A stretch of 64,000 nucleotides of DNA from Cohaesibacter intestini (GTDB taxonomy: Bacteria; Pseudomonadota; Alphaproteobacteria; Rhizobiales; Cohaesibacteraceae). Below the pieces are notes generated by a model. The model made no database searches. It was not told the origin of the DNA and saw only the letters and a list, made by a program, of their open reading frames with translations. The translations under genes and the position numbers were made by a program. Within the stretch, counting starts at the first letter, position 1. Every line of letters begins with the position of its first letter. The stretch lies in assembly GCF_003324485.1 (NCBI RefSeq), contig NZ_QODK01000002.1, forward strand, positions 186,001 to 250,000. The letters are read 5' to 3'. Positions 1 to 64,000 of this stretch are shown here, in pieces.

Positions 1-143
1 AATGTTCGGTTGATTGGTGCCTTGTTCAAATAATAGGGCATGACAAACAATGCCAAACCGAAGGTGATGAAAGACAGCACCACCCACAAGACAACCAGCC
101 CAATTCCCTCAATCAATTCCAATTCACATCTCAAACTACGCAT
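1..143 (-). CDS. Small membrane protein, partial (runs off the left edge)
   Basis: An open frame starts with ATG at 143 and reads off the window edge; 47 codons are visible. After a short charged N-terminus (MRSLRCELELIEG) comes one strongly hydrophobic segment of about 25 residues, then a PYYLNKAPINRT stretch. The layout resembles short DUF6693-type inner-membrane proteins, but that is recall of a family look and not a proven match. A GGGGAAAG stretch lies just upstream of the start. It lies downstream of eno on the same strand, separated by the eno terminator, so it is probably transcribed separately. In many relatives ftsB follows eno; the visible part is not a clear FtsB. Confidence 0.5.
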   Translation of the reverse strand, partial: MRSLRCELELIEGIGLVVLWVVLSFITFGLALFVMPYYLNKAPINRT

Positions 144-291
144 TGCGCTTTCCCCAGATAAACTTTCAGCGGTCCGCCTTGACCGCAACAACAATAAAAA
201 AAGTAGCCACCCCTGAAGGCAAAACAACTTGATACAATTTTAAGTAGTCACCACCAAAAGCCCAACATCAGAAGTGCAAGCATTCACAAAA

Positions 292-323
292 AAACCGACG
301 CACCCGTCAGGATGCGTCGGTTT
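292..323 (-). terminator. Intrinsic terminator of eno
   Basis: An 11-bp perfect stem (AAACCGACGCA pairing with TGCGTCGGTTT) with a 10-base loop is followed on the minus strand by a run of T. It lies about 45 bases after the eno stop codon. Confidence 0.85.
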
Positions 324-366
324 CAATCTTGTCAGCTGAACCCGAAGGCCCGGCTCAATCCAGCAA

Positions 367-1650
<1,284 letters not shown>

Positions 1651-1912
1651 TCAATTTGCATGGATTGAATGAAATCAGATGCTTGCTGTCTATCGAAAAT
1701 CGTCACAGAATCCTAGGGCAGATTGCATCTTTTTTGCCAAATCGGAGCCTAGAGGAGCATTTTGACAGCCCCATAACGAACATTTGCCCTTTTCGTGTCC
1801 GACCTGTGCAAAACTATGCTTTAGTCGTAGACCGTTTGTATCGTATGTCGCACCGGCTTTCAGCGATGCGACCCGGACAAAGTTGGGCAAATCAAGTCCC
1901 TAGACCGCTCCT

Positions 1913-2434
1913 CTATTCATCGGTTTGAAAAAGATTGCAACGATACAGATCAAGGCGCTCTCCGGAATCCACATGAAGAAAATCCCCAATCAAGGCGAAA
2001 TCCAACCGCAACAGCAGCTTGGCCGATGCGGCATTATGCCTTGAGACGATGGCGAACAATTCCGACAGGTCACAGGCCTGCCGCGCATGCTGCATCACCG
2101 CCAGACACGCTTCCCGCGCATAGCCTTTGCCCCAAAAGGATGGAAGCAACGCATAGCCGAGATCAATCCCCTCTAGTCCCTCCCTGTTGACCAACCCGCT
2201 CATGCCAATGGGCACGCCATCATGGGTTTCAACCAGATAGAGTCCAAAGCCATTTTCCAGATAGGAACGCTGCAACACGGTCAGCAGATAGTCCTCGGCC
2301 TCAGCAACGCTTCTGATGCCCCTGTCCCCAATATTGGCGTGGTAGGACGGCTCATTCAGCAGCCCCAGAAGAAAGGATGCATCCGACCGCTCGAACCGGC
2401 GCAAAACCAATCGGTTTGTCACAGCAATGATCAT
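1913..2434 (-). CDS. GNAT family N-acetyltransferase (RimJ/RimL type)
   Basis: A 173-residue protein of the GNAT fold, which transfers an acetyl group from acetyl-CoA to an amine; the substrate is unknown. The N-terminal TNRLVLRRFERSDASFLLGL is the usual RimJ-like opening. The acetyl-CoA site is seen in DLGYALLPSFWGKGYAREA, and the FAIVSRHNAASAKLLLRLDF segment corresponds to the conserved C-terminal motif. The start at 2434 has GGGAGGG four bases upstream, which is much better than the ATG ten codons earlier. It stands alone between eno and a DUF1835 gene on the opposite strand. The target could be a ribosomal protein or a small molecule. Confidence 0.85.
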   Translation of the reverse strand: MIIAVTNRLVLRRFERSDASFLLGLLNEPSYHANIGDRGIRSVAEAEDYLLTVLQRSYLENGFGLYLVETHDGVPIGMSGLVNREGLEGIDLGYALLPSFWGKGYAREACLAVMQHARQACDLSELFAIVSRHNAASAKLLLRLDFALIGDFLHVDSGERLDLYRCNLFQTDE

Positions 2435-2505
2435 TGACCCTCCCGGGGAAACCTGCTTCAACATTAAACAAAGGGGCGCGCGTTTTGAATCGCCTTGATC
2501 CTTAC

Positions 2506-2550
2506 CCGGATCTCTTAGGACCGGATCTCTTAGAACCGGATCTCATAGAA
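2506..2550. repeat. Three tandem 15-bp repeats
   Basis: Three directly adjacent copies of a 15-base unit (CCGGATCTCTTAGGA, CCGGATCTCTTAGAA, CCGGATCTCATAGAA) occupy the space between the start of the GNAT gene and the DUF1835 gene. The copies differ at one to three positions. They lie in the common upstream region of two divergent genes, so they could be operator sites or a slippage-generated repeat. Confidence 0.8.
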
Positions 2551-2649
2551 AATGCACGATAGAGGCAACCAAAGCCAACCACCAGAGGCGATTGGCACAA
2601 TCTGAAGACCTCTGGAGCGCCACATATCATTCAATCCATTGCAGCAAAA

Positions 2650-3645
2650 ATGGGGATAGCCTTGACAAAACTGATCATAACCAATGGGGACAGCGCCGCC
2701 GACCTGTTGGCCGAAGCTGGCTATGAAGACACCATTTTGCCATGGCGTGACGTCTTGCACGAAGGCCCGATCCCGGATGCCGAAGACGATCTGTTCGGGC
2801 TGATTCGCAGCAAGTATCTTGCCGGAGACGACCAAAGTCAGGCCAAAGAAATCCTGCAAGATTTCAAGGATCGTCTGACACTGATGCGCGATCATAACCG
2901 CTTCGAGCGGATTGAATTATGGTTCGAGCACGATCTCTACGACCAACTGCAGATCCTGCAAATTCTCGACATGCTGTCCCGCTTTGGCCGGATCAACAAT
3001 GTCTTCATCATTCAGGCTCCGACCTATCTGGGCATGCAAACCCCTGACAATATTGGTCGATTTGAGGAATTGGGCTTGCCGGTGCTGGACCGCATGTTTG
3101 CCTTCGCCTCGCGCGCATGGCGCGCCTATGCTTACGCTGGCCCCAAAGCGATCAACAAAATCCGACAGGAACCGATCCCCGGCTTCCCCTTCATGGGTCA
3201 GGCCTTTTTGCGTGCCTTGCAGGAACTGCCCGGCACGGATGGTCTGTCTCGTACCGAGCGCCAGATTCTCTACAGCCTTGATCGCGGCGTCGCCCGCCCG
3301 GGCATGCTGTTTGCACAGGTACAGAATATGGAAGAAGCGATTTTCCTTGGCGACATGAGCTTTTTCAAGATCCTTTCGGGCCTGCAATATTGCCCCCGTC
3401 CGGTCCTGACCGGACTGCCGCAGGAATTCAAGGCCCAGATCCTGTCTGACAGCCCACAGCGCAAAGAGTTCATCACCTCGCCTCTCCACATCACCGAGTT
3501 TGGCAAGGACGTTCTGGCTGGCAAGGCCGACTTCCTGTCAGAAAACGGCCTGCATCGCTGGTGGGGCGGCACAGAACTGACCACCAGTGACCATTGGCGA
3601 TGGGATGACGAGGCAGAAAGCCTCACGCGGCACCGCGCGGCCTGA
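2650..3645 (+). CDS. DUF1835 domain-containing protein
   Basis: A 331-residue protein whose N-terminus (TKLIITNGDSAADLLAEAG then LPWRDVLHEGPIP) is the recognisable DUF1835 opening. The domain continues with an acidic, aromatic ELWFEHDLYDQLQILQIL segment. The C-terminal half probably contains the winged-helix-like region common in this family. The function is not known and I do not assign one. The ATG at 2650 has no clear ribosome-binding site. A TTG four codons later, at 2662, has GGGG at good distance and would start the protein exactly at TKLIITNG, so that start is a real alternative. A hairpin terminator follows the stop. Confidence 0.85.
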   Translation: MGIALTKLIITNGDSAADLLAEAGYEDTILPWRDVLHEGPIPDAEDDLFGLIRSKYLAGDDQSQAKEILQDFKDRLTLMRDHNRFERIELWFEHDLYDQLQILQILDMLSRFGRINNVFIIQAPTYLGMQTPDNIGRFEELGLPVLDRMFAFASRAWRAYAYAGPKAINKIRQEPIPGFPFMGQAFLRALQELPGTDGLSRTERQILYSLDRGVARPGMLFAQVQNMEEAIFLGDMSFFKILSGLQYCPRPVLTGLPQEFKAQILSDSPQRKEFITSPLHITEFGKDVLAGKADFLSENGLHRWWGGTELTTSDHWRWDDEAESLTRHRAA

Positions 3646-3668
3646 CTGACACTCACGGACCCGACAAA

Positions 3669-3696
3669 AAAGGCGCATCCCCAAGGACGCGCCTTT
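3669..3696 (+). terminator. Hairpin terminator after the DUF1835 gene
   Basis: The arms AAAGGCGC and GCGCCTTT enclose a 12-base loop; the T-rich side follows on the plus strand. It lies between two converging genes, so it may serve both directions. Confidence 0.7.
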
Positions 3697-3717
3697 CTGA
3701 ATCCAATCAGTGAGTTT

Positions 3718-3903
3718 TTATCGACCGTGGGTCACGAGCACCAGCGAGACCAGAGATATGGCGGTCAGGCTCAAGGCTGGCAGAATGATCGCCGGATAGC
3801 CGAAGGTGGCAATCGCAAAGCCCCAGCCAACCAGCAAGGCCAGCACGAAAAGAACAAAAAGGGACACTTTGATGGAACTTGAGGAGGTTGCAGCTTCGCT
3901 CAT
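3718..3903 (-). CDS. Small two-helix membrane protein
   Basis: A 61-residue peptide with a polar, serine-rich start (MSEAATSSSSIK) and two hydrophobic segments that should span the inner membrane: roughly residues 14-33 and 36-57. The start at 3903 has AAGGGTGAG about seven bases upstream, so the ATG six codons earlier is less likely. I do not recognise a family and infer no function. A conserved genomic position among relatives would confirm that it is a gene. Confidence 0.6.
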   Translation of the reverse strand: MSEAATSSSSIKVSLFVLFVLALLVGWGFAIATFGYPAIILPALSLTAISLVSLVLVTHGR

Positions 3904-4146
3904 TTTGGTCTCACCCTTCAAACTGGCGGCACACGCACGCCGATCATTTCATTTGCCATGAAGCGACATGACATTCCGTGACGCTCAAACCACCCAATAG
4001 TTGGCAGTCATTGCAAGTAGGTGTTTGCGCGTATGTTTCTTTCCCTTAAATAGAAACATCCAACCGAATTGGTAATTACAAATACGTAACTGCGCTCTTC
4101 TGCCGCACCTTTTACCCATGCCGGAATGCAGCAGAAAAAGACAAAG
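3904..4146. other. Intergenic region upstream of the small membrane protein
   Basis: This stretch, with the kdsA terminator next to it, separates the small membrane protein gene from kdsA. It is AT-rich towards 4020-4100 and presumably holds the promoter of the small gene. I see no RNA gene, reading frame or repeat in it. Confidence 0.4.
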
Positions 4147-4179
4147 AAAAACCCTCACCGCAAAGCAATGAGGGTTTTT
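4147..4179 (-). terminator. Intrinsic terminator of kdsA
   Basis: An 11-bp perfect stem (AAAAACCCTCA with TGAGGGTTTTT) and an 11-base loop, with T-rich flanks on both strands, 24 bases after the kdsA stop. Confidence 0.85.
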
Positions 4180-4203
4180 CGGACTTTCGCGATTTCAATA
4201 GCC

Positions 4204-5034
4204 TTAGGCTTTGGCCAAGGCATCAAATTGCTGCAACTGGCGCAACAAACCTTCAAGTTCCTTGATCGGAACCATGTTCGGACCATCACTTGGCGCCCTG
4301 TCCGGATCTTCATGGGTTTCAATAAACAGCCCAGCCACACCAACAGCAACCGCTGCTCTGGCCAGCACAGGGACAAACTCCCGCTGACCGCCGGAGGTGC
4401 TGCCCTGTCCGCCCGGCTGCTGCACCGAATGGGTTGCATCAAAAATGACCGGAGCACCCGTCTCAGCCATAATCGGCAGGCCGCGCATATCAGTCACCAG
4501 CGTATTGTAGCCAAAGGAGGTGCCGCGATCTGTCAGCATCACGTTGGCATTGCCACTATCAACTATTTTGGCAGTCACATTGCGCATATCCCATGGTGCA
4601 AGAAACTGACCTTTCTTAACATTGATGACAGCCCCCGTTTTGGCCGCAGAAACCAGTAGATCGGTCTGACGGCACAAAAAGGCCGGGATCTGCAAGATGT
4701 CAACGACTTCGGCAACCGACTGGCACTGATCGGCCTCATGAATGTCGGTCACCACCGGCAGGCCATATTTTTCCTTGATCTCGGCGAAGATCGGCAAAGC
4801 CTTTTCAAGGCCGATGCCTCTTTGAGAATTCAGGCTCGTCCGGTTTGCCTTGTCAAAGGAGGATTTGTAGACAATGCCAATATTCAGATTGTCGGAAATC
4901 TCTTTCAGGGCTGCAGCCATTTCGAGCGCGTGCTCGCGACTTTCCATCTGGCAAGGGCCAGCCAATACGGACAAAGGCAGATGATTGCCAAACTGGACCG
5001 AGCCAGCTGAAACAACTTTGTTGGGTGCAGTCAT
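4204..5034 (-). CDS. kdsA: 3-deoxy-8-phosphooctulonate synthase (KDO8P synthase)
   Basis: Condenses phosphoenolpyruvate with arabinose 5-phosphate to KDO 8-phosphate, the first committed step of the KDO sugars of lipopolysaccharide. The 276-residue length is typical. Visible motifs are [17 protein letters not shown] near residue 25, the PEP-binding [25 protein letters not shown] and [16 protein letters not shown]. The cysteine in GPCQME sits where metal-dependent (class II) enzymes carry their metal-binding cysteine, whereas the E. coli enzyme has asparagine. A GAGATGAG precedes the ATG. It probably forms a loose minus-strand cluster with pyrG and the VOC gene. Confidence 0.96.
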
Positions 5035-5133
5035 GATCTCATCTCGTTGAAGGTTTTTGGGGTGCTCTGGGCGCCGGCCCGAAGCCGCAACATCTGTGTC
5101 TGTCCAATAGGGCTATTGTATGTTTCTGCATCG

Positions 5134-6003
5134 TCAAGCCTGCCGCAGCAGCAGGCCACAGCCACACAGGGCATCAGGCTGGACGACCAGATGTCCGGCA
5201 TAATCAAAGTAGGGTATCTTTGCAGCATCGAGCGCCGCTTTGGCGCGCGCCAGATCAAGACAGATAATCAGTGCAGCGATCCCGCCATCCTGAGCCAGTG
5301 AAAGTGGCAAATCGAGCCCATAGAAGGTCTTGGCAGCCAGCGGCGTCAAAACTTCCAGCACGCCATGGCCGGTATCCACCACCACACCGGCACTGGTGGA
5401 ACGCATTTCCCTCTGACCGGAAAAACCACCCAGAAACTCATGATGATCGGATGGATTGTCTGCGCTGAAAACAACGGAGCAAAGACGCTGTGCGCCATTG
5501 GCATGCTGCTGATAGTCCGGTTTCCAGAAATGCTCGGGCTCATGCTTGTGATGGCAGATGAAGAAACCCGTATTGTCCATCAAGGCATTATGCAAAAAGC
5601 CATTGGAGAAGCTGACCGTTTTTGTCGATCCATCTGGTTGGACCGCTTCGCGCTCGAAATCAAACTGCGGATAGGTTTCCAGATTGAGCGCCTGAAAGAT
5701 TGCCAGATCCCGATCCACATTGTCAGATCGCAGGACCAGCATCGAGGCCCCTTCCCGGTCTTCAAGAAAGGTCTGGTTGAAACGGGCAAAGGAGAAATCC
5801 CCTTCCGTCGCTTCAGGCATCAGGCTTTCGTCATGCACAGACAGAAGCTCAATGAAGGCCCCATCCAGCTGGACAAGGGCATTTTTGGTCCCGAACGGAT
5901 GATAGGCCGTAGGCGTAATGGTAAAACCGAGGGAGCGATACAGCGCGCAAGCGGCCTCCAGATCCCGAACCGCCACGACAACATGATCAACACCACGCAA
6001 CAT
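5134..6003 (-). CDS. VOC family protein (glyoxalase-like domain)
   Basis: A 289-residue protein of the vicinal-oxygen-chelate fold. The opening RGVDHVVVAVRDLEAACALY followed by LGFTITPTAYHPFGTKNALV is the usual glyoxalase_3-type module. The central HKHEPEHFWKPDYQQHANGA segment is characteristic of this subfamily, found beside kdsA and pyrG in many rhizobia. The second half repeats the fold more loosely. The VOC fold usually binds a divalent metal, but the substrate of this subfamily is unknown. The start has GGGGGAG and AGG upstream. It sits 99 bases before kdsA and 123 bases after pyrG, all on the minus strand, so co-transcription is plausible. Confidence 0.85.
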   Translation of the reverse strand: MLRGVDHVVVAVRDLEAACALYRSLGFTITPTAYHPFGTKNALVQLDGAFIELLSVHDESLMPEATEGDFSFARFNQTFLEDREGASMLVLRSDNVDRDLAIFQALNLETYPQFDFEREAVQPDGSTKTVSFSNGFLHNALMDNTGFFICHHKHEPEHFWKPDYQQHANGAQRLCSVVFSADNPSDHHEFLGGFSGQREMRSTSAGVVVDTGHGVLEVLTPLAAKTFYGLDLPLSLAQDGGIAALIICLDLARAKAALDAAKIPYFDYAGHLVVQPDALCGCGLLLRQA

Positions 6004-6126
6004 AACCTATACTCCCCCAGCTAACCGACAGGACAGTTTCACTATGACCCAGTCCAAATCGGCATGGTTGACGGCTGGCCCATTTTGCTCAGCGGGTCAG
6101 CCATCCAATTCCAAGTCCTCGACCGA

Positions 6127-8041
<1,915 letters not shown>

Positions 8042-8073
8042 AACCGGCCCATGCAGCGAGGCAAAGGCCGGTT
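8042..8073 (-). terminator. Hairpin downstream of secG
   Basis: The arms AACCGGCC and GGCCGGTT enclose a 16-base loop about 40 bases after the secG stop. The following T run is short, so termination efficiency is uncertain. Confidence 0.5.
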
Positions 8074-8115
8074 GAAAAAGTGTCAGAATCTGGTCTCGCA
8101 CGAGACAATTCCGCC

Positions 8116-8517
8116 TTACTCCGAGGTCGGAACCTGTGGACCGCTCGGGGTCGCAGGTGCCACCGGAGCCGCAGGTGCGGTTGGCGTCAACTGTTGCAGC
8201 TCGTCCAGAATACCGCCCTGACCCGGGGTCGCAGGCGTCTCGGTGCCGGTCTGGGCTGGTACATTATCCAGCACGTCAGCCGGGCTGCTTTTCTGCGACG
8301 CCAGAATACCAAGACCCAAGGACGTAATGAAGAAGCCAGCCGCCAAAATCGCGGTGGTCCGGGTCAGCAGGTTTGCTGCGCCACGTCCGGTCATAAAACC
8401 GCCGCCGCCACCGCCGCCGCCGATGCCAAGCGCGCCGCCTTCGGAGCGCTGCAGAAGCACCACAACCACAAGGGCAGCAACAATCAGCAAGTGAATGACA
8501 ATAACAACTGATTCCAT
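8116..8517 (-). CDS. secG: Preprotein translocase subunit SecG
   Basis: Small inner-membrane subunit of the SecYEG translocon that assists protein export. The 133-residue product begins with the conserved MESVVIVIHLLIVAALVVVV helix. A short hydrophilic loop with an eight-glycine run follows, then a second helix near residues 55-75 and a proline/threonine-rich C-terminal tail. Both helices and the glycine-rich loop are the family signature in alphaproteobacteria. The ATG at 8517 was preferred to a start 13 codons upstream because MESVV is the usual beginning. tpiA lies upstream on the same strand. Confidence 0.9.
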   Translation of the reverse strand: MESVVIVIHLLIVAALVVVVLLQRSEGGALGIGGGGGGGGFMTGRGAANLLTRTTAILAAGFFITSLGLGILASQKSSPADVLDNVPAQTGTETPATPGQGGILDELQQLTPTAPAAPVAPATPSGPQVPTSE

Positions 8518-8694
8518 CGTCCAACCGTCTCTTAAAACAGTCAATCGGGCCAACAAAGAACTGCGGCCCGACGCAAAAGGTTCATATTTCTTGGGCGTCT
8601 TCTACAACAAGACTCCCGGCAATACCAGTGCCAAGCTGAGTTTTTTCCGTGCGCCCTTGCCTATTTGGGAACAAAGCCACCAACAAACAAGACC

Positions 8695-8719
8695 AAAGGG
8701 TGCCATTGAGACACCCTTT
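8695..8719 (-). terminator. Hairpin between tpiA and secG
   Basis: The perfect 8-bp arms AAAGGGTG and CACCCTTT enclose a 9-base loop about 60 bases after the tpiA stop. The T tract on the minus strand is weak, so it may be a partial terminator. Confidence 0.5.
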
Positions 8720-8779
8720 TCCCTTTTCTCAAAGGTACAACGGCAAATAACCTCATCAGGGCCTAGCCGCTTTCAAGGC

Positions 8780-9532
8780 CTATTTGTAAGCGGCCAAAAT
8801 GCCAAGGAAGTCTGCCGCCTTCAGGCTGGCACCGCCCACCAGAGCCCCATTCACATTGTCAACGCCCATCAGCTCAACAGCATTTGAAGCCTTGACCGAA
8901 CCACCATAAAGCAAACGCATGGATGCCCCGTCTTCACCAAAGGCTTCGACCAACTGCTTGCGCATGAAGGCGTGCACTTCAGCCACATCTTCAGCAGTTG
9001 GCGTCAAACCGGTGCCGATTGCCCACACAGGCTCATAAGCAATAACGGTGTTGGCTGCGGTCGCACCCGCCGGAATGGAACCAGCCAGCTGGGACCCGAC
9101 GACTTCGAGGGTTTCTCCACCCTTGCGCTCAGCTTCGGTTTCACCGACACAGATGATGGCAACCAGATCCTGCGCCCAGACGGCTTCCGCCTTGGATTTG
9201 ACGACGTCATTGGTCTCGCCATGATCAGCACGGCGCTCGGAGTGACCAACGATCACGGCATCAGCACCAGCATCGGCCAGCATTTGGGCAGAAATGTCGC
9301 CGGTATGGGCACCGGATACATTGAAGTGACAATCCTGCGCACCAATGGCAACCGCGCTGTCAGCCGCTTTTTCTGCAAAAGCAGCAACCAAAGTGAAGGG
9401 AGGGCAGATCATGGTATCAGCTTTGGCAGCAAGCTCAGCGTCGAATCCGGCGATCAACGCCTCGAGTTCTGGGGCGGATGCCTTAAGGCCGTTCATTTTC
9501 CAGTTACCGGCGACGAGAGGTTTGATGCTCAT
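8780..9532 (-). CDS. tpiA: Triose-phosphate isomerase
   Basis: Glycolytic TIM-barrel enzyme that interconverts dihydroxyacetone phosphate and glyceraldehyde 3-phosphate. The 250-residue protein carries all catalytic residues: lysine 12 in GNWKMNG, histidine 97 in VGHSERR and glutamate 167 in [11 protein letters not shown]. The phosphate-binding [12 protein letters not shown] and GALVGGASL segments are also present. The gene is divergent from ppiD across a 426-base gap. That divergent tpiA/ppiD pair is a conserved arrangement in this bacterial group. Confidence 0.97.
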
Positions 9533-9958
9533 ATGTCTGATCCTTCAATCTGATGATGGGTCCAAAAATTGGGTCTGAGAGAAGAAGTCAAAACCGAACT
9601 GTGCCGCACCAACGCGCCACAAGAAAATGCCTCCGCCTCCCGGATTGCCCTTCTCATACTCCAACTTTAGGTGCATTTGCACGGCAAGGCTGCCATGCAG
9701 AGCTGTTTTCCCCCTACTTTTCTCGTGATTGGGTCACAAAATCCCCTTGATCGGATCAGATCACCAATCTTTCTGCGAACAAAATCCGCACCGTCCCCAT
9801 TTGTGCCACCTTTTCAGCACGGATTGGGTTGCAGCTTGGACATGAGCTTTCTATGATCCGGCGAACATTTAAGAAAGGCAGACGGGCCGCCAAAAAATGT
9901 ATGAAACCATGACGGTTTGGTCTTTACCCGCCTGCACGATAGAAGGACACACCATCCC
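9533..9958. other. Divergent intergenic region tpiA/ppiD
   Basis: The 426 bases between two divergent housekeeping genes presumably hold both promoters. An AGAAGGA ribosome-binding site for ppiD lies at about 9941. I see no reading frame, RNA gene or strong repeat here. Confidence 0.4.
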
Positions 9959-11839
9959 ATGATGGACACTATGCGTTCGATGGCCTCGGGTTTTGTTGCC
10001 AAAATCCTGATGGGCCTTCTGGTTCTGAGTTTTGCGGTCTGGGGCATCGCAGACATTTTCTCCAATTTTGGTCGCGGTGCCGTTGCGACGGTTGGGGAAA
10101 CCGAAATTGATGGCCGCGATTACCAAAGCGAACTGATTCTGGAAGTCAACGCGCTGTCAAACCGGTTGGGACGCCGTCTGACCAGCGCCGAGACAGCGGC
10201 CTTTGGTCTCCCAAATCAGGTGCTTGGACGCCTGATTGGCGAAGGCTCTCTCAATGATCTGGCCCGTCGTTTCAATATGGGCCTCTCGCCGACCGAACTG
10301 GCCAAGAGCATCGCTCAGGAGCCAGCATTTCAGGCGCTTGGCAAATTTGACCGCAACCAGATGAACCTCGTTTTGCGCAATGCAGGCACCACTGAGGATC
10401 GCTATGTGGTCAATCGTCAGAATCTCGAAGTCCGCCGCCAACTGGCCGCCGGACTGACAGGGAAAGCCACCCTGCCCGTTGCAGCATTGAAGGTTTTCAA
10501 CACCTTCAGCTTTGAGACCCGCGACATTTCCTATGTGACCTTGAGCGAAGACACTGTCAGCGAGATTGAAGATCCATCTGATGCTGAACTGACAAGCTAT
10601 TTCGAGCAAAAGAAGATGGCTTTCCGGGCACCGGAATATCGCACCTTCGAAATGCTCAAGCTCGAGCCGGGCGACATCATGGACGCTTCCAAGGTCACCG
10701 ACGAAGACGCCAAGCATTATTATGAAACGGTCCAGAACCGTTTTGTCCAGCCAGAACGCCGCCAGATGCAGCAGATCCTCTTCAGCACGGAAGAAGATGC
10801 CAAAGCCGCTTCTGACAAGATTGCCAATGGCGCCACCTATGAAGACATCATGACCGAGCGCAATCTGACCGAGGCCGACATCGACTTCGGGCTGCTGACG
10901 AAGGCTGAAATCCCCGAAAAAGTGGCCGCAGATGCTCTTTACGCATTGGAAGAAGGTCAGGTTTCCGACGTCATTAAAGGGCGTTTTGGTTATCTGCTGC
11001 TGCGCAACGCCAAGACCGAGGCCTCTCAGGCGTCCCCATTTGATGAAATCAAGGATCAGTTGAAAGCCGAAATCGCCGCAAACCGAGCCAAGGACGATGT
11101 TCTGAGCGTCTTCGACCAGGTTGAAGATGAACGCGCTGGCGGAGCAACCCTGAAGGAAGTCGCAGACAAGATGCAGCTGCCGTTGCGGATGGTTACCGCC
11201 ATTTCAGTTGCAGGCGATCTGCAGTCCGGCGACAAAGTGACAGACCTTCCGGCGCAGGCAGATCTGTTGAAAGCGGTGTTTGACAATGATGTCGATTTCG
11301 AAGCCGACCCGGTGGAAATCGAGGATTCCGGCTACGCCTGGTTCATGGTCAAGGATGTGATCGAAAGCCGCGACCGCACTCTGGATGAGGTCCGCGACGA
11401 TGCCATTGCCGCATGGAAGAAGGACCAACGTGCGGAGCGCAACGCAGCCCGCGCTGCGGATCTTCTCAAAGAGGTCAATGCAGGCAAGAGCCTTGAAGAT
11501 GTTGCGAGCGAACAAGGGCTAACCCTTGAGAAAGCCGCCAATGTCTCTCGTCAAGGCAGTGCGGCGCTTCCAACACCAGCCGTACAGCAGGCTTTCAATG
11601 GTCCCGAAGGTCACAAAACCAGCGCCGTTGAAGGCACGACCCAATATGTGCTCGTGGTCGACAAGGTCACAGAGCCGGACTTCGATACCGATGCCCTGCA
11701 GATTGCTGGCCTCAAACAGCGCCTCAACGAAAATGCAGGCAACGATATGCTTGGTCAGTTAAGCGAAACCATCCTGCGCGACATTGGTTACACCATCAAC
11801 GAAGCCATGATGCAGCAGATCGTCAATGGCGCCCGCTAA
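9959..11839 (+). CDS. ppiD: PpiD/SurA-type peptidylprolyl isomerase, membrane anchored
   Basis: A 626-residue periplasmic folding factor. After a short cytoplasmic start comes one transmembrane helix ([20 protein letters not shown]) that anchors the protein, followed by a SurA-like N-terminal domain ([20 protein letters not shown]). A parvulin-type isomerase region lies near residues 255-375 ([17 protein letters not shown] to [17 protein letters not shown]), and a long charged C-terminal region follows. The family catalyses proline isomerisation or acts as a chaperone for exported proteins near SecYEG. I chose the start at 9959 from the conserved N-terminus; the ATG at 9962 is equally possible. 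secG and tpiA lie beside it. Confidence 0.9.
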
Positions 11840-11872
11840 GAAGCGCCTTTCATCGACCAATTGACAGGCTAT

Positions 11873-11906
11873 CTGTTCGGGACATCATACATGGTGCCCC
11901 GAACAG
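11873..11906 (+). other. Hairpin between ppiD and trpD
   Basis: A perfect 9-bp stem (CTGTTCGGG with CCCGAACAG) and a 16-base loop. There is no clear T tract after it, and no leader peptide with tryptophan codons nearby. It could be a weak terminator for ppiD or an RNA structure ahead of trpD. Confidence 0.4.
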
Positions 11907-11994
11907 CCCTTCCAACAAAAAGGCCACTCTTATAAAAAGGCCGACCAAAGCAATCATATTGACGGCATCAGACCGGACGTTTCTGGAGAGCATT

Positions 11995-13011
11995 ATGGAT
12001 GAATTGAAGCCTTTTCTGGCGCACGTTGCCGACGGCAAGAGCCTCAGCCGTGAACAGGCCGTAGAGGCCTTTGACATCTTGATGAGTGGCAAGGCCACCC
12101 CGTCCCAGATCGGCGCCTTCTTGATGGCTCTGCGCGTCCGTGGAGAAACCGTCGATGAAATCACCGGCGCAGTCTTCGAGATGCGCAACAAGATGACACG
12201 TGTCACGGCTCCCGCTGATGCGGTGGACATTGTCGGCACCGGCGGCACCGGCACCAAGACCTACAACATCTCGACCTGCGCCGCGATGATCATGGCCGGT
12301 GGTGGCGTCTCTGTTGCCAAGCATGGCAACAAGGCCCTGTCCTCTCTGTCCGGCTCAGGCGATGTTCTGACCAGTCTTGGCGTCAATCTCGCTCAGGATC
12401 CGGACGGCGTTGCCCGCTGCATTGAGGAAGCAGGCATCGGTTTCATGTTTGCCCCGAACCACCATTCCGCCATGCGGTTTGTCGGCCCGACCCGCGTTGA
12501 AATGGGCGTCCGCACCATTTTCAATCTGCTCGGCCCTCTCTCCAACCCGGCAGGCGTCAAGCGTCAGCTGATCGGTGTCTTTGATCCCCATTGGCAGATC
12601 CACTTTGCCGAAACCCTGAAGGCTCTCGGCTCGGACTTCATCTGGGTGGTTTATGGTGCGGGTGGTTTGGATGAAATCTCGACCCTTGGCGAAACCAAGA
12701 TCACGCAGTTGAAAGACGGCACCATATCTGAATTCATCATCGCACCGGAGGATGTCGGCATCAAACGGGCTACGATCGAGGATATTCGCGGTGGCACCGG
12801 CGATGACAATGCCAAGGCTCTGATGGCCTTGCTCGAAGGCGAAAAGGGCCCTTATCGCGACATCGTCCAGATGAATGCCGCCGCAGGTCTCTTGATCGCT
12901 GGCAAAACGGATAGCTATGCCGATGGTATTGAGCTGGCCGCAGAAATCATCGACAGCGGCAAGGCTCTGGCTGCGCTCAACAAGCTGGTGGACGTCTCCA
13001 ATCGCGACTGA
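11995..13011 (+). CDS. trpD: Anthranilate phosphoribosyltransferase
   Basis: Second step of tryptophan synthesis: joins anthranilate and PRPP to phosphoribosyl-anthranilate. The 338-residue product has the substrate motifs [54 protein letters not shown] and [12 protein letters not shown]. An in-frame upstream start exists 12 codons earlier, but the ATG at 11995 has GGAG six bases upstream and gives the usual family beginning [11 protein letters not shown]. trpC follows after 66 bases, then moaC and moeA, so a single operon is likely. trpE and trpG are not in the window. Confidence 0.97.
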
Positions 13012-13077
13012 TTGCGATGATCCAATCGCAACCGACCAGACCCCAAAGTCATACAGATACAGGCTGAGACACGCTCC

Positions 13078-13875
13078 ATGGCTGACATTCTCAAGAAGAT
13101 CGAACTTTACAAGCGCGAGGAAATTGCCGCTGCCAAGGCTGTGGCAACGCTTGATGACCTCAAGGCACAGATTGCCGGTCAGGCCCCGGTGCGCGGTTTT
13201 TACAACGCGCTGAAAGCCAAAGTTGATGCGGGCCTCTATGCACTGATTGCTGAAGTGAAGAAAGCAAGCCCGTCCAAAGGCCTGATCCGGGCCGATTTTG
13301 ACCCGCCAAAGCTCGCCAAAGCCTATGAAGATGGCGGTGCGGCCTGTCTGTCCGTGCTCACAGATACGCCCAGCTTTCAGGGGCATCCCGACTTTCTGGT
13401 GGCGGCTCGCAATGCGGTTTCCTTGCCTGCTCTGCGCAAGGATTTCCTCTATGAACCCTATCAGGTCTATGAGGCCCGCGCATGGGGCGCAGACTGCATT
13501 CTGATCATCATGGCATCTGTCACCAATGAGGAAGCCAAGGCATTGGAAGAAACCGCCTTTGCACTGGGCATGGATGTGTTGATCGAAGTCCACAACGCCG
13601 AAGAGCTGGACCGCGCTTTAGAGCATCTGACCTCACCGCTGCTTGGCATCAACAACCGCAATCTCAAGACCTTTGAGACCAGCCTGCAAACCTCAATCGA
13701 CCTTGCGCCACGGGTGCCGGACGACAAATTGCTGGTTGGTGAAAGCGGCCTCTTCACGCCAGACGATCTCGCCATGCTGGCCAGCAAGGCCCGGATCGAG
13801 ACATTCCTGATCGGCGAAAGTCTGATGCGTCAGGACGATGTGACCAAAGCGACCCGCGATTTGCTGGCCCGCTAG
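13078..13875 (+). CDS. trpC: Indole-3-glycerol phosphate synthase
   Basis: TIM-barrel enzyme that closes the indole ring in tryptophan synthesis. The 265-residue protein shows the N-terminal [19 protein letters not shown], the catalytic region [19 protein letters not shown], the [20 protein letters not shown] segment, and [10 protein letters not shown] with [11 protein letters not shown] at the phosphate site. It is a monofunctional TrpC, not fused to TrpF. The gene lies between trpD and moaC, 36 bases before the latter, in the same orientation. Confidence 0.97.
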
Positions 13876-13911
13876 GGTTTGCGGCAGCTTGACTGACGGG
13901 AGGATCACCAT

Positions 13912-14397
13912 ATGAGCGAAGCCAAACTGACCCATATCGACGAAAGCGGTGCGGCCCATATGGTCGATGTCTCGGACAAGGTGCCGACAAGCCGGATTGC
14001 CATTGCCTCGGGCCAGATCCGCATGAAGCGCGAGACCCTTGACCTGATCACCTCGGGCCAAGCCAAGAAAGGCGACGTGCTGGCCACCGCCCGCATCGCC
14101 GGCATCATGGCCGCCAAACGAACCCATGAGTTGATCCCGCTCTGTCACCCTTTGGCCCTGTCCAAGGTGTCTGTGGAGTTTGAAACCATTGAAGACCTGC
14201 CGGGCATCCGCGTCACCGCGATGGCCAAGCTGACCGGACAAACCGGCGTCGAAATGGAAGCCCTCACGGCGGCCTCCATCGCCTGCCTGACCATTTATGA
14301 CATGGCCAAGGCTGCAGACAAGGGCATGGTGATCGACGCGGTGCGTTTGCTTGAAAAAACTGGCGGCAAATCCGGTCCATGGCAGGCTGCATCCTAA
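13912..14397 (+). CDS. moaC: Cyclic pyranopterin monophosphate synthase
   Basis: Acts with MoaA to make cyclic pyranopterin monophosphate, the first intermediate of molybdenum cofactor. The 161-residue length is normal. Motifs include the [14 protein letters not shown] region, [20 protein letters not shown] with HPL, and the active-site [20 protein letters not shown] followed by [20 protein letters not shown] lies eight bases before the ATG. It is followed by moeA 43 bases later. The pairing of trpDC with moaC-moeA is a conserved alphaproteobacterial operon. Confidence 0.97.
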
Positions 14398-14440
14398 GCC
14401 AGATACGCGATAAGAAAGAATCATCATTGGGAGGCTCATC

Positions 14441-15643
14441 ATGTCCTTGATGCCGGTTGAAGAAGCCCAGAAGCGCCTGCTTGCATCCATTCCCACGCCC
14501 GGCACGCAAGACGTGGTCTTGGCGGAAGCCCATGGGCGCATTTTGGCCGAAGATCTCGCAGCCCATCGCGACCAGCCGCCTTTTGCAGCCTCCGCGATGG
14601 ATGGCTATGCGGTCCGCTCCGCCAACATCAAGGATCTGCCAACCAAGCTGCAAGTGGTCGGCGAAGTACCGGCAGGCACCCTCTTCCCCGACAGTCTACA
14701 CAATTGGGAAGCGGTGCGCATATTCACCGGTGCCCCGGTGCCTGAAGGCGCGAATGCCATCCTTATTCAGGAAAATGCCGAGCGCGATGGTGCCTTTGTC
14801 ATGGCTTTGGAAGCGGTCACTGAAGGGCAATATATTCGCCCCGCTGGCATGGACTTCAAACGCGGCGACGTGTTGATCAGGGCTGGCACCAGACTGACCG
14901 CGGGCAATCTGGCACTTGCTGCAGCCATGAACCGCCCCAGTGTCAAAGTCCGCATGCGTCCAAAGGTGGCAATCCTCGCCACAGGTGATGAACTGATATT
15001 GCCGGGGGAAAATCCGCGCCCGGAACAGATCGTCGCCTCCAATACATTTGGCGTCGCAGCTTTGGCCAGCGAGGCTGGAGCCGACATTCTTGATCTGGGA
15101 CTGGTCGGTGATGACAAGACAGCGATCGCAGCCAAGGTAGAACAAGCCCGCGCTGCCGGGGCCGATATTCTGGTGACCAGTGGTGGCGCGTCCGTCGGGG
15201 ACCATGATCTGGTGCAAGATGCGCTGACAGAGGCAGGCATGACGCTTGATTTCTGGCGCATTGCCATGCGACCGGGCAAACCCTTGATGGCAGGCAAACT
15301 GGACGCCATGCAGGTGATCGGACTTCCCGGCAATCCGGTCTCAGCTATGGTCTGCGCTCTGCTCTTCCTGTGTCCGCTTATCCGCGCCATACAGGGCGAT
15401 ACTGATCCGCTGCTGGTCGAGACAGCCGCTTTGGGCGGCCCGGTTGCCGCCAACGACAAACGCCAGAGTTATCTGCGCGCCAGCCTCAGCCGCAATGCTC
15501 AAGGTGGCCTGATTGCCACGCAGTTCACCGGTCAGGATAGCGCCATGCTGGCAGGCTTTGCCCGCGCCGATTGCCTGCTGATCCGCCCGCCCCATGCGGC
15601 AGCCGTGGACGCAGGCATGCCCTGCCAGATCATCCGGCTTTAA
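14441..15643 (+). CDS. moeA: Molybdopterin molybdotransferase MoeA
   Basis: Inserts molybdenum into adenylylated molybdopterin. The 400-residue protein has the N-terminal MPVEEAQKRLL, the conserved RDQPPFAASAMDGYAVRSA, the RIFTGAPVPEGANAILIQE loop, the central MoCF-binding domain (ATGDELILPGE and LVTSGGASVGDHDLVQDAL), then KPLMAGKL and GLPGNPVSAMVCALLF. The C-terminal barrel domain ends at PCQIIRL. A GGGAGG precedes the ATG. It is the last gene of the trpD-trpC-moaC-moeA unit and is followed by a terminator. In relatives lexA comes directly next; here about 17 kb intervene. Confidence 0.96.
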   Translation: MSLMPVEEAQKRLLASIPTPGTQDVVLAEAHGRILAEDLAAHRDQPPFAASAMDGYAVRSANIKDLPTKLQVVGEVPAGTLFPDSLHNWEAVRIFTGAPVPEGANAILIQENAERDGAFVMALEAVTEGQYIRPAGMDFKRGDVLIRAGTRLTAGNLALAAAMNRPSVKVRMRPKVAILATGDELILPGENPRPEQIVASNTFGVAALASEAGADILDLGLVGDDKTAIAAKVEQARAAGADILVTSGGASVGDHDLVQDALTEAGMTLDFWRIAMRPGKPLMAGKLDAMQVIGLPGNPVSAMVCALLFLCPLIRAIQGDTDPLLVETAALGGPVAANDKRQSYLRASLSRNAQGGLIATQFTGQDSAMLAGFARADCLLIRPPHAAAVDAGMPCQIIRL

Positions 15644-15665
15644 AAGAAACATCATGTGAAACGAA

Positions 15666-15697
15666 AAAAGGCTGCCCCATTGATGAGACAGCCTTTT
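15666..15697 (+). terminator. Terminator of the trp-moa-moe unit
   Basis: The arms AAAAGGCTG and CAGCCTTTT with a 14-base loop, 22 bases after moeA. The A/T-rich flanks allow it to serve the converging fpr gene as well. Confidence 0.8.
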
Positions 15698-15720
15698 CTC
15701 AATCATGATCGGGTCAAGAC

Positions 15721-16551
15721 CTAGTCGACAAAAGCGCGTTCAACCACAAAGGTTGCCGGACGCGCATTGGAGCCTTCCTCAAGACCAAAATCTTCAAGCA
15801 CTTTCTTGGTGTCATTGAGCATCGCCATCGAGCCGCAAATCATGCCACGGTCGGTTTCCGGATTGATCGGCGGTACACCGAGATCCTCAAACAGCTTGCC
15901 CGATGTCATCAGGTCGGTGATGCGACCCATACGGGGGAACTCCTCGCGGGTGACCGAGTTGTAGAGAACCAGCTTCTCAGCCGCAAACTCACCGATCAGC
16001 GGATCGCTCTTGCACAACTCAAACAGCTCTTCGCCATATTTCAGCTCGTCAATCTCGCGGCAGGTATGGGTCAGGATCACCTGATCGAATTTCTCATAGG
16101 TTTCCGGATCGCGCATCAGCGACGCGAAAGGTGCAATGCCCGTGCCGGTCGAGAACATGTAAAGACGCTTACCCGGAATCAACGCATCATTGACCAGCGT
16201 ACCAGTCGGCTTCTTGCGCATCAGGATGGTGTCGCCGGGCTGGATCTTTTGCAGATGCTCGGTCAGCGGGCCATCCGGCACCTTGATCGAATAGAATTCC
16301 ACTTCCTCATCCCAAGACGGGCTGGCGATGGAATAGGCACGGAAAACGGGACGCTCGGCATTCGGCAGGCCAATCATCACGAACTCGCCGGAGCGGAACC
16401 GGAAGGATGCCGGACGGGTAATCCGGAACTTGAACAGACGATCCGTATAATGTTCGACTTCGGTCACCGTTTCGGCAAAGACATTGGCCGGAATCGGAAA
16501 GACCGATTTGCTCGCAGCAAGGGCTTCAACGGCCTCGGCTTGTTGCGTCAT
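15721..16551 (-). CDS. fpr: Ferredoxin/flavodoxin-NADP reductase
   Basis: FAD enzyme that exchanges electrons between NADPH and ferredoxin or flavodoxin. The 276-residue protein is of the bacterial type. It has the FAD-binding RAYSIASP, the EFYSIKVPDGPLTEHLQ segment, the NADP-binding FSTGTGIAPFASLMRDPET with VILTHTCREIDEL, CGSMAMLNDTK, and a C-terminal FVVERAFVD tail. A GAGGAG ribosome-binding site precedes the start. It lies downstream of the sulfite reductase operon on the same strand, 384 bases away. Supplying reduced ferredoxin to CysI is a sensible guess from context but is not shown by the sequence. Confidence 0.93.
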   Translation of the reverse strand: MTQQAEAVEALAASKSVFPIPANVFAETVTEVEHYTDRLFKFRITRPASFRFRSGEFVMIGLPNAERPVFRAYSIASPSWDEEVEFYSIKVPDGPLTEHLQKIQPGDTILMRKKPTGTLVNDALIPGKRLYMFSTGTGIAPFASLMRDPETYEKFDQVILTHTCREIDELKYGEELFELCKSDPLIGEFAAEKLVLYNSVTREEFPRMGRITDLMTSGKLFEDLGVPPINPETDRGMICGSMAMLNDTKKVLEDFGLEEGSNARPATFVVERAFVD

Positions 16552-16935
16552 AACAAACTCCTCTTGTCATTCTCTAACCAGTCCAGCAGCTTTTTCTTCA
16601 AGCGCTTCATCTACTGGCCGTGGGTGTTCTAAAAATGCAAGCACTGTCAGCGAGCGCGCGTCCTCTCGAACAAGATGATCCCACCTCATTCCAACACGAC
16701 GACAACAGCCTTTGCCCTGTCTATGGTCAGGTGACCGCAAAAACCTTGATCTTTATCACCCGACCTCATTGTCTGGTGAAAAAGTTCATGAAAGCTTCAT
16801 ATATTCAAAAGCAATCAAAGGTGGCAAGCGACCATTGGTCACAGGGCCCATCCGCAGAACTGCGATGGAGGTCCGGTGCCCTGATATCGTTTTGGCGGGC
16901 AAAGTGCAACTAGCCTTATCGCCGCCGAAGGAAAA
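16552..16935. other. Intergenic region between fpr and the DUF934 gene
   Basis: 384 bases that should carry the fpr promoter and the end of the cys transcript. The open frame at 16620-16913 on the plus strand has no homology that I recognise and no good ribosome-binding site. I see no strong hairpin or RNA gene. Confidence 0.4.
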
Positions 16936-17472
16936 TCAGCTCCTTCTTTGGCGCAGCCAAGTCCGGCTGGCAATTGGCGCGTCACCCTCATGGGCGGTCG
17001 GTTGGTAATAGTTGGTCACTTCGGGCCACTCACCCCGTTCGAGGCCAGCCCGCACCTTGTCACTGGTAATCAGGAAGCTGTCGACACCACAACGCTCAAG
17101 AAACGGCATCTGGTCGAGGATAAAATGCCCCACCGCACGGATTTCACCCTTGTAGCCATAGCGCTCCTTGAGCAACCGGGCTGAGGAAAATCCGCGCCCA
17201 TCGGAAAAGGCCGGAAAGGAGATGGCAATCAGCGCAATGCCATCGAGATAAGGGGCCAGAGCCTCAACATCATCGCCGGGCTCGACACTAACCCCGAAAC
17301 ATTGCGGCAGGTTGGCCCGCAACTCAAGCAACCGAATGGCTTCGGCAAAGGTCAGAATGGGACGATCGACATCTACAGGCGACTGGTCGCCTTCCAACAT
17401 CTGCCATTTGTTTTCATGAAACGCCCGGTCCTTGTAAAGAGGCGCTCTGTGCTGGTTGTTTTTCGCAGTCAT
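16936..17472 (-). CDS. DUF934 domain-containing protein of the sulfite reductase operon
   Basis: A 178-residue protein. The pattern PILTFAEAIRLLE, then GDDVEALAPYLDGIALIAIS, FPAFSDGRGFSSARLLKERY and GEIRAVGHFILDQMPFLERC is the DUF934 signature. DUF934 proteins are almost always encoded with cysI or cysH in proteobacteria and are presumed accessory factors of assimilatory sulfate reduction; no reaction is established. The ATG at 17472 has GAGG eight bases upstream and lies 17 bases after the cysH stop. This makes it the last gene of the DUF2849-cysI-cysH-DUF934 operon. Confidence 0.9.
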   Translation of the reverse strand: MTAKNNQHRAPLYKDRAFHENKWQMLEGDQSPVDVDRPILTFAEAIRLLELRANLPQCFGVSVEPGDDVEALAPYLDGIALIAISFPAFSDGRGFSSARLLKERYGYKGEIRAVGHFILDQMPFLERCGVDSFLITSDKVRAGLERGEWPEVTNYYQPTAHEGDAPIASRTWLRQRRS

Positions 17473-17489
17473 AGTCAGTCCTCTTACCA

Positions 17490-18197
17490 TCAGATATGCA
17501 ATCCGCACTCGGTCTTGTCGGAACCCTTCCAACGGCCGGCGCGCGCATCTTCGCCGTCTTCTACCGGGCTGGTGCAAGGGGCGCAACCAATCGACAGATA
17601 GCCCCGTGGCACAAGTGGATGACCCGGCAGGCTATGCGCCTTGATATAAGCTGCTACATCCTTCGGACCCCAGGAGGCCAGAGGATTGACTTTCATCTTG
17701 TCGCCATCAAGCTCGAACACATTCAGATCTGCCCGATCATTGGTCTGGAAGCGTTTCCGTCCGGTGATCCAGCCTGAATAGTTTCTCATCACACGGGCCA
17801 ATGGCACGGTTTTGCGCAGATCACAGCAGGCATCCTGACTGGTGATCCAAAGCGCCCCTCTTGGGTCTTTTTCCTTCAGATCATCCGGGTCCGGTGTTAC
17901 CGCCTGCAAGTTGGTCAGTCCGAAATGCTCTTTCAACTGATCGCGATAATGCAGCGTGTCATAGAAATGCTTGCCCGTATCGATGAAAAGAACCGGATAG
18001 GACGGATCTATCTCGGCAATCATGTGCAACAGAACAACCGAGTCCGCACCAAAGGAAGAAACCAGAGGCACTTGCGCTCTGCCGCCACGCCCCGCCAGCC
18101 AGCGCAACACTGCTTGCGGTGCCTCGGAGCCGAAGGCCTCGTTCAGGCTGTCGACACCCGTCTGATCGGGCACTTGAAACTGTTTGCTCTCACTCAT
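17490..18197 (-). CDS. cysH: Assimilatory adenylyl-sulfate (APS) reductase
   Basis: Reduces activated sulfate to sulfite in the cytoplasm. The 235-residue protein has the nucleotide-binding VSSFGADSVVLLHMI, the IDTGKHFYDTL loop, and the catalytic C-terminal cysteine in TECGLHI (Cys231). It also has two extra cysteine pairs, DACCDLRK (124-125) and GCAPC (205, 208). By known family rules these bind a 4Fe-4S cluster and mark APS rather than PAPS as substrate. The start at 18197 has GAGGGG just upstream and lies seven bases after the cysI stop, so the two are tightly coupled. Confidence 0.94.
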   Translation of the reverse strand: MSESKQFQVPDQTGVDSLNEAFGSEAPQAVLRWLAGRGGRAQVPLVSSFGADSVVLLHMIAEIDPSYPVLFIDTGKHFYDTLHYRDQLKEHFGLTNLQAVTPDPDDLKEKDPRGALWITSQDACCDLRKTVPLARVMRNYSGWITGRKRFQTNDRADLNVFELDGDKMKVNPLASWGPKDVAAYIKAHSLPGHPLVPRGYLSIGCAPCTSPVEDGEDARAGRWKGSDKTECGLHI

Positions 18198-18204
18198 AAG
18201 CCCC

Positions 18205-19875
18205 TCACGCTGCTTTCTGGTCGCTTGGATAAAGCGCTTCCTTGAAAGGCTTTGGTCCGACCCGACGATAGGCATCGATGAAACGCTCGTCGTCCGACAG
18301 GCGCAGCCCGATATAGGTATCAATCACGGCCTCGATGGCATCAGTCAGTTCGGCAGCCGGGAAACCACGGCCAAGGATGGCACCAATCGAGGTGTTTTCG
18401 TCCGATGATCCGCCAAGGGTGATCTGGTAAAGCTCTTCGCCCTTGCGATCGACACCAAGAATGCCGATATGGCCCACATGGTGGTGACCACAGGCATTGA
18501 TGCAGCCCGAGATATTCAGTTTCAGATCGCCAATCTGCTTCTGGCGTTCAATGGCACCAAGACGCTCGGAAATATCCTGTGCGACCGGGATTGAGCGCGC
18601 ATTGGCCAGAGCGCAATAGTCTAGCCCCGGGCAAGCGATGATGTCGGTCACCAGCCCGACATTGGCCTCGGCCAGATCCACCGTCACCAGCGCCTGATAG
18701 ATGGCATAGAGATCTTCCTTCGCCACATGGGGCAGAACCAGATTCTGCGCGTGACTGACCCGCACTTCGTCATAGCCATATTGGCTGGCGAGATCGGCCA
18801 CCAAATGCATTTGTTCCGCAGTCGCATCCCCCGGCACGCCACCGACGGGCTTCAAGGAGACCGTGACGCTAACATGGTCGGACACCTTGTGGCCGTGAGT
18901 ATTCTGACTCACCCACTGGGAAAAGCCGGCATCCCGCGCCCGGGTCTCGGCCAGCTTGGCCACGCCGGCTGACGCATCGCGCAGCTTCGGCATGGCGAAA
19001 TAGGCATCGATCCGCTCAATCTCTTCCTTGGGGATATCGAGGAAGGTCGACTTCACATGGGCATATTCCGCTTCGATATCGGCTTTCAATTGCTCCAGAC
19101 CCGTCTCGTGGACGAGGATCTTGATGCGTGCCTTATACTTGTTGTCGCGACGGCCATAGAGGTTATAGACGCGCAGAACGGCTTCGAGATAGCTCAGGAT
19201 ATCCTGCTCGGCGACGCCTTCGGCCACAAGCTTGGCAATCATCGGGGTACGCCCCTGCCCGCCACCGACATAGACATCAAAGCCAACGCCGCCATCGGTC
19301 AATTGCACCAGCTGCAAGCCAATGTCATGAACACGGATTGCCGCCCGGTCCTGTTTGGCTCCATTGATGGCGATCTTGAATTTACGCGGCAGAAAGCTGA
19401 ACTCCGGATGCAGGCTCGACCACTGGCGAATAATCTCCGCATAGACCCGTGGGTCAGCCACTTCATCATGGGCCGCACCGGCAAAGTGATCCGTCGTCAC
19501 GTTGCGGATACAGTTGCCTGATGTCTGGATCGCATGCATGTCCACTTCAGCCAGATCCTGTAAGATATCCGGCGTATCAGACAGCGACGGCCAGTTATAT
19601 TGAACATTCTGTCGGGTGGTGAAATGCGCATAGCCACGGTCATATTTGGTTGCGACATCGGCCAGGCGATGCAGCTGACGGCTATCGAGTGAGCCATAGG
19701 GAATGGCAACGCGCAGCATATAGGCATGGAGCTGGAGATACAGGCCATTCATCAGGCGCAAGGGCTTGAACTCATCTTCGGTCAGCTCACCGGAAACGCG
19801 GCGTTCAACCTGGCTGCGAAACTGCGCCACACGCTGGTTTACAAAGGCGGCATCGAATTCGTCATAACGATACAT
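18205..19875 (-). CDS. cysI: Nitrite/sulfite reductase hemoprotein (assimilatory sulfite reductase)
   Basis: Six-electron reduction of sulfite to sulfide at a coupled siroheme and 4Fe-4S centre. The 556-residue protein carries two ferredoxin-like/siroheme half-repeats. Visible motifs include YAHFTTRQNVQYNW, TSGNCIRNVTTDHFAG, and the cluster/siroheme cysteines in ACPGLDYC and ISGCINACGHHH. No flavoprotein CysJ lies nearby, so the electron donor is probably ferredoxin; the fpr gene downstream is consistent with this. It is preceded by the DUF2849 gene and followed by cysH with seven bases between them. Nitrite reduction cannot be excluded, but the operon argues for sulfite. Confidence 0.95.
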   Translation of the reverse strand: MYRYDEFDAAFVNQRVAQFRSQVERRVSGELTEDEFKPLRLMNGLYLQLHAYMLRVAIPYGSLDSRQLHRLADVATKYDRGYAHFTTRQNVQYNWPSLSDTPDILQDLAEVDMHAIQTSGNCIRNVTTDHFAGAAHDEVADPRVYAEIIRQWSSLHPEFSFLPRKFKIAINGAKQDRAAIRVHDIGLQLVQLTDGGVGFDVYVGGGQGRTPMIAKLVAEGVAEQDILSYLEAVLRVYNLYGRRDNKYKARIKILVHETGLEQLKADIEAEYAHVKSTFLDIPKEEIERIDAYFAMPKLRDASAGVAKLAETRARDAGFSQWVSQNTHGHKVSDHVSVTVSLKPVGGVPGDATAEQMHLVADLASQYGYDEVRVSHAQNLVLPHVAKEDLYAIYQALVTVDLAEANVGLVTDIIACPGLDYCALANARSIPVAQDISERLGAIERQKQIGDLKLNISGCINACGHHHVGHIGILGVDRKGEELYQITLGGSSDENTSIGAILGRGFPAAELTDAIEAVIDTYIGLRLSDDERFIDAYRRVGPKPFKEALYPSDQKAA

Positions 19876-19938
19876 GGTCTGGTCCTTGACTTGAAAATCC
19901 GTTAGGCGGCAATAGTGCGGCTTGCCCTATATGGTCAC

Positions 19939-20238
19939 TCAGTCCGCAGCCGTCGAAAATTGGCGCTCGAGAGGAATGGCATCAAAAGGCTGAATGGTTG
20001 GTCCGTCCGACCGGATACGCTCCCGCAGCCGGTCTGCCACAACGTGGCCATTGTCCTGTTTGCTTACCGGGATGACATCAAGACTGACAATCATATCGCT
20101 CTGCTCACCAAGCACGGTCTGAGCCTCATCGCTCGTGTCATAAAGCCGCGCGCCCTGAAGATCCTCGACCCAGTGATGCGCTGCCGCCAGATACACGACG
20201 ATGCCGTCAAGCAATCTATTGCCCGTTACAACAAACAT
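19939..20238 (-). CDS. DUF2849 domain-containing protein
   Basis: A 99-residue protein beginning MFVVTGNRLLDGIVVYL, with HHWVEDLQGARLYDTSDEA next, the usual DUF2849 pattern. These small proteins are encoded immediately before cysI in many alphaproteobacteria, often between cysG and cysI; their role is unknown. The start at 20238 has GGGAAG eight bases upstream and matches the family beginning, while a longer frame reaching 20406 has no such support. It is the first gene of the sulfite reductase operon here. cysG itself is not present. Confidence 0.85.
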   Translation of the reverse strand: MFVVTGNRLLDGIVVYLAAAHHWVEDLQGARLYDTSDEAQTVLGEQSDMIVSLDVIPVSKQDNGHVVADRLRERIRSDGPTIQPFDAIPLERQFSTAAD

Positions 20239-20471
20239 GCTGTTTCTTCCCAATGGTATGGCAGCCGGACAAGCGGCGCCCAAATACGGTGAAAAGGGGT
20301 ATTGAGTATCCCCTGCTGTCATTGTTGAACGAGATTTAATGGCTTTCCCACGCAGCAACAATGAAGAGACATGCGAAAGGCGAAAGCGATTTACCCACGC
20401 GGGCAAAGATCGAACGCCGTGCTACAGCAGACAGTCGGGATAAGATTTTATTCTATTCCCCCACACCACGA
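20239..20471. other. Leader of the cys operon
   Basis: About 230 bases upstream of the DUF2849 gene, between it and the terminator of the next minus-strand gene. It should hold the cys operon promoter. I see no riboswitch core, small gene or clear palindrome. Confidence 0.35.
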
Positions 20472-20513
20472 AAAAAGGCTTCCCGGCACGATGCGCCAGT
20501 GGGAAGCCTTTTT
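20472..20513 (-). terminator. Strong terminator of the 973-residue protein gene
   Basis: A 13-bp perfect stem (AAAAAGGCTTCCC with GGGAAGCCTTTTT) and a 16-base loop, with A/T runs at both sides, 46 bases after the stop codon. Confidence 0.88.
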
Positions 20514-20559
20514 CCTCTCTATCGATTCTGCCAAGCAGGCAGAGCCTTGTCCTTGAAGC

Positions 20560-23481
20560 TTATTGCCGCAACAATGGAACAACGTTGCGTGGATTGATCT
20601 GATCGCGCAATGGGCGCAAGCTCACACATCCCCGTCCCGGCAAGAATCTTGCGCCGGGTTTACAGGCACAGGAGGTCCGCGATGTCTTGCGCATATTGGG
20701 ATAGCGGCAAACGCACTTCTCGCCCCGCTTGATGGCCGTTGTTCCATCACAGCGCGGTGGCTGCGGCACGACCACCTTCTGACAGCCACGACCGGGCACA
20801 AACTTCAAGCCCGGCAGACAGCGACATGCGGTGTTTGACGTTTTCGCCATGAAGGGATAGCGACAATCGCAACGGTTGTTGCGCAACACTGTCGTACGGG
20901 CATCACAGCGTGGGGGCCGTGGTCGATCCAACCGCACACATCCCCGGCCCGGACGCAACTTTGTTCCACGCGGGCAGGCACAAGCCACCGGCGACCGGCG
21001 CACCATATTGTCATAGCGGCAAAGGCAGGCCTTGCCCCGTTGAATGGTCGTCGCCTGATCACAAGCAACCGGTTGTGGCCTTGGCCGATCTACGCACCCT
21101 CGTCCCGGTACAAGGCGACTGCCGCGCGGGCAGACACATTGGGTCGGCGAGATCTTGCGCATGCCATCATAGCGGCAGGAACAACGGTTGCCCCGCGGCC
21201 GGGTTGAGCGCAAATTACAATCCGGCAATGGCACCACAATCGGTGGATCAAAAACCTCCGGGGGCTCAACGACTGGCGGAGGAGGCAGAGGAACACCCTG
21301 AAGGGGTACATCCACACAGGACTGCCTTGAGCGATCCCCAATCGGCGTTCCGGCATTGGCAAACAACGCTGGTGACAAGTCGCCTGTAACAGCCATTCCC
21401 AGCAAAGCCTGCAATTCTTCAAGGCCTCGCCGCGTATTCGGTCCCATCCGGCCATCCACCCCACCGGAGCGGATACCATTGGCTTCGATCAGCATCTGAG
21501 CTGCCGTCACTTGCTGGACCGGTGTCTGGCCCACACCCAAGAGAGCACAATTGTCAAACCGGCGATCTCGCGGTGGGGCTGCCAGTCGCATATCAAGGGT
21601 CAGGCGATGGGTTTCCCCCGCCTCAATCCGGATTCTATCCGTAAGGCAAAGGACCGACGCGCCAATCACCCGAGAACAATGCCAGTCTCGCCCACGCGAC
21701 ACCCGTACATCAATCACATCGGTGCCAGAGAAGCTGTCGGTGACCATCAGACTGTCCGTATAGGCCCGATCGCCGCGGTTGGTCACCGCGATCGAGAAGG
21801 CACAGCGATAGGTGCGGTTTGCGCGATCAAGAGAACAATCACTGATGCTGCGCTTCAGAATGCTCAGCTCAGGTGGTGCAGGCTGGTCGGGCAGCGGGAT
21901 GACCGGCGGCTCCTCTTCCCTCTGTTCGGGCTGCTCTTCTGGTGGCTGATATCCGATGCCCTGACAACCATAGACTTCCACATCCCCGACCAAACCACTG
22001 TCACTGCGATCGGGATAGGCGCCGTCATAATCGATGAAATGGCTCTTCCATGGCGGGCTATTCTCTTGCCGGGACAAATCGAATGGCTGCGCTTGCACCC
22101 CATCAATCCGCATCGCACCACCGTCTTTCAGGCGCTCATCCAGATTGGGCGCAAAGCGCAGACGTTCACCACTGCTCCAGAGCACATTCTGGCAGGCATC
22201 TGCGTCCATCTTGCCGTTTGCGTCATAGTCGGGGCCCAGCGCCACACCACCGGTGCCATTGCTATACTGACTGGCAAAGCCGATGGCATAGGGTTCGGGC
22301 TGAGCCCGCCAGCTGTCATCACGCTCTTTGACGAAGCGCAGCACCTCAGCCCGCCGCGCCTTGGTCACCTTGGAAAAATCGAACGAGCCGACACGCTCCC
22401 CACGCTGGGCAAGGATCATCGAACCATCAGGCCCAAAAGCAATATCAGTAATCTCAAGCGGCGGAACTCCGTCCGGCAGGATCAGTTCTTTGCGGGCATC
22501 AAACAGGAAGCCGCCATCACCGGGCGCAATACCAACCGACCAGATCTCCGGCCCGTCAGCCACGGCATAAAAGAGCCGCCCCTCATGGGCAGCCAAGCCC
22601 CAGACCCGTCGTTCTGCAGGGGCGAAGTGCCAACTTTCCGGATCCTCAACATCAAAGCTGGGATCACGAATATCAAGACGCGCCGTGCCTTCATGGGGCA
22701 CCTTCGGCAGCCCGGCCAGAGACCGCGCTGTGGTTCCGTGGTCAAAGGCCTCGAGCACATTGCCATCCATATCAAGGCGGAAAATCATCCCCGTTTCCAG
22801 ATCGGAGACGAAAAGTTGCTGGCTCTGTTTGTCAAAGGCAATATTGCCAAGGGCAGGCCCAGCATTGGCTTTGCCCGCCAGCTTGATCGAGGCAAACAGC
22901 GAGACTTCTCCGCTCACGCCATCCACTTTCCAGACGCTGCCCGGCGCATTGTCCGGGTTCGGTCCAAACAGCCCTTCCATAAAACGGGCATCAGCTCGCC
23001 CGGTCAGCAGCTTGTCTTCCTGCCCGTCTCCATTCTGGTCCGCACCGGAGATCGGAAGACCATAAGCAGACGTCGCCGTCAGATAAAGGCTGGGCGCCTC
23101 TGCGTCATCCAGTGCTATACCGAAAATCTGCCCGACCGCTCCGGCCGGAATTGTGACATAAGCGGGTCGTTTGGCTTCCTTGCCTTCAAATGCCCCCAAA
23201 CCATCAATCGGAAAGACGGACACCGAGGCCCCTTCGAGATTGATAAAGCCGTCCCCGCTTTCATTGGTGCCCGAAAAGCCAGACATCACAAGGCTCGGCC
23301 CCTTGAGAAATCTGTCATTTCCTGCCAACTGGCTGCCTTGGGTCCCAACCGTTACGGTTAAATCTTCGGGCATCGCGACCGGATCACGCGCCTTTGCTCC
23401 GGTGGAAACGATCGTCATGCCGAGAAGGAATGACGCAAGTGTCATCCAGCGCGACGCTCTATAGCAACTGATAATACACAT
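20560..23481 (-). CDS. Large secreted multidomain protein with four cysteine-rich repeats
   Basis: A 973-residue exported protein of unknown function. An N-terminal signal peptide (about residues 1-31, ending STGAKA) precedes a 480-residue region of beta-propeller/NHL character. After a Pro/Glu-rich linker, residues 534-657 resemble a DUF11-type surface domain. Residues 658-708 (MLIEANGI, GGVDGRMGPNTRRGLEELQ) look like a peptidoglycan-binding fold. A Pro-rich linker leads to four tandem repeats of exactly 52 residues at 755, 807, 859 and 911. Each has about six cysteines with the pattern C-x8-RG-x-x-CxCRY-x-x-M, C-x-C and PGRGC. GAGGGGAG precedes the ATG. The gene is divergent from csgF-csgG and may be a wall-linked partner of the curli fibre; that role is inference. 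Confidence 0.8.
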   Translation of the reverse strand: MCIISCYRASRWMTLASFLLGMTIVSTGAKARDPVAMPEDLTVTVGTQGSQLAGNDRFLKGPSLVMSGFSGTNESGDGFINLEGASVSVFPIDGLGAFEGKEAKRPAYVTIPAGAVGQIFGIALDDAEAPSLYLTATSAYGLPISGADQNGDGQEDKLLTGRADARFMEGLFGPNPDNAPGSVWKVDGVSGEVSLFASIKLAGKANAGPALGNIAFDKQSQQLFVSDLETGMIFRLDMDGNVLEAFDHGTTARSLAGLPKVPHEGTARLDIRDPSFDVEDPESWHFAPAERRVWGLAAHEGRLFYAVADGPEIWSVGIAPGDGGFLFDARKELILPDGVPPLEITDIAFGPDGSMILAQRGERVGSFDFSKVTKARRAEVLRFVKERDDSWRAQPEPYAIGFASQYSNGTGGVALGPDYDANGKMDADACQNVLWSSGERLRFAPNLDERLKDGGAMRIDGVQAQPFDLSRQENSPPWKSHFIDYDGAYPDRSDSGLVGDVEVYGCQGIGYQPPEEQPEQREEEPPVIPLPDQPAPPELSILKRSISDCSLDRANRTYRCAFSIAVTNRGDRAYTDSLMVTDSFSGTDVIDVRVSRGRDWHCSRVIGASVLCLTDRIRIEAGETHRLTLDMRLAAPPRDRRFDNCALLGVGQTPVQQVTAAQMLIEANGIRSGGVDGRMGPNTRRGLEELQALLGMAVTGDLSPALFANAGTPIGDRSRQSCVDVPLQGVPLPPPPVVEPPEVFDPPIVVPLPDCNLRSTRPRGNRCSCRYDGMRKISPTQCVCPRGSRLVPGRGCVDRPRPQPVACDQATTIQRGKACLCRYDNMVRRSPVACACPRGTKLRPGRGCVRLDRPRPPRCDARTTVLRNNRCDCRYPFMAKTSNTACRCLPGLKFVPGRGCQKVVVPQPPRCDGTTAIKRGEKCVCRYPNMRKTSRTSCACKPGARFLPGRGCVSLRPLRDQINPRNVVPLLRQ

Positions 23482-23911
23482 TCGATATTGCTCCCCTCAT
23501 CAGGCATCCTCACAACTGGTCAAACCAGCCCTGCCTGTTTGCGCTCCGAACAAGCGAAATATTGCCCCGGATCGCACCACACGCACGCATTGTACCATTC
23601 GATAGAGGCAGAATGAGGCAGCAAGCCAGAAAAAGACAAACTCTGGCAGTCATCCACCGCAAGTAGGCTAGTTTTGGCCTTTTCATGCGCTCCAGACCGT
23701 CAACCGTTGCAAGAAAATCACGCCCTAACCACAATCTGTAATTTATTAGATTGACTAGATACAACCAGTACACTAACAATCCTTTAAGTTGTATACAAAA
23801 TTTAATTCAACTTATACGAATTACGCCTCATCAGGCCAGACTTAAGTGACCAATGACAGGCAATTCCAGAGCGGACTGCCATCCAGAGTGTCATTGACCG
23901 GGGGAAAAACA
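23482..23911. promoter_or_regulatory. Divergent control region of the curli locus
   Basis: 430 bases between the 973-residue protein gene and csgF, AT-rich from 23700 to 23830. It contains an inverted repeat CAATCT-N10-AGATTG at 23733-23754 and a 10-bp palindrome TTGTATACAA at 23789-23798. Either could be an operator for a biofilm regulator. A TTG-initiated frame at 23510-23779 on the minus strand has no ribosome-binding site and no recognisable product, so I do not call it. Confidence 0.5.
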
Positions 23912-24352
23912 GTGAAAAGACTTTTCGTTCTTGTCGGCATTCTCGCCGCAACTGGCCCCGTCGGGGCCGCCGAACTGACCTACACGCCGGTCAACCCATC
24001 CTTCGGGGGCAACGCGTTGAACTCATCACACCTAATTTCAACCGCCAATGCCCAACGCACGGCAACTGCCAGTGACGCCAACAGCAACGCGTCGAACAAC
24101 ACCACTTCTTCGTCCAGTTCCACGTCAGCTGATCTGTTCGTCCGGCAGCTGGAGGGTCGTCTGCTCTCGGCTCTGGCAAGCCAGGTGACCGAAGCAATCT
24201 TCGGCGACAACCCGCAAGACAGCGGCACGGTGACCTTCGGCGACACCGAAATCACCTTCAACCGTGGCACCGACTCCATTTCGCTGGTCATCACCGATTT
24301 TACCGATGGCACCGTGACGGAAATCGAAGTCCCGCAACTCGTCTCCAACTAA
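23912..24352 (+). CDS. csgF: Curli assembly protein CsgF
   Basis: Curli secretion component that docks on the outside of the CsgG pore and helps fibre nucleation. The 146-residue protein starts at a GTG (23912) preceded by GGGGG. It has a signal peptide (VKRLFVLVGILAATGPVGA) and the diagnostic CsgF N-terminal motif AELTYTPVNPSFGGNALNSS, known in E. coli to insert into the CsgG constriction. A Ser/Asn-rich linker follows, then a C-terminal domain (ADLFVRQLEGRLLSALASQV through VTEIEVPQLVSN). csgG begins six bases after its stop, so the two are translated together. Confidence 0.9.
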   Translation: MKRLFVLVGILAATGPVGAAELTYTPVNPSFGGNALNSSHLISTANAQRTATASDANSNASNNTTSSSSSTSADLFVRQLEGRLLSALASQVTEAIFGDNPQDSGTVTFGDTEITFNRGTDSISLVITDFTDGTVTEIEVPQLVSN

Positions 24353-24358
24353 GAGCGG

Positions 24359-25432
24359 ATGAATTTCATGCCTATTGTTGACACTCTCCGCGCTTCAGCT
24401 CGCGCCTCTATGCGCAAAGGCCTGATCGCCACGTCCACCCTCTGCCTTGTTGCATTGACAGGCTGCGCCTCTCATCAAACCCTGATGACCGAAGAGCCGA
24501 TTGTTGCGCAGATCACTCCGGTCAATCTCAAGCTGCGCCAGATCCCGCCACCGAAAAAGCGGATCCCGGTCGCCGTCTATGAGTTTCAGGACCAGACCGG
24601 GCAGTATAAGGAAGCCAAAAATTATCAGCAGCTCTCACGCGCGGTCACGCAAGGCGGCGCAGCCATCCTGATCAAGGCCCTTCAGGATGCGGGGAACCGC
24701 CAATGGTTTACCGTGATGGAGCGCAACCGGCTGGCCAATCTGCTCAAGGAACGTCAGATCGTCACCGAAATGCGCCGTCTTTATCGCGGTGAGACAAGAA
24801 TAAGCGCTCGCGCCCTGCCCCCGCTCAAACATGCAGCCATCATCATCGAAGGCGGCATTGTCGGCTATAACTCCAATGTCAATACGGGCGGCATCGGTGC
24901 GCGCTATCTCGGTATCGGGGCCGACACGAAATATTCCAAGGATGAAATCACCGTTGCGCTCAGAGCCGTCTCAACAAAAAGCGGCGAGGTGCTTGCAACG
25001 GTCACCGCCCGCAAGACCGTGGTATCGGTCGCCTTGCAGGCAGGCGTCTTCCGCTTCATCAAGCTTGATGAACTGCTCGAAGGGGAAGCTGGCATAACCA
25101 ACAACGAACCACGCCAACTGGCCGTTGAAGCAGCCGTTGAGAAAGCCGTTGAAGCGATGATCGTCGAAGGCGTCGATCTGGGCATCTGGCAGTTCCGCGA
25201 TCCGGATGATGGATTGAACTATGTGCGCACCTATCGCACCGGCAAGCAGGGTCTGGCAACCGATGCCATGGCGCTTGCCAAAGCCAGCCCGGAAACCGGA
25301 AGAGTTGCGTCCATCACCACAACGGTCCCGCGGACATATCGCCCATCCAAGGCAAAAGTAAAAAGACCCGTGAAGCAAAAAACAAGACGCCTTCCACCAC
25401 CTTATTCAAGCAACGAGTCTCCATCAGGGTAG
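24359..25432 (+). CDS. csgG: Curli secretion channel lipoprotein CsgG
   Basis: Outer-membrane lipoprotein that forms the nonameric export pore for curlins. Of 357 residues, the first 36 form a lipoprotein signal ending in the lipobox LTGC (Cys36). The CsgG domain is clear: RIPVAVYEFQDQTGQYK, ALQDAGNRQWFTVMERNRLA, IIIEGGIVGYNSNVNTGGIG, DEITVALRAVSTKSGEVLAT and VFRFIKLDELLEGEAGITNN. A C-terminal basic, proline-rich tail of about 45 residues extends beyond the usual end. Starts at 24359, 24368 or 24410 are all possible; none has a strong ribosome-binding site, perhaps because of coupling to csgF. Confidence 0.93.
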   Translation: MNFMPIVDTLRASARASMRKGLIATSTLCLVALTGCASHQTLMTEEPIVAQITPVNLKLRQIPPPKKRIPVAVYEFQDQTGQYKEAKNYQQLSRAVTQGGAAILIKALQDAGNRQWFTVMERNRLANLLKERQIVTEMRRLYRGETRISARALPPLKHAAIIIEGGIVGYNSNVNTGGIGARYLGIGADTKYSKDEITVALRAVSTKSGEVLATVTARKTVVSVALQAGVFRFIKLDELLEGEAGITNNEPRQLAVEAAVEKAVEAMIVEGVDLGIWQFRDPDDGLNYVRTYRTGKQGLATDAMALAKASPETGRVASITTTVPRTYRPSKAKVKRPVKQKTRRLPPPYSSNESPSG

Positions 25433-25744
25433 ATTCGCACCTTAAATCTCAAGTTGCGTTAGGTTGCAGAACGAAAATCTGCTGCAGACTTTTTGTTTTA
25501 TATTAGAAAACATGACGCTTACGGCGATATTTAGCGAATTAATACAATAAGTTAACACATTAACCACTTGGTAACTTTTATATTGACTTGGTATCTTAAT
25601 GAATTATAAATGATTGCAATGTTGCCGATTACACAATCAGGTTGCAATCGAGTTTGACGATAGCATTGCACCAAGGGCTGGCTAAAGCCACGGGCGACAT
25701 GGGTGAAGCTCTTGAAATAGACATTTGATTTTGGAGACTTAATT
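25433..25744. promoter_or_regulatory. AT-rich leader of the first curlin gene
   Basis: 312 bases, markedly AT-rich between 25495 and 25620. A small hairpin (GCAGA and TCTGC arms at 25466-25482) followed by a T-rich tract to 25500 may end the csgFG transcript. The rest probably holds a separate promoter for the curlin genes, ending with GGAGA before the ATG at 25745. Confidence 0.45.
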
Positions 25745-27412
25745 ATGAAAAAACTTCGTTTGGCCCTTCTAGCGGCAACAGCAGGACTTTCGGTTGCTGC
25801 CTCCGCCTTCGCAGCAGACAACAATGCGACCCTCACGCAATCGGGCTCTGCAAACACCGCATTGATTGATCAGTCAGGTGGCACCAACAACGAAGCCTAT
25901 GCCCACCAGACCAACAATGGCGACACAAACTCCAACGCCCTGGAAATTCTGCAAAGCAGTCATGCGCATCAAAATGTTTTCAGCGTTGATCAGAACGCGG
26001 TGTTGGGCACAGGCGCCAACAGTGCAACTGTGACACAGAATGGCGGTTACTCGAACAGTGTACGCAACCTCGATCAGACCACGGGCACTGGCGCGGGCAA
26101 CAACACCACGACCATCACCCAATCGGGTTACTCCAACGACCTGAACAGCGTCACGCAAACCAACACCGGCGATGATGACAACAGCATCACCGCAACGATC
26201 ATTGGTGGCAGCAATGGCTCGACCTATATTGGCGGTGTGAGAGAAACGCTCGACGGGTATGCAGCGAATGTGGGGGTTACCAACGGCGAGCTTATTCAGA
26301 ACGGCACCGGCAACACGATTGAGCTGAATGTCAATGGCGACCAGAACGATTTCGGCGTCACCCAAGAAGGCGGCGTCAACACGCTGAGCGCTCTGAACAT
26401 CACCGGCAATGCGAACGAGTTGGGCGTATATCAGAACAGCAACCTTGCAACGGGCAATGATCTGACCATTGAAGGCATCGTTGGTGACAGCAACAATATC
26501 GGCGTGCTGCAGGATGGCACCAACAGCAACCTTGCCAACATCAACCTGGGTGGCACAGCCGGATCACCAAGCAACAGCAACAATGTCCTGCTGCGGCAAA
26601 GCGACGGCACCATTGCAGACATTGACATCACCAGCGGTGACTCCAACGATATCAATGTCTTGCAACAGAATGCATCGACCACGGACAACGACGTCGATGT
26701 CGATGTCGCAGGAAGCTCGAATGATCTCGACATTCTTCAGGATGGCAACGGCAATGCGGCCACCACGAATGTTGCGGGCAACAACAATGGTGTTGACGTG
26801 GTGCAAGATGGCAACGCAAGCACGACCCTCGCAAGCATCACAGGCGACCTGAACCTGATTGACGTTGACCAGATCCGCGATGACATGACAGCAAACCTGA
26901 CCGTTCTGGGTGGGTCCAACGACTTGACCGTCTACCAGAATGGGAACCACAGCACGACCAACATGGATGTCACCGGTTCCAGCAACACGATTGACGTCAA
27001 TCAGGGTCCACACGATTCGCAAACGGCAGACATTGCTGTTACCGGCAACAGCAATGACTTCAGTGTCCGTCAGTTTGGCAAACGCTGGAACAATGCAGCG
27101 ATCACCATTTTCGGCAACAACAATGGCGCATCCCCTGTTGGTTTCACCGGAGATGCTTCAAGCACCGGCCTCACCACTGGGTCTTTCGTTCAGAACGGCC
27201 AGTCCAACACGGCAACGTGGAATGTCGGCCTCTCCGGCGATCTGAGCAACAACAACCTTCTGGCCATGTCTCAGGTTGGTGACTCCAACAATGTTCAGGT
27301 CGACATCTCTGCTGGCAGCACCAACCAGGTGGCAATTGCGCAGAATGGCAACAACAACAATTCTGTCGTAAGCCAGGTTGGCTCCGGCAACATCGTTGGC
27401 ATCACTCAATAA
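25745..27412 (+). CDS. Curlin-repeat amyloid subunit, very large (555 aa)
   Basis: Probable main fibre subunit, exported through CsgG. After a signal peptide (cut near AFA-A, residues 23/24) the whole protein is Asn/Gly/Gln/Thr-rich curlin repeats without cysteine. The ends are classical, with conserved glutamines 11 residues apart (32, 43; 533, 544, 555). The middle is different: single conserved glutamines at 285, 307, 332, 354, 376, 398, 420 and 443, about every 22 residues, in units like GSSNDLDILQDGNGNAATT. At 555 residues it is over three times the length of E. coli CsgA (151). GGAGA precedes the ATG. Assigning it as the CsgA counterpart is inference from position and repeats. Confidence 0.85.
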   Translation: MKKLRLALLAATAGLSVAASAFAADNNATLTQSGSANTALIDQSGGTNNEAYAHQTNNGDTNSNALEILQSSHAHQNVFSVDQNAVLGTGANSATVTQNGGYSNSVRNLDQTTGTGAGNNTTTITQSGYSNDLNSVTQTNTGDDDNSITATIIGGSNGSTYIGGVRETLDGYAANVGVTNGELIQNGTGNTIELNVNGDQNDFGVTQEGGVNTLSALNITGNANELGVYQNSNLATGNDLTIEGIVGDSNNIGVLQDGTNSNLANINLGGTAGSPSNSNNVLLRQSDGTIADIDITSGDSNDINVLQQNASTTDNDVDVDVAGSSNDLDILQDGNGNAATTNVAGNNNGVDVVQDGNASTTLASITGDLNLIDVDQIRDDMTANLTVLGGSNDLTVYQNGNHSTTNMDVTGSSNTIDVNQGPHDSQTADIAVTGNSNDFSVRQFGKRWNNAAITIFGNNNGASPVGFTGDASSTGLTTGSFVQNGQSNTATWNVGLSGDLSNNNLLAMSQVGDSNNVQVDISAGSTNQVAIAQNGNNNNSVVSQVGSGNIVGITQ

Positions 27413-27433
27413 GCGACAATCATCTGACCTTCA

Positions 27434-27459
27434 GGTCGGGCGGGATTTCCTGCCCGACC
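27434..27459 (+). terminator. Hairpin between the first and second curlin genes
   Basis: The 8-bp GC-rich arms GGTCGGGC and GCCCGACC enclose a 10-base loop, followed by ATTTTGATTGATTT. Its position 22 bases after the stop fits a partial terminator or a 3' mRNA stabiliser. Confidence 0.65.
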
Positions 27460-27508
27460 ATTTTGATTGATTTACTATCTTTTCTTTTTCTTTGCTTGAG
27501 GTGACATC

Positions 27509-29050
27509 ATGAAACGGCCAAGTGTTATCCGCCTGACATCCGCCATGGCGCTCCTCATGCTCGCAAGCCCCGCCTTGGCCAATGACAATGAAGTCTATAT
27601 CGGCCAGACCGGTGTCACCAACAGGGTCGCCATAGACCAGTTGGGTGAGGCCAACATGGTCGGTGCGAACGACAGTTCCCTTTTTGTCTTGCAGGATGGC
27701 AGCAACAATGACGTAGCGGTCACCCAGACCGGCTATGCCAATCAGGCAGGCGCAACAGGTAGCGCAGGCGCCGTGGGACTTCAAGGTCTCTATCAGACGG
27801 GCGACAGCAACAGCCTGACCATCACCCAGCAATCCACCGCCAGCACGGGGCTGAATGTCATTGGCGCGGTATCACAAGTCGCTCCGACCAGTCTCGCTTC
27901 CGGGCCAAGCAACAGCCTGACCATCACCCAGACCGATGCCTCGATCCTTGGTGCCGTGGGCAGTGGCAATGGCGACAGTGCTCACACGGTGGGCGAAATT
28001 CTCCAGATCCAGACCGGCACCAGCGCCAACATAGCGACCATCTCTCAGTATGACGGATCCAATGGAGGCGACACGGGCAACCGGGTGCAAATTCTGGTTC
28101 AGGACGGCACCGACAATCTGGCGACCATCACCCAGCAGGAAGCCGCCAATCAGGTGGGCGATCTGCGCCAGTTCGGTTCGGGCAACGGGGCAACCGTCAC
28201 CCAGGAAGACGGCACCGACAATCGCCTTGACACTTTTCGACAGGATGGCACGGGCAACCGGGCGATCGTCACCATGACCGGCTCGCGCAATCTGGTTTTC
28301 TCCCTGTTGCAAAATAACGCATTGATGGGCGTGGTCGGCAATCTTGCCACCATCACGCTGGGAGGCGATGACAATGGCGGTGACGGAATGGGAGGGCTTG
28401 GGCAGTTTACCAACAATGTCACCCGACTGCTGCAAGTGGCCCAGGCAGAACTGCGCCAACTTGGCGACGAAAACATGCTCAATTTCGTAACATCCGGCGC
28501 ATCCGTCGCCAATCTCTATGGCTTTGTGCAGGATGGCGATGGCAATGTCATCAGCGGAACGGTCGACGGTGAGGAGAATGAAGTCGCCTTGCTGCAGATC
28601 GGCGATGGCAACCGTTATGATTTTAGTCAGACCGGAAATCTCAACGCCACTGCCGTTTCGAGCCGCGGCGACAATAACAGCCTTTTCATCGAACAGGACG
28701 GCAATGACAACATCATTGACGTGTCCTTTGACGGTGGCGTCGCGCCAATCACCCGCAGCAATCAGAATAATGATCCCGCCTTGGGTGGTTTTTCCGAACT
28801 GGCTCTTTCCCATGCTGGCAGTCTTGAGCCCGGAGACATCCGACAATCCGGCGATCAGAACAGCATCCGGATTGCCACCGAAAACAGTAACTTTAACAAA
28901 TTTGCCACCTCCCAGAATGGCAATCAGAATGTGATCGAAGGCGAAATTATCGGCGACAACAATCAGGCAGTGGTCATTCAGTCGGGCGATTTGAACTATA
29001 CCCTTCTTCGCCAGACCGGCAATTACAACCAAGCTGTCATCCTGCAGTAG
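27509..29050 (+). CDS. Curlin-repeat amyloid protein (513 aa)
   Basis: Second large exported curlin-repeat protein. The signal peptide ends at SPALA, near residue 24. The repeats are irregular, with canonical pairs of glutamines 11 residues apart (33/44, 62/73, 198/209, 221/232, 363/374, 491/502/513). Other stretches are spaced by 22 (341/363, 374/396) or broken by glycine-rich insertions, such as GGDDNGGDGMGG near 285. It ends QTGNYNQAVILQ, the usual final strand. No cysteine is present. It may be a co-polymerising or spacing subunit; the sequence alone does not tell. It is downstream of the hairpin at 27434-27459. Confidence 0.82.
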   Translation: MKRPSVIRLTSAMALLMLASPALANDNEVYIGQTGVTNRVAIDQLGEANMVGANDSSLFVLQDGSNNDVAVTQTGYANQAGATGSAGAVGLQGLYQTGDSNSLTITQQSTASTGLNVIGAVSQVAPTSLASGPSNSLTITQTDASILGAVGSGNGDSAHTVGEILQIQTGTSANIATISQYDGSNGGDTGNRVQILVQDGTDNLATITQQEAANQVGDLRQFGSGNGATVTQEDGTDNRLDTFRQDGTGNRAIVTMTGSRNLVFSLLQNNALMGVVGNLATITLGGDDNGGDGMGGLGQFTNNVTRLLQVAQAELRQLGDENMLNFVTSGASVANLYGFVQDGDGNVISGTVDGEENEVALLQIGDGNRYDFSQTGNLNATAVSSRGDNNSLFIEQDGNDNIIDVSFDGGVAPITRSNQNNDPALGGFSELALSHAGSLEPGDIRQSGDQNSIRIATENSNFNKFATSQNGNQNVIEGEIIGDNNQAVVIQSGDLNYTLLRQTGNYNQAVILQ

Positions 29051-29212
29051 AAACAGGTTGCAACATAGACAATATAATCGCCTTAGTTTAATCTAAGATT
29101 CACTCTGCAACCAACAAAGCGGCCATATATGTCGATTTCTTGCGGCGAATAAGAGGCGAGTAAAGTTTTCCTGTTCTGATGGTTTCAAACGACACCAGCT
29201 CAGGATGAGGAA

Positions 29213-29722
29213 ATGATCAAACAAATGGTTATGGCTGCCGCTTTGCTAGCATCAAGCACGGTGGCCCATGCAACACAGGACGACAATGTCATCACGTTGC
29301 TGTCCGCGACCAATCAGGAAGGAAACACGCTTGACCTGATTGTAACTGGAGACACGAACAGTCTGGTTCTCGAACAATCGGCTGCCATGGGACTTGGCCA
29401 AGGCAATCTCATGGAGATCACGATCACCGGCAACAACAATGGTGGTGCAATTGGCAGCGCCTTCAGCGGCATCACCCTTGATAGCGGACTGGAGCCCGGT
29501 CACTTGCAGCAAACAGGCGCTGGCAACAGCATGCAGATCGACATTCAGGGATCTGACAATCTGTTTGCGGCCAGGCAAGACGGCCAAGGCAACAGCCTGA
29601 CCGCCACCATTCAAGGTTTTGACAATCAGGCCGCCATTCTGCAGGTCGGCCAGAACAACCACGCAAGCATCAGTCAGATGGGCAATGGCAACGCCATAAG
29701 TATCTCGCAACGTTCGTTCTGA
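29213..29722 (+). CDS. Short curlin-repeat protein, CsgB-like size (169 aa)
   Basis: Exported protein with a signal peptide cut near AHA-T (residue 20). It has curlin repeats ending with two glutamines 11 residues apart (AAILQVGQNNHASISQ and MGNGNAISISQ) and a short RSF tail. The length is close to E. coli CsgB (151), and a basic residue just after the last repeat recalls the C-terminus of CsgB (VTQR), the surface nucleator. On these grounds a nucleator role is possible but only inferred. GAGGAA lies directly before the ATG. The next curlin gene begins 30 bases after its stop, so these two are surely co-transcribed. Confidence 0.78.
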   Translation: MIKQMVMAAALLASSTVAHATQDDNVITLLSATNQEGNTLDLIVTGDTNSLVLEQSAAMGLGQGNLMEITITGNNNGGAIGSAFSGITLDSGLEPGHLQQTGAGNSMQIDIQGSDNLFAARQDGQGNSLTATIQGFDNQAAILQVGQNNHASISQMGNGNAISISQRSF

Positions 29723-29752
29723 GATGTGCCCGTCACAAACGGAGAGCGGCAC

Positions 29753-30484
29753 ATGAAGATACGATCGCATACGACATTGGGCATCACGGCCGCAGCCATT
29801 TGCGGTCTGACACTCCTTCCTGCGCATGCTGGCGACAGCAATGTCCTGATCCTGAAACAGGAAGGCACAGCCAACGAGATTTTCGTTGACCAACAAAACG
29901 CCAACAACAGCCAAGTTGGCGGTGTAGATCTGGTTCCCGGTCTCACGCTTGAAGACACGACCTTCAATCGGATCGACCTGACCACCAATGAGGCCGGGGC
30001 TCTTGCCAACCCGGCCACCCAGATCGGTACGGGCAACACGGCTAACATCACTCTCGAGGGCGAAGGCGGCGTGGTCTTTCTCCAGCAGGGTGGCCAGATC
30101 ACCGACAGCAACAATGATGCCACGGTTGCCATCAATTCCGGCCTGACCGGTGGTTCCTTCGCCGCCATTCTGCAAGATGGCAGCAACAACACAGCCAACG
30201 CCACCATCAATGGCTCCTTGTCCGAGGTCAACGTCCTGCAGCAGGGCAACAGCAATCAGGGCACAGTTGCGATTGGCACCACCGGCTTGCCGACAGACAA
30301 TGTCCGCGCGTCCCTCACCCAGAATGGCGACAACAACAACACCGAGCTTCAGGTGACGGGCATCAATGCCGGTGAATATAGCTACACGGTGAATGGCAAC
30401 AACACTTCGACGACCGTCCCGGCACTCATCGTGACCAATGGGGCCTCTGTCAGCATCACCCAATCGACCCTGACATCCCGCTGA
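29753..30484 (+). CDS. Curlin-repeat protein (243 aa)
   Basis: Exported protein with a signal peptide ending LLPAHA (residue 26) followed by Asn/Gly/Thr-rich repeats. Like the middle of the 555-residue curlin it shows single glutamines 22 residues apart (AAILQ then VNVLQ) with N-N-x-A-N-A-T strands between. It ends ASVSITQSTLTSR, a basic tail as in nucleator-type curlins. The ATG at 29753 has GGAGAG upstream and is preferred to a start nine codons earlier. It could be a minor or capping subunit. csgH follows after 45 bases. Confidence 0.78.
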   Translation: MKIRSHTTLGITAAAICGLTLLPAHAGDSNVLILKQEGTANEIFVDQQNANNSQVGGVDLVPGLTLEDTTFNRIDLTTNEAGALANPATQIGTGNTANITLEGEGGVVFLQQGGQITDSNNDATVAINSGLTGGSFAAILQDGSNNTANATINGSLSEVNVLQQGNSNQGTVAIGTTGLPTDNVRASLTQNGDNNNTELQVTGINAGEYSYTVNGNNTSTTVPALIVTNGASVSITQSTLTSR

Positions 30485-30529
30485 TTCCGATCAGAGGTCA
30501 ATTGCATTGTCATGAGAGAAGGATGCGAC

Positions 30530-30949
30530 ATGAAAGTTCCCCAGTGGCTCACCTTGTCCTTTTTGGGCTTGCCCCTTGCAGCCACGGGCGCGGTTGAGGC
30601 GCGCTCGGGCATCACTGCGAATGATGTAAGGCAGGCGGACATTCAGCTTTTCATGGTGAAAGACGTGCTGACGATCAGCCCGCTTGTTTCATTGACCAAG
30701 GGCGACGCCTTCTTGGCAACGACGCTCGAACTGATGGTCGAGAAAAAGGGCCCAAGCGGCTCCGTTGCCAGCCGTCAGGCAGGCGTTATCGAACCGGGAC
30801 AGACCGAGGGAAACGCAATTGCCCGCATCCAGTTGAAAGTCACCGATGAGGATGCAGTCACCGCCACATTGACGATCCGATCCGGCCAGAAAATCCTTGC
30901 CCAGAGACAACGGCTTTGGCCCGGTGGCAAGTCTCTATCGCCCCATTGA
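30530..30949 (+). CDS. csgH: Curli amyloid-inhibitor protein CsgH (CsgC-type)
   Basis: Small periplasmic immunoglobulin-like protein that in the CsgC/CsgH family blocks premature curlin polymerisation. The 139-residue product has a signal peptide (MKVPQWLTLSFLGLPLAATG). A beta-rich domain follows with the family pattern IQLFMVKDVLTISPLVSLTK, EKKGPSGSVASRQAGVIEPG and ARIQLKVTDEDAVTATLTIR. This agrees with alphaproteobacterial CsgH and with the SGSS/T-Q-SG core of CsgC. AGAAGGA precedes the ATG. Its place directly after four curlin genes supports the assignment. I judge it by motif memory, so a structure-based comparison would settle it. Confidence 0.8.
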   Translation: MKVPQWLTLSFLGLPLAATGAVEARSGITANDVRQADIQLFMVKDVLTISPLVSLTKGDAFLATTLELMVEKKGPSGSVASRQAGVIEPGQTEGNAIARIQLKVTDEDAVTATLTIRSGQKILAQRQRLWPGGKSLSPH

Positions 30950-31033
30950 TTGCCTTTTCCAATCGGCCCGCTCCTGCTTTGGCCAGACCAGATTAGCCCG
31001 TTTTCACCTCAATGTTTGAAGTCTGATAGACCA

Positions 31034-31768
31034 ATGAAATACTTTATAAAACGCTTCGCCTCTTGCTTGCCTGCCATTGCATTGATCCTGCTGGGTCAGC
31101 TACCAACCCCATCCGTGGCCCAATCCACCAACGCGGTGGCGCAGGCCTTTGCGGGGGACTGGATCACCTATGACCAGCGCCATGCCGCTCAGGGGCAGTG
31201 TATTTTGTCTTTCTCAGCCACAGAGCAAGACGCGCTCTATCCCATCAAGCCGCAAAACTGCATCAATCAGTTGGCAAGCATTCGCGGCTGGACGCTGAAA
31301 AACAATCAGTTGATCTTCGTTGACGACAAAAAACTCCCTCTGGCAGCGGTTGGTGGCAACCAACAGCGCATTTCCGGAAGGTTCCTGCAAAGTGGAATGC
31401 CCCTCATTCTGGAAAAGGCAGCTTTGGCACAACAGGTCACAGCCTCCAGAAAGGCTATTCGCTGTTCCTATCTTGGCTATGGCCAAACCTGTGCCAAACC
31501 GCGACAATTCGCCCCCCCAGCGATGGGCACCGACGGAACGGCCGACATCAAGGCACTGGTCAATCTCAACGTCCGCAGCGAGCCCCGCAACAATGCCACG
31601 GTCAAAGCAGTCCTCAAACCGGAGAGTTGTGTCAAGGCAACCTTCTGCAGTCTCACTTCTGACGGTCTTTGGTGTCGCATCAAACTCAATGATGGCATCG
31701 GTTGGATCAAGAAACAGGCCGTCAGGCAGAAGCAATGGCCGATCCTGACCTTCGTCAATGGCTGCTGA
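31034..31768 (+). CDS. Secreted protein with Inh/AprI-like and SH3 domains
   Basis: A 244-residue exported protein. A signal peptide ends near SVAQ (residue 30). Residues about 38-130 (AGDWITYDQ, CILSF, KPQNCINQL, GWTLKNNQLIFVDDKKLPL) resemble the Inh/AprI metalloprotease-inhibitor barrel with its paired cysteines. Residues about 175-235 (ALVNLNVRSEPRNNATVKAV, GLWCRIKLNDGIGWIKK) are a bacterial SH3 domain of the kind that binds cell wall. It follows csgH by 85 bases on the same strand. Whether it protects fibres from proteases, anchors them or is unrelated cannot be told. The start at 31034 gives the signal peptide; the upstream in-frame extension is not convincing. Confidence 0.72.
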   Translation: MKYFIKRFASCLPAIALILLGQLPTPSVAQSTNAVAQAFAGDWITYDQRHAAQGQCILSFSATEQDALYPIKPQNCINQLASIRGWTLKNNQLIFVDDKKLPLAAVGGNQQRISGRFLQSGMPLILEKAALAQQVTASRKAIRCSYLGYGQTCAKPRQFAPPAMGTDGTADIKALVNLNVRSEPRNNATVKAVLKPESCVKATFCSLTSDGLWCRIKLNDGIGWIKKQAVRQKQWPILTFVNGC

Positions 31769-31903
31769 TAGGCCGGGGCAGCGCCTTTGAGCCAATCGAC
31801 GGGCGCAATCGAGTCATCTAAGAAGGGGAAATAAGGCAATCCGGGTAAGCATACTTGCGTCTCGGTCGAGCCGACCGTCCCTTTCATAGATGATTGACGC
31901 CCC

Positions 31904-32596
31904 GTGACAAATCCAGCCTCTCCCCTTGCTTCCATCACACTCGCCTGCCCTTGGCTGACGATCCAGTTTTCCCGGACCATGCGTGTGTTGAGTTGGGCCA
32001 TCGACCGCCCCGGCCTTGTCGAGGCCGACCGTATCCTGTGGCGAGAAGTCAAGAACCATGATTTGCCGGTTGACCTGGACGTGCGCACATGGCTGCAGCA
32101 TGAGCAGGACAAAAACGGTTTCACCAATGCAGTCACGATGCTCACCTCACGCAGCATCACTCGATATGAGATTGCGTCTGCAGAAGTGGACGAGGTATCA
32201 GCGCTGTGTGTCGCAACAGTCGGTTTGTCGAACGCAGAACGGATCGGCGCGCGGGTTGATCATCAGGACAAGGACTGGGGTACCATCAACATTGCCGTGC
32301 TGCTTAGCGAAGGCCTGACCAAAGCCGCCATGCTCGAAGCCAGTTCGATTGCCACCCAAGCCCGGACAGCGGCCATTTGCGACGCCCACTATGCGATCCC
32401 GACCGGCCTTGCGACGGGCACAGGAACGGATTGCATCGCCATTGCCGCCCCCATCGGCGACACTTGCTTTGCCGGCCTTCATACGGCCATTGGCGAAGCC
32501 ATCGGCAAGTCTGTCTATGACGCAATCGCCAAGGCTGTTGCCGACTGGATTATGGAAAATGATCCCGCCAACAAAGGCACAAAGGCTGTGTCCTGA
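31904..32596 (+). CDS. cbiZ: Adenosylcobinamide amidohydrolase CbiZ
   Basis: Cleaves the aminopropanol side chain of adenosylcobinamide to adenosylcobyric acid, a salvage step towards vitamin B12. The 230-residue protein shows the family motifs PWLTIQFSRTMRVLSWA, MLTSRSITRYE, ATVGLSNAERIGARV, GTINIAVLLSEGL and ATGTGTDCIAIAAP. The start is a GTG at 31904 because PWL-to-LSWA belongs to the conserved domain; the ATG at 31979 would cut it off. I see no cobalamin riboswitch in the 135 bases upstream. No other B12 gene lies in the window. It sits alone between the curli locus and lexA. Confidence 0.88.
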   Translation: MTNPASPLASITLACPWLTIQFSRTMRVLSWAIDRPGLVEADRILWREVKNHDLPVDLDVRTWLQHEQDKNGFTNAVTMLTSRSITRYEIASAEVDEVSALCVATVGLSNAERIGARVDHQDKDWGTINIAVLLSEGLTKAAMLEASSIATQARTAAICDAHYAIPTGLATGTGTDCIAIAAPIGDTCFAGLHTAIGEAIGKSVYDAIAKAVADWIMENDPANKGTKAVS

Positions 32597-32676
32597 CTGG
32601 CACCCTCCCACCTTGAACAGCAGCGCAAGGCAAGAAACCGCGGTTACATGCGACGAATGCAGAATTTCCCCTTGCG

Positions 32677-32691
32677 GAACACAGAGGGAAC
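32677..32691. promoter_or_regulatory. LexA-binding SOS box
   Basis: GAAC-ACAGAGG-GAAC exactly matches the alphaproteobacterial SOS operator GAACN7GAAC (GTTCN7GTTC on the other strand). It lies 83 bases before the lexA start, which fits autorepression. A degenerate second copy, GTTC-N7-GTGC, lies at 32703-32717. Confidence 0.85.
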
Positions 32692-32773
32692 AGATATGGT
32701 TTGTTCGTGATTTGTGCCACAGATGTCTCGCTTGATTCTCAGCCGGGCATTTTGCTTCAGACAGGAGACAGCA

Positions 32774-33487
32774 ATGCTTACGCGAAAACAGCATGAACTT
32801 CTGATGTTCATCAACGAGCGCATCAAGGAAACCGGCGTTCCTCCTTCCTTCGACGAAATGAAAGATGCCCTCGATCTGCGTTCCAAATCCGGCATTCATC
32901 GCCTGATCACGGCGCTGGAAGAAAGAGGCTTCATCCGCCGCCTGCCCAACCGCGCTCGCGCACTCGAAGTGCTCAAGCTGCCAGAAGCGAACAGCCCTAC
33001 TCTTCATTCCGCCACCCGTGGTTTCTCACCCTCCGTCGTAGAGGGCGGTTTGGGCAAGAAGAAAACCCCTCCCGCCAGCAAACCGGTTGCCGACGAACAA
33101 AGCAGCGGCGTCTCTGTCCCTGTCATGGGCCGCATTGCTGCCGGTGTTCCCATTTCCGCAATCCAGCATCAGTCTCACACCATATCCGTGCCTGTTGACA
33201 TGCTGCGCGGTGGCGAGCATTTCGCGCTTGAGGTGCGCGGCGATTCCATGATCGAAGCGGGCATTCTTGATGGCGATACCGTCGTGATCAAGAAGTCCGA
33301 CGATGCGGTCTCCGGTGATATCGTTGTCGCACTTGTTGATGATGAAGAGGCGACCTTGAAGCGCCTGCGCAAGAAAGGCGGCTCCATCGCACTGGAGGCA
33401 GCAAACCCGGCCTATGAAACCCGGATTTTCGGACCGGATCGTGTTCGGGTGCAGGGCAAGCTTGTTGGCCTAATGCGTCAATACTAA
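32774..33487 (+). CDS. lexA: SOS repressor LexA
   Basis: Represses DNA-damage genes and cleaves itself when RecA is activated. The 237-residue protein has an N-terminal winged helix ([19 protein letters not shown] to [11 protein letters not shown]), then a linker, and a C-terminal S24 peptidase. The Ala123-Gly124 cleavage site lies in RIAAGVPI, Ser158 in GDSMIEAG and Lys196 in EEATLKRL. The long linker is typical of alphaproteobacterial LexA. AGGAGA precedes the ATG at 32774. A perfect SOS box lies upstream, so autoregulation is expected. comEC converges from the other side, as in relatives. Confidence 0.96.
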
Positions 33488-33539
33488 TCGCGGTTGGTTC
33501 GATCGCCTCAAAGCATTCAACACAATAGGCCACCCAAAT

Positions 33540-33571
33540 CCTTTGGCGAGCCCAGTTTGGGAGGCCAAAGG
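33540..33571. other. Hairpin between converging lexA and comEC
   Basis: CCTTTGGC and GCCAAAGG arms, with an inner CCCA/TGGG pairing, form a strong hairpin in the 192-base gap. Neither strand has a T tract after it, so it may act as a barrier to read-through but is not a classical terminator. Confidence 0.45.
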
Positions 33572-33679
33572 CCCGCAGGGCATCACGGTGTCTAATTCGA
33601 TATCGCGGTTGCTGAATGCCACCGTTGATCAAGACACCTATGGCCCGATGACCAAGTAAGCGTCATTGCCAAATATGTG

Positions 33680-36208
33680 TCATTGCCAAGGGCGACGCCC
33701 CGCGATGAAGGATGCAACTTCGTGCAGCTCCCAGTGATGGCTTGCCGCAGTGCCATCATAAGACTTTATTGGCCGTCTCGCTGCTGTCTCCTTGGCGTTC
33801 GACACTGAGCTTTTGCCGCCTTTGTCCACGACAGGTCTTGCAATCTGCTCAAACCAGACAAAACGGCCCCCCCCCTCTGCCAACTCATCCGGTCCAATGC
33901 GATGGCGAGGTCCCGCACATGCGGCAGGAATAGGTAGTTTCGAGACGATGATGTCGTGCGTGGCACACACTTCGTCAAAGGCAGACGCCTTGCGCACCAG
34001 ACCAATCGAAAGCGCTGTAGGACGACCATCCGCCCGATGGAGACCAGCAGCAAAACAAGCAAACCGGTCACATCCCGCCTTGGGCACCTTGCCCTCTTCC
34101 TCATGGCGTGTTGTCACACGCACAGCAGCGCGTAGCCCGGAGGTATTCCGTTCGCCTTCGGCATGAGGGTCGTCTTCTGCTCGGTTTGCGGCCAGCAAGC
34201 GGGCATCACCGTCAAAATGCAACAAAGAGGCAAAATCAATCGTGACGCGTTTCGAGCCGATCTGATGCCATCTCTGGTCTGTGCCTCGATAGGCCACCCT
34301 TGTGCCATTGCCAGAAATCCAGAGATCGGCAGGCACGACCAGATGCCAGACCAGCAGAGCGGCCCCAATCGGAGCAAGCGCCAGCCAAGCAAGCCCACCA
34401 CGGTGGATGGCATAGGCCGCAATCGCCAGTACAAACAGCCACAAGACCATACCCTGCCCACTGACCACCAACAGCTGTTCATCTGTATGCTCGGCAATCC
34501 AACGCGCAGACGCAATCACCCGCTCCAGTCCCCAGCCGACCAGAGGCAATGTCAGCGCCTGCAACCCAACGGGCACCAGTGCGACGGAAACCAGCCCAAA
34601 CGGCATGACAATCAGACTGATGATCGGCATCACCATCAAATTGGCAATCAGGCCCAGGGGAGCCATCTGCTGGAAATGGGCAATGGAAAAGGGCAACACA
34701 GCGACACCCGCAATCAGGGAAGTTGCGCCGATTCCGCCGATCCAGCGCACCGCCGTGCGTATCAGCGCCATCCAGTGCAGGCCGGACGCGTGATATTGCG
34801 TTCCCCTGTCTTCCTGCTTTACCCGATAAGCAATGCGCATCACCCGTATTCGATCATAGGAGGCGATCAGTGCAGCGGTGGCAGCAAAGGACATTTGCAT
34901 GCCCGCCTCAACCATCGAATAGGGCTGAAAGAGGATCACCGCAATCAGGGCCAATGCCAGATTGTGCAGGGTCAGTGCCGGACGCCCCAATATGATTGCG
35001 ATCAGAAAAATCGCCATCATCAGAAAAGCCCGGATCGTCGCAACCGACCCACCCGACAGAACCAGATAGCTTGCAGCACAAATAAGGGCGATGGCCGCAG
35101 CCCATTGTCGGATCGGATATGACAAGGCCAAATGCGGCACCAAAGCAAACAGGGCCCGCACGCCCCAAAAGATCGACATGGAAACAAGCGCCATATGCAG
35201 CCCTGAAATGGCAAGTATATGCGCCAGACCACTCTGCCTGAGAGCTTCTTTCACATCACTGGCCAGATAGTCTCGCTTACCGACTGCCAATGCTATGGCA
35301 AGGCCTCCGGCCTCCCCTTCTATCCGCTCCAAAATCTGCGTGGCGATCGCACTTCTCTTGCTTTCGATCCCGTGCCGCGCCGCATCCCACCATGCCGCAA
35401 TACCCGTATCCTGCGCCTTCGGTAGCCGCTCAATCTTGCGCCCCATATAGCCTTGCCCACCGATCGAACGCGCCCAGAGATAGCGGGCATAGTCAAAGGC
35501 ACCGGGATAAGAAGGCCGTTGCAGCGGCTGCAATCTGGCCAATAACCGGATGCGCTCCCCCACCGCAAAACGCTCCCCCAACGCCTTGCGCACCAGCAGC
35601 AGTCGCTGTGGCAACGGATCGGTTCCAATCCGGTCAATCGTCTCCACGCGGAGTGTCCAGCGTTCATCTTTGCGACCGTTCCGCTGCCGATAGTCGATAT
35701 GATCAATCACCCCTGTGATCGCGCTGGATAGCTCTCTCTGCAAGACTGGGGTGGACGCAAACTGCCCGTGATAACTGGCAACAGACAGGCCAGACAGCGC
35801 CGAGATAGCCAGCAGAAGAACAAAATCCACCAGCCCCTTTCTGGCCCGCCGCCATCCCCATAGAGCGCTTGCCAGCATCAAAGTTACCACAATCATGAAA
35901 CTGGGCTCATCCGGCAGCGAGTAATAGGCCCCGGCACCAAACGCCATCGCCAGCGCGCACCAAAGAAAGCGGGCATTCCGGCACGCGCAATCGTCCCGCC
36001 AGCTTGCCGCCAGCTGCAGGCCGAGTGCCTCTATCTTCAGATAGAGCCGCATCCAGATCCCGACAGTTGACAGAGAAGACGAAACGCGCATGTTGCCCAC
36101 CGCTGCACGCTGTTCAAGCGGCATCTCAGGCGTCAGCAGGTCCTCGAACTTCCCTTCAGACGACAGGACAGCCCTCTTTTCCCCTTTTTCCGCGCTTCCG
36201 GCACCCAT
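33680..36208 (-). CDS. comEC: ComEC/Rec2-family membrane protein
   Basis: Inner-membrane channel family for DNA uptake. The 842-residue protein has hydrophobic segments near the N-terminus, a DUF4131-like soluble domain (GVIDHIDYRQRNGRKDERW, RRLARLQPLQRPSYPGAFDY-like region) and a multi-helix Competence domain (QSGLAHILAISGLHMALVS, LSGGSVATIRAFLMM). The C-terminal region has the CDRFAC-type pattern of alphaproteobacterial homologues and not the HxHxDH metal site of the metallo-beta-lactamase domain, so nuclease activity is not expected. An ATG at 36208 with AAAGG close by was preferred to a GTG at 36220. It is divergent from gltX and convergent with lexA, the usual context. Confidence 0.9.
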   Translation of the reverse strand: MGAGSAEKGEKRAVLSSEGKFEDLLTPEMPLEQRAAVGNMRVSSSLSTVGIWMRLYLKIEALGLQLAASWRDDCACRNARFLWCALAMAFGAGAYYSLPDEPSFMIVVTLMLASALWGWRRARKGLVDFVLLLAISALSGLSVASYHGQFASTPVLQRELSSAITGVIDHIDYRQRNGRKDERWTLRVETIDRIGTDPLPQRLLLVRKALGERFAVGERIRLLARLQPLQRPSYPGAFDYARYLWARSIGGQGYMGRKIERLPKAQDTGIAAWWDAARHGIESKRSAIATQILERIEGEAGGLAIALAVGKRDYLASDVKEALRQSGLAHILAISGLHMALVSMSIFWGVRALFALVPHLALSYPIRQWAAAIALICAASYLVLSGGSVATIRAFLMMAIFLIAIILGRPALTLHNLALALIAVILFQPYSMVEAGMQMSFAATAALIASYDRIRVMRIAYRVKQEDRGTQYHASGLHWMALIRTAVRWIGGIGATSLIAGVAVLPFSIAHFQQMAPLGLIANLMVMPIISLIVMPFGLVSVALVPVGLQALTLPLVGWGLERVIASARWIAEHTDEQLLVVSGQGMVLWLFVLAIAAYAIHRGGLAWLALAPIGAALLVWHLVVPADLWISGNGTRVAYRGTDQRWHQIGSKRVTIDFASLLHFDGDARLLAANRAEDDPHAEGERNTSGLRAAVRVTTRHEEEGKVPKAGCDRFACFAAGLHRADGRPTALSIGLVRKASAFDEVCATHDIIVSKLPIPAACAGPRHRIGPDELAEGGGRFVWFEQIARPVVDKGGKSSVSNAKETAARRPIKSYDGTAASHHWELHEVASFIAGRRPWQ

Positions 36209-36367
36209 GAGGCCTTTCACCCCGATATCAAGCTGTGTTAGATCCTTGGCAAATCACAATGCCGGTGACCGAACCCTTCCGGTTGATGCGCCCTCTTCTT
36301 CGCGGCGTCACAACCAACCTCAACCACCGGTTTACCTTATCCCGAATGACAGGTTATTGATAGCATT

Positions 36368-37789
36368 ATGTGTTCTGAGGTTGTAACGCGCTTCGCACCA
36401 TCGCCCACCGGGTATCTGCATATCGGCGGCGCCCGCACCGCTTTGTTCAACTGGCTGTTTGCCAAGGCCAACGGCGGCAAGATGCTGCTGCGCATTGAAG
36501 ACACCGACCGTGAACGGTCCACTGACGCTGCCATTGACGCGATCATTGCCGGCATGGACTGGATGGGCCTGTCGCCCGAAGGCGAGCCGATCTCGCAGTA
36601 TTCCCGTGTTGAGCGTCACCGCGAAATCGTTGAGCAGCTGCTGGCAGAGGGCAAGGCCTATCGCTGCTATTGCTCGCCTGATGAGCTGACCGAGATGCGG
36701 GAAAAGGCGCGCGCCGAAAAACGCCCACCGCGCTATGATGGCACCTGGCGCGACCGCGACCCGTCCGAAGCCCCCGAAGGGATCAAGCCAGCCATTCGCA
36801 TCAAGGCACCGCTCGAAGGCGAAACCGTCATTGAAGACAAAGTGCAAGGCACCGTTCGTTTCCCCAATAAAGACCTTGATGACATGATCATCATGCGTTC
36901 AGACGGCAATCCGACCTACAATCTGGCCGTCGTTGTCGACGATCATGATATGGGCATCACCCACATCATCCGTGGCGATGATCACCTGACCAACGCCGCC
37001 CGCCAGACACTCGTCTATCAGGCGCTTGGCTGGGACACGCCAATCATGGCGCATATTCCGCTGATCCATGGCCCCGACGGTGCCAAACTTTCCAAACGTC
37101 ACGGCGCTCTGGGTGTTGAAGCCTATCGCGACATGGGCTACCTGCCTGAAGGCATGCGCAACTATCTTGTGCGCCTTGGCTGGGCTCATGGTGACGATGA
37201 AGTCATGACCACCGAACAAATGATCGAATGGTTCGGCTTTGACGGCATGAACAAGGCGGCAGCCCGGTTCGACTTTAAAAAGCTGGAAAATCTCAACGGC
37301 ATCCATATGCGCAATGCCGATGATGCCGCCCTTTACGATCAGTTGATTGGCTTGTTGCCGCATCTCGAAGACGGTCAGGCCATGCTCGACCTGATTGATG
37401 AGGCCAAGAAGAGCCAGATCATGATGGCCATGCCAAGTGTCAAGGAGCGGGCCAAAACTCTGCTTGATCTGAAAGCGGGTCTCGCTTTCCTGTTCGACAC
37501 GCGTCCGCTGGCAATGGAAGAGAAAGCCGCCAAGCTGTTGACCGATGAGGCCAAGGCGATGTTGGGCGATCTGCTGCCACAACTCGATGGCCTTGAAGAA
37601 TGGAGCCTTGAAAGCACCGACGCCGTTGTTCGCGCCTTTGCGGAAGCCAAAGAGCTCAAACTTGGCAAAGTTGCTCAGCCCTTGCGGGCAGCTCTGACTG
37701 GCCGGTCCACCTCGCCGGGTATTTTTGATGTGCTGGTTGTGCTGGGCAAGGAAGAGTCTGTGGCCCGCCTGAAGGACCAGACTGCCTGA
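36368..37789 (+). CDS. gltX: Glutamyl-tRNA synthetase
   Basis: Class I aminoacyl-tRNA synthetase that charges tRNA with glutamate. The 473-residue protein has the signature region [20 protein letters not shown] (the HIGH motif reads HIGG), [10 protein letters not shown], and the KMSKS-equivalent KLSKR in [12 protein letters not shown] helical anticodon-binding domain occupies the last third. The ATG at 36368 gives a normal start. It is divergent from comEC and precedes gltA. Hyphomicrobiales often have two gltX copies, and whether this one is discriminating for tRNA-Glu cannot be read from sequence alone. Confidence 0.96.
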
Positions 37790-37817
37790 CATCACGAACA
37801 ATTGTGCACCACTATTT

Positions 37818-37847
37818 GCAGGGCCGGGCTTCATGCCGCGGCCCTGC
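37818..37847 (+). terminator. Terminator of gltX
   Basis: A 9-bp GC-rich stem (GCAGGGCCG with CGGCCCTGC) and a 12-base loop, followed by TTTCATATAT, 28 bases after the stop. Confidence 0.75.
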
Positions 37848-38218
37848 TTTCATATATAGGAAGCACAAATGATAATGTTTCAGGCAAAAGCCCTCCAAAA
37901 GTTGATTCCCGGAGCCAAGTGCCCGTCCCATTTCAGATTTTGGAAACGGGAAAAAAACTTTACCAACTCACATTCTCTATCAGAATGTAACAATGCCTTA
38001 CAAAATAGAGATCATACTATGGTAGAATAAACTACTGAAATTTATGAATTTTTCCCAATTCTCCGCAATAACACGCATGGAACAGACCTTGCAGATCAGG
38101 GAAAAATCATATACCGAAAGCACAGTTCCTTTGTTGCCTCGGAGGGTCAGCTGCGCCCAGACGCACCCTTTCATTCCGATTGCAACAGAAATTGTTTTCT
38201 AAATTTGGGAGTAGCCGA
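37848..38218. promoter_or_regulatory. Long AT-rich leader of gltA
   Basis: 371 bases without a credible gene, AT-rich from 37950 to 38060. It should carry the gltA promoter and an unusually long untranslated leader. A GGGAG ribosome-binding site lies eight bases before the gltA ATG. I recognise no riboswitch or tRNA. Confidence 0.45.
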
Positions 38219-39508
38219 ATGAGTGACAACAAAGCAACATTGAACGTTGGCGATAAGAGCTGGGAATTCCCAATCCATAGCGGGACCATTGGCCCGGATG
38301 TAATCGACGTTTCCAAGCTCTATGCCCAAACTGGCATGTTCACCTATGATCCAGGCTTCACATCGACAGCCTCTTGTGAATCCGAGATCACCTATATTGA
38401 TGGCGACAAAGGCATCCTGCTGTATCGTGGCTATCCAATTGAACAGCTTGCTGAACAGGGAGACTTCTTGGAGACCTGCTTCCTGCTGCTGTATGGCCAC
38501 CTGCCAACGGCGGCTGAAAAGCTCGACTTTGACACCCGTGTGACCCGTCACACCATGGTGCACGAGCAGATGAGCAAATTCTACACCGGTTTCCGCCGTG
38601 ACTCGCACCCGATGGCCATTCTCGTTGGCGTGATTGGCGCTCTGTCGGCCTTCTATCACGACTCCACCGACATCACCGATCCGCATCACCGCATGGTTGC
38701 CTCCCTGCGCATGATTGCCAAGGTGCCGACCCTTGCTGCCATGGCTTACAAATACACCATTGGTCAGCCATTCGTATATCCGCGCAACGATCTGGACTAT
38801 GCAGCCAACTTCCTGCATATGTGCTTCTCCGTGCCAGCCGAGCAATATAACGTGAATCCGGTTCTGGCCCGCGCCATGGACCGCATCTTCACGCTGCATG
38901 CAGACCACGAGCAGAATGCCTCCACCTCCACCGTTCGCTTGGCCGGTTCTTCCGGTGCCAACCCGTTCGGTTGTATCGCTGCCGGCATCGCCTGTCTCTG
39001 GGGTCCTGCCCATGGTGGCGCCAACGAAGCAGCACTGAACATGCTGCACGAAATCGGCACCCCTGATCGCGTGGACGAGTTTGTCCGTCGCGCCAAGGAC
39101 AAGGACGATCCGTTCCGCCTGATGGGCTTTGGTCACCGCGTTTACAAAAACTACGACCCACGCGCCCGCATCATGCAGAGCACCTGTCACGAAGTGCTCA
39201 ATGAACTTGGCATCAAGGACGATCCGACCCTCGAAGTCGCGATGGCTCTGGAAAAAATCGCTCTCAATGATGAATATTTCATCGAGAAGAAACTCTATCC
39301 AAACATCGACTTCTATTCCGGCATCACCCTGCGCGCCCTTGGCTTCCCAGCAGAGATGTTCACCGTGCTGTTCGCTCTGGCCCGTACCGTTGGCTGGATT
39401 GCACAGTGGAAAGAAATGGTCGAAGATCCATCCCAGCGCATCGGTCGCCCACGTCAGCTCTTCTCTGGCGCAACGGCACGCGACTACGAGGCCATCGACA
39501 AGCGCTAA
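38219..39508 (+). CDS. gltA: Citrate synthase
   Basis: Entry step of the citric acid cycle: acetyl-CoA plus oxaloacetate to citrate. The 429-residue protein is the hexameric, NADH-sensitive bacterial type by length. Active-site motifs are present: [50 protein letters not shown], and [17 protein letters not shown] with a catalytic aspartate. The ATG at 38219 has GGGAG at eight bases and gives the usual MSDNKATL start. It follows gltX and converges with lpxB across a strong terminator. Confidence 0.97.
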
Positions 39509-39529
39509 GAGCGCTTATGCATCAAACGG

Positions 39530-39557
39530 AAAAGGCTCCCATTCGGGAGCCTTTTTT
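39530..39557 (+). terminator. Strong terminator of gltA
   Basis: An 11-bp perfect stem (AAAAGGCTCCC with GGGAGCCTTTT) closed by a tetraloop and followed by more T. It may also end lpxB transcription from the opposite side. Confidence 0.92.
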
Positions 39558-39631
39558 GTATCCACTGCCATGCAACAGGACGGACCTGTTTGGCAAACAA
39601 GTGGTTGAAAAGCCGGATGCAAACCGTTGAT

Positions 39632-40786
39632 CTATTTGGCAAGATGGTCCAGCACAATCCGCGCCACCTGTCCGCTCGGCGTGCCTTCGGGCAATTGCAT
39701 ACGCTCATCCAGCAGCTGCAAGGCGGCCATTTGAGCTGCCCGTTCTTGGCTGTCGGACAACAGCGGGAGCAGATGCGCTGCCAGCGTGTCCGCATTGGCA
39801 TCCTCATCCAGAAATTCCGGAATCGCATTGTGGCCAAGCACCAGATTGGTCAGCACGAAGGAATGGGCCTTGAACAGAAATTTGAGTTTCCCCATCAGCC
39901 AATCGACTTTATAGGCCACAACCATCGGAATGCCTGCGAGCCCCAGTTCCAGCGTCACGGTGCCAGAGGCGGCCAAAGCTGCATGCGCCTGACGGAAGGC
40001 CGCGAACTTCGCCGCTTCTCCCTCCACGATCTCTGGCGTAACGGTCCAGTCTTGCAACCCCTCGTCAATCAGACTGCGCAAATGACTGACCGCAGGCAAG
40101 ATCACCCGTAGATTGGGATGCTGCGCCTTGGCTTGTGCCACCACAGCCCCGAATTCAACCATCAGGCGGCTCACCTCACTGCGCCTTGATCCCGGCAGCA
40201 CCAGCAACACCGGCGCGTCCAGCGGCCCTCTCTCGCCCTCAGACGGCCGCAACACATCCAGCCGTTCAATCAGAGGATGACCAACATAGGAACAGGCAGG
40301 TCCACCAAGATCCTTATGGGCTTGCACTTCGAACGGCAGCAGAGCCAGCACATGGTCGACATAACGGGCCATTTTTTTGGCGCGTCCCGGGCGCCAGGCC
40401 CAGACACTGGGAGATACATAATTGACAATTGGCAAATCCGGACGCTGTTTGCGCACGCGTTTTGCAACGGCATGGGTAAATTCCGGACTGTCAATGATCA
40501 ACAAAAGGTCCGGCTTGGTTGCCAGAATATCGGCAACCACCTCCATGCCACGTCGGTGCAATGCAGGATATTGCTTGATGATGTTGACCAGACCCATGAC
40601 CGCAATGTCTTGCAGCGGAAACAGGCTTTTGAGCCCTTCGGCCTGCATGCGTTCACCAGCCAGCCCGGCAAAGGCAATCTGCCCCCCAGTGGCTGACTTG
40701 AGCGCCAAGACCGCACGCGCCCCAAGCTGGTCGCCGGACTCTTCACCGATCACGATATAGATGAGTGGTCTATTTTGCTCTGCCAC
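39632..40786 (-). CDS. lpxB: Lipid-A-disaccharide synthase
   Basis: GT19 glycosyltransferase that joins UDP-2,3-diacylglucosamine and lipid X to the lipid A disaccharide at the inner membrane. The 384-residue product has the N-terminal IYIVIGEESGDQLGARAV, the IDSPEFTHAVAKRVRKQRP and YVSPSVWAWRPGRAKKMARY segments, LLVLPGSRRSEVSRL and SGTVTLELGLAGIPMVVAYK. I chose a GTG at 40786 because a perfect AAGGAGG lies five bases upstream; the ATG five codons earlier would put that ribosome-binding site inside the gene. It is the last gene of the lpxD-fabZ-lpxA-lpxI-lpxB cluster. Confidence 0.95.
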   Translation of the reverse strand: MAEQNRPLIYIVIGEESGDQLGARAVLALKSATGGQIAFAGLAGERMQAEGLKSLFPLQDIAVMGLVNIIKQYPALHRRGMEVVADILATKPDLLLIIDSPEFTHAVAKRVRKQRPDLPIVNYVSPSVWAWRPGRAKKMARYVDHVLALLPFEVQAHKDLGGPACSYVGHPLIERLDVLRPSEGERGPLDAPVLLVLPGSRRSEVSRLMVEFGAVVAQAKAQHPNLRVILPAVSHLRSLIDEGLQDWTVTPEIVEGEAAKFAAFRQAHAALAASGTVTLELGLAGIPMVVAYKVDWLMGKLKFLFKAHSFVLTNLVLGHNAIPEFLDEDANADTLAAHLLPLLSDSQERAAQMAALQLLDERMQLPEGTPSGQVARIVLDHLAK

Positions 40787-40836
40787 GGCTTCCTCCTTCA
40801 TCACCTGTTTGATGGTTACGAAAGACAATCAACCAA

Positions 40837-41706
40837 TCACAGGCAAATGTCATCCAACCGACGAGATTGCAGGATCAGCCCCGAAGCAACGGCTTTCTGC
40901 ACAGTTTCCTGACGATTGGCACACAAGACCTGACCGGCGGCGCAAATGATCCCCGCCAGACCGGCCCGCTTCACATTCTCAACCGTGCGCGGGCCAATTG
41001 TGGGCATATCGAACCGCAGATCCTGCCCCGGTCGTGCCCGCTTCAACAACAGGCCTTCCTTGCCGAAATTCCAGCGAGCCCGCTTCTGCTCACGGATCTG
41101 AAACACCCGTTCCAGCATCTGGTCGGTGCCCTCAGGCCCTTCCAACGCGAGGATACGTCCGCCAGCCACGACCACTCCCTGCCCGGCATCAAGCGCACCG
41201 GTCAAAATAGCGGCCTCTGATGCCAGCTCGATATCGACTTCCATTTCATAGGATTTGACGGCCCCAACGCATAAGTCGTCGCCCACCACCAGAGACGGCG
41301 CAACATCGGGCACAGCCATCAGACGCAAACCGCGGCGTTCAACGAAATTGGCGACCCCCGCCAACACACCCTCATCACCGCCACCAGCCATGATCTTGAG
41401 TATCTCAGGCAGCGCCTTCACGGCACCAAAATCGAGACGCACGGACTTGAAATCCGGGCGCGAGGTAATTGAACCGATAAACAGCACATCACGGATCTGC
41501 ATTTGCTCAAGCAGTTTGAACAAGCGCCCGATCTCACCCCATTTGAGCCATGTATGGGGATGGCCGGAAATCCGGTCATCCGCCTCACCCACCAAACCAA
41601 ACAGGAAATAGTCACGGCCCGAATTTTTCAGGGCCGCGGCCACCTCGAGCGGAAGATCATGACCGCCGGCAATGATGCCCACCGGCCCATCACCAGGCAT
41701 TGTCAT
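40837..41706 (-). CDS. lpxI: UDP-2,3-diacylglucosamine pyrophosphatase LpxI
   Basis: Hydrolyses UDP-2,3-diacylglucosamine to lipid X; in alphaproteobacteria it replaces LpxH. The 289-residue protein shows GPVGIIAGGHDLPLEVAAAL, LFGLVGEADDRISGHPHTWL, VLFIGSITSRPDFKSVRLDF, MAGGGDEGVLAGVANFVERR and the C-terminal DLRFDMPTIGPRTVENVKRA of the former DUF1009. ATGs at 41706 and 41700 are both possible; the first overlaps the region just before the lpxA stop (41709), so translation is coupled. It lies between lpxA and lpxB. Confidence 0.94.
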   Translation of the reverse strand: MTMPGDGPVGIIAGGHDLPLEVAAALKNSGRDYFLFGLVGEADDRISGHPHTWLKWGEIGRLFKLLEQMQIRDVLFIGSITSRPDFKSVRLDFGAVKALPEILKIMAGGGDEGVLAGVANFVERRGLRLMAVPDVAPSLVVGDDLCVGAVKSYEMEVDIELASEAAILTGALDAGQGVVVAGGRILALEGPEGTDQMLERVFQIREQKRARWNFGKEGLLLKRARPGQDLRFDMPTIGPRTVENVKRAGLAGIICAAGQVLCANRQETVQKAVASGLILQSRRLDDICL

Positions 41707-41708
41707 GG

Positions 41709-42506
41709 CTAGTCTTTTTGGTTGCGTGGCGTGCAAAGCGCCTTCTTGGTATCTGCGCGAATGAAGTCGATGATTTTCATCACATTTTCATCCTCGGCGA
41801 ACATGTTAGCCACATCATCGACCCGCTCGCTGAGTGTGCCTTCATCGGCGAATAGCAAGCGATAGGCGTGACGCAGATTGTGGATCTGCTCACGGCTGAA
41901 CCCGCGACGCTTCAACCCAACAATGTTCAACCCGCCCAAATGGGCCCGGTTGCCAATGGCCGAACCAAATGGAATGAGATCATTCTCAAGCCCGGACATG
42001 CCGCCAACGAAGGAATGTTCACCCACACGCGCAAACTGGATCACTGCAGACATGCCCGCGACAATCGCATGGTCACCAACCTGTACATGGCCAGCCAATG
42101 TTGCATGATTGACCAGAATGACATGATCACCAACAACGCAGTCATGGGCGATATGCGCGCCGACCATCAGATGGCAGAAATCACCCACACGGGTCATGCC
42201 ACCGCCACCCTGGGTGCCCGGATTGATGGTCACATATTCACGAATATTGACATTGTCACCAATGACACATCCAACATCTTCCCCTTCAAACTTCAGGTCC
42301 TGCGGCTTCAGGCCCACAGCAGCGAAAGGAAAGATCTCCACATTCTTGCCAATTGTCGTGTTGCCATCGACAACGACATGAGAATGCAGCTTGCCCCCTG
42401 ACCCGATCGTTACATCTGCGCCAATAACGCAATATGGGCCAATTTCGATATCATCGGCGAGCGTCGCACCCTCGGCAATGATGGCAGTTGGATGTATTGT
42501 TGCCAT
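41709..42506 (-). CDS. lpxA: UDP-N-acetylglucosamine acyltransferase
   Basis: First step of lipid A synthesis, O-acylation of UDP-GlcNAc with a hydroxyacyl chain carried by ACP. The 265-residue protein is a left-handed beta-helix of hexapeptide repeats from [20 protein letters not shown] on. The catalytic histidine lies in GAHIAHDCVVGDH, and a helical C-terminal cap begins at FSREQIHNLRHAYRLL. Its ATG shares one base with the fabZ stop (TAATG), so fabZ and lpxA are translationally coupled. Confidence 0.96.
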   Translation of the reverse strand: MATIHPTAIIAEGATLADDIEIGPYCVIGADVTIGSGGKLHSHVVVDGNTTIGKNVEIFPFAAVGLKPQDLKFEGEDVGCVIGDNVNIREYVTINPGTQGGGGMTRVGDFCHLMVGAHIAHDCVVGDHVILVNHATLAGHVQVGDHAIVAGMSAVIQFARVGEHSFVGGMSGLENDLIPFGSAIGNRAHLGGLNIVGLKRRGFSREQIHNLRHAYRLLFADEGTLSERVDDVANMFAEDENVMKIIDFIRADTKKALCTPRNQKD

Positions 42507-42973
42507 TAGTTATCTTCATTTCCTACGAGCATGGCGCTCACTTCGGCTTCGCAAACCTTGACGCCATCAACCTGGGCTTCGCACGCGAATTTCCAGATGG
42601 TGGCCCGATTGCGGATCTTTTTGACGTGAATATGCACCACATCACCGGGCACGACCGGCTTGCGGAACTTGCATTTGTCGATCGTCATGAAATAGACGAC
42701 GCTTGGCGGGCCCATTTCCTTGCGATTGTTGACGCATAGGGCACCAGCCGTCTGGGCCATCGCCTCAATCAGCAACACGCCTGGCATGACCGGCTGATTG
42801 GGAAAATGGCCTTTGAAATGTGGCTCGTTGATGGTGACATTCTTGATGCCGACACAGCTATCATCGCCGTCCATATCGATGATCTTGTCAATCATCAGGA
42901 AGGGATATCTGTGTGGCAGAAGTTCCATGACGCGCATGATATCTGCGCTATCAAGGGTCTTTTTTTCAGTCAT
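42506..42973 (-). CDS. fabZ: 3-hydroxyacyl-ACP dehydratase FabZ
   Basis: Dehydrates 3-hydroxyacyl-ACP in fatty acid synthesis, drawing on the same hydroxyacyl-ACP pool as LpxA and LpxD. The 155-residue hot-dog-fold protein has the catalytic histidine in [13 protein letters not shown] and glutamate in [15 protein letters not shown], plus [19 protein letters not shown] precedes the ATG. It overlaps lpxA by one base and lies between lpxD and lpxA, the standard order. Confidence 0.96.
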
Positions 42974-43105
42974 GTTATCTTCCCTTCAGCACCCACATCC
43001 CGTCCAGATGGCCTGGCCCCTTACCAAGCAGTGCCGATTTTCAGTCTTATACAACAAAGATCAACCATGCCACCAATTTGGCGACCAACAAGCGATCCGA
43101 AGCGA

Positions 43106-44146
43106 TCAGTTGCCCTTTTCAGCGAGCTTTTTCAAGGCCGCCATTTCGCGGAACCATTGCTTGACCGGTTTGGCCGGAACACCACCAAAGCGGCCCCCCG
43201 CAGGTACATCTTCGCGCACCACACTGACCGCGGCGATCTGGGCGCCCATGCCAATTGTGATATGACCGGCAACACCGGACTGACCGCCGATCGCAACGAA
43301 ATCTTCCAGTCGTGTAGACCCGGAGATCCCCACTTGTGACACAAGAACACAATGCCTGCCAACTTCTACATTGTGGCCAATCTGCACCTGATTGTCGATC
43401 TTGGTGCCTTCACCGATGATCGTATCCCGATTGGCTCCACGGTCGATGGTGCTGTTGGCGCCGATTTCGACGTGATCCTGAATGATCACACGACCGACCT
43501 GAGGCACTTTCTTGTGGCCCATCGGGCTCATGGAAAAACCAAACCCATCCTGACCACAGCAGACACCGGGATGAAGGATCACATGATCCCCGACCAGAGA
43601 ATGCTGAATCACGGCATTGGCGCCGATATGACAGTTCCGACCAATGCGCACGCCCTGCCCGATCACCGCATTGGCACCAAGCGTCGTACCGCTTCCAATC
43701 TCGGCACCTGCCCCCACATTGGCACCCGGCTCAATGCAAACACCCTTTTCAACCTTGGCTGTCGGATGAATATGCGCCGCCTGAGATATGCCTCCATCGC
43801 TCTCAAAATAGGGCAGAGGCTTTATCGCCTCCGGATAGAAGGCCGTAGAGACAATGGAAAAGGCGTCATATGGATTGCCGACAACCAGCGCGACAACCCC
43901 TTCGGGCACTTTTGGTGCATAGCGCTTGCTGCACAAGACGGCCGTTGCCTGGGTTGTTTCCAGTAAAGGCAGATATTTCGGATTGTCGAGAAAAGAGATC
44001 TGCCCGCCAAGCGCCGTTTCAATCGGTGCAACCGCATGAATAGCCTCAGACGCATCAACGCCTTCAGGCAACTGAGCAGACACAAGTTCGGCGATCTCGC
44101 CAAGCTTCAGGCTCTCTACTTTATTGAAAAAGGTTGGTTCAGTCAT
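43106..44146 (-). CDS. lpxD: UDP-3-O-acylglucosamine N-acyltransferase
   Basis: Third step of lipid A synthesis, N-acylation of UDP-3-O-acylglucosamine. The 346-residue protein has the N-terminal uridine-binding domain (LKLGEIAELVSAQLP, GGQISFLDNPKYLPLLETTQ). A long hexapeptide beta-helix follows (AHIHPTAKVEKGVCIEPGAN to GHITIGMGAQIAA), with the catalytic histidine expected in VQIGHNVEVGRH. The ATG at 44146 has AAGG about six bases upstream and was preferred to one four codons earlier. bamA lies upstream across a terminator. Confidence 0.95.
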   Translation of the reverse strand: MTEPTFFNKVESLKLGEIAELVSAQLPEGVDASEAIHAVAPIETALGGQISFLDNPKYLPLLETTQATAVLCSKRYAPKVPEGVVALVVGNPYDAFSIVSTAFYPEAIKPLPYFESDGGISQAAHIHPTAKVEKGVCIEPGANVGAGAEIGSGTTLGANAVIGQGVRIGRNCHIGANAVIQHSLVGDHVILHPGVCCGQDGFGFSMSPMGHKKVPQVGRVIIQDHVEIGANSTIDRGANRDTIIGEGTKIDNQVQIGHNVEVGRHCVLVSQVGISGSTRLEDFVAIGGQSGVAGHITIGMGAQIAAVSVVREDVPAGGRFGGVPAKPVKQWFREMAALKKLAEKGN

Positions 44147-44160
44147 GATTGCCTTCATAA

Positions 44161-44194
44161 AAAAAGCCGCCGCCCGAATGAGCAGCGGCTTTTT
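44161..44194 (-). terminator. Hairpin between bamA and lpxD
   Basis: The arms AAAAAGCCGC and GCGGCTTTTT with a 14-base loop and a T run on the minus strand, 18 bases after the bamA stop. It separates bamA from the lpx genes at the transcript level. Confidence 0.85.
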
Positions 44195-44211
44195 AATCTA
44201 TTGTCCATGCA

Positions 44212-46521
44212 TCAGAAATTGGATGCAGCGCCGAAGCGGATGGACTGGGTGTCATCATAGCTTTCTTTCGAAAGCGCATAGGCATAGTCAAGACGCAACA
44301 TGCCAAACGGGCTCGCCCAGATCAGACCGGCACCAATAGAGGACCGGATGCCGCCATTGTCATTGTAGGTGCCGCTTGCAGCATCACTACCAAACAGTGT
44401 GCCAGCGTCAGCAAAAACCGAACCGCTGATACCAACAGTTTCTAGGCCACGGATCGGGAACTGGAGTTCAGCCGTTGCGTTGATATAGGTCTTGCCACCA
44501 ATCGCATCACCGGATGTTTTATCCCGTGGGCCATAACCGTTAGGCGCAAAGCCGCGGATGGTTTCGCCACCCTGGTTAAAGGCATCAAGCAAACGCACAT
44601 CGTCGTTGCCGTAACCTTCAATGTGACCGGCACCGACACGAACCATGCCGACGAGTCCCCAAGCAGGATACAATTCGCGATAATAGCGCGCATCAATGGT
44701 CGAGCGAACGAACTTCACGTCACCGCCAATACCGGCAAATTCCTGATTGAAGCGTGCAAACACACCTTCATTCGGCTTCTGCATATTGTCGAGCGTGTTG
44801 TAGATCAGACGATACCCAACAGCAGACTTGATGGTCGCTCCTTCAGCCTGTGACTGCAGAATGGCAAGCGAAGTACCGGTATAATCGGACAGCTTCTTTC
44901 TCTCATACGTATAGTATGGGTTGAAAGTCAGATCACTGGTGATCGGCAGGCCAAACCGAATGGTTCCGCCGGTCCGCTCATAGTCATATTCGCGGGTCGC
45001 ATTGTCTTCATAAGATTCCCGGAAGACATCGAAACCGGCAGCCATGCGGCGACCAAGGAAATATGGCTCCGTGAAGGAGAAGGAGTAATTCCGTTTACTG
45101 GTACCGAAACCTGTGGCTGCACGCAAAAACTGCCCGCGACCCATGAAGTTTTTCTCGGTGATCGAGATATCCGCGATCAACCCGTCCGTAGTAGAATAAC
45201 CACCACCAATAGCAACGGCGCCCGTACCCTTCTCGACAACCTCGACATTCAGCACCACGCGATCAGACGAGCTGCCCGGGGCGGTACCGATTTCGACCTT
45301 TTCGAAGAAACCAAGTGCATTCAGGCGGCGTTTCGCACGATCCAGCAGAACACGGTTGAAGGCATCACCCTCAGCCATGTCAAACTCGCGTCGAATGACA
45401 TAATCACGCGTCCGGGTGTTGCCACGAATATTGATGCGCTCGATGTAAGCACGCGCGCCTTCATCAACCTGATAAACCAGATTGATGGTTTTGTTCTCAT
45501 AGTCGCGGTCGGCACGAGGGCTTACCCGTGCAAAAGCGTAACCAGACTTGGAAATCTCGATGGTCATGTCTTCGAGCGTATCGGAGACAGCATCCTGACG
45601 ATACACATCACCAGTTTCAGTCTTCAGCTGGGAGCGCAAGGCTTCGGCATCGACATCTGGCACAGCGCTATCGATTTCGACTTCGCCAATTTTATACTGC
45701 TCACCTTCATCAACCGTAATCGAAACGAAAAAGACATTCCGTTCACGATCAAGGTCGGCAATGGAAGAAACAACACGGAAATCAGCGTAACCATGATTGA
45801 GATAGAAATTGCGCAGAAGTTCTTCGTCAGCCGCCAGACGCTCAGCGTCATAGACATCATTCTTGGTGAACCAGCTCAACCAGCCGGTTTCCTTGGTTTT
45901 GATCACCCGTTGCAGACGGCTATCGCTGAATGCCTTGTTGCCAAGAATACTGACGCGGGACACGGCAGTCTTGTCGCCTTCATCAATTTCGAACACCAGA
46001 TCTGAGCGATTGCGTCCCAGATCGATGACCTTTGGCTCAACCTTCGCGCCAAACCGACCGGACCGGCGATAGGCTTCGAGAATACGCTGCGCATCGGTGC
46101 GAATTTTGGTTTCGCTCAGAATGCCGCGGCTTTTCGAGGTAACGATCTGTTCGAGATTCTTGTCTTCGATGCGCTTGTTGCCTTCAAAGGCAATGCGGTT
46201 GATCACCGCATTCTCGACAACGTCAACAATGAGGCTCGAACCACTACGGCGAATTTTGACATCCTGGAACAGGCCGGTCTGGTACAGCGCCTTCAGCGAC
46301 TCATCCACCGCAAAAGCGGTGGCTCGCTGACCTGGCTTGACCTGAATGTAGGACCGGATCGTATCGTCGGAAACGCGGGCATTACCGCGAACGTCAACAC
46401 GGGAAACAGTCTGCGCAAATGCAGGGCTAATACTAAAAAGATCGACGGGACCAAGCGGAACGCCCACACTCATTACTGTTGCTAGAGCCGCTCCCCAAGC
46501 GATGGTCTTTAATTTTTTCAT
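44212..46521 (-). CDS. bamA: Outer membrane protein assembly factor BamA
   Basis: Omp85-family core of the machine that inserts beta-barrels into the outer membrane. The 769-residue protein has a signal peptide (MKKLKTIAWGAALATVMSVG through SPAFA). Five POTRA domains follow, with typical beginnings such as VSRVDVRGNARVSDDTIRSY and INRIAFEGNKRIEDKNL. A C-terminal 16-strand barrel has a DKTSGDAIGGKTYINATAEL segment and ends in phenylalanine (AASNF). The ATG at 46521 gives a clean signal peptide. rseP lies 227 bases upstream. Confidence 0.96.
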   Translation of the reverse strand: MKKLKTIAWGAALATVMSVGVPLGPVDLFSISPAFAQTVSRVDVRGNARVSDDTIRSYIQVKPGQRATAFAVDESLKALYQTGLFQDVKIRRSGSSLIVDVVENAVINRIAFEGNKRIEDKNLEQIVTSKSRGILSETKIRTDAQRILEAYRRSGRFGAKVEPKVIDLGRNRSDLVFEIDEGDKTAVSRVSILGNKAFSDSRLQRVIKTKETGWLSWFTKNDVYDAERLAADEELLRNFYLNHGYADFRVVSSIADLDRERNVFFVSITVDEGEQYKIGEVEIDSAVPDVDAEALRSQLKTETGDVYRQDAVSDTLEDMTIEISKSGYAFARVSPRADRDYENKTINLVYQVDEGARAYIERINIRGNTRTRDYVIRREFDMAEGDAFNRVLLDRAKRRLNALGFFEKVEIGTAPGSSSDRVVLNVEVVEKGTGAVAIGGGYSTTDGLIADISITEKNFMGRGQFLRAATGFGTSKRNYSFSFTEPYFLGRRMAAGFDVFRESYEDNATREYDYERTGGTIRFGLPITSDLTFNPYYTYERKKLSDYTGTSLAILQSQAEGATIKSAVGYRLIYNTLDNMQKPNEGVFARFNQEFAGIGGDVKFVRSTIDARYYRELYPAWGLVGMVRVGAGHIEGYGNDDVRLLDAFNQGGETIRGFAPNGYGPRDKTSGDAIGGKTYINATAELQFPIRGLETVGISGSVFADAGTLFGSDAASGTYNDNGGIRSSIGAGLIWASPFGMLRLDYAYALSKESYDDTQSIRFGAASNF

Positions 46522-46748
46522 CAGCCCAAACACTCTTATATCTGCTTCATCAATTCGTTTTGGACACAAATGTGCCCACGAAATGGAATCTTTATGTTCA
46601 TTAGGGTTTTACCCTGAATCTCACAAGGATCAACCCCCCAAGTTGCCCAATTGGGCTTATGACCACAGTCCGTTGCCGTTAAGCCACATCTTTCTTGTTG
46701 AATCCGCACAAACTTTCCATATGCGCAGACCCAACCAAAAAGAATCCC

Positions 46749-47894
46749 TTAGCGCAAAAATATCTGCGTTATGTCATTGAAAGTTGCAAAAAACATCAAT
46801 GACAACACCATTGCCAATCCAATCTTGAAGCCAAACTCCTGACTCTTGGCAGACAGCGGTTTACCGCGGACAGCTTCAATTGCGTAAAAGGCCAAATGTC
46901 CGCCATCAAGCATCGGAACCGGGAACAAATTGATAAGCCCGATGCTGACTGACAGCATACCGGCCAGATTGACCAGCGCCACAAGACCCAAAGTCGCCAC
47001 CTGCCCGGACACCTGAGCCACGCGGATCGGACCACCCAATTGATCAGCATCTTCCTTGCCAACAAAGATGCGTCCGATATAACCCAGCGTGCGCTCGATG
47101 ATGAAATAGGTTTCTTCCACCCCACCCCACAAAGCTTCTCCCGGACCATATTTTTTCAGCTTCACGTCTTCTGGGCGAGACTGGTGACGAATCCCCAGCA
47201 CGCCGATTTTTTGCTTATTGCCAAACTGATCGGTCACCTCGGTCCGCCGTGGTGTCGTCATCAGGGTAATCAGCTCACCATCGCGATCGACAACGATCTT
47301 CAGGGTATCTTCTGAGCTCAAAGCCACAACCCGCTGAACATCAACGAAGGCCTCGATCTCGGTTCCGTCAATGGACACCATGATGTCACCGGGCTTGAAA
47401 CCGGCTTCCTCAGCGGCACTTTGCTCCACCACACTATCGACACGCGGCACCATCAGCGGCTTGCCATAGGCAAACAGAAGGGTCGCAAAAATGACGATTG
47501 AAAGAAGGAAGTTGGCGAAGGGACCAGCCGCGACGATTGCCGCTCGTGCCCAGAGGGGCTGAGCATGCAGCGATCCATCTCGCGAATCTTTGCCCATAGC
47601 ATCAAGCGCTTCCTGATCGGGAACACTTGCGGCATTTTCATCGCCTTCGAATTTCACATAACCGCCCAAGGGGATAAGGCTGAATTTCCAACGTGTTCCA
47701 TGCTTGTCATAAAAGCCGAACAACTCGCGCCCAAACCCGATCGAGAAGGCCTTGATCGTGACACCGCACCAGCGTCCGACCATGAAGTGACCCAACTCGT
47801 GGAAGAAGACAACGATTGTTAGAACAAACAAGGCGGGAATTGCGTAGCCCAGCAGGCCGGAACCGGCTGAAAACACGCTCTGAAGAAATTCCAT
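46749..47894 (-). CDS. rseP: Site-2 protease RseP (zinc metalloprotease)
   Basis: Intramembrane zinc protease that cuts membrane-anchored proteins, such as anti-sigma factors, within the bilayer. The 381-residue protein has the HELGH zinc motif at residues 32-36 in the first helix, and a periplasmic PDZ domain (VVEQSAAEEAGFKPGDIMVS and IDGTEIEAFVDVQRVV). The third metal ligand lies in PVPMLDGGHLAFYAIEAVRG. GGAGAT precedes the ATG. The substrate is unknown here. It lies between bamA and a hydrolase gene; in relatives dxr is the direct neighbour. Confidence 0.95.
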   Translation of the reverse strand: MEFLQSVFSAGSGLLGYAIPALFVLTIVVFFHELGHFMVGRWCGVTIKAFSIGFGRELFGFYDKHGTRWKFSLIPLGGYVKFEGDENAASVPDQEALDAMGKDSRDGSLHAQPLWARAAIVAAGPFANFLLSIVIFATLLFAYGKPLMVPRVDSVVEQSAAEEAGFKPGDIMVSIDGTEIEAFVDVQRVVALSSEDTLKIVVDRDGELITLMTTPRRTEVTDQFGNKQKIGVLGIRHQSRPEDVKLKKYGPGEALWGGVEETYFIIERTLGYIGRIFVGKEDADQLGGPIRVAQVSGQVATLGLVALVNLAGMLSVSIGLINLFPVPMLDGGHLAFYAIEAVRGKPLSAKSQEFGFKIGLAMVLSLMFFATFNDITQIFLR

Positions 47895-48020
47895 TCATAT
47901 CTCCAATATCTCTGAGGCGAGACAATAATCCTCAGACTCTAAAGAAGGCTTAAATAGGGTGAAATTGCGCAGAGATCAACAGACGAGCCTTACGACTTCC
48001 GGCCTCAATTCACCACAACC

Positions 48021-48941
48021 TCAATCTTTGCCCTGAGGCGCCCCGAGAAGAGCAGAAAAGTCAATAAAATCAGCAGCCCGTTTCAGTGATTGATAACTCG
48101 CTTCAAAGTGAGCACTGAAATGGATGAAACCATGGATAACAGACGGCACCGGATCATAACAATGCGGCACCCCCGCTTCGACCATGCGCCCCGCAAGCCA
48201 ACGCGTATCGTCAGCCAAACAATCGCACTCCGCCTCACACAAATAGGCTGGCGGCAGTCCGGCCATATCGGCCTTGCTCAATTCCCCATAACGTGGGTCA
48301 ACAGGCCCTGAGAGATAATCATCCCACATTTGCTTCATGCCTGCGGTTGCGAGCCCATTGCTACCATCACCATAAGCCAGATGGGAGGATGTATCGAAGG
48401 CGTAACGATAACAGCCATACCAAAGAAGCAAAGCGGAAATCGGCCAATCCTTGCCTTCGTCTCGCGCCCTCAGCGCAAGAGCAAGTGCCAGATTGGCACC
48501 CGCACTGTCCCCAGCCAGCACCAACTTGGCAGAGGTCGCATCCGCAATCGCAGCAAGTTGCGCGAACAATGCATCCATTGCCGCTGGATAAGGGGCTTCA
48601 GGGGCCAGAGGATAGGTCAATCCATAAACCGTTCGACGGCTCAGCGCCGCGAGATCGGTCAGGATGCTGCCATGAGTCACCAGATCGCATTTGCACCAGC
48701 CGCCCCCATGAATATAAACAATGACCGCATCCGAACGAATATCTGACAGATTGGAACGATAGATCCGGCCAAAGGCGCCATCCTCAGTCGTCACCGCATC
48801 ATGATGTCGCCCCAGCAGGTCTTGACGAATCTCGCTGGAACGCCGCCGCGTCTCCTCAAGGCTGACCGGTTGATCAGCCGGGGGACGAAAGGAAAATCGC
48901 GCATCGACTTCCATCAGCTTTTTATCCGGAGTTCCCACCAT
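48021..48941 (-). CDS. Alpha/beta hydrolase (HSL family IV)
   Basis: A 306-residue esterase/lipase-type protein. The oxyanion-hole motif HGGGW is at residues 78-82, the nucleophile serine at 146 in GDSAGAN, the acid in CEAECDCLADDTRW and the histidine in SVIHGFIHFS, so the triad is complete. The substrate is unknown; carboxylic esters of short chains are usual for this family. There is no signal peptide, so it is cytoplasmic. GAGGTG lies before the ATG. The gene is inserted between rseP and dxr, which are normally adjacent, and shares their direction. Confidence 0.87.
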   Translation of the reverse strand: MVGTPDKKLMEVDARFSFRPPADQPVSLEETRRRSSEIRQDLLGRHHDAVTTEDGAFGRIYRSNLSDIRSDAVIVYIHGGGWCKCDLVTHGSILTDLAALSRRTVYGLTYPLAPEAPYPAAMDALFAQLAAIADATSAKLVLAGDSAGANLALALALRARDEGKDWPISALLLWYGCYRYAFDTSSHLAYGDGSNGLATAGMKQMWDDYLSGPVDPRYGELSKADMAGLPPAYLCEAECDCLADDTRWLAGRMVEAGVPHCYDPVPSVIHGFIHFSAHFEASYQSLKRAADFIDFSALLGAPQGKD

Positions 48942-48995
48942 GGCGCACCTCTGCTTGTCAGCCTGAGTTGAAAAGGATCGCAGTTAGCCTGCATT

Positions 48996-50234
48996 TTATA
49001 CCAAGTTTGCCCGCACTTCGTCAGCCACGCACCTTGCCGCAGCGTCCGTGGCCAGCACCGCATCCACCGATCCGACTGGCCCCACCTCACCCAGCTGAAC
49101 AAAGCGGTCCATCACCGCCTCGACCATGCGAGCAATGCCCCCAAACGGCAATTGATGATCCAGAAAGGCAGCAACTGCGACTTCATTGGCCGCGTTCATG
49201 ATGTTGGGCAAATTGCCGCCAACCCGGAGCGCCTCGAGCGCCAGCCCAAGACAAGGGAAACGCGCCATATCGGGCGCTTCAAACGTCAACTGGGCGATCT
49301 CGACAAGCGAAATCCGCCGCGTATTGGCAGGGGCCCGATCTGGCCAAGCCAGACAATGGGCGACAGGAATGCGCATATCGGCGGCCCCCAGATGGGCCAA
49401 CATGGAGCCGTCACTATAGGTGACCAGACCATGAATGATCGATTGCGGATGGACGATAACTTTCAGTTTTTCGAGCGGCATATCATAGAGATGGTGCGCT
49501 TCGATCACTTCCAGCCCCTTGTTCATCAACGAGGCGGAATCGATCGTCACCTTCGCGCCCATCGACCAGTTGGGATGGTTCAGCGCCTGCTCGGGCGTTG
49601 CCTTCTCTATGTCGCCTTGCGCCCAGGTACGGAACGGCCCGCCGGACGCGGTGATCGTCACATCCTCGATTTCGTCGCGGTTGGCATCGTCGAAAATCTG
49701 GAAGATCGCACTATGTTCGGAATCAACCGGCAAGATGGGTTTGCCCAAACGCCGCGCCGCATCCATAACCAGATCGCCAGCACAGACAAGCGCCTCCTTG
49801 TTGGCCAGAGCCACCTGATTGCCCGCTTCGAGCGCCGCCATGGTCGGGCGGATTCCTGCCGCGCCGACAATCGCCCCGACAACCATATCCGCGGGCCAGG
49901 CAGCGGCTTCGGCCAACCCGGCCTCCCCGGCCCCGACAGCAATGCCCGTGCCAGACAATGCGTCTTTGAGCGCATCAAGGCACTGTTCATCTGCCACAGC
50001 CGCAAAGCCTGCCTTGGTCTCAATCGCAATCTGCGCCAGCTTTTCGACATTGCCGTTGGCGGTCACAGCACCGACGCGATACCGATCAGGGGAAGAAGAA
50101 ATGATATCAAGCGAGGAGTCGCCAACCGATCCGGTCGCCCCCAACACTGAAATGACCTTCGGACCATGCTCCGTGGCCGAAGATCCAGCCGATTGAAGCG
50201 GATCAGCCCCAGAATCAGTCGCCTGATCCATCAT
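48996..50234 (-). CDS. dxr: 1-deoxy-D-xylulose-5-phosphate reductoisomerase
   Basis: Second enzyme of the MEP isoprenoid pathway, making 2-C-methylerythritol 4-phosphate with NADPH. The 412-residue protein has the Rossmann motif SVLGATGSVGDSSLDIISSS, LANKEALVCAGDLVM, the substrate and metal residues in PVDSEHSAIFQIF and TASGGPFRTW, and ATPEQALNHPNWSMGAKVTI followed by DSASLMNKGLEVIEAHHLY. AGGAGG lies five bases before the ATG. It follows cdsA by 44 bases. Its product pathway feeds UppS upstream in the same cluster. Confidence 0.96.
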   Translation of the reverse strand: MMDQATDSGADPLQSAGSSATEHGPKVISVLGATGSVGDSSLDIISSSPDRYRVGAVTANGNVEKLAQIAIETKAGFAAVADEQCLDALKDALSGTGIAVGAGEAGLAEAAAWPADMVVGAIVGAAGIRPTMAALEAGNQVALANKEALVCAGDLVMDAARRLGKPILPVDSEHSAIFQIFDDANRDEIEDVTITASGGPFRTWAQGDIEKATPEQALNHPNWSMGAKVTIDSASLMNKGLEVIEAHHLYDMPLEKLKVIVHPQSIIHGLVTYSDGSMLAHLGAADMRIPVAHCLAWPDRAPANTRRISLVEIAQLTFEAPDMARFPCLGLALEALRVGGNLPNIMNAANEVAVAAFLDHQLPFGGIARMVEAVMDRFVQLGEVGPVGSVDAVLATDAAARCVADEVRANLV

Positions 50235-50278
50235 TGATTCCTCCTACTTGTAATCATACACCCGTGGCAGAGTGCGCT

Positions 50279-51151
50279 TTACCAGACCAGAAAGCCGGTC
50301 GCCACAGAACCAATATCGGCAAAAATCAAACCGATCAGCGCGGCACAGACAACCGCCACCAGCAGTCCGTCCACCCGGTCCATCACGCCCCCATGACCGG
50401 GAATGAGATTGCTCGAATCCTTGACATTGAACAGCCGCTTCATGTGAGATTCTCCCAAATCCCCCACTTGTGAGACCACAGACAGACCTGCCAACAAAAG
50501 GGTCAGTTTGACGGTCGGGTCGATCTTGAGCAGAAACGCCACGAACAGCGCAAAAGCGGTGCCACCAACCAGCCCGCCAAGGGAGCCGGACCAGGTTTTT
50601 TTTGGCGAGACCCGCGGCCACAATTTCGGCCCGCCAAGGGACTTGCCGACAAAATAGGCCACCACATCCGTGCCCCAGACCACCGCAAACAAAATCAGAA
50701 TGGCAGCAAAACCATGGGCACTATCGGCCCTCAGCGACAGAATCGAAAAACCGAATGCCGCCGCATAGATCACGCCCGAGGCGCACCACCGAGCGTAGGG
50801 ATAGGAGCAGCGCGCAAACGCCAAAAACGCAGCACCAATCAGCGGAATGATCAAGGCCGCCTGCCAATAGCCAAACCAGAGACAAAGCAACGACGCCAAA
50901 ATCGCCCCATAGCCGACATTGGCCGGCACACCGAAGGGCTGCTCACCAACAATGGTAACCCATTCCTTGTAGATCAGGAGGGTGACAACACCGAAAAAGA
51001 GCGCGAAGGCCAGTCCACCCCACCAGGTCACAGAGAAGGCGGCGACGGCCAGCACAACACCAGACATGGCACGCACTGCCAAATCCGACCAATTCGCTTT
51101 GGGTTTCGGTTTCGGCTGGCCCTCGAAAGGCGAATTTGTCTCTTTATTCAG
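50279..51151 (-). CDS. cdsA: Phosphatidate cytidylyltransferase
   Basis: Membrane enzyme that makes CDP-diacylglycerol for phospholipids. Seven or eight hydrophobic segments are followed by the family signature near the C-terminus, GDLGESHMKRLFNVKDSSNL and PGHGGVMDRVDGLL. The start is uncertain. In frame, no ATG exists between the uppS stop and residue MSGVV (51067). The frame upstream (NWSDLAVRAMSGVV) looks coding, and a CTG at 51151 has GGGAG eight bases before it, giving 290 residues. Alternatives are TTG 51082, GTG 51076 and ATG 51067. It lies 66 bases after uppS and before dxr. Confidence 0.92.
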   Translation of the reverse strand: MNKETNSPFEGQPKPKPKANWSDLAVRAMSGVVLAVAAFSVTWWGGLAFALFFGVVTLLIYKEWVTIVGEQPFGVPANVGYGAILASLLCLWFGYWQAALIIPLIGAAFLAFARCSYPYARWCASGVIYAAAFGFSILSLRADSAHGFAAILILFAVVWGTDVVAYFVGKSLGGPKLWPRVSPKKTWSGSLGGLVGGTAFALFVAFLLKIDPTVKLTLLLAGLSVVSQVGDLGESHMKRLFNVKDSSNLIPGHGGVMDRVDGLLVAVVCAALIGLIFADIGSVATGFLVW

Positions 51152-51217
51152 CGCCTTGTCTCCCGTATTGAATGCGGCTGCATCACTGGTCCGCGTGTCT
51201 GCAAGGCACTGCGAGCC

Positions 51218-52015
51218 TCACGATCCGGTTGCCACCACCTGAGCATCATCCGTCAAATCGTCCACCGCCAGACCGCCAAAGCGGCGATTGCGGCGGCCAT
51301 ATTCTTCCAACGCCAGTTCAAGTTGACGACGGTCAAAATCAGGCCAGAAGCAATCCACGAAAATGAACTCGGAATAGGCAGCCTGCCAAAGCAGAAAATT
51401 GCTCAACCGTTGCTCACCGCTTGTCCGCAGGATCACATCTGGATCCGGGATTTCGGCAGAATAGAGCGAAGCGGAAATCATCCCCTCGTCGATGGCATCT
51501 GGTGCAAGCCGTCCCGCCTGCACCTCGCGTGCGAGCGCCTGAAACGTCTCGACCAATTCCTGCCGTGCGCCGTAATTAAACGCAATGACAAGGGTCAAAC
51601 CTGTATTTTTGCAGGTCTTGCTTTCCGCCTCTTCCAGCAATGCAACGATATCCGGCGCCAGTCCATTCCGGCCGCCAATCACCGTGACCCGCACATTCTG
51701 CTTGTCGAGGGTCGACAGATCCTTGCGGATGAAAAGCTTCAGCAACCCCATCAGATCGCGCACTTCGCTTTCCGGGCGCGCCCAGTTTTCCGAGCTAAAG
51801 CTGAACAAAGTTAGATATTGAATGCCAAGGTCGGCCGCATTGGCGACGATCTCGCGCACGGCGACCACCCCTTGCCGATGCCCTTGCGTGCGCGACAAGT
51901 TGCGCGACTTGGCCCACCGTCCGTTGCCATCCATGATGACTGCCAAGTGTCTGGGAACGACCATGGTCCTTGTCTGCGGCGTTTCCGCGATGCCTGTATG
52001 GCCACCCATCGACAC
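51218..52015 (-). CDS. uppS: Undecaprenyl diphosphate synthase (isoprenyl transferase)
   Basis: Cis-prenyltransferase that builds the C55 lipid carrier for peptidoglycan and lipopolysaccharide. The 265-residue protein has the P-loop-like LAVIMDGNGRWAKSRNLSRT with the catalytic aspartate, GHRQGVVAVREIV, LTLFSFSSENWARPESEV, and the C-terminal DVILRTSGEQRLSNFLLWQA and EFIFVDCFWPDF. The start is a GTG at 52015 with GGAGG six bases upstream; an ATG two codons later is possible. It is followed by cdsA. Confidence 0.96.
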   Translation of the reverse strand: MSMGGHTGIAETPQTRTMVVPRHLAVIMDGNGRWAKSRNLSRTQGHRQGVVAVREIVANAADLGIQYLTLFSFSSENWARPESEVRDLMGLLKLFIRKDLSTLDKQNVRVTVIGGRNGLAPDIVALLEEAESKTCKNTGLTLVIAFNYGARQELVETFQALAREVQAGRLAPDAIDEGMISASLYSAEIPDPDVILRTSGEQRLSNFLLWQAAYSEFIFVDCFWPDFDRRQLELALEEYGRRNRRFGGLAVDDLTDDAQVVATGS

Positions 52016-52189
52016 TCATTCCTCCAACTGGACCGCAGCCCAGCCGGGCCATGACAGTCTGTTGTTTCATTTGGCAGCGCAGCATACCGGTCGGCACAGC
52101 CACGCAACGGAAAAGCCCAAACAGGGTCCAAGGCTCCTTCACCGGAAGATAACCCACCGCACCTGCTCTGGGACCTCGAATTGATAAAC

Positions 52190-52215
52190 GTGAGCGCCCC
52201 GAAAAGGGCGCTCAC
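52190..52215 (-). terminator. Hairpin between frr and uppS
   Basis: A 10-bp perfect stem (GTGAGCGCCC with GGGCGCTCAC) around a 6-base loop, 37 bases after the frr stop. The following T content is modest (GTTTATC), so read-through to uppS may occur. Confidence 0.65.
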
Positions 52216-52252
52216 AATCGCTGCAATCCACCAGACGATCTCAGGTCGAATC

Positions 52253-52813
52253 CTAGACCTGCATGATCTCGGCTTCTTTGCCTTCGAGCATCGTATCGAT
52301 GTCGGCGACATATTTGTTGGTCAGGTCCTGAATTTCGTCGGAATAGATACGCACTTCGTCTTCGCTCATGCCGTCTTTTTCGGCTTTCTTGCACATATCC
52401 ATACCATCGCGGCGCACGTGACGCACGGCAACCTTGGCATTCTCGGAATAGGAATGGGCAATCTTGACCATTTCCTGACGGCGCTCTTCGTTGAGTTCGG
52501 GAATGGGCAAACGAAGGAGCTGACCGTCCGTTACCGGGTTGATACCCAGATTGGATTCACGGATGGCCTTCTCGACCGCATTCACCATGCTCTTGTCCCA
52601 AACCTGAATCGACAGCATCCGAGGCTCAGGAACAGAAACCGTACCAACCTGGTTGAGTGGCATGGTCTGTCCATAGGCTTCCACCACGATCGGCTCAAGA
52701 AGGTTGACGGAGGCACGCCCGGTCCGCAAACCGGAGAGTTCCGTTTTCAGCACAGACACAGCACCCTTCATGCGACGTTCGAGATCGTCAAGATCCAGTT
52801 CTTCGGCAGACAT
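52253..52813 (-). CDS. frr: Ribosome recycling factor
   Basis: Works with EF-G to split post-termination ribosomes. The 186-residue protein shows the expected [60 protein letters not shown] and [20 protein letters not shown] segments, and a long helical hairpin. GAGG lies about seven bases before the ATG. It lies 148 bases after pyrH in the rpsB-tsf-pyrH-frr cluster. Confidence 0.97.
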
Positions 52814-52961
52814 TGTAAAGCCTCTTTATCGTTTCACGTGTTTCTCATTCATACCCGCCAAACGGCGTTTGAACAGTCATGATAGCAGCGGTCTCTCGTC
52901 CCCTGCCAGCCACGCCTCCTCCGCGCCTGACGGCCACATACCCACAAAAGCGGGAGCCGTT

Positions 52962-53678
52962 CTAATCCGAAACCACCGTCGCCCGGCCCGCGCCTTTGAG
53001 AATCGCAAGCAGACCGTCGGGTTCATGGATCGAAAATACAATTATCGGGATATTCCCGTCCTGAGCAAGGGCAATTGCTGCCGCATCCATAACCTTAAGG
53101 CCCTGTTTGAGCACTTCGGCGTGGGTAATTGTCTCATAACGCTCCGCATCCGGGTTGGTTTTGGGGTCTGCCGAATAAATCCCGTCGACCTGTGTGCCCT
53201 TCAACAAGGCATCACAGCCCATTTCTGCGGCGCGCAAAGCAGCGCCAGAATCAGTGGTGAAGAAGGGATTGCCAGTGCCCCCGGCGAACAGGACGACCTT
53301 GCCTTCTGCCAGATACCGTTTGGCGCGACGCTGGGTAAAACTCTCGCAGATCTTCGGCATATCAACCGCAGACAAGACCACAGCAGGCACATCGGAAGCA
53401 TTCAGTGCATTGGCCATGGCGAGCGCATTCATCACGGTTGCCAGCATGCCCATATGGTCTCCGACCACCCGATCGCCCCCTTCAGCGGCTACCGAAACAC
53501 CACGGAAGATGTTGCCACCGCCGATCACGACGCAGATTTCCGCTCCCATCGCGCGCGCTCTTTTGATGTCACCAGCCACCCGGTCAACCACACTGGTATC
53601 AATCCCGAAAGCCTGATCACCCATCAGCGCCTCACCGGACACCTTGAGCAGGATGCGTTTATATTTCAAATCTGTCAT
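52962..53678 (-). CDS. pyrH: Uridylate kinase (UMP kinase)
   Basis: Phosphorylates UMP to UDP. The 238-residue protein belongs to the amino-acid-kinase fold with YKRILLKVSGEALMGDQAFG, ICVVIGGGNIFRGVSVA, DHMGMLATVMNALAMANAL, and the nucleotide site FAGGTGNPFFTTDSGAALRA with DGIYSADPKTNPDAERYE. It lies between tsf and frr. The ribosome-binding site is weak. Downstream pyrG (elsewhere in the window) uses UTP made from its product. Confidence 0.97.
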   Translation of the reverse strand: MTDLKYKRILLKVSGEALMGDQAFGIDTSVVDRVAGDIKRARAMGAEICVVIGGGNIFRGVSVAAEGGDRVVGDHMGMLATVMNALAMANALNASDVPAVVLSAVDMPKICESFTQRRAKRYLAEGKVVLFAGGTGNPFFTTDSGAALRAAEMGCDALLKGTQVDGIYSADPKTNPDAERYETITHAEVLKQGLKVMDAAAIALAQDGNIPIIVFSIHEPDGLLAILKGAGRATVVSD

Positions 53679-54021
53679 TGTCTACGACCCCATCGTCACG
53701 CATCAGCCGAAACCGATCTTGCGTGCTTGCGCTCATCCTGTCCGGCGGCAAGCCTGACAGCCAGATATCCGACCACCAGCCCGGCAACGATCACCTACAG
53801 GCAAATTTGGTAAAACTTGTGGCAGGACAGCCATGTCCGGCGAAGATATCGCATCCGCCCGCAGCAGGAACGAACGCAAAGAAAAGAGCTTCCACGACGC
53901 GCGCGCAAGCCGTCTCCACAAGCCGCCTCTGCATACACGAAGGGCGCTGGTTCGTCATCCCCAGCGCCCTTTGTTTTTCAAAGATTCACACCCCTGTCAT
54001 GCAAACAGGGTGGAGCAGACC
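53679..54021. other. Intergenic region between tsf and pyrH
   Basis: 343 bases with a strong hairpin at 53940-53971 (11-bp arms AAGGGCGCTGG and CCAGCGCCCTT). This probably limits tsf read-through, although the T tract on the minus strand is poor. The rest should hold a pyrH promoter. I see no gene. Confidence 0.5.
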
Positions 54022-54945
54022 TTAAGCCTGGCCAGTTGCAGCAGCAACTTCAGCAGCAAAGTCTTCTTCTTTTTTCTCGATGCCTTCACCAAGAGCGAAG
54101 CGAACAAAACCAATCAGCTTGATTGGGGCGCCAACATCGCCTTCGGCATTTTTGATAGCCTGCTCAACGGTGTTTTCACCGTCAATCACGAAGGTCTGCT
54201 TCAACAGCACAACTTCTTCGAAGAATTTGCGCATACGGCCTTCGACCATCTTCTCGATGATGTTTTCTGGCTTACCGGATTCGCGAGCCTGTTCGGAGAA
54301 CACAGCTTTTTCGCGCTCGACAGCGGCAGGATCAACTTCTTCGGTGGTTGCAGCCAATGGGTTGGTTGCAGCAACATGCATGGCAATCTGTTTGCCAAGG
54401 GCGTCGAGCTTGGCAGCGTCGCCTTCGGATTCCAGAGCAACCAGAACGCCCAAACGGCCAAGGCCTGCGGCAGTTGCATTGTGCATGTAGGAAGAAACAA
54501 CACCTTTTTCGACAGACAGAACAGCGCCGCGACGCAGGTTCATGTTTTCGCCGATGGTAGCAACTGCGTTGGTGATGGTTTCTTCAACCGTTTTGCCATC
54601 GCCAAAGTCAGCAGCCAGAATGTCTTCGTTCTTGCCGCCAGCAGTGATCGTAACGTCAGCGACTTTACGAACCAGAGACTGGAACTGCTCGTTACGGGAA
54701 ACGAAGTCGGTTTCAGCATTGACTTCAACCAGTGCAGCTTTGTTGCCTGCTTCAGCAATACCGACCAGGCCTTCAGCGGCAACACGACCGGATTTCTTAG
54801 CAGCCTTGGACAAACCTTTGGTGCGGAGCCAGTCGATAGAGGCTTCCATGTCACCATCATTTTCGGCCAGTGCCTTTTTGCAGTCCATCATGCCCGCGCC
54901 AGAAACTTCGCGGAGCTCTTTCACCATTGATGCTGTAATCGCCAT
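54022..54945 (-). CDS. tsf: Translation elongation factor Ts
   Basis: Exchanges GDP for GTP on EF-Tu. The 307-residue protein begins [20 protein letters not shown], followed by [20 protein letters not shown], the TDFVSRN motif, and later [20 protein letters not shown]. The length matches rhizobial EF-Ts. The ATG at 54945 with GAGG five bases upstream was chosen over an in-frame extension of 31 codons. rpsB lies 107 bases upstream, with a hairpin between them. Confidence 0.97.
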
Positions 54946-55016
54946 TGCAGCCTCACGTCCTTTATAAAACAAGCCAATGGTCGCACAGACCAGTCCGCGC
55001 GACCCAATTGAAGGAA

Positions 55017-55035
55017 GGCCGGGAAAATCCCGGCC
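55017..55035 (-). other. Hairpin in the rpsB-tsf gap
   Basis: An 8-bp perfect stem (GGCCGGGA with TCCCGGCC) with a 3-base loop, followed on the minus strand by TTCCTTC. It could attenuate transcription between rpsB and tsf. Confidence 0.6.
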
Positions 55036-55052
55036 CAATGTCTTTTCTCGCC

Positions 55053-55853
55053 TTAAGCTTCAGCAGGAGCAGCGGCTTCTTCGCCTTCAGCTGCTTCTGT
55101 TTCGACCAGAGCGGGCTCAAGCAGCCCTTCTTCAGCTTCACCAAGATCCAGACCAGCGTCGCCAGCAGAACGGGAAATACCGTCAATTGCAGCGCCCACG
55201 ATCAGATCGCAGTAAAGGGAGATCGCACGAGCCGCGTCATCGTTGCCCGGTACCGGGAAGTCGATGCCGTCTGGGTCGCAGTTGGTATCAACAATCGCAG
55301 CCACTGGAATGCCCAGACGACGTGCTTCGTTGATTGCGATGGTTTCTTTGTTGGTGTCGATCACGAAGATCAGGTCAGGCACGCCGCCCATATCCTTGAT
55401 ACCACCGAGTGCGCGTTCCAGCTTGTCACGCTCGCGGGTCAGGGTCAGGCGCTCTTTCTTGGAGTAACCTTTGCCTTCAGCATCCAGAACTTCGTCAAGC
55501 TTGCGCAGACGCTGGATGGACTGGGTGATGGTTTTCCAGTTGGTCAGCATGCCGCCAAGCCAGCGGGAGTTGACATAATACTGAGCGCAAGATTTTGCAG
55601 CTTCAGCAACTGGCAGAGAAGCCTGACGCTTGGTGCCAACGATCAGAACGCGACCGCCACGAGCAACGGTATCGGAAACAGCCTTCAGAGCTTCGTTCAT
55701 CAGAGGAACGGTCTGGGACAGATCGATAACGTGGATGTTGTTGCGAGCGCCGAAAATGAATTTGCCCATTTTCGGGTTCCAGCGGTGGGTCTGGTGACCA
55801 AAATGCACGCCTGCTTCAAGCAGGGAGCGCATGGAAACTTCAGGAAGTGCCAT
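55053..55853 (-). CDS. rpsB: Small ribosomal subunit protein uS2
   Basis: Component of the 30S subunit. The 266-residue protein begins [20 protein letters not shown], continues [20 protein letters not shown] and [20 protein letters not shown], and has the [14 protein letters not shown] and [20 protein letters not shown] signatures. The acidic, alanine-rich C-terminal tail of about 35 residues is typical of alphaproteobacteria. AAGGAAA lies before the ATG at 55853. It is the first gene of the rpsB-tsf-pyrH-frr group on this strand. Confidence 0.97.
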
Positions 55854-56054
55854 GGTAATATTTCCTTTTACCGGTTTAACCTCTGCGGGAGGTGGCCTAA
55901 AGCGGCACCGGATGGACAAAGGCTCATTTCTCCGAGCCAATACCCGCTCCCGCATGTGGATTCGAGGGGGCTTATAGGCGGTCTATCTCAGGAATGCAAG
56001 GCGCAAAGTCCCGTTTGGCGGATTCCTGCGGGATTTTCCCCTTTTCTCCGATTT

Positions 56055-56921
56055 TTACTCGCTCGCAGCCCGGCGAAAGGCTGCTGGCGTCATCCCGGCC
56101 CCGGCCTTGAACTGACGGGTAAAGTGGCTCTGACTGCTAAATCCACAATCCAGCGCCACCTGAGACAAGGCATCCCCCGCAAGGATTCGCGCCCGTGCCC
56201 GTTCAACGCGCCGTGCGGTGATCAATCCCTGAGGTGTCACGCCACAGCTTTCCTTGAAAGACCGCTGAAAGTGAAACTCACTCAGGCCCGCAATGTCTGC
56301 AAGGTCTTTCAGACGGATCACTTCATCCAGATGACATTCGATATAATCAACCACCCGCTTGCGCGTACGCGTCGACAAACCACCCTTCACCCGATCAAGG
56401 CGAACGGCCGATATTGAATCATTTGAAATGACATGCTGAACAACATCCATCATGACCATATCCGCCCGCAAGGGGTCACTTTCCTGCAAGGCAGCATGAA
56501 GCGCCATGAAAGAAGATTTCAACCCGCCCGCAGGCTGGTAGGTCACATCAGCCAGCGAAAAACTAAGGCTGTCACGCCCGGTCCATTCGCTAAACATCCG
56601 CCGCATTTCGGTATCGGGCAAATAGAGATGGACCATCTCGAGCGGTCGCGTAATCCGCCATTCCGAACTCTGCCCATGAGGAAAAATGCACATAGCACCC
56701 GGCCATCCCTCAACGGGCCTCTCATCAACACGCCAGACCCCTTCGCCGCCGCGCACATAAAAGCTGAAAGTATGACCGCTCAACTGATCATATCGCATAT
56801 AATCATCACTGTTCGTCCAGATCGCACAAGACCTCCCAAACCCCAGATCAAGGCTGGCGGTATGGCTCGCGCTTGGCGAAGCATAGAGATAGCTGTAAAC
56901 GGAATGGGACGGCGACTTCAT
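56055..56921 (-). CDS. AraC family transcriptional regulator
   Basis: A 288-residue DNA-binding regulator. The N-terminal half is a beta-rich, cupin-like sensor region (GHTFSFYVRGGEGVWRVDER, MCIFPHGQSSEWRI). The C-terminal 100 residues hold the two helix-turn-helix units of AraC proteins: VIRLKDLADIAGLSEFHFQR with SFKESCGVTPQGLITARRVE, and SQVALDCGFSSQSHFTRQFK with PAAFRR. Starts at 56921 and 56936 are both possible. It is divergent from an EamA transporter gene 238 bases away and probably regulates it; that is inference from arrangement. The inducer is unknown. Confidence 0.87.
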   Translation of the reverse strand: MKSPSHSVYSYLYASPSASHTASLDLGFGRSCAIWTNSDDYMRYDQLSGHTFSFYVRGGEGVWRVDERPVEGWPGAMCIFPHGQSSEWRITRPLEMVHLYLPDTEMRRMFSEWTGRDSLSFSLADVTYQPAGGLKSSFMALHAALQESDPLRADMVMMDVVQHVISNDSISAVRLDRVKGGLSTRTRKRVVDYIECHLDEVIRLKDLADIAGLSEFHFQRSFKESCGVTPQGLITARRVERARARILAGDALSQVALDCGFSSQSHFTRQFKAGAGMTPAAFRRAASE

Positions 56922-57159
56922 TTGGTCTTTCTGCATAAGGCGGGAGATCAAAAGATGCTTTCTAACAGGTGAAACGCTCTGCGAACAGAGGCCCGATCTG
57001 CCTCCCACGAGACAGGCTTCACTATACCGCCTCGGACCGCACCAAGAAAAGCCCAACGACAGCTTCCAGACACCCGCATGATCATTTCACCGCAAGATAG
57101 TGCAAAACAAGCGGGAAAAACTGTCTTATCAAAAGCCTCCAAATTTCAAGGAGAGCATC

Positions 57160-58077
57160 ATGATTGCCATCAGTTTCATTGCCACCGTTCTGATCTGGGG
57201 CACCACCTGGATCGCCATCGCCTTTCAGGTTGGCCCGGTCCCGGTGCTGGTGTCGATCTTTTATCGCTTCGCATTGGCCGGGATCTTGTTCTTGCTTTTC
57301 CTCGCCGCATCAGGCCGCCTGAATCTGCCCAAGAAGCACGATCAGCCATGGCTGATTGCGCAGGCCTTTTGCCTCTTCAGCCTCAATTTCATCTGCTTTT
57401 ATTCCGCAGCAAGTCACATCCCGTCAGGCCTAATCTCGATCATCTTTTCATTGGCAACGATTTTTAACGCACTCAATGCCCGACTGTTCTTTGGCGATCG
57501 GATTTCCGGCCAAACCCTGCTGGCCAGTATCTTGGGCATTGCTGGCCTCGCCTTGCTGTTCGGCCCCGATATCCTGAGCGCAGAGTCGGAAAGCACCTTG
57601 CAAGGGGTTGGTCTTGCCATGCTCGGCACTCTCTTTTTCTCGCTGGGCAATATGGTCTCGCGCCGCAATTCGGCCGCGGGCCTGACGCCTGTGACCGCCA
57701 ACGCATGGGCCATGGGTTACGGCGCACTGATCATGCTTGCGCTGATCGGCCTGTCCGGTACACCGGTCATTCTGCCAACCAGCACCACCTATCTCGGCGC
57801 CCTCATCTATCTTGCCACCATCGGCTCGATCATTGGCTTCACCACCTATCTCTATCTGGTGGCCAAAATCGGCTCTGCCAAAGCGGCCTATGCGACGGTC
57901 TTGTTCCCGATCATCGCCCTTGCACTCTCGACCCTTTATGAAGGCTATCACTGGCAATGGACCGGCATCGTCGGTCTCGTTTTGGCGCTCAGCGGCAATC
58001 TGGTCATGTTTGCCCGCTGGCCGAACGCCCGGCCATCCAAAGAGGCACAAAGCAGCCAACCGTCCGCAGCAGAATAA
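57160..58077 (+). CDS. EamA/DMT family transporter
   Basis: A 305-residue inner-membrane protein with about ten hydrophobic helices arranged as two EamA halves. The first begins IAISFIATVLIWGTTWIAIA, the second near GLAMLGTLFFSLGNMVSRRN. Members of the drug/metabolite transporter superfamily export amino acids, nucleosides or drugs; the substrate cannot be told. AAGGAG lies nine bases before the ATG at 57160. The gene is divergent from an AraC regulator and ends 24 bases from the dnaE stop on the opposite strand, with no terminator between. Confidence 0.88.
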   Translation: MIAISFIATVLIWGTTWIAIAFQVGPVPVLVSIFYRFALAGILFLLFLAASGRLNLPKKHDQPWLIAQAFCLFSLNFICFYSAASHIPSGLISIIFSLATIFNALNARLFFGDRISGQTLLASILGIAGLALLFGPDILSAESESTLQGVGLAMLGTLFFSLGNMVSRRNSAAGLTPVTANAWAMGYGALIMLALIGLSGTPVILPTSTTYLGALIYLATIGSIIGFTTYLYLVAKIGSAKAAYATVLFPIIALALSTLYEGYHWQWTGIVGLVLALSGNLVMFARWPNARPSKEAQSSQPSAAE

Positions 58078-58101
58078 AGCATCTACAGGATCAAGTTGGG
58101 G

Positions 58102-61100
58102 TCAGAAGACCCCGACCTGCACATCGACAACCCCTTTGATCGCCTTCAGGGACCGCCCCACTTCCGGTGAGACATAATAGGTGCCATTGATCCGCATCTC
58201 GACTTCGCAATCCCCATCATCCAGCATGACAATGACCGACACTTCCCCATCCCCCCGGTCATCCAGCTGAGCCCTGAGCGAATGCAGTGGCGTGTCATCT
58301 CGGACAAACACCTGCATCGTCTTGCGCACATTATCGCTTTGCAGCGGCCGCACATTGTTGATCCGCACCGACACCCCTTCAGGGCGCTCGTCGGCCCCCA
58401 CTTCAAGGATCACCGTCTTACCCGGTTCCAGCATGTCCCGGAAACGGTGCAAGGCTTCAGAAAACAACACCGCTTCATACTGTCCGGTCGGATCAGAAAC
58501 ATTGATAATGCCCATCCGGTTGCCGGTCTTGGTTTTGCGCTCCTGCCGTCCGGTGATCGTGCCAGCCAGCCGGCCCGCCGTCGCGCCCTGCTTGACCGCC
58601 ACCTCAAAGGGCTGCCAAAGCTGAATGCGCATCTTTTCAAGTTGCGGGATATATTCATCGAGCGGATGAGCGGAAAGATAAAAGCCAATCGCCTGATATT
58701 CCCGCTGCAATTTCTCTTCACTGGTCCAGGGCCGCATATCCGGCAACGGCAAAGGCGCCGCTTCCTCAGCCCCGAATAGCCCACCCTGCCCCGATGAGCT
58801 GTCACGGGCATGGCTTGCCGCCTCACCCATAATCACATCAATCGAGGCCACCACCTGAGCCCGGTTCGGATTAAGCACATCAAACGTGCCAGCGGCTGCC
58901 AGATTTTCAATCGTCCGTTTGTTCAGCACGCGCGGACTGATCCGCTTGGCAAAGTCAGCCAAGTCCTTGAAAGGCTTGTCGCCACGAACCTCCATGATAT
59001 GCTCGGCGGCTGGCTGCCCCACCCCTTTGATCGCCGCCATCGAATAGATGATCGCGCCGTCCTTCACCACAAAATGCACCCCGGACTCGTTAATCGAGGG
59101 TGGCCGCACCTCGATACCAAGGCGCAGGGCATCACGTCGGAATTCGGACAATTTGTCCGTATTGTTCATATCAAGCGTCATGATCGCGGCCAGGAATTCG
59201 ACCGGATAATTGGCTTTCATATACGCAGTCTGATACGCAACCAAAGCGTAAGCCGCAGCGTGAGACTTGTTGAAGCCATAGTCGGCAAACTTCGCCACGA
59301 GATCATAAATCTCGGAGGCCTGCTCCCGGCTCACACCGCGCTCTTCTGCACCATCACAGAAGCGCACCCGCTGTTTTTCCATCTCCTCACGGATCTTCTT
59401 ACCCATCGCACGGCGCAGCATGTCAGCTTCACCAAGGGAATAGCCCGACAGGATCTGGGCGATCTGCATCACCTGTTCCTGATAAATGATGATGCCGTAG
59501 GTTTCTTGCAGCACGGGCTGGAGCAGCTCATGCAAATAGTCCGGCTTTTCCTCTCCCCGCTTACGGGCGCAATAGATCGGAATGTTGGCCATCGGCCCCG
59601 GACGATAGAGCGCCACGATAGCGATGATGTCTTCGAATTGGTCAGGTTTCATGTCGAGCAAGGCTTTGCGCATGCCCATCGATTCCAGCTGGAACACACC
59701 GACCGTCTCGCCCTTGGCCAAGATCTCATAAGAGGGTTTGTCGTCTATGGGGATCTCGGCGAGATTGATCTCGATGCCGCGCTGCGCCACAAACCGCACG
59801 GCATATTCCAGAACCGTCAGCGTTTTGAGCCCGAGAAAGTCAAACTTGACGAGACCGGCCTGCTCGACCCACTTCATATTATATTGCGTAACCGGCATGT
59901 CCGAGCGCGGGTCTCGATACATCGGCACCAGTTTGTCGAGTGAGCGGTCGCCAATCACGATACCGGCAGCGTGGGTCGACGCGTGACGATAGAGCCCTTC
60001 AAGCTTGAGCGACATATTGATCAGACGATCAACAATCTCCTCATCCCGCCGCGCTTCATTAAGCCGCGGTTCCTGCTCCAAAGCCTCAGGCAAAGACACA
60101 GACACAGCACCCTTCATCGGCACCATCTTGCACAGCTTGTCGACCTGACCAAACGGCATCTGCAACACGCGCCCAACGTCGCGCAGCACCGCGCGGGCCT
60201 GCAAGGTTCCGTATGTGATGATCTGCCCCACATTGTCGCGCCCATATTTGCGCTGCACATAGCGGATCACCTCTTCACGACGGTCCTGACAGAAGTCGAT
60301 ATCAAAGTCGGGCATCGATACGCGTTCTGGATTGAGGAACCGTTCGAACAGCAAGGCAAAGCGCAAGGGGTCAAGATCGGTGATGGTCAACACCCAGGCG
60401 ACAAGCGACCCCGCACCCGACCCACGGCCCGGCCCCACCGGGATCCCGTGCTCCTTGGACCATTTGATAAAGTCCGAAACGATCAGGAAGTAACCGGGGA
60501 ACTTCATCGACTCGATAATGCCGAGCTCAAATTCCAACCGATCCCAATAATCCTTCTCCTCCTTGTCAGGAGCCAGACCATGCACCGCAAGGCGTCGCTT
60601 CAGACCCTCTTCAGCCTGCCGACGCAACTCGGATGCCTCGTGTCTTTCCGCCTCTTCCGGATCGGCATCCGCCCCGGCAAATCGCGGCAAAATAGGATTG
60701 ATGGTGCGGGCCCGCGTCACGCAGCGGCGGGCAATTTCGATGGTATTTTCCAGAGCCTCCGGCAGGTCGGCAAACAACTCTGCCATTTCATCCTGACTCT
60801 TGAAATAATGCTCCGCCGTCAATTGTCGTCGGTCTTCCTGAACCAACACCTTGCCCTGAGAAATGGCAATCAGAGCATCATGCGCTTCGAAATCCTCACG
60901 CTCGGCGAAATAGACATCGTTGGCCGCAACCAACGGCAAATTCATCTCATAAGCCAGATCTATAATTTGAGGCTCGACGATGGCTTCATGGGCAAAGCCA
61001 TGGCGCAAAATCTCGACATAAAGCCGATCATCAAATATGTCGCGAAGCTTGCCGAGGCGCTCTCGCCCCAACTCCGTATGGTGATTGAACAGAACCCGGT

Positions 61101-61548
61101 CAATCGGGCCATTGCCACCACCCGTCAGGCAAATCACCCCTTCACCAAACTCCGCCACGTCGCTCAGTAGCACGTGAGGCTCCTGATCATCATGGGGCAC
61201 CAGAAACGACCGCGAGACCAGACGCACCAAATTGGCCAGCCCTTGATCCGTCGCACCGATCAGCACCAAAGTCGGAAAGTCGGTATGGCCAACGCCTTTG
61301 ACATCCCCATCAGTAAAATCGACTTCGATCTGACAGCCAATGATCGGCTGCAGGCCATCACCAACGGCTTTTTGAGAAAATTCCAGCGCTCCGAACAGAT
61401 TGCGCGTATCGGTCATGGCGACCGCAGGCATCTGGAGGCTTTTGGTCTTCTTGATCAGCTTGGCGACCGGCAATGCGCCTTCCAGCAAGGAGTAAGCGGT
61501 ATGCACATGCAGATGGACAAATTTCAGATCTTCGGAGACCGCATTCAT
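58102..61548 (-). CDS. dnaE: DNA polymerase III subunit alpha
   Basis: Catalytic subunit of the replicative polymerase. The 1148-residue protein has an N-terminal PHP domain (FVHLHVHTAYSLLEGALPVA). The palm carries GPGRGSGAGSLVAWVL and catalytic aspartates in MPDFDIDFCQDRREEVIRYV. Next come fingers and a helix-hairpin-helix region, a probable clamp-binding QGGLFG near residue 930, and an OB domain (RLAGTITGRQERKTKTGNRM). This is the DnaE1 type. GAGGTG lies before the ATG. It lies downstream of lolC-lolD as in relatives. Confidence 0.97.
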   Translation of the reverse strand: MNAVSEDLKFVHLHVHTAYSLLEGALPVAKLIKKTKSLQMPAVAMTDTRNLFGALEFSQKAVGDGLQPIIGCQIEVDFTDGDVKGVGHTDFPTLVLIGATDQGLANLVRLVSRSFLVPHDDQEPHVLLSDVAEFGEGVICLTGGGNGPIDRVLFNHHTELGRERLGKLRDIFDDRLYVEILRHGFAHEAIVEPQIIDLAYEMNLPLVAANDVYFAEREDFEAHDALIAISQGKVLVQEDRRQLTAEHYFKSQDEMAELFADLPEALENTIEIARRCVTRARTINPILPRFAGADADPEEAERHEASELRRQAEEGLKRRLAVHGLAPDKEEKDYWDRLEFELGIIESMKFPGYFLIVSDFIKWSKEHGIPVGPGRGSGAGSLVAWVLTITDLDPLRFALLFERFLNPERVSMPDFDIDFCQDRREEVIRYVQRKYGRDNVGQIITYGTLQARAVLRDVGRVLQMPFGQVDKLCKMVPMKGAVSVSLPEALEQEPRLNEARRDEEIVDRLINMSLKLEGLYRHASTHAAGIVIGDRSLDKLVPMYRDPRSDMPVTQYNMKWVEQAGLVKFDFLGLKTLTVLEYAVRFVAQRGIEINLAEIPIDDKPSYEILAKGETVGVFQLESMGMRKALLDMKPDQFEDIIAIVALYRPGPMANIPIYCARKRGEEKPDYLHELLQPVLQETYGIIIYQEQVMQIAQILSGYSLGEADMLRRAMGKKIREEMEKQRVRFCDGAEERGVSREQASEIYDLVAKFADYGFNKSHAAAYALVAYQTAYMKANYPVEFLAAIMTLDMNNTDKLSEFRRDALRLGIEVRPPSINESGVHFVVKDGAIIYSMAAIKGVGQPAAEHIMEVRGDKPFKDLADFAKRISPRVLNKRTIENLAAAGTFDVLNPNRAQVVASIDVIMGEAASHARDSSSGQGGLFGAEEAAPLPLPDMRPWTSEEKLQREYQAIGFYLSAHPLDEYIPQLEKMRIQLWQPFEVAVKQGATAGRLAGTITGRQERKTKTGNRMGIINVSDPTGQYEAVLFSEALHRFRDMLEPGKTVILEVGADERPEGVSVRINNVRPLQSDNVRKTMQVFVRDDTPLHSLRAQLDDRGDGEVSVIVMLDDGDCEVEMRINGTYYVSPEVGRSLKAIKGVVDVQVGVF

Positions 61549-62323
61549 TGCTCACACCTCATGACCGGTCACCCAGTCAACAGACGGGTGCGCAGAACCA
61601 ATAGACGCATCTCACAACAAACACAGAGCGCCACGACAGGCGATCCAGAATAAAAGTCAACCGACGAGTCGAAAAGGGAGACTTGGACTTTATCCCGTCT
61701 TATCCCGATGCCAGAACACAATTGCAGCTGAACCGCGCAACGTCCGGGCACTTAGTCTCCTTTAAAAGAACTGGCAACAGCCTTCACTCTGCACAAGGAT
61801 TTCCACAGACACAACAGGCCTGCACCAAACGACAATCAAACTAGAATTGTCGTCCAAACACTCAACATGGACATAAACGTGATCAAAGAGCCAAGAGCGA
61901 GAACATCACGGATAATCATAACACAGTCTCCAAATTGTTCCTCAATTGGCCTCATTATGTATTTGTTTTGTTCTTTTATCAAGCAAATTTCACTTTCATG
62001 AAATTCAAATTATTATCTATAGATATCATATAGTTAGTCAAATTTGTTCCACTTTTATTCACATCCTATGTAATTTTTCTGAAAGGCCACGGATCGTGTT
62101 TTGCGGAAATGTGGAGCCGGATTTGTGAATTTGTGCATAAAGACATTTTGCCCACAGCCTGTCCCAACACTATCCACACCCCCCACAAGGAAAGTCTCGC
62201 ATTCTGCTGACTTGTCCCCATCTGTCCACCAGTCGTGCACAGGCGAGCTGCCGGACAAGATGCCCCGCAACGAAAAGTGGAAATAAATGAAATGACAGCC
62301 CGTTGCCCGTGACAGGGACCGGC
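61549..62323. other. 775-base AT-rich gap between lolD and dnaE
   Basis: No credible gene. It contains an inverted repeat ACGACAAT-N9-ATTGTCGT (61829-61853), palindromes TTTCATGAAA (61994-62003) and TATCTATAGATA (62014-62025), and an AT-rich core at 61930-62060. Two exact TTATNCACA DnaA-box matches lie at 62055-62063 (plus) and 62132-62140 (minus), with a near match CTATCCACA at 62170-62178. It should carry the dnaE promoter. Other possibilities are DnaA control of dnaE or an unannotated RNA. Confidence 0.5.
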
Positions 62324-63370
62324 TCAAAGCTCGACGATTTTTCCGTCGACAATCGTGATCTGTCGATCCATCCGTTCAGCAAGAAACAGGTTATGGGTCG
62401 CGACCAATGCAGCAATCCCCGACTGTTTAACCAGAGAGTTCAACGCCTTGAAGACATATTCTGACGTGTTGGGATCGAGGTTGCCGGTCGGTTCATCCGC
62501 CAAAAGGACCCGTGGCGCATTGGCCATGGCGCGGGCAATGGCAACACGCTGCTGCTCCCCGCCAGACAACTCGGCCGGACGATGCTGGGCCCGATGATCG
62601 ACTTTCATATAGGAGAGCAACTCCAGCGCCTTTGCCTTGGCTTCTGACGGCTTTTCACCACGAATAAGCTGCGGCAAGGTCACATTCTCAAGCGCTGAAA
62701 ACTCTGCCAGCAAATGATGGAACTGATAGACAAACCCGATTTCATTGCGGCGCATCAGGGTCCGTGCCCGATCAACCGCCTGACCTTGTGGTTCTCCGGC
62801 GATAAAAACTTCCCCCGATGTAGGTTGCTCAAGCAGACCCGCTATATGCAACAGGGTCGACTTCCCCGCCCCGGAGGGTGCCACAAGCGCGACCATTTCA
62901 CCGGCACGCACCTGTAGATCCGCTCCATCCAACACCACCAGATGTTTGTCGGCCTGCTCATAGGAGCGATGCACATCAACCAGCGCCAGCAGAATGTCGG
63001 GGTCAACAGGTTGGGTGTCAGGCATATCTGGCTCATACTGGAGGTCATAAGGGTTCGGAGCAAGCTCTGCTGGCTGCTGTTGCTGATCGGCGGCTGTTGC
63101 GACAGACGGCATCACGGGCAAGCCCGACGGATAGGGTGTTTCGGCGGGTGCCTGCTTCGCTGCCTGTTCGTCCACATGATCGCTGGGGCTCATCTCTTCA
63201 CGCGGTGTCAAGGCAGGCTCGGTTGGCGCCGGAGATGGATCTGCGGGAACGGACACAGTTTGTCCGGATGGCCCGGACGGCATAACAGGCTGACCGCCAC
63301 GCTCCTGCTCCTTCTTGCGGCGTTCTTCTTCCTCGGACAGGACAGGCCAGAAAAAGCTCTTTCTATTCAT
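62324..63370 (-). CDS. lolD: Lipoprotein-releasing ABC transporter ATP-binding protein LolD, with long N-terminal extension
   Basis: ATPase that powers release of outer-membrane lipoproteins from the inner membrane with LolC/E. The ABC domain (about residues 125-348) has Walker A in APSGAGKST (164-172), signature LSGGEQQR (268-275), Walker B in RVLLADEP (287-294), and the switch histidine at 326. The first 125 residues are unusual: a charged helix ([13 protein letters not shown]) followed by a Pro/Gln/Glu/Ala-rich, probably disordered tail. The common LolD is about 230 residues. The ATG at 63370 overlaps the lolC stop by eight bases, supporting this start and coupling. A start inside the tail cannot be excluded. 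Confidence 0.92.
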
Positions 63371-64000
63371 AGCGCAGCGCCTCCACCGGATCGAGCGTCG
63401 AAGCACGCCATGCAGGATAAAGGGTTGCAAGGAAGGACAGTACCAACGCAATGAGAACGACGGACACAGTCTCGGTCACATCCATATCCGCTGGCAATTT
63501 CGACAGAAAATAGAGCTCGGGCGAGAAAAGCTCGGTCCGCGTGATCCAGGAGACGAACTGCCGGATGCTTTCGATGTTGAGACAGACAAGCAGCCCCAGA
63601 ATGAAGCCGGCAACCGTTCCGACAAAGCCAATTGCAGCCCCGGTCATCATGAAAATCCGCATAATTGAGGCGCGCGTTGCCCCCATGGTGCGCAAAATCG
63701 CGATGTCGCTGCCCTTGTCCTTCACCAGCATGATAAGACCGGAAATGATATTCAGAGCTGCCACCAGAATGATCAGCGTCAGAATGATGAACATCAGATT
63801 GCGCTCGACTTCCAAAGCCGAAAAGAAGGTGACATTGCGGAAACGCCAATCGGTGATGTAAATCTGCCGGTCGACGGCTTCCTCAACCATGGGCCGCATC
63901 TGACCAACAGCATCCGGATCATCGACATAAACCTCGATGGCCGAGACTTTTTGATCCTGATTGAAATAGGCTTGAGCTGCAGCAAGCGGCATGAAGATGA
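63363..64000 (-). CDS. lolC: Lipoprotein-releasing system permease LolC/LolE, partial
   Basis: C-terminal part of the transmembrane permease partner of LolD; the gene continues past the right edge. The visible 212 codons include the end of the periplasmic domain ([18 protein letters not shown]). Three hydrophobic segments of the FtsX-like domain follow, starting [20 protein letters not shown], with the conserved [20 protein letters not shown] coupling segment, and the protein ends [20 protein letters not shown]. Whether it is LolC, LolE or the combined LolF type cannot be decided from this half. Its stop overlaps lolD by eight bases. Confidence 0.92.

Follow-up and report, generated by a model that had tools for sequence, protein, structure and literature searches.

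How do long, aggregation-prone curli subunits survive in the periplasm and reach CsgG where CsgE is lacking? CsgE-free curli are widespread in Alphaproteobacteria, and to our knowledge this point has not been worked out. The locus considered here includes a constant additional gene, termed InhSH3, whose product has an interpretable fold and which offers a direct test of subunit survival and export without CsgE. It lies in a window of 64,000 nt from Cohaesibacter intestini (NZ_QODK01000002.1, 186,001 to 250,000), and all coordinates given below are positions within this window. The csgF and csgG genes, four curlin-repeat genes, csgH and the InhSH3 gene share the forward strand, while a gene for a 973-aa protein lies on the opposite strand, all at the positions reported in a first-pass annotation of the same DNA (Table 1).

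Table 1. Features of the curli locus and its divergent neighbour, with positions in the window.
Feature	Position	Strand	Evidence
Divergent 973-aa secreted mosaic protein, PG_binding_1	20560..23481	-	PF01471 4.9e-6
csgF	23846..24352	+	PF10614 1.1e-28, 100.5 bits
csgG, outer-membrane lipoprotein export pore	24359..25432	+	PF03783 6.7e-62, 209 bits
Imperfect stem and T-run after csgG	25466..25497	+	Sequence; terminator of relatives at the same place
Cur1, long curlin, 555 aa	25745..27412	+	PF07012 2e-16, 7 stretches
GC-rich 11-bp hairpin between Cur1 and Cur2	27434..27459	+	Conserved, compensatory changes
Cur2, long curlin, 513 aa	27509..29050	+	PF07012 2.6e-22, 9 stretches
Cur3, short curlin, 169 aa, candidate nucleator	29213..29722	+	PF07012 4.2e-8
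Cur4, degenerate curlin, 243 aa	29753..30484	+	QxGxxN motifs; Curlin_rpt below cut-off
csgH, CsgC-like periplasmic amyloid inhibitor	30512..30949	+	NF041112, PF10610
InhSH3, secreted Inh-like barrel and SH3b domain	31028..31768	+	Inh/SH3 profiles, AF2/Foldseek, distribution

Export genes, chaperone and curlin subunits

Taken as a whole, the locus is best explained as encoding curli (type VIII secretion) of one particular Alphaproteobacterial type, with InhSH3 guarding the subunits, a reading that we consider moderately probable. Judging from its genes, its product would be amyloid fibres of the curli type, a kind already known from Alphaproteobacteria. CsgG carries an LTGC lipobox by eye, and the true start of csgF probably lies downstream of the GTG at 23846. 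The 145-aa CsgH scored 37.5 bits against NF041112 (NCBIfam CsgH, cut-off 35) and 25.7 bits against PF10610 (Tafi-CsgC, cut-off 25), and is a member of the CsgC/CsgH amyloid inhibitors (Taylor 2016, PMC4838910). Its gene adjoins the curlin genes in a genome without csgE, which is the arrangement of Alphaproteobacterial CsgH-type curli. The whole genome, which is 99% complete, gave no match to the CsgE model (PF10627) at E ≤ 1, so the absence of csgE is real and not an effect of the window. No csgD was found adjacent to the cluster, and the CsgD model is described as unspecific in Dueholm 2012 (PMC3521004).

The same study describes Alphaproteobacteria as lacking csgC, csgD and csgE and as possessing csgH, with as many as six copies of CsgA/B and subunits reaching 529 aa. 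The missing csgE and the large subunits, both put forward in the first-pass annotation as departures from enteric curli, therefore represent a state described in 2012 and are not new, although the absence of csgE itself was confirmed genome-wide. In Pseudovibrio, csgF-csgG is accompanied by three curlin genes (PMC3806328). The present locus resembles the Alphaproteobacterial curli of these two sources in its csgF, csgG, several long curlins, csgH beside the subunits and lack of csgC, csgD and csgE, but differs in the constant InhSH3 and the constant short Cur3/Cur4 pair within the cassette. With enterobacterial curli (csgBAC, csgDEFG) it shares the CsgG pore, CsgF, curlin repeats and a CsgC-like chaperone, whereas csgE and the csgDEFG/csgBAC split are lacking, the subunits are longer, at 169-555 aa against some 150 aa, and the repeats begin soon after the signal peptide with no obvious N22 tail. 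The N22 segment has been reported as the exception rather than the rule among curlins (Sleutel 2023, PMC10192328).

The presence of several subunit genes in one curli-type locus was borne out by both family matches and motif counts. Curlin_rpt (PF07012) was matched above its cut-off by three of the four curlins (555, 513 and 169 aa), while Cur4, whose 243 aa are counted from the ATG at 29753 (252 aa for the reading frame from the GTG at 29726), reached 14.7 bits against a Pfam cut-off of 20.7. Nevertheless, Cur4 contains five QxGxxN motifs against 0.23 expected from composition shuffles (maximum three in 1000), compared with 10, 17 and 4 motifs in Cur1, Cur2 and Cur3 (0.68, 0.57 and 0.21 expected), and it is kept in all 14 curli-positive genomes of the genus. 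Cur3 is constant in length, its solenoid spanning residues 97-167 in the AF2 model. It scored higher with the CsgB model (38.6 bits) than with the CsgA model (22.2 bits), both far below the equivalog cut-off of 165. All 19 relatives matched both models, Foldseek with the Cur3 model retrieved the E. coli CsgA fibril at E 0.017 only, and Cur1 likewise favoured the CsgB model. Cur3 is thus not established as CsgB, and is a candidate nucleator, as its constant length and the modest CsgB/CsgA profile difference suggest.

The constant module of the cassette is csgF-csgG-Cur3-Cur4-csgH-InhSH3, by which curli of this type can be recognized. The number and position of the long curlins differ between genomes, and they lie either inside the module or divergent from it; Cur1-type genes occur in one to four copies per genome in the genus, while Cur2 has a steady length of 512-527 aa (14/14 genomes).

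Distribution of InhSH3 and of the divergent neighbour

Strict co-occurrence of the flanking genes with the curlins had been suggested as the mark of a new assembly set, and independent occurrence in relatives as its refutation. Of the two flanking proteins only the 973-aa protein is distributed independently of curli, so that it was refuted as a partner, whereas the Inh/SH3 protein was spared. In the genus, csgF is present in 14 of 18 genomes, and InhSH3 accompanies it in 14/14 csgF-positive and 0/4 csgF-negative genomes (Fisher p = 3e-4, uncorrected for kinship). Across families of Rhizobiales and Rhodobacterales, each of the 37 loci of one CsgG type that could be assessed contained InhSH3. 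Among the further loci (L026-L049) it occurs in 23 of 24, the exception (L032) ending about 170 bases past csgH; as these loci were gathered by similarity to the CsgG of the window, they represent one CsgG clade. Within one clade, operon linkage may persist through descent, a caveat on the association of InhSH3 with curli. The same-strand neighbour of InhSH3 is nearly always csgH or Cur4, the last curlin, with -86 to 147 bases between the two. InhSH3 is a previously unremarked secreted companion of these curli genes in two bacterial orders; the available portions of the text of PMC3521004 and PMC3806328 make no mention of an Inh/SH3 gene.

No full-length, high-scoring InhSH3 was found in 608 sampled genomes of the class and order outside the genus. 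Nine other assessable csgF-positive alphaproteobacterial genomes (G126, G155, G243, G417, G389, G362, G528, G542, G565) carry no InhSH3, which shows that curli as such does not require it and rules it out as a marker of every csgF-type curli.

A lineage-specific fibre, as proposed in the first-pass annotation, was rejected, because the same cassette occurs across both orders. In the form in which the 973-aa protein would be its surface partner, we regard this explanation as very improbable. The 973-aa gene is adjacent and divergent to the curli genes in one subclade of the genus (the window, G006, G012, G015 and G016), but the protein is missing in 9 of 14 curli-positive genomes and present in two of the four curli-negative ones (Fisher p = 1.0). 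Across 61 relatives its occurrence is likewise not associated with that of curli (p = 0.40), it is often present in genomes of the order that lack curlins, and its gene adjoins cysI in the curli-free genomes G010 and G017. We judge it to be an unrelated neighbour outside the system, and a misleading candidate is thereby removed. The cassette is best read as a variant form of a known system, to which InhSH3 adds a new and dedicated accessory.

Fold and possible role of InhSH3

The Inh/SH3 reading frame was earlier taken as 272 aa from the TTG at 30950, while relatives favour the ATG at 31028 (246 aa). The AF2 model (pLDDT 91) consists of an Inh/U-Omp19-like barrel and an SH3b domain. Its top Foldseek match was the protease inhibitor U-Omp19 (E 6e-6; profile match 2e-7), followed by the Inh structures 6iy4 and 1smp_I (TMt about 0.6) and by lysostaphin-type SH3b domains; 1smp is the Serratia metalloprotease-inhibitor complex. 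Inh-family inhibitors act on serralysin-type enzymes. The window protein reached 20.0 bits with Inh (PF02974), under the Pfam cut-off of 25, while 21 of 24 relatives matched at E ≤ 0.01 (best 1.1e-9); with SH3_3 (PF08239) it scored 27.0 bits at a cut-off of 27, and 23 of 24 relatives matched. The conserved GxW and cysteines add to the likeness of the N-terminal barrel to U-Omp19 and Inh-AprI, from which InhSH3 differs in its C-terminal SH3b domain, the lack of a lipobox by eye and its location in curli clusters. An electrostatic mechanism is known for CsgC/CsgH, which is no general fit for InhSH3, because its pI, basic in the genus, is 4.5-9.2 elsewhere (4.5-10.1 overall); a role as basic, CsgH-like electrostatic inhibitor was therefore discarded as not general. 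InhSH3 also has another fold (Inh barrel and SH3b) than CsgC/CsgH (PMC4838910) and is non-basic in most relatives outside the genus.

By analogy with the known families, curlins would cross into the periplasm via Sec, be held unfolded there by CsgH, and be exported by CsgG and CsgF. The fibre would be seeded or capped by the short Cur3 of constant length, to which Cur4 might contribute, and would consist in bulk of Cur1 and Cur2. Less surely, InhSH3 may act as a dedicated curli factor, held at the peptidoglycan by its SH3b domain, with its Inh-like barrel blocking periplasmic proteolysis of waiting subunits. In this role it would probably stand guard over the subunits in the periplasm while bound to the cell wall. 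A fuller proposal, offered tentatively, is that InhSH3 represents a curli-biogenesis factor without a name so far and dedicated to one type of Alphaproteobacterial curli: anchored at the peptidoglycan, it would inhibit proteases or act as a chaperone and thereby enable CsgE-free export of very long subunits.

InhSH3 could instead replace CsgE as a secretion adaptor or holdase at the periplasmic face of CsgG, inhibiting no protease. This would agree with the absence of csgE, with the presence of InhSH3 throughout this CsgG type and with its barrel being a small beta fold like other curli chaperones, but other csgE-less alphaproteobacterial curli lack InhSH3 too and its top structural match is a protease inhibitor, which makes the replacement somewhat unlikely. 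The match to Inh inhibitors, including 1smp, and the conserved GxW and cysteines would equally suit a protein exported or leaked to shield fibres outside the cell against proteases of the matrix or of a host. However, InhSH3 by eye has a plain Sec signal, it carries no export signal, its SH3b domain points to the cell wall, and mature curli are already very protease-resistant, so that we consider such a shield unlikely. The same degree of doubt applies to the idea that InhSH3 is a housekeeping protein of the envelope, inherited along with the cassette through linkage and without a curli role: genes linked within one clade have a common descent, and weak Inh- or SH3-type relatives exist away from curli, yet InhSH3 is lost wherever the genus lacks curli and stays with the cluster where this has been rearranged (L028, L031, L049) and at only 26-56% identity to the window protein.

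Stem after csgG and hairpin after Cur1

An Rfam scan of positions 20000-33000 gave no match. At the site of the imperfect stem after csgG, most relatives carry a perfect stem and T-run, a clear intrinsic terminator. In the hairpin between Cur1 and Cur2, five pairs are changed on both sides, with a covariation of 0.498 compared to 0.247 in shuffles, and 0-1 of 500 shuffled spacers matched it. This hairpin probably leads to more Cur1 than downstream transcript.

The curli cluster and its variation in the genus

The gene set claimed for the locus by the first-pass annotation (csgF, csgG, four curlins, a csgH-type gene and the flanking genes) was found at the positions given for it, where family profiles matched CsgF, CsgG and CsgH as expected. 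Three proteins scored over the cut-off of the Pfam curlin repeat and the fourth curlin under it. Since QxGxxN motif counts in the four curlins (10, 17, 4 and 5) lie far above the shuffle means (0.68, 0.57, 0.21 and 0.23, respectively), the curlin repeats of all four proteins are not due to chance. All curlin repeats detected genome-wide fall within this cluster, and csgE, noted as missing from the window, had no match anywhere in the whole genome.

The first-pass annotation had set the locus mainly against enteric curli. Curli subunits with 4 to 62 repeats and as many as 30 CsgA copies in one genome have been described, with an N22-like tail as the exception among subunits (Sleutel 2023, PMC10192328), and Pseudovibrio carries csgF, csgG and three curlin genes (Bondarev 2013, PMC3806328). 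The contrast therefore describes the usual alphaproteobacterial state; the core of the locus is ordinary alphaproteobacterial curli, and the idea of an expanded one-off locus was not borne out.

The genus sample comprised 18 genomes, Cohaesibacter being the closest named relative in the CsgG search. Fourteen carry csgF, all with the order csgF-csgG-Cur1 (1 to 4 copies)-Cur2-(Cur3)-Cur4-csgH-InhSH3, in which Cur1 and Cur2 are long curlins, Cur3 a short one, Cur4 a degenerate one and InhSH3 a secreted protein with an Inh-like barrel and an SH3b domain; Cur3 went undetected in two of the fourteen, G006 and G016. Lengths are steady for Cur2 (512-527 aa), Cur3 (169 aa in most genomes) and Cur4 (240-282 aa), whereas Cur1 ranges from 444 to 639 aa and is also variable in copy number and sequence. 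In G013 (L111) an in-frame TAA interrupts one Cur1 copy (409 + 138 aa). Some genus genomes have extra curlin-repeat genes distant from the main cluster (G002:C1:192946, G009:C18:29392, G006:C1:4789789, G016:C1:23317).

Positions of the features discussed, counted within the window
Feature	Position	Strand	Location
973-residue secreted protein	20560-23481	-	divergent from the curli genes
GC-rich 11-bp stem	27434-27459		between Cur1 and Cur2
InhSH3	31028-31768	+	last gene of the curli cluster

Flanking genes: InhSH3 and the divergent 973-residue protein

Strict co-occurrence of the flanking genes with curli held for InhSH3, which every one of the 14 csgF genomes has and all of the other 47 relatives searched lack (within the genus, Fisher p = 3e-4, uncorrected for kinship), and failed for the 973-residue protein. 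The latter was rejected as a curli partner: it occurs in 5 of the 14 genus genomes with curli, in two without (G010 and G017), and in 17 genomes from outside the genus, among which curlin repeats are confined to G032 (Fisher p = 1.0 within the genus and 0.40 across 61 genomes, both uncorrected for kinship). Because its five curli loci form a single CsgG clade (support 96/87), its position next to curli is a local trait. Its gene also stands close to cysI in the two curli-free genomes G010 and G017 (L104, L105), flanked in G010 by cysI and lexA; this looks like the same site lacking the curli cluster. The protein, a mosaic whose N-terminal ~450 residues are conserved and which also has a PG_binding_1 domain and C-terminal repeats rich in cysteine, is widespread in the order under no name beyond PG_binding_1, and is a bystander.

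A CsgG similarity search of the species genome collection gave 26 wider loci, of which L025 is apparently the same contig as G015. Profiles built from genus sequences detected csgF throughout; of the 24 loci L026-L049 they detected InhSH3 in 23, the sole exception (L032) stopping ~170 bases past csgH; L050 and L123 run to contig ends. Genus included, InhSH3 was present in 37 of 37 assessable loci, which were picked by likeness to the window CsgG, so that the association is sampled within that CsgG type. They span Phyllobacteriaceae, Rhizobiaceae, Devosiaceae, Aurantimonadaceae, Roseobacteraceae and Paracoccaceae. Rhodobacterales loci mostly have the long curlins divergent from csgF, and csgF-csgG-Cur3-Cur4-csgH-InhSH3 stays together; InhSH3 is also retained in three rearranged clusters (L028, L031, L049). 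On the same strand it adjoins csgH or Cur4, in almost every locus across a short gap or with an overlap.

Among 210 class and 398 order genomes sampled evenly, those outside the genus yielded no full-length, high-scoring InhSH3; weak relatives (at most 75.7 bits vs 266-298 in the genus) lie away from curli genes. Since no more than six candidates per genome were scored in the order search, seventeen genomes were re-searched with all candidates scored. In G318 the curli cluster reaches a contig end, and no InhSH3 turned up in the rest of the assembly, so that this genome does not count for or against the association. As a general marker of csgF curli InhSH3 was discarded: because nine genomes with other csgF/csgG types and assessable loci do not have it, it marks one curli type and not csgF as such. 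InhSH3 is apparently an obligatory, previously unremarked member of this type, and the part of the locus worth following up; no paper tying such a protein to curli was found in the literature covered, which omits most subscription journals.

Short proteins that resemble CsgF, with matches confined to its N-terminal 40-50 positions, were seen in G025 (L064), G027 (L065), G284, G376, G379, G396, G410, G564 and G604. The G025 gene, in a locus where CsgG was not found, lies near apparent ABC-transporter and membrane-fusion genes.

Sequence and predicted structure of InhSH3

Twenty-four InhSH3 relatives align with the window protein at 26-56% identity and conserve several tryptophans and glycines along with six cysteines. 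Of them, 23 match Pfam SH3_3 and 21 match Inh at E <= 0.01; the window protein itself scores under the Inh cut-off. The AlphaFold2 model (mean pLDDT 91) comprises a barrel (~43-130) and an SH3-like domain (~172-244). Foldseek matched it to one structure with E below 0.001, that of the protease inhibitor U-Omp19, with Inh inhibitors and lysostaphin-type SH3b domains next; U-Omp19 is also the only hit of a profile search of PDB sequences (E 2e-7). Judged by eye, a Sec signal is present and a lipobox absent.

The Cur1/Cur2 hairpin and Cur3

Hairpins occupy the Cur1/Cur2 spacer in 11 of the 14 genus genomes and in G318, where a strong T-run follows. None was found at this site in G001, G004 and G007, in which similar stems sit between Cur1 copies. 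As the 14 sequences compared (including such stems from G004 and G007) were preselected as hairpins and pair at 100% by construction, the evidence is the covariation (0.498 vs 0.247 in shuffles, five stem pairs being altered on both sides) and a shuffled-spacer control, in which 0-1 of 500 reach the observed hairpin. In most cases the T-run is weak; this would fit either partial termination or a stem that protects the Cur1 message at its 3' end, and the hairpin likely sets the curlin subunit ratio.

The Cur3 model is a regular-strand solenoid at 97-167 with a weakly predicted N-terminal part. CsgB is reported to be near-constant in length; Cur3 resembles it in its almost constant length and in its profile scores (38.6 bits for CsgB vs 22.2 for CsgA), a likeness that is suggestive at most.
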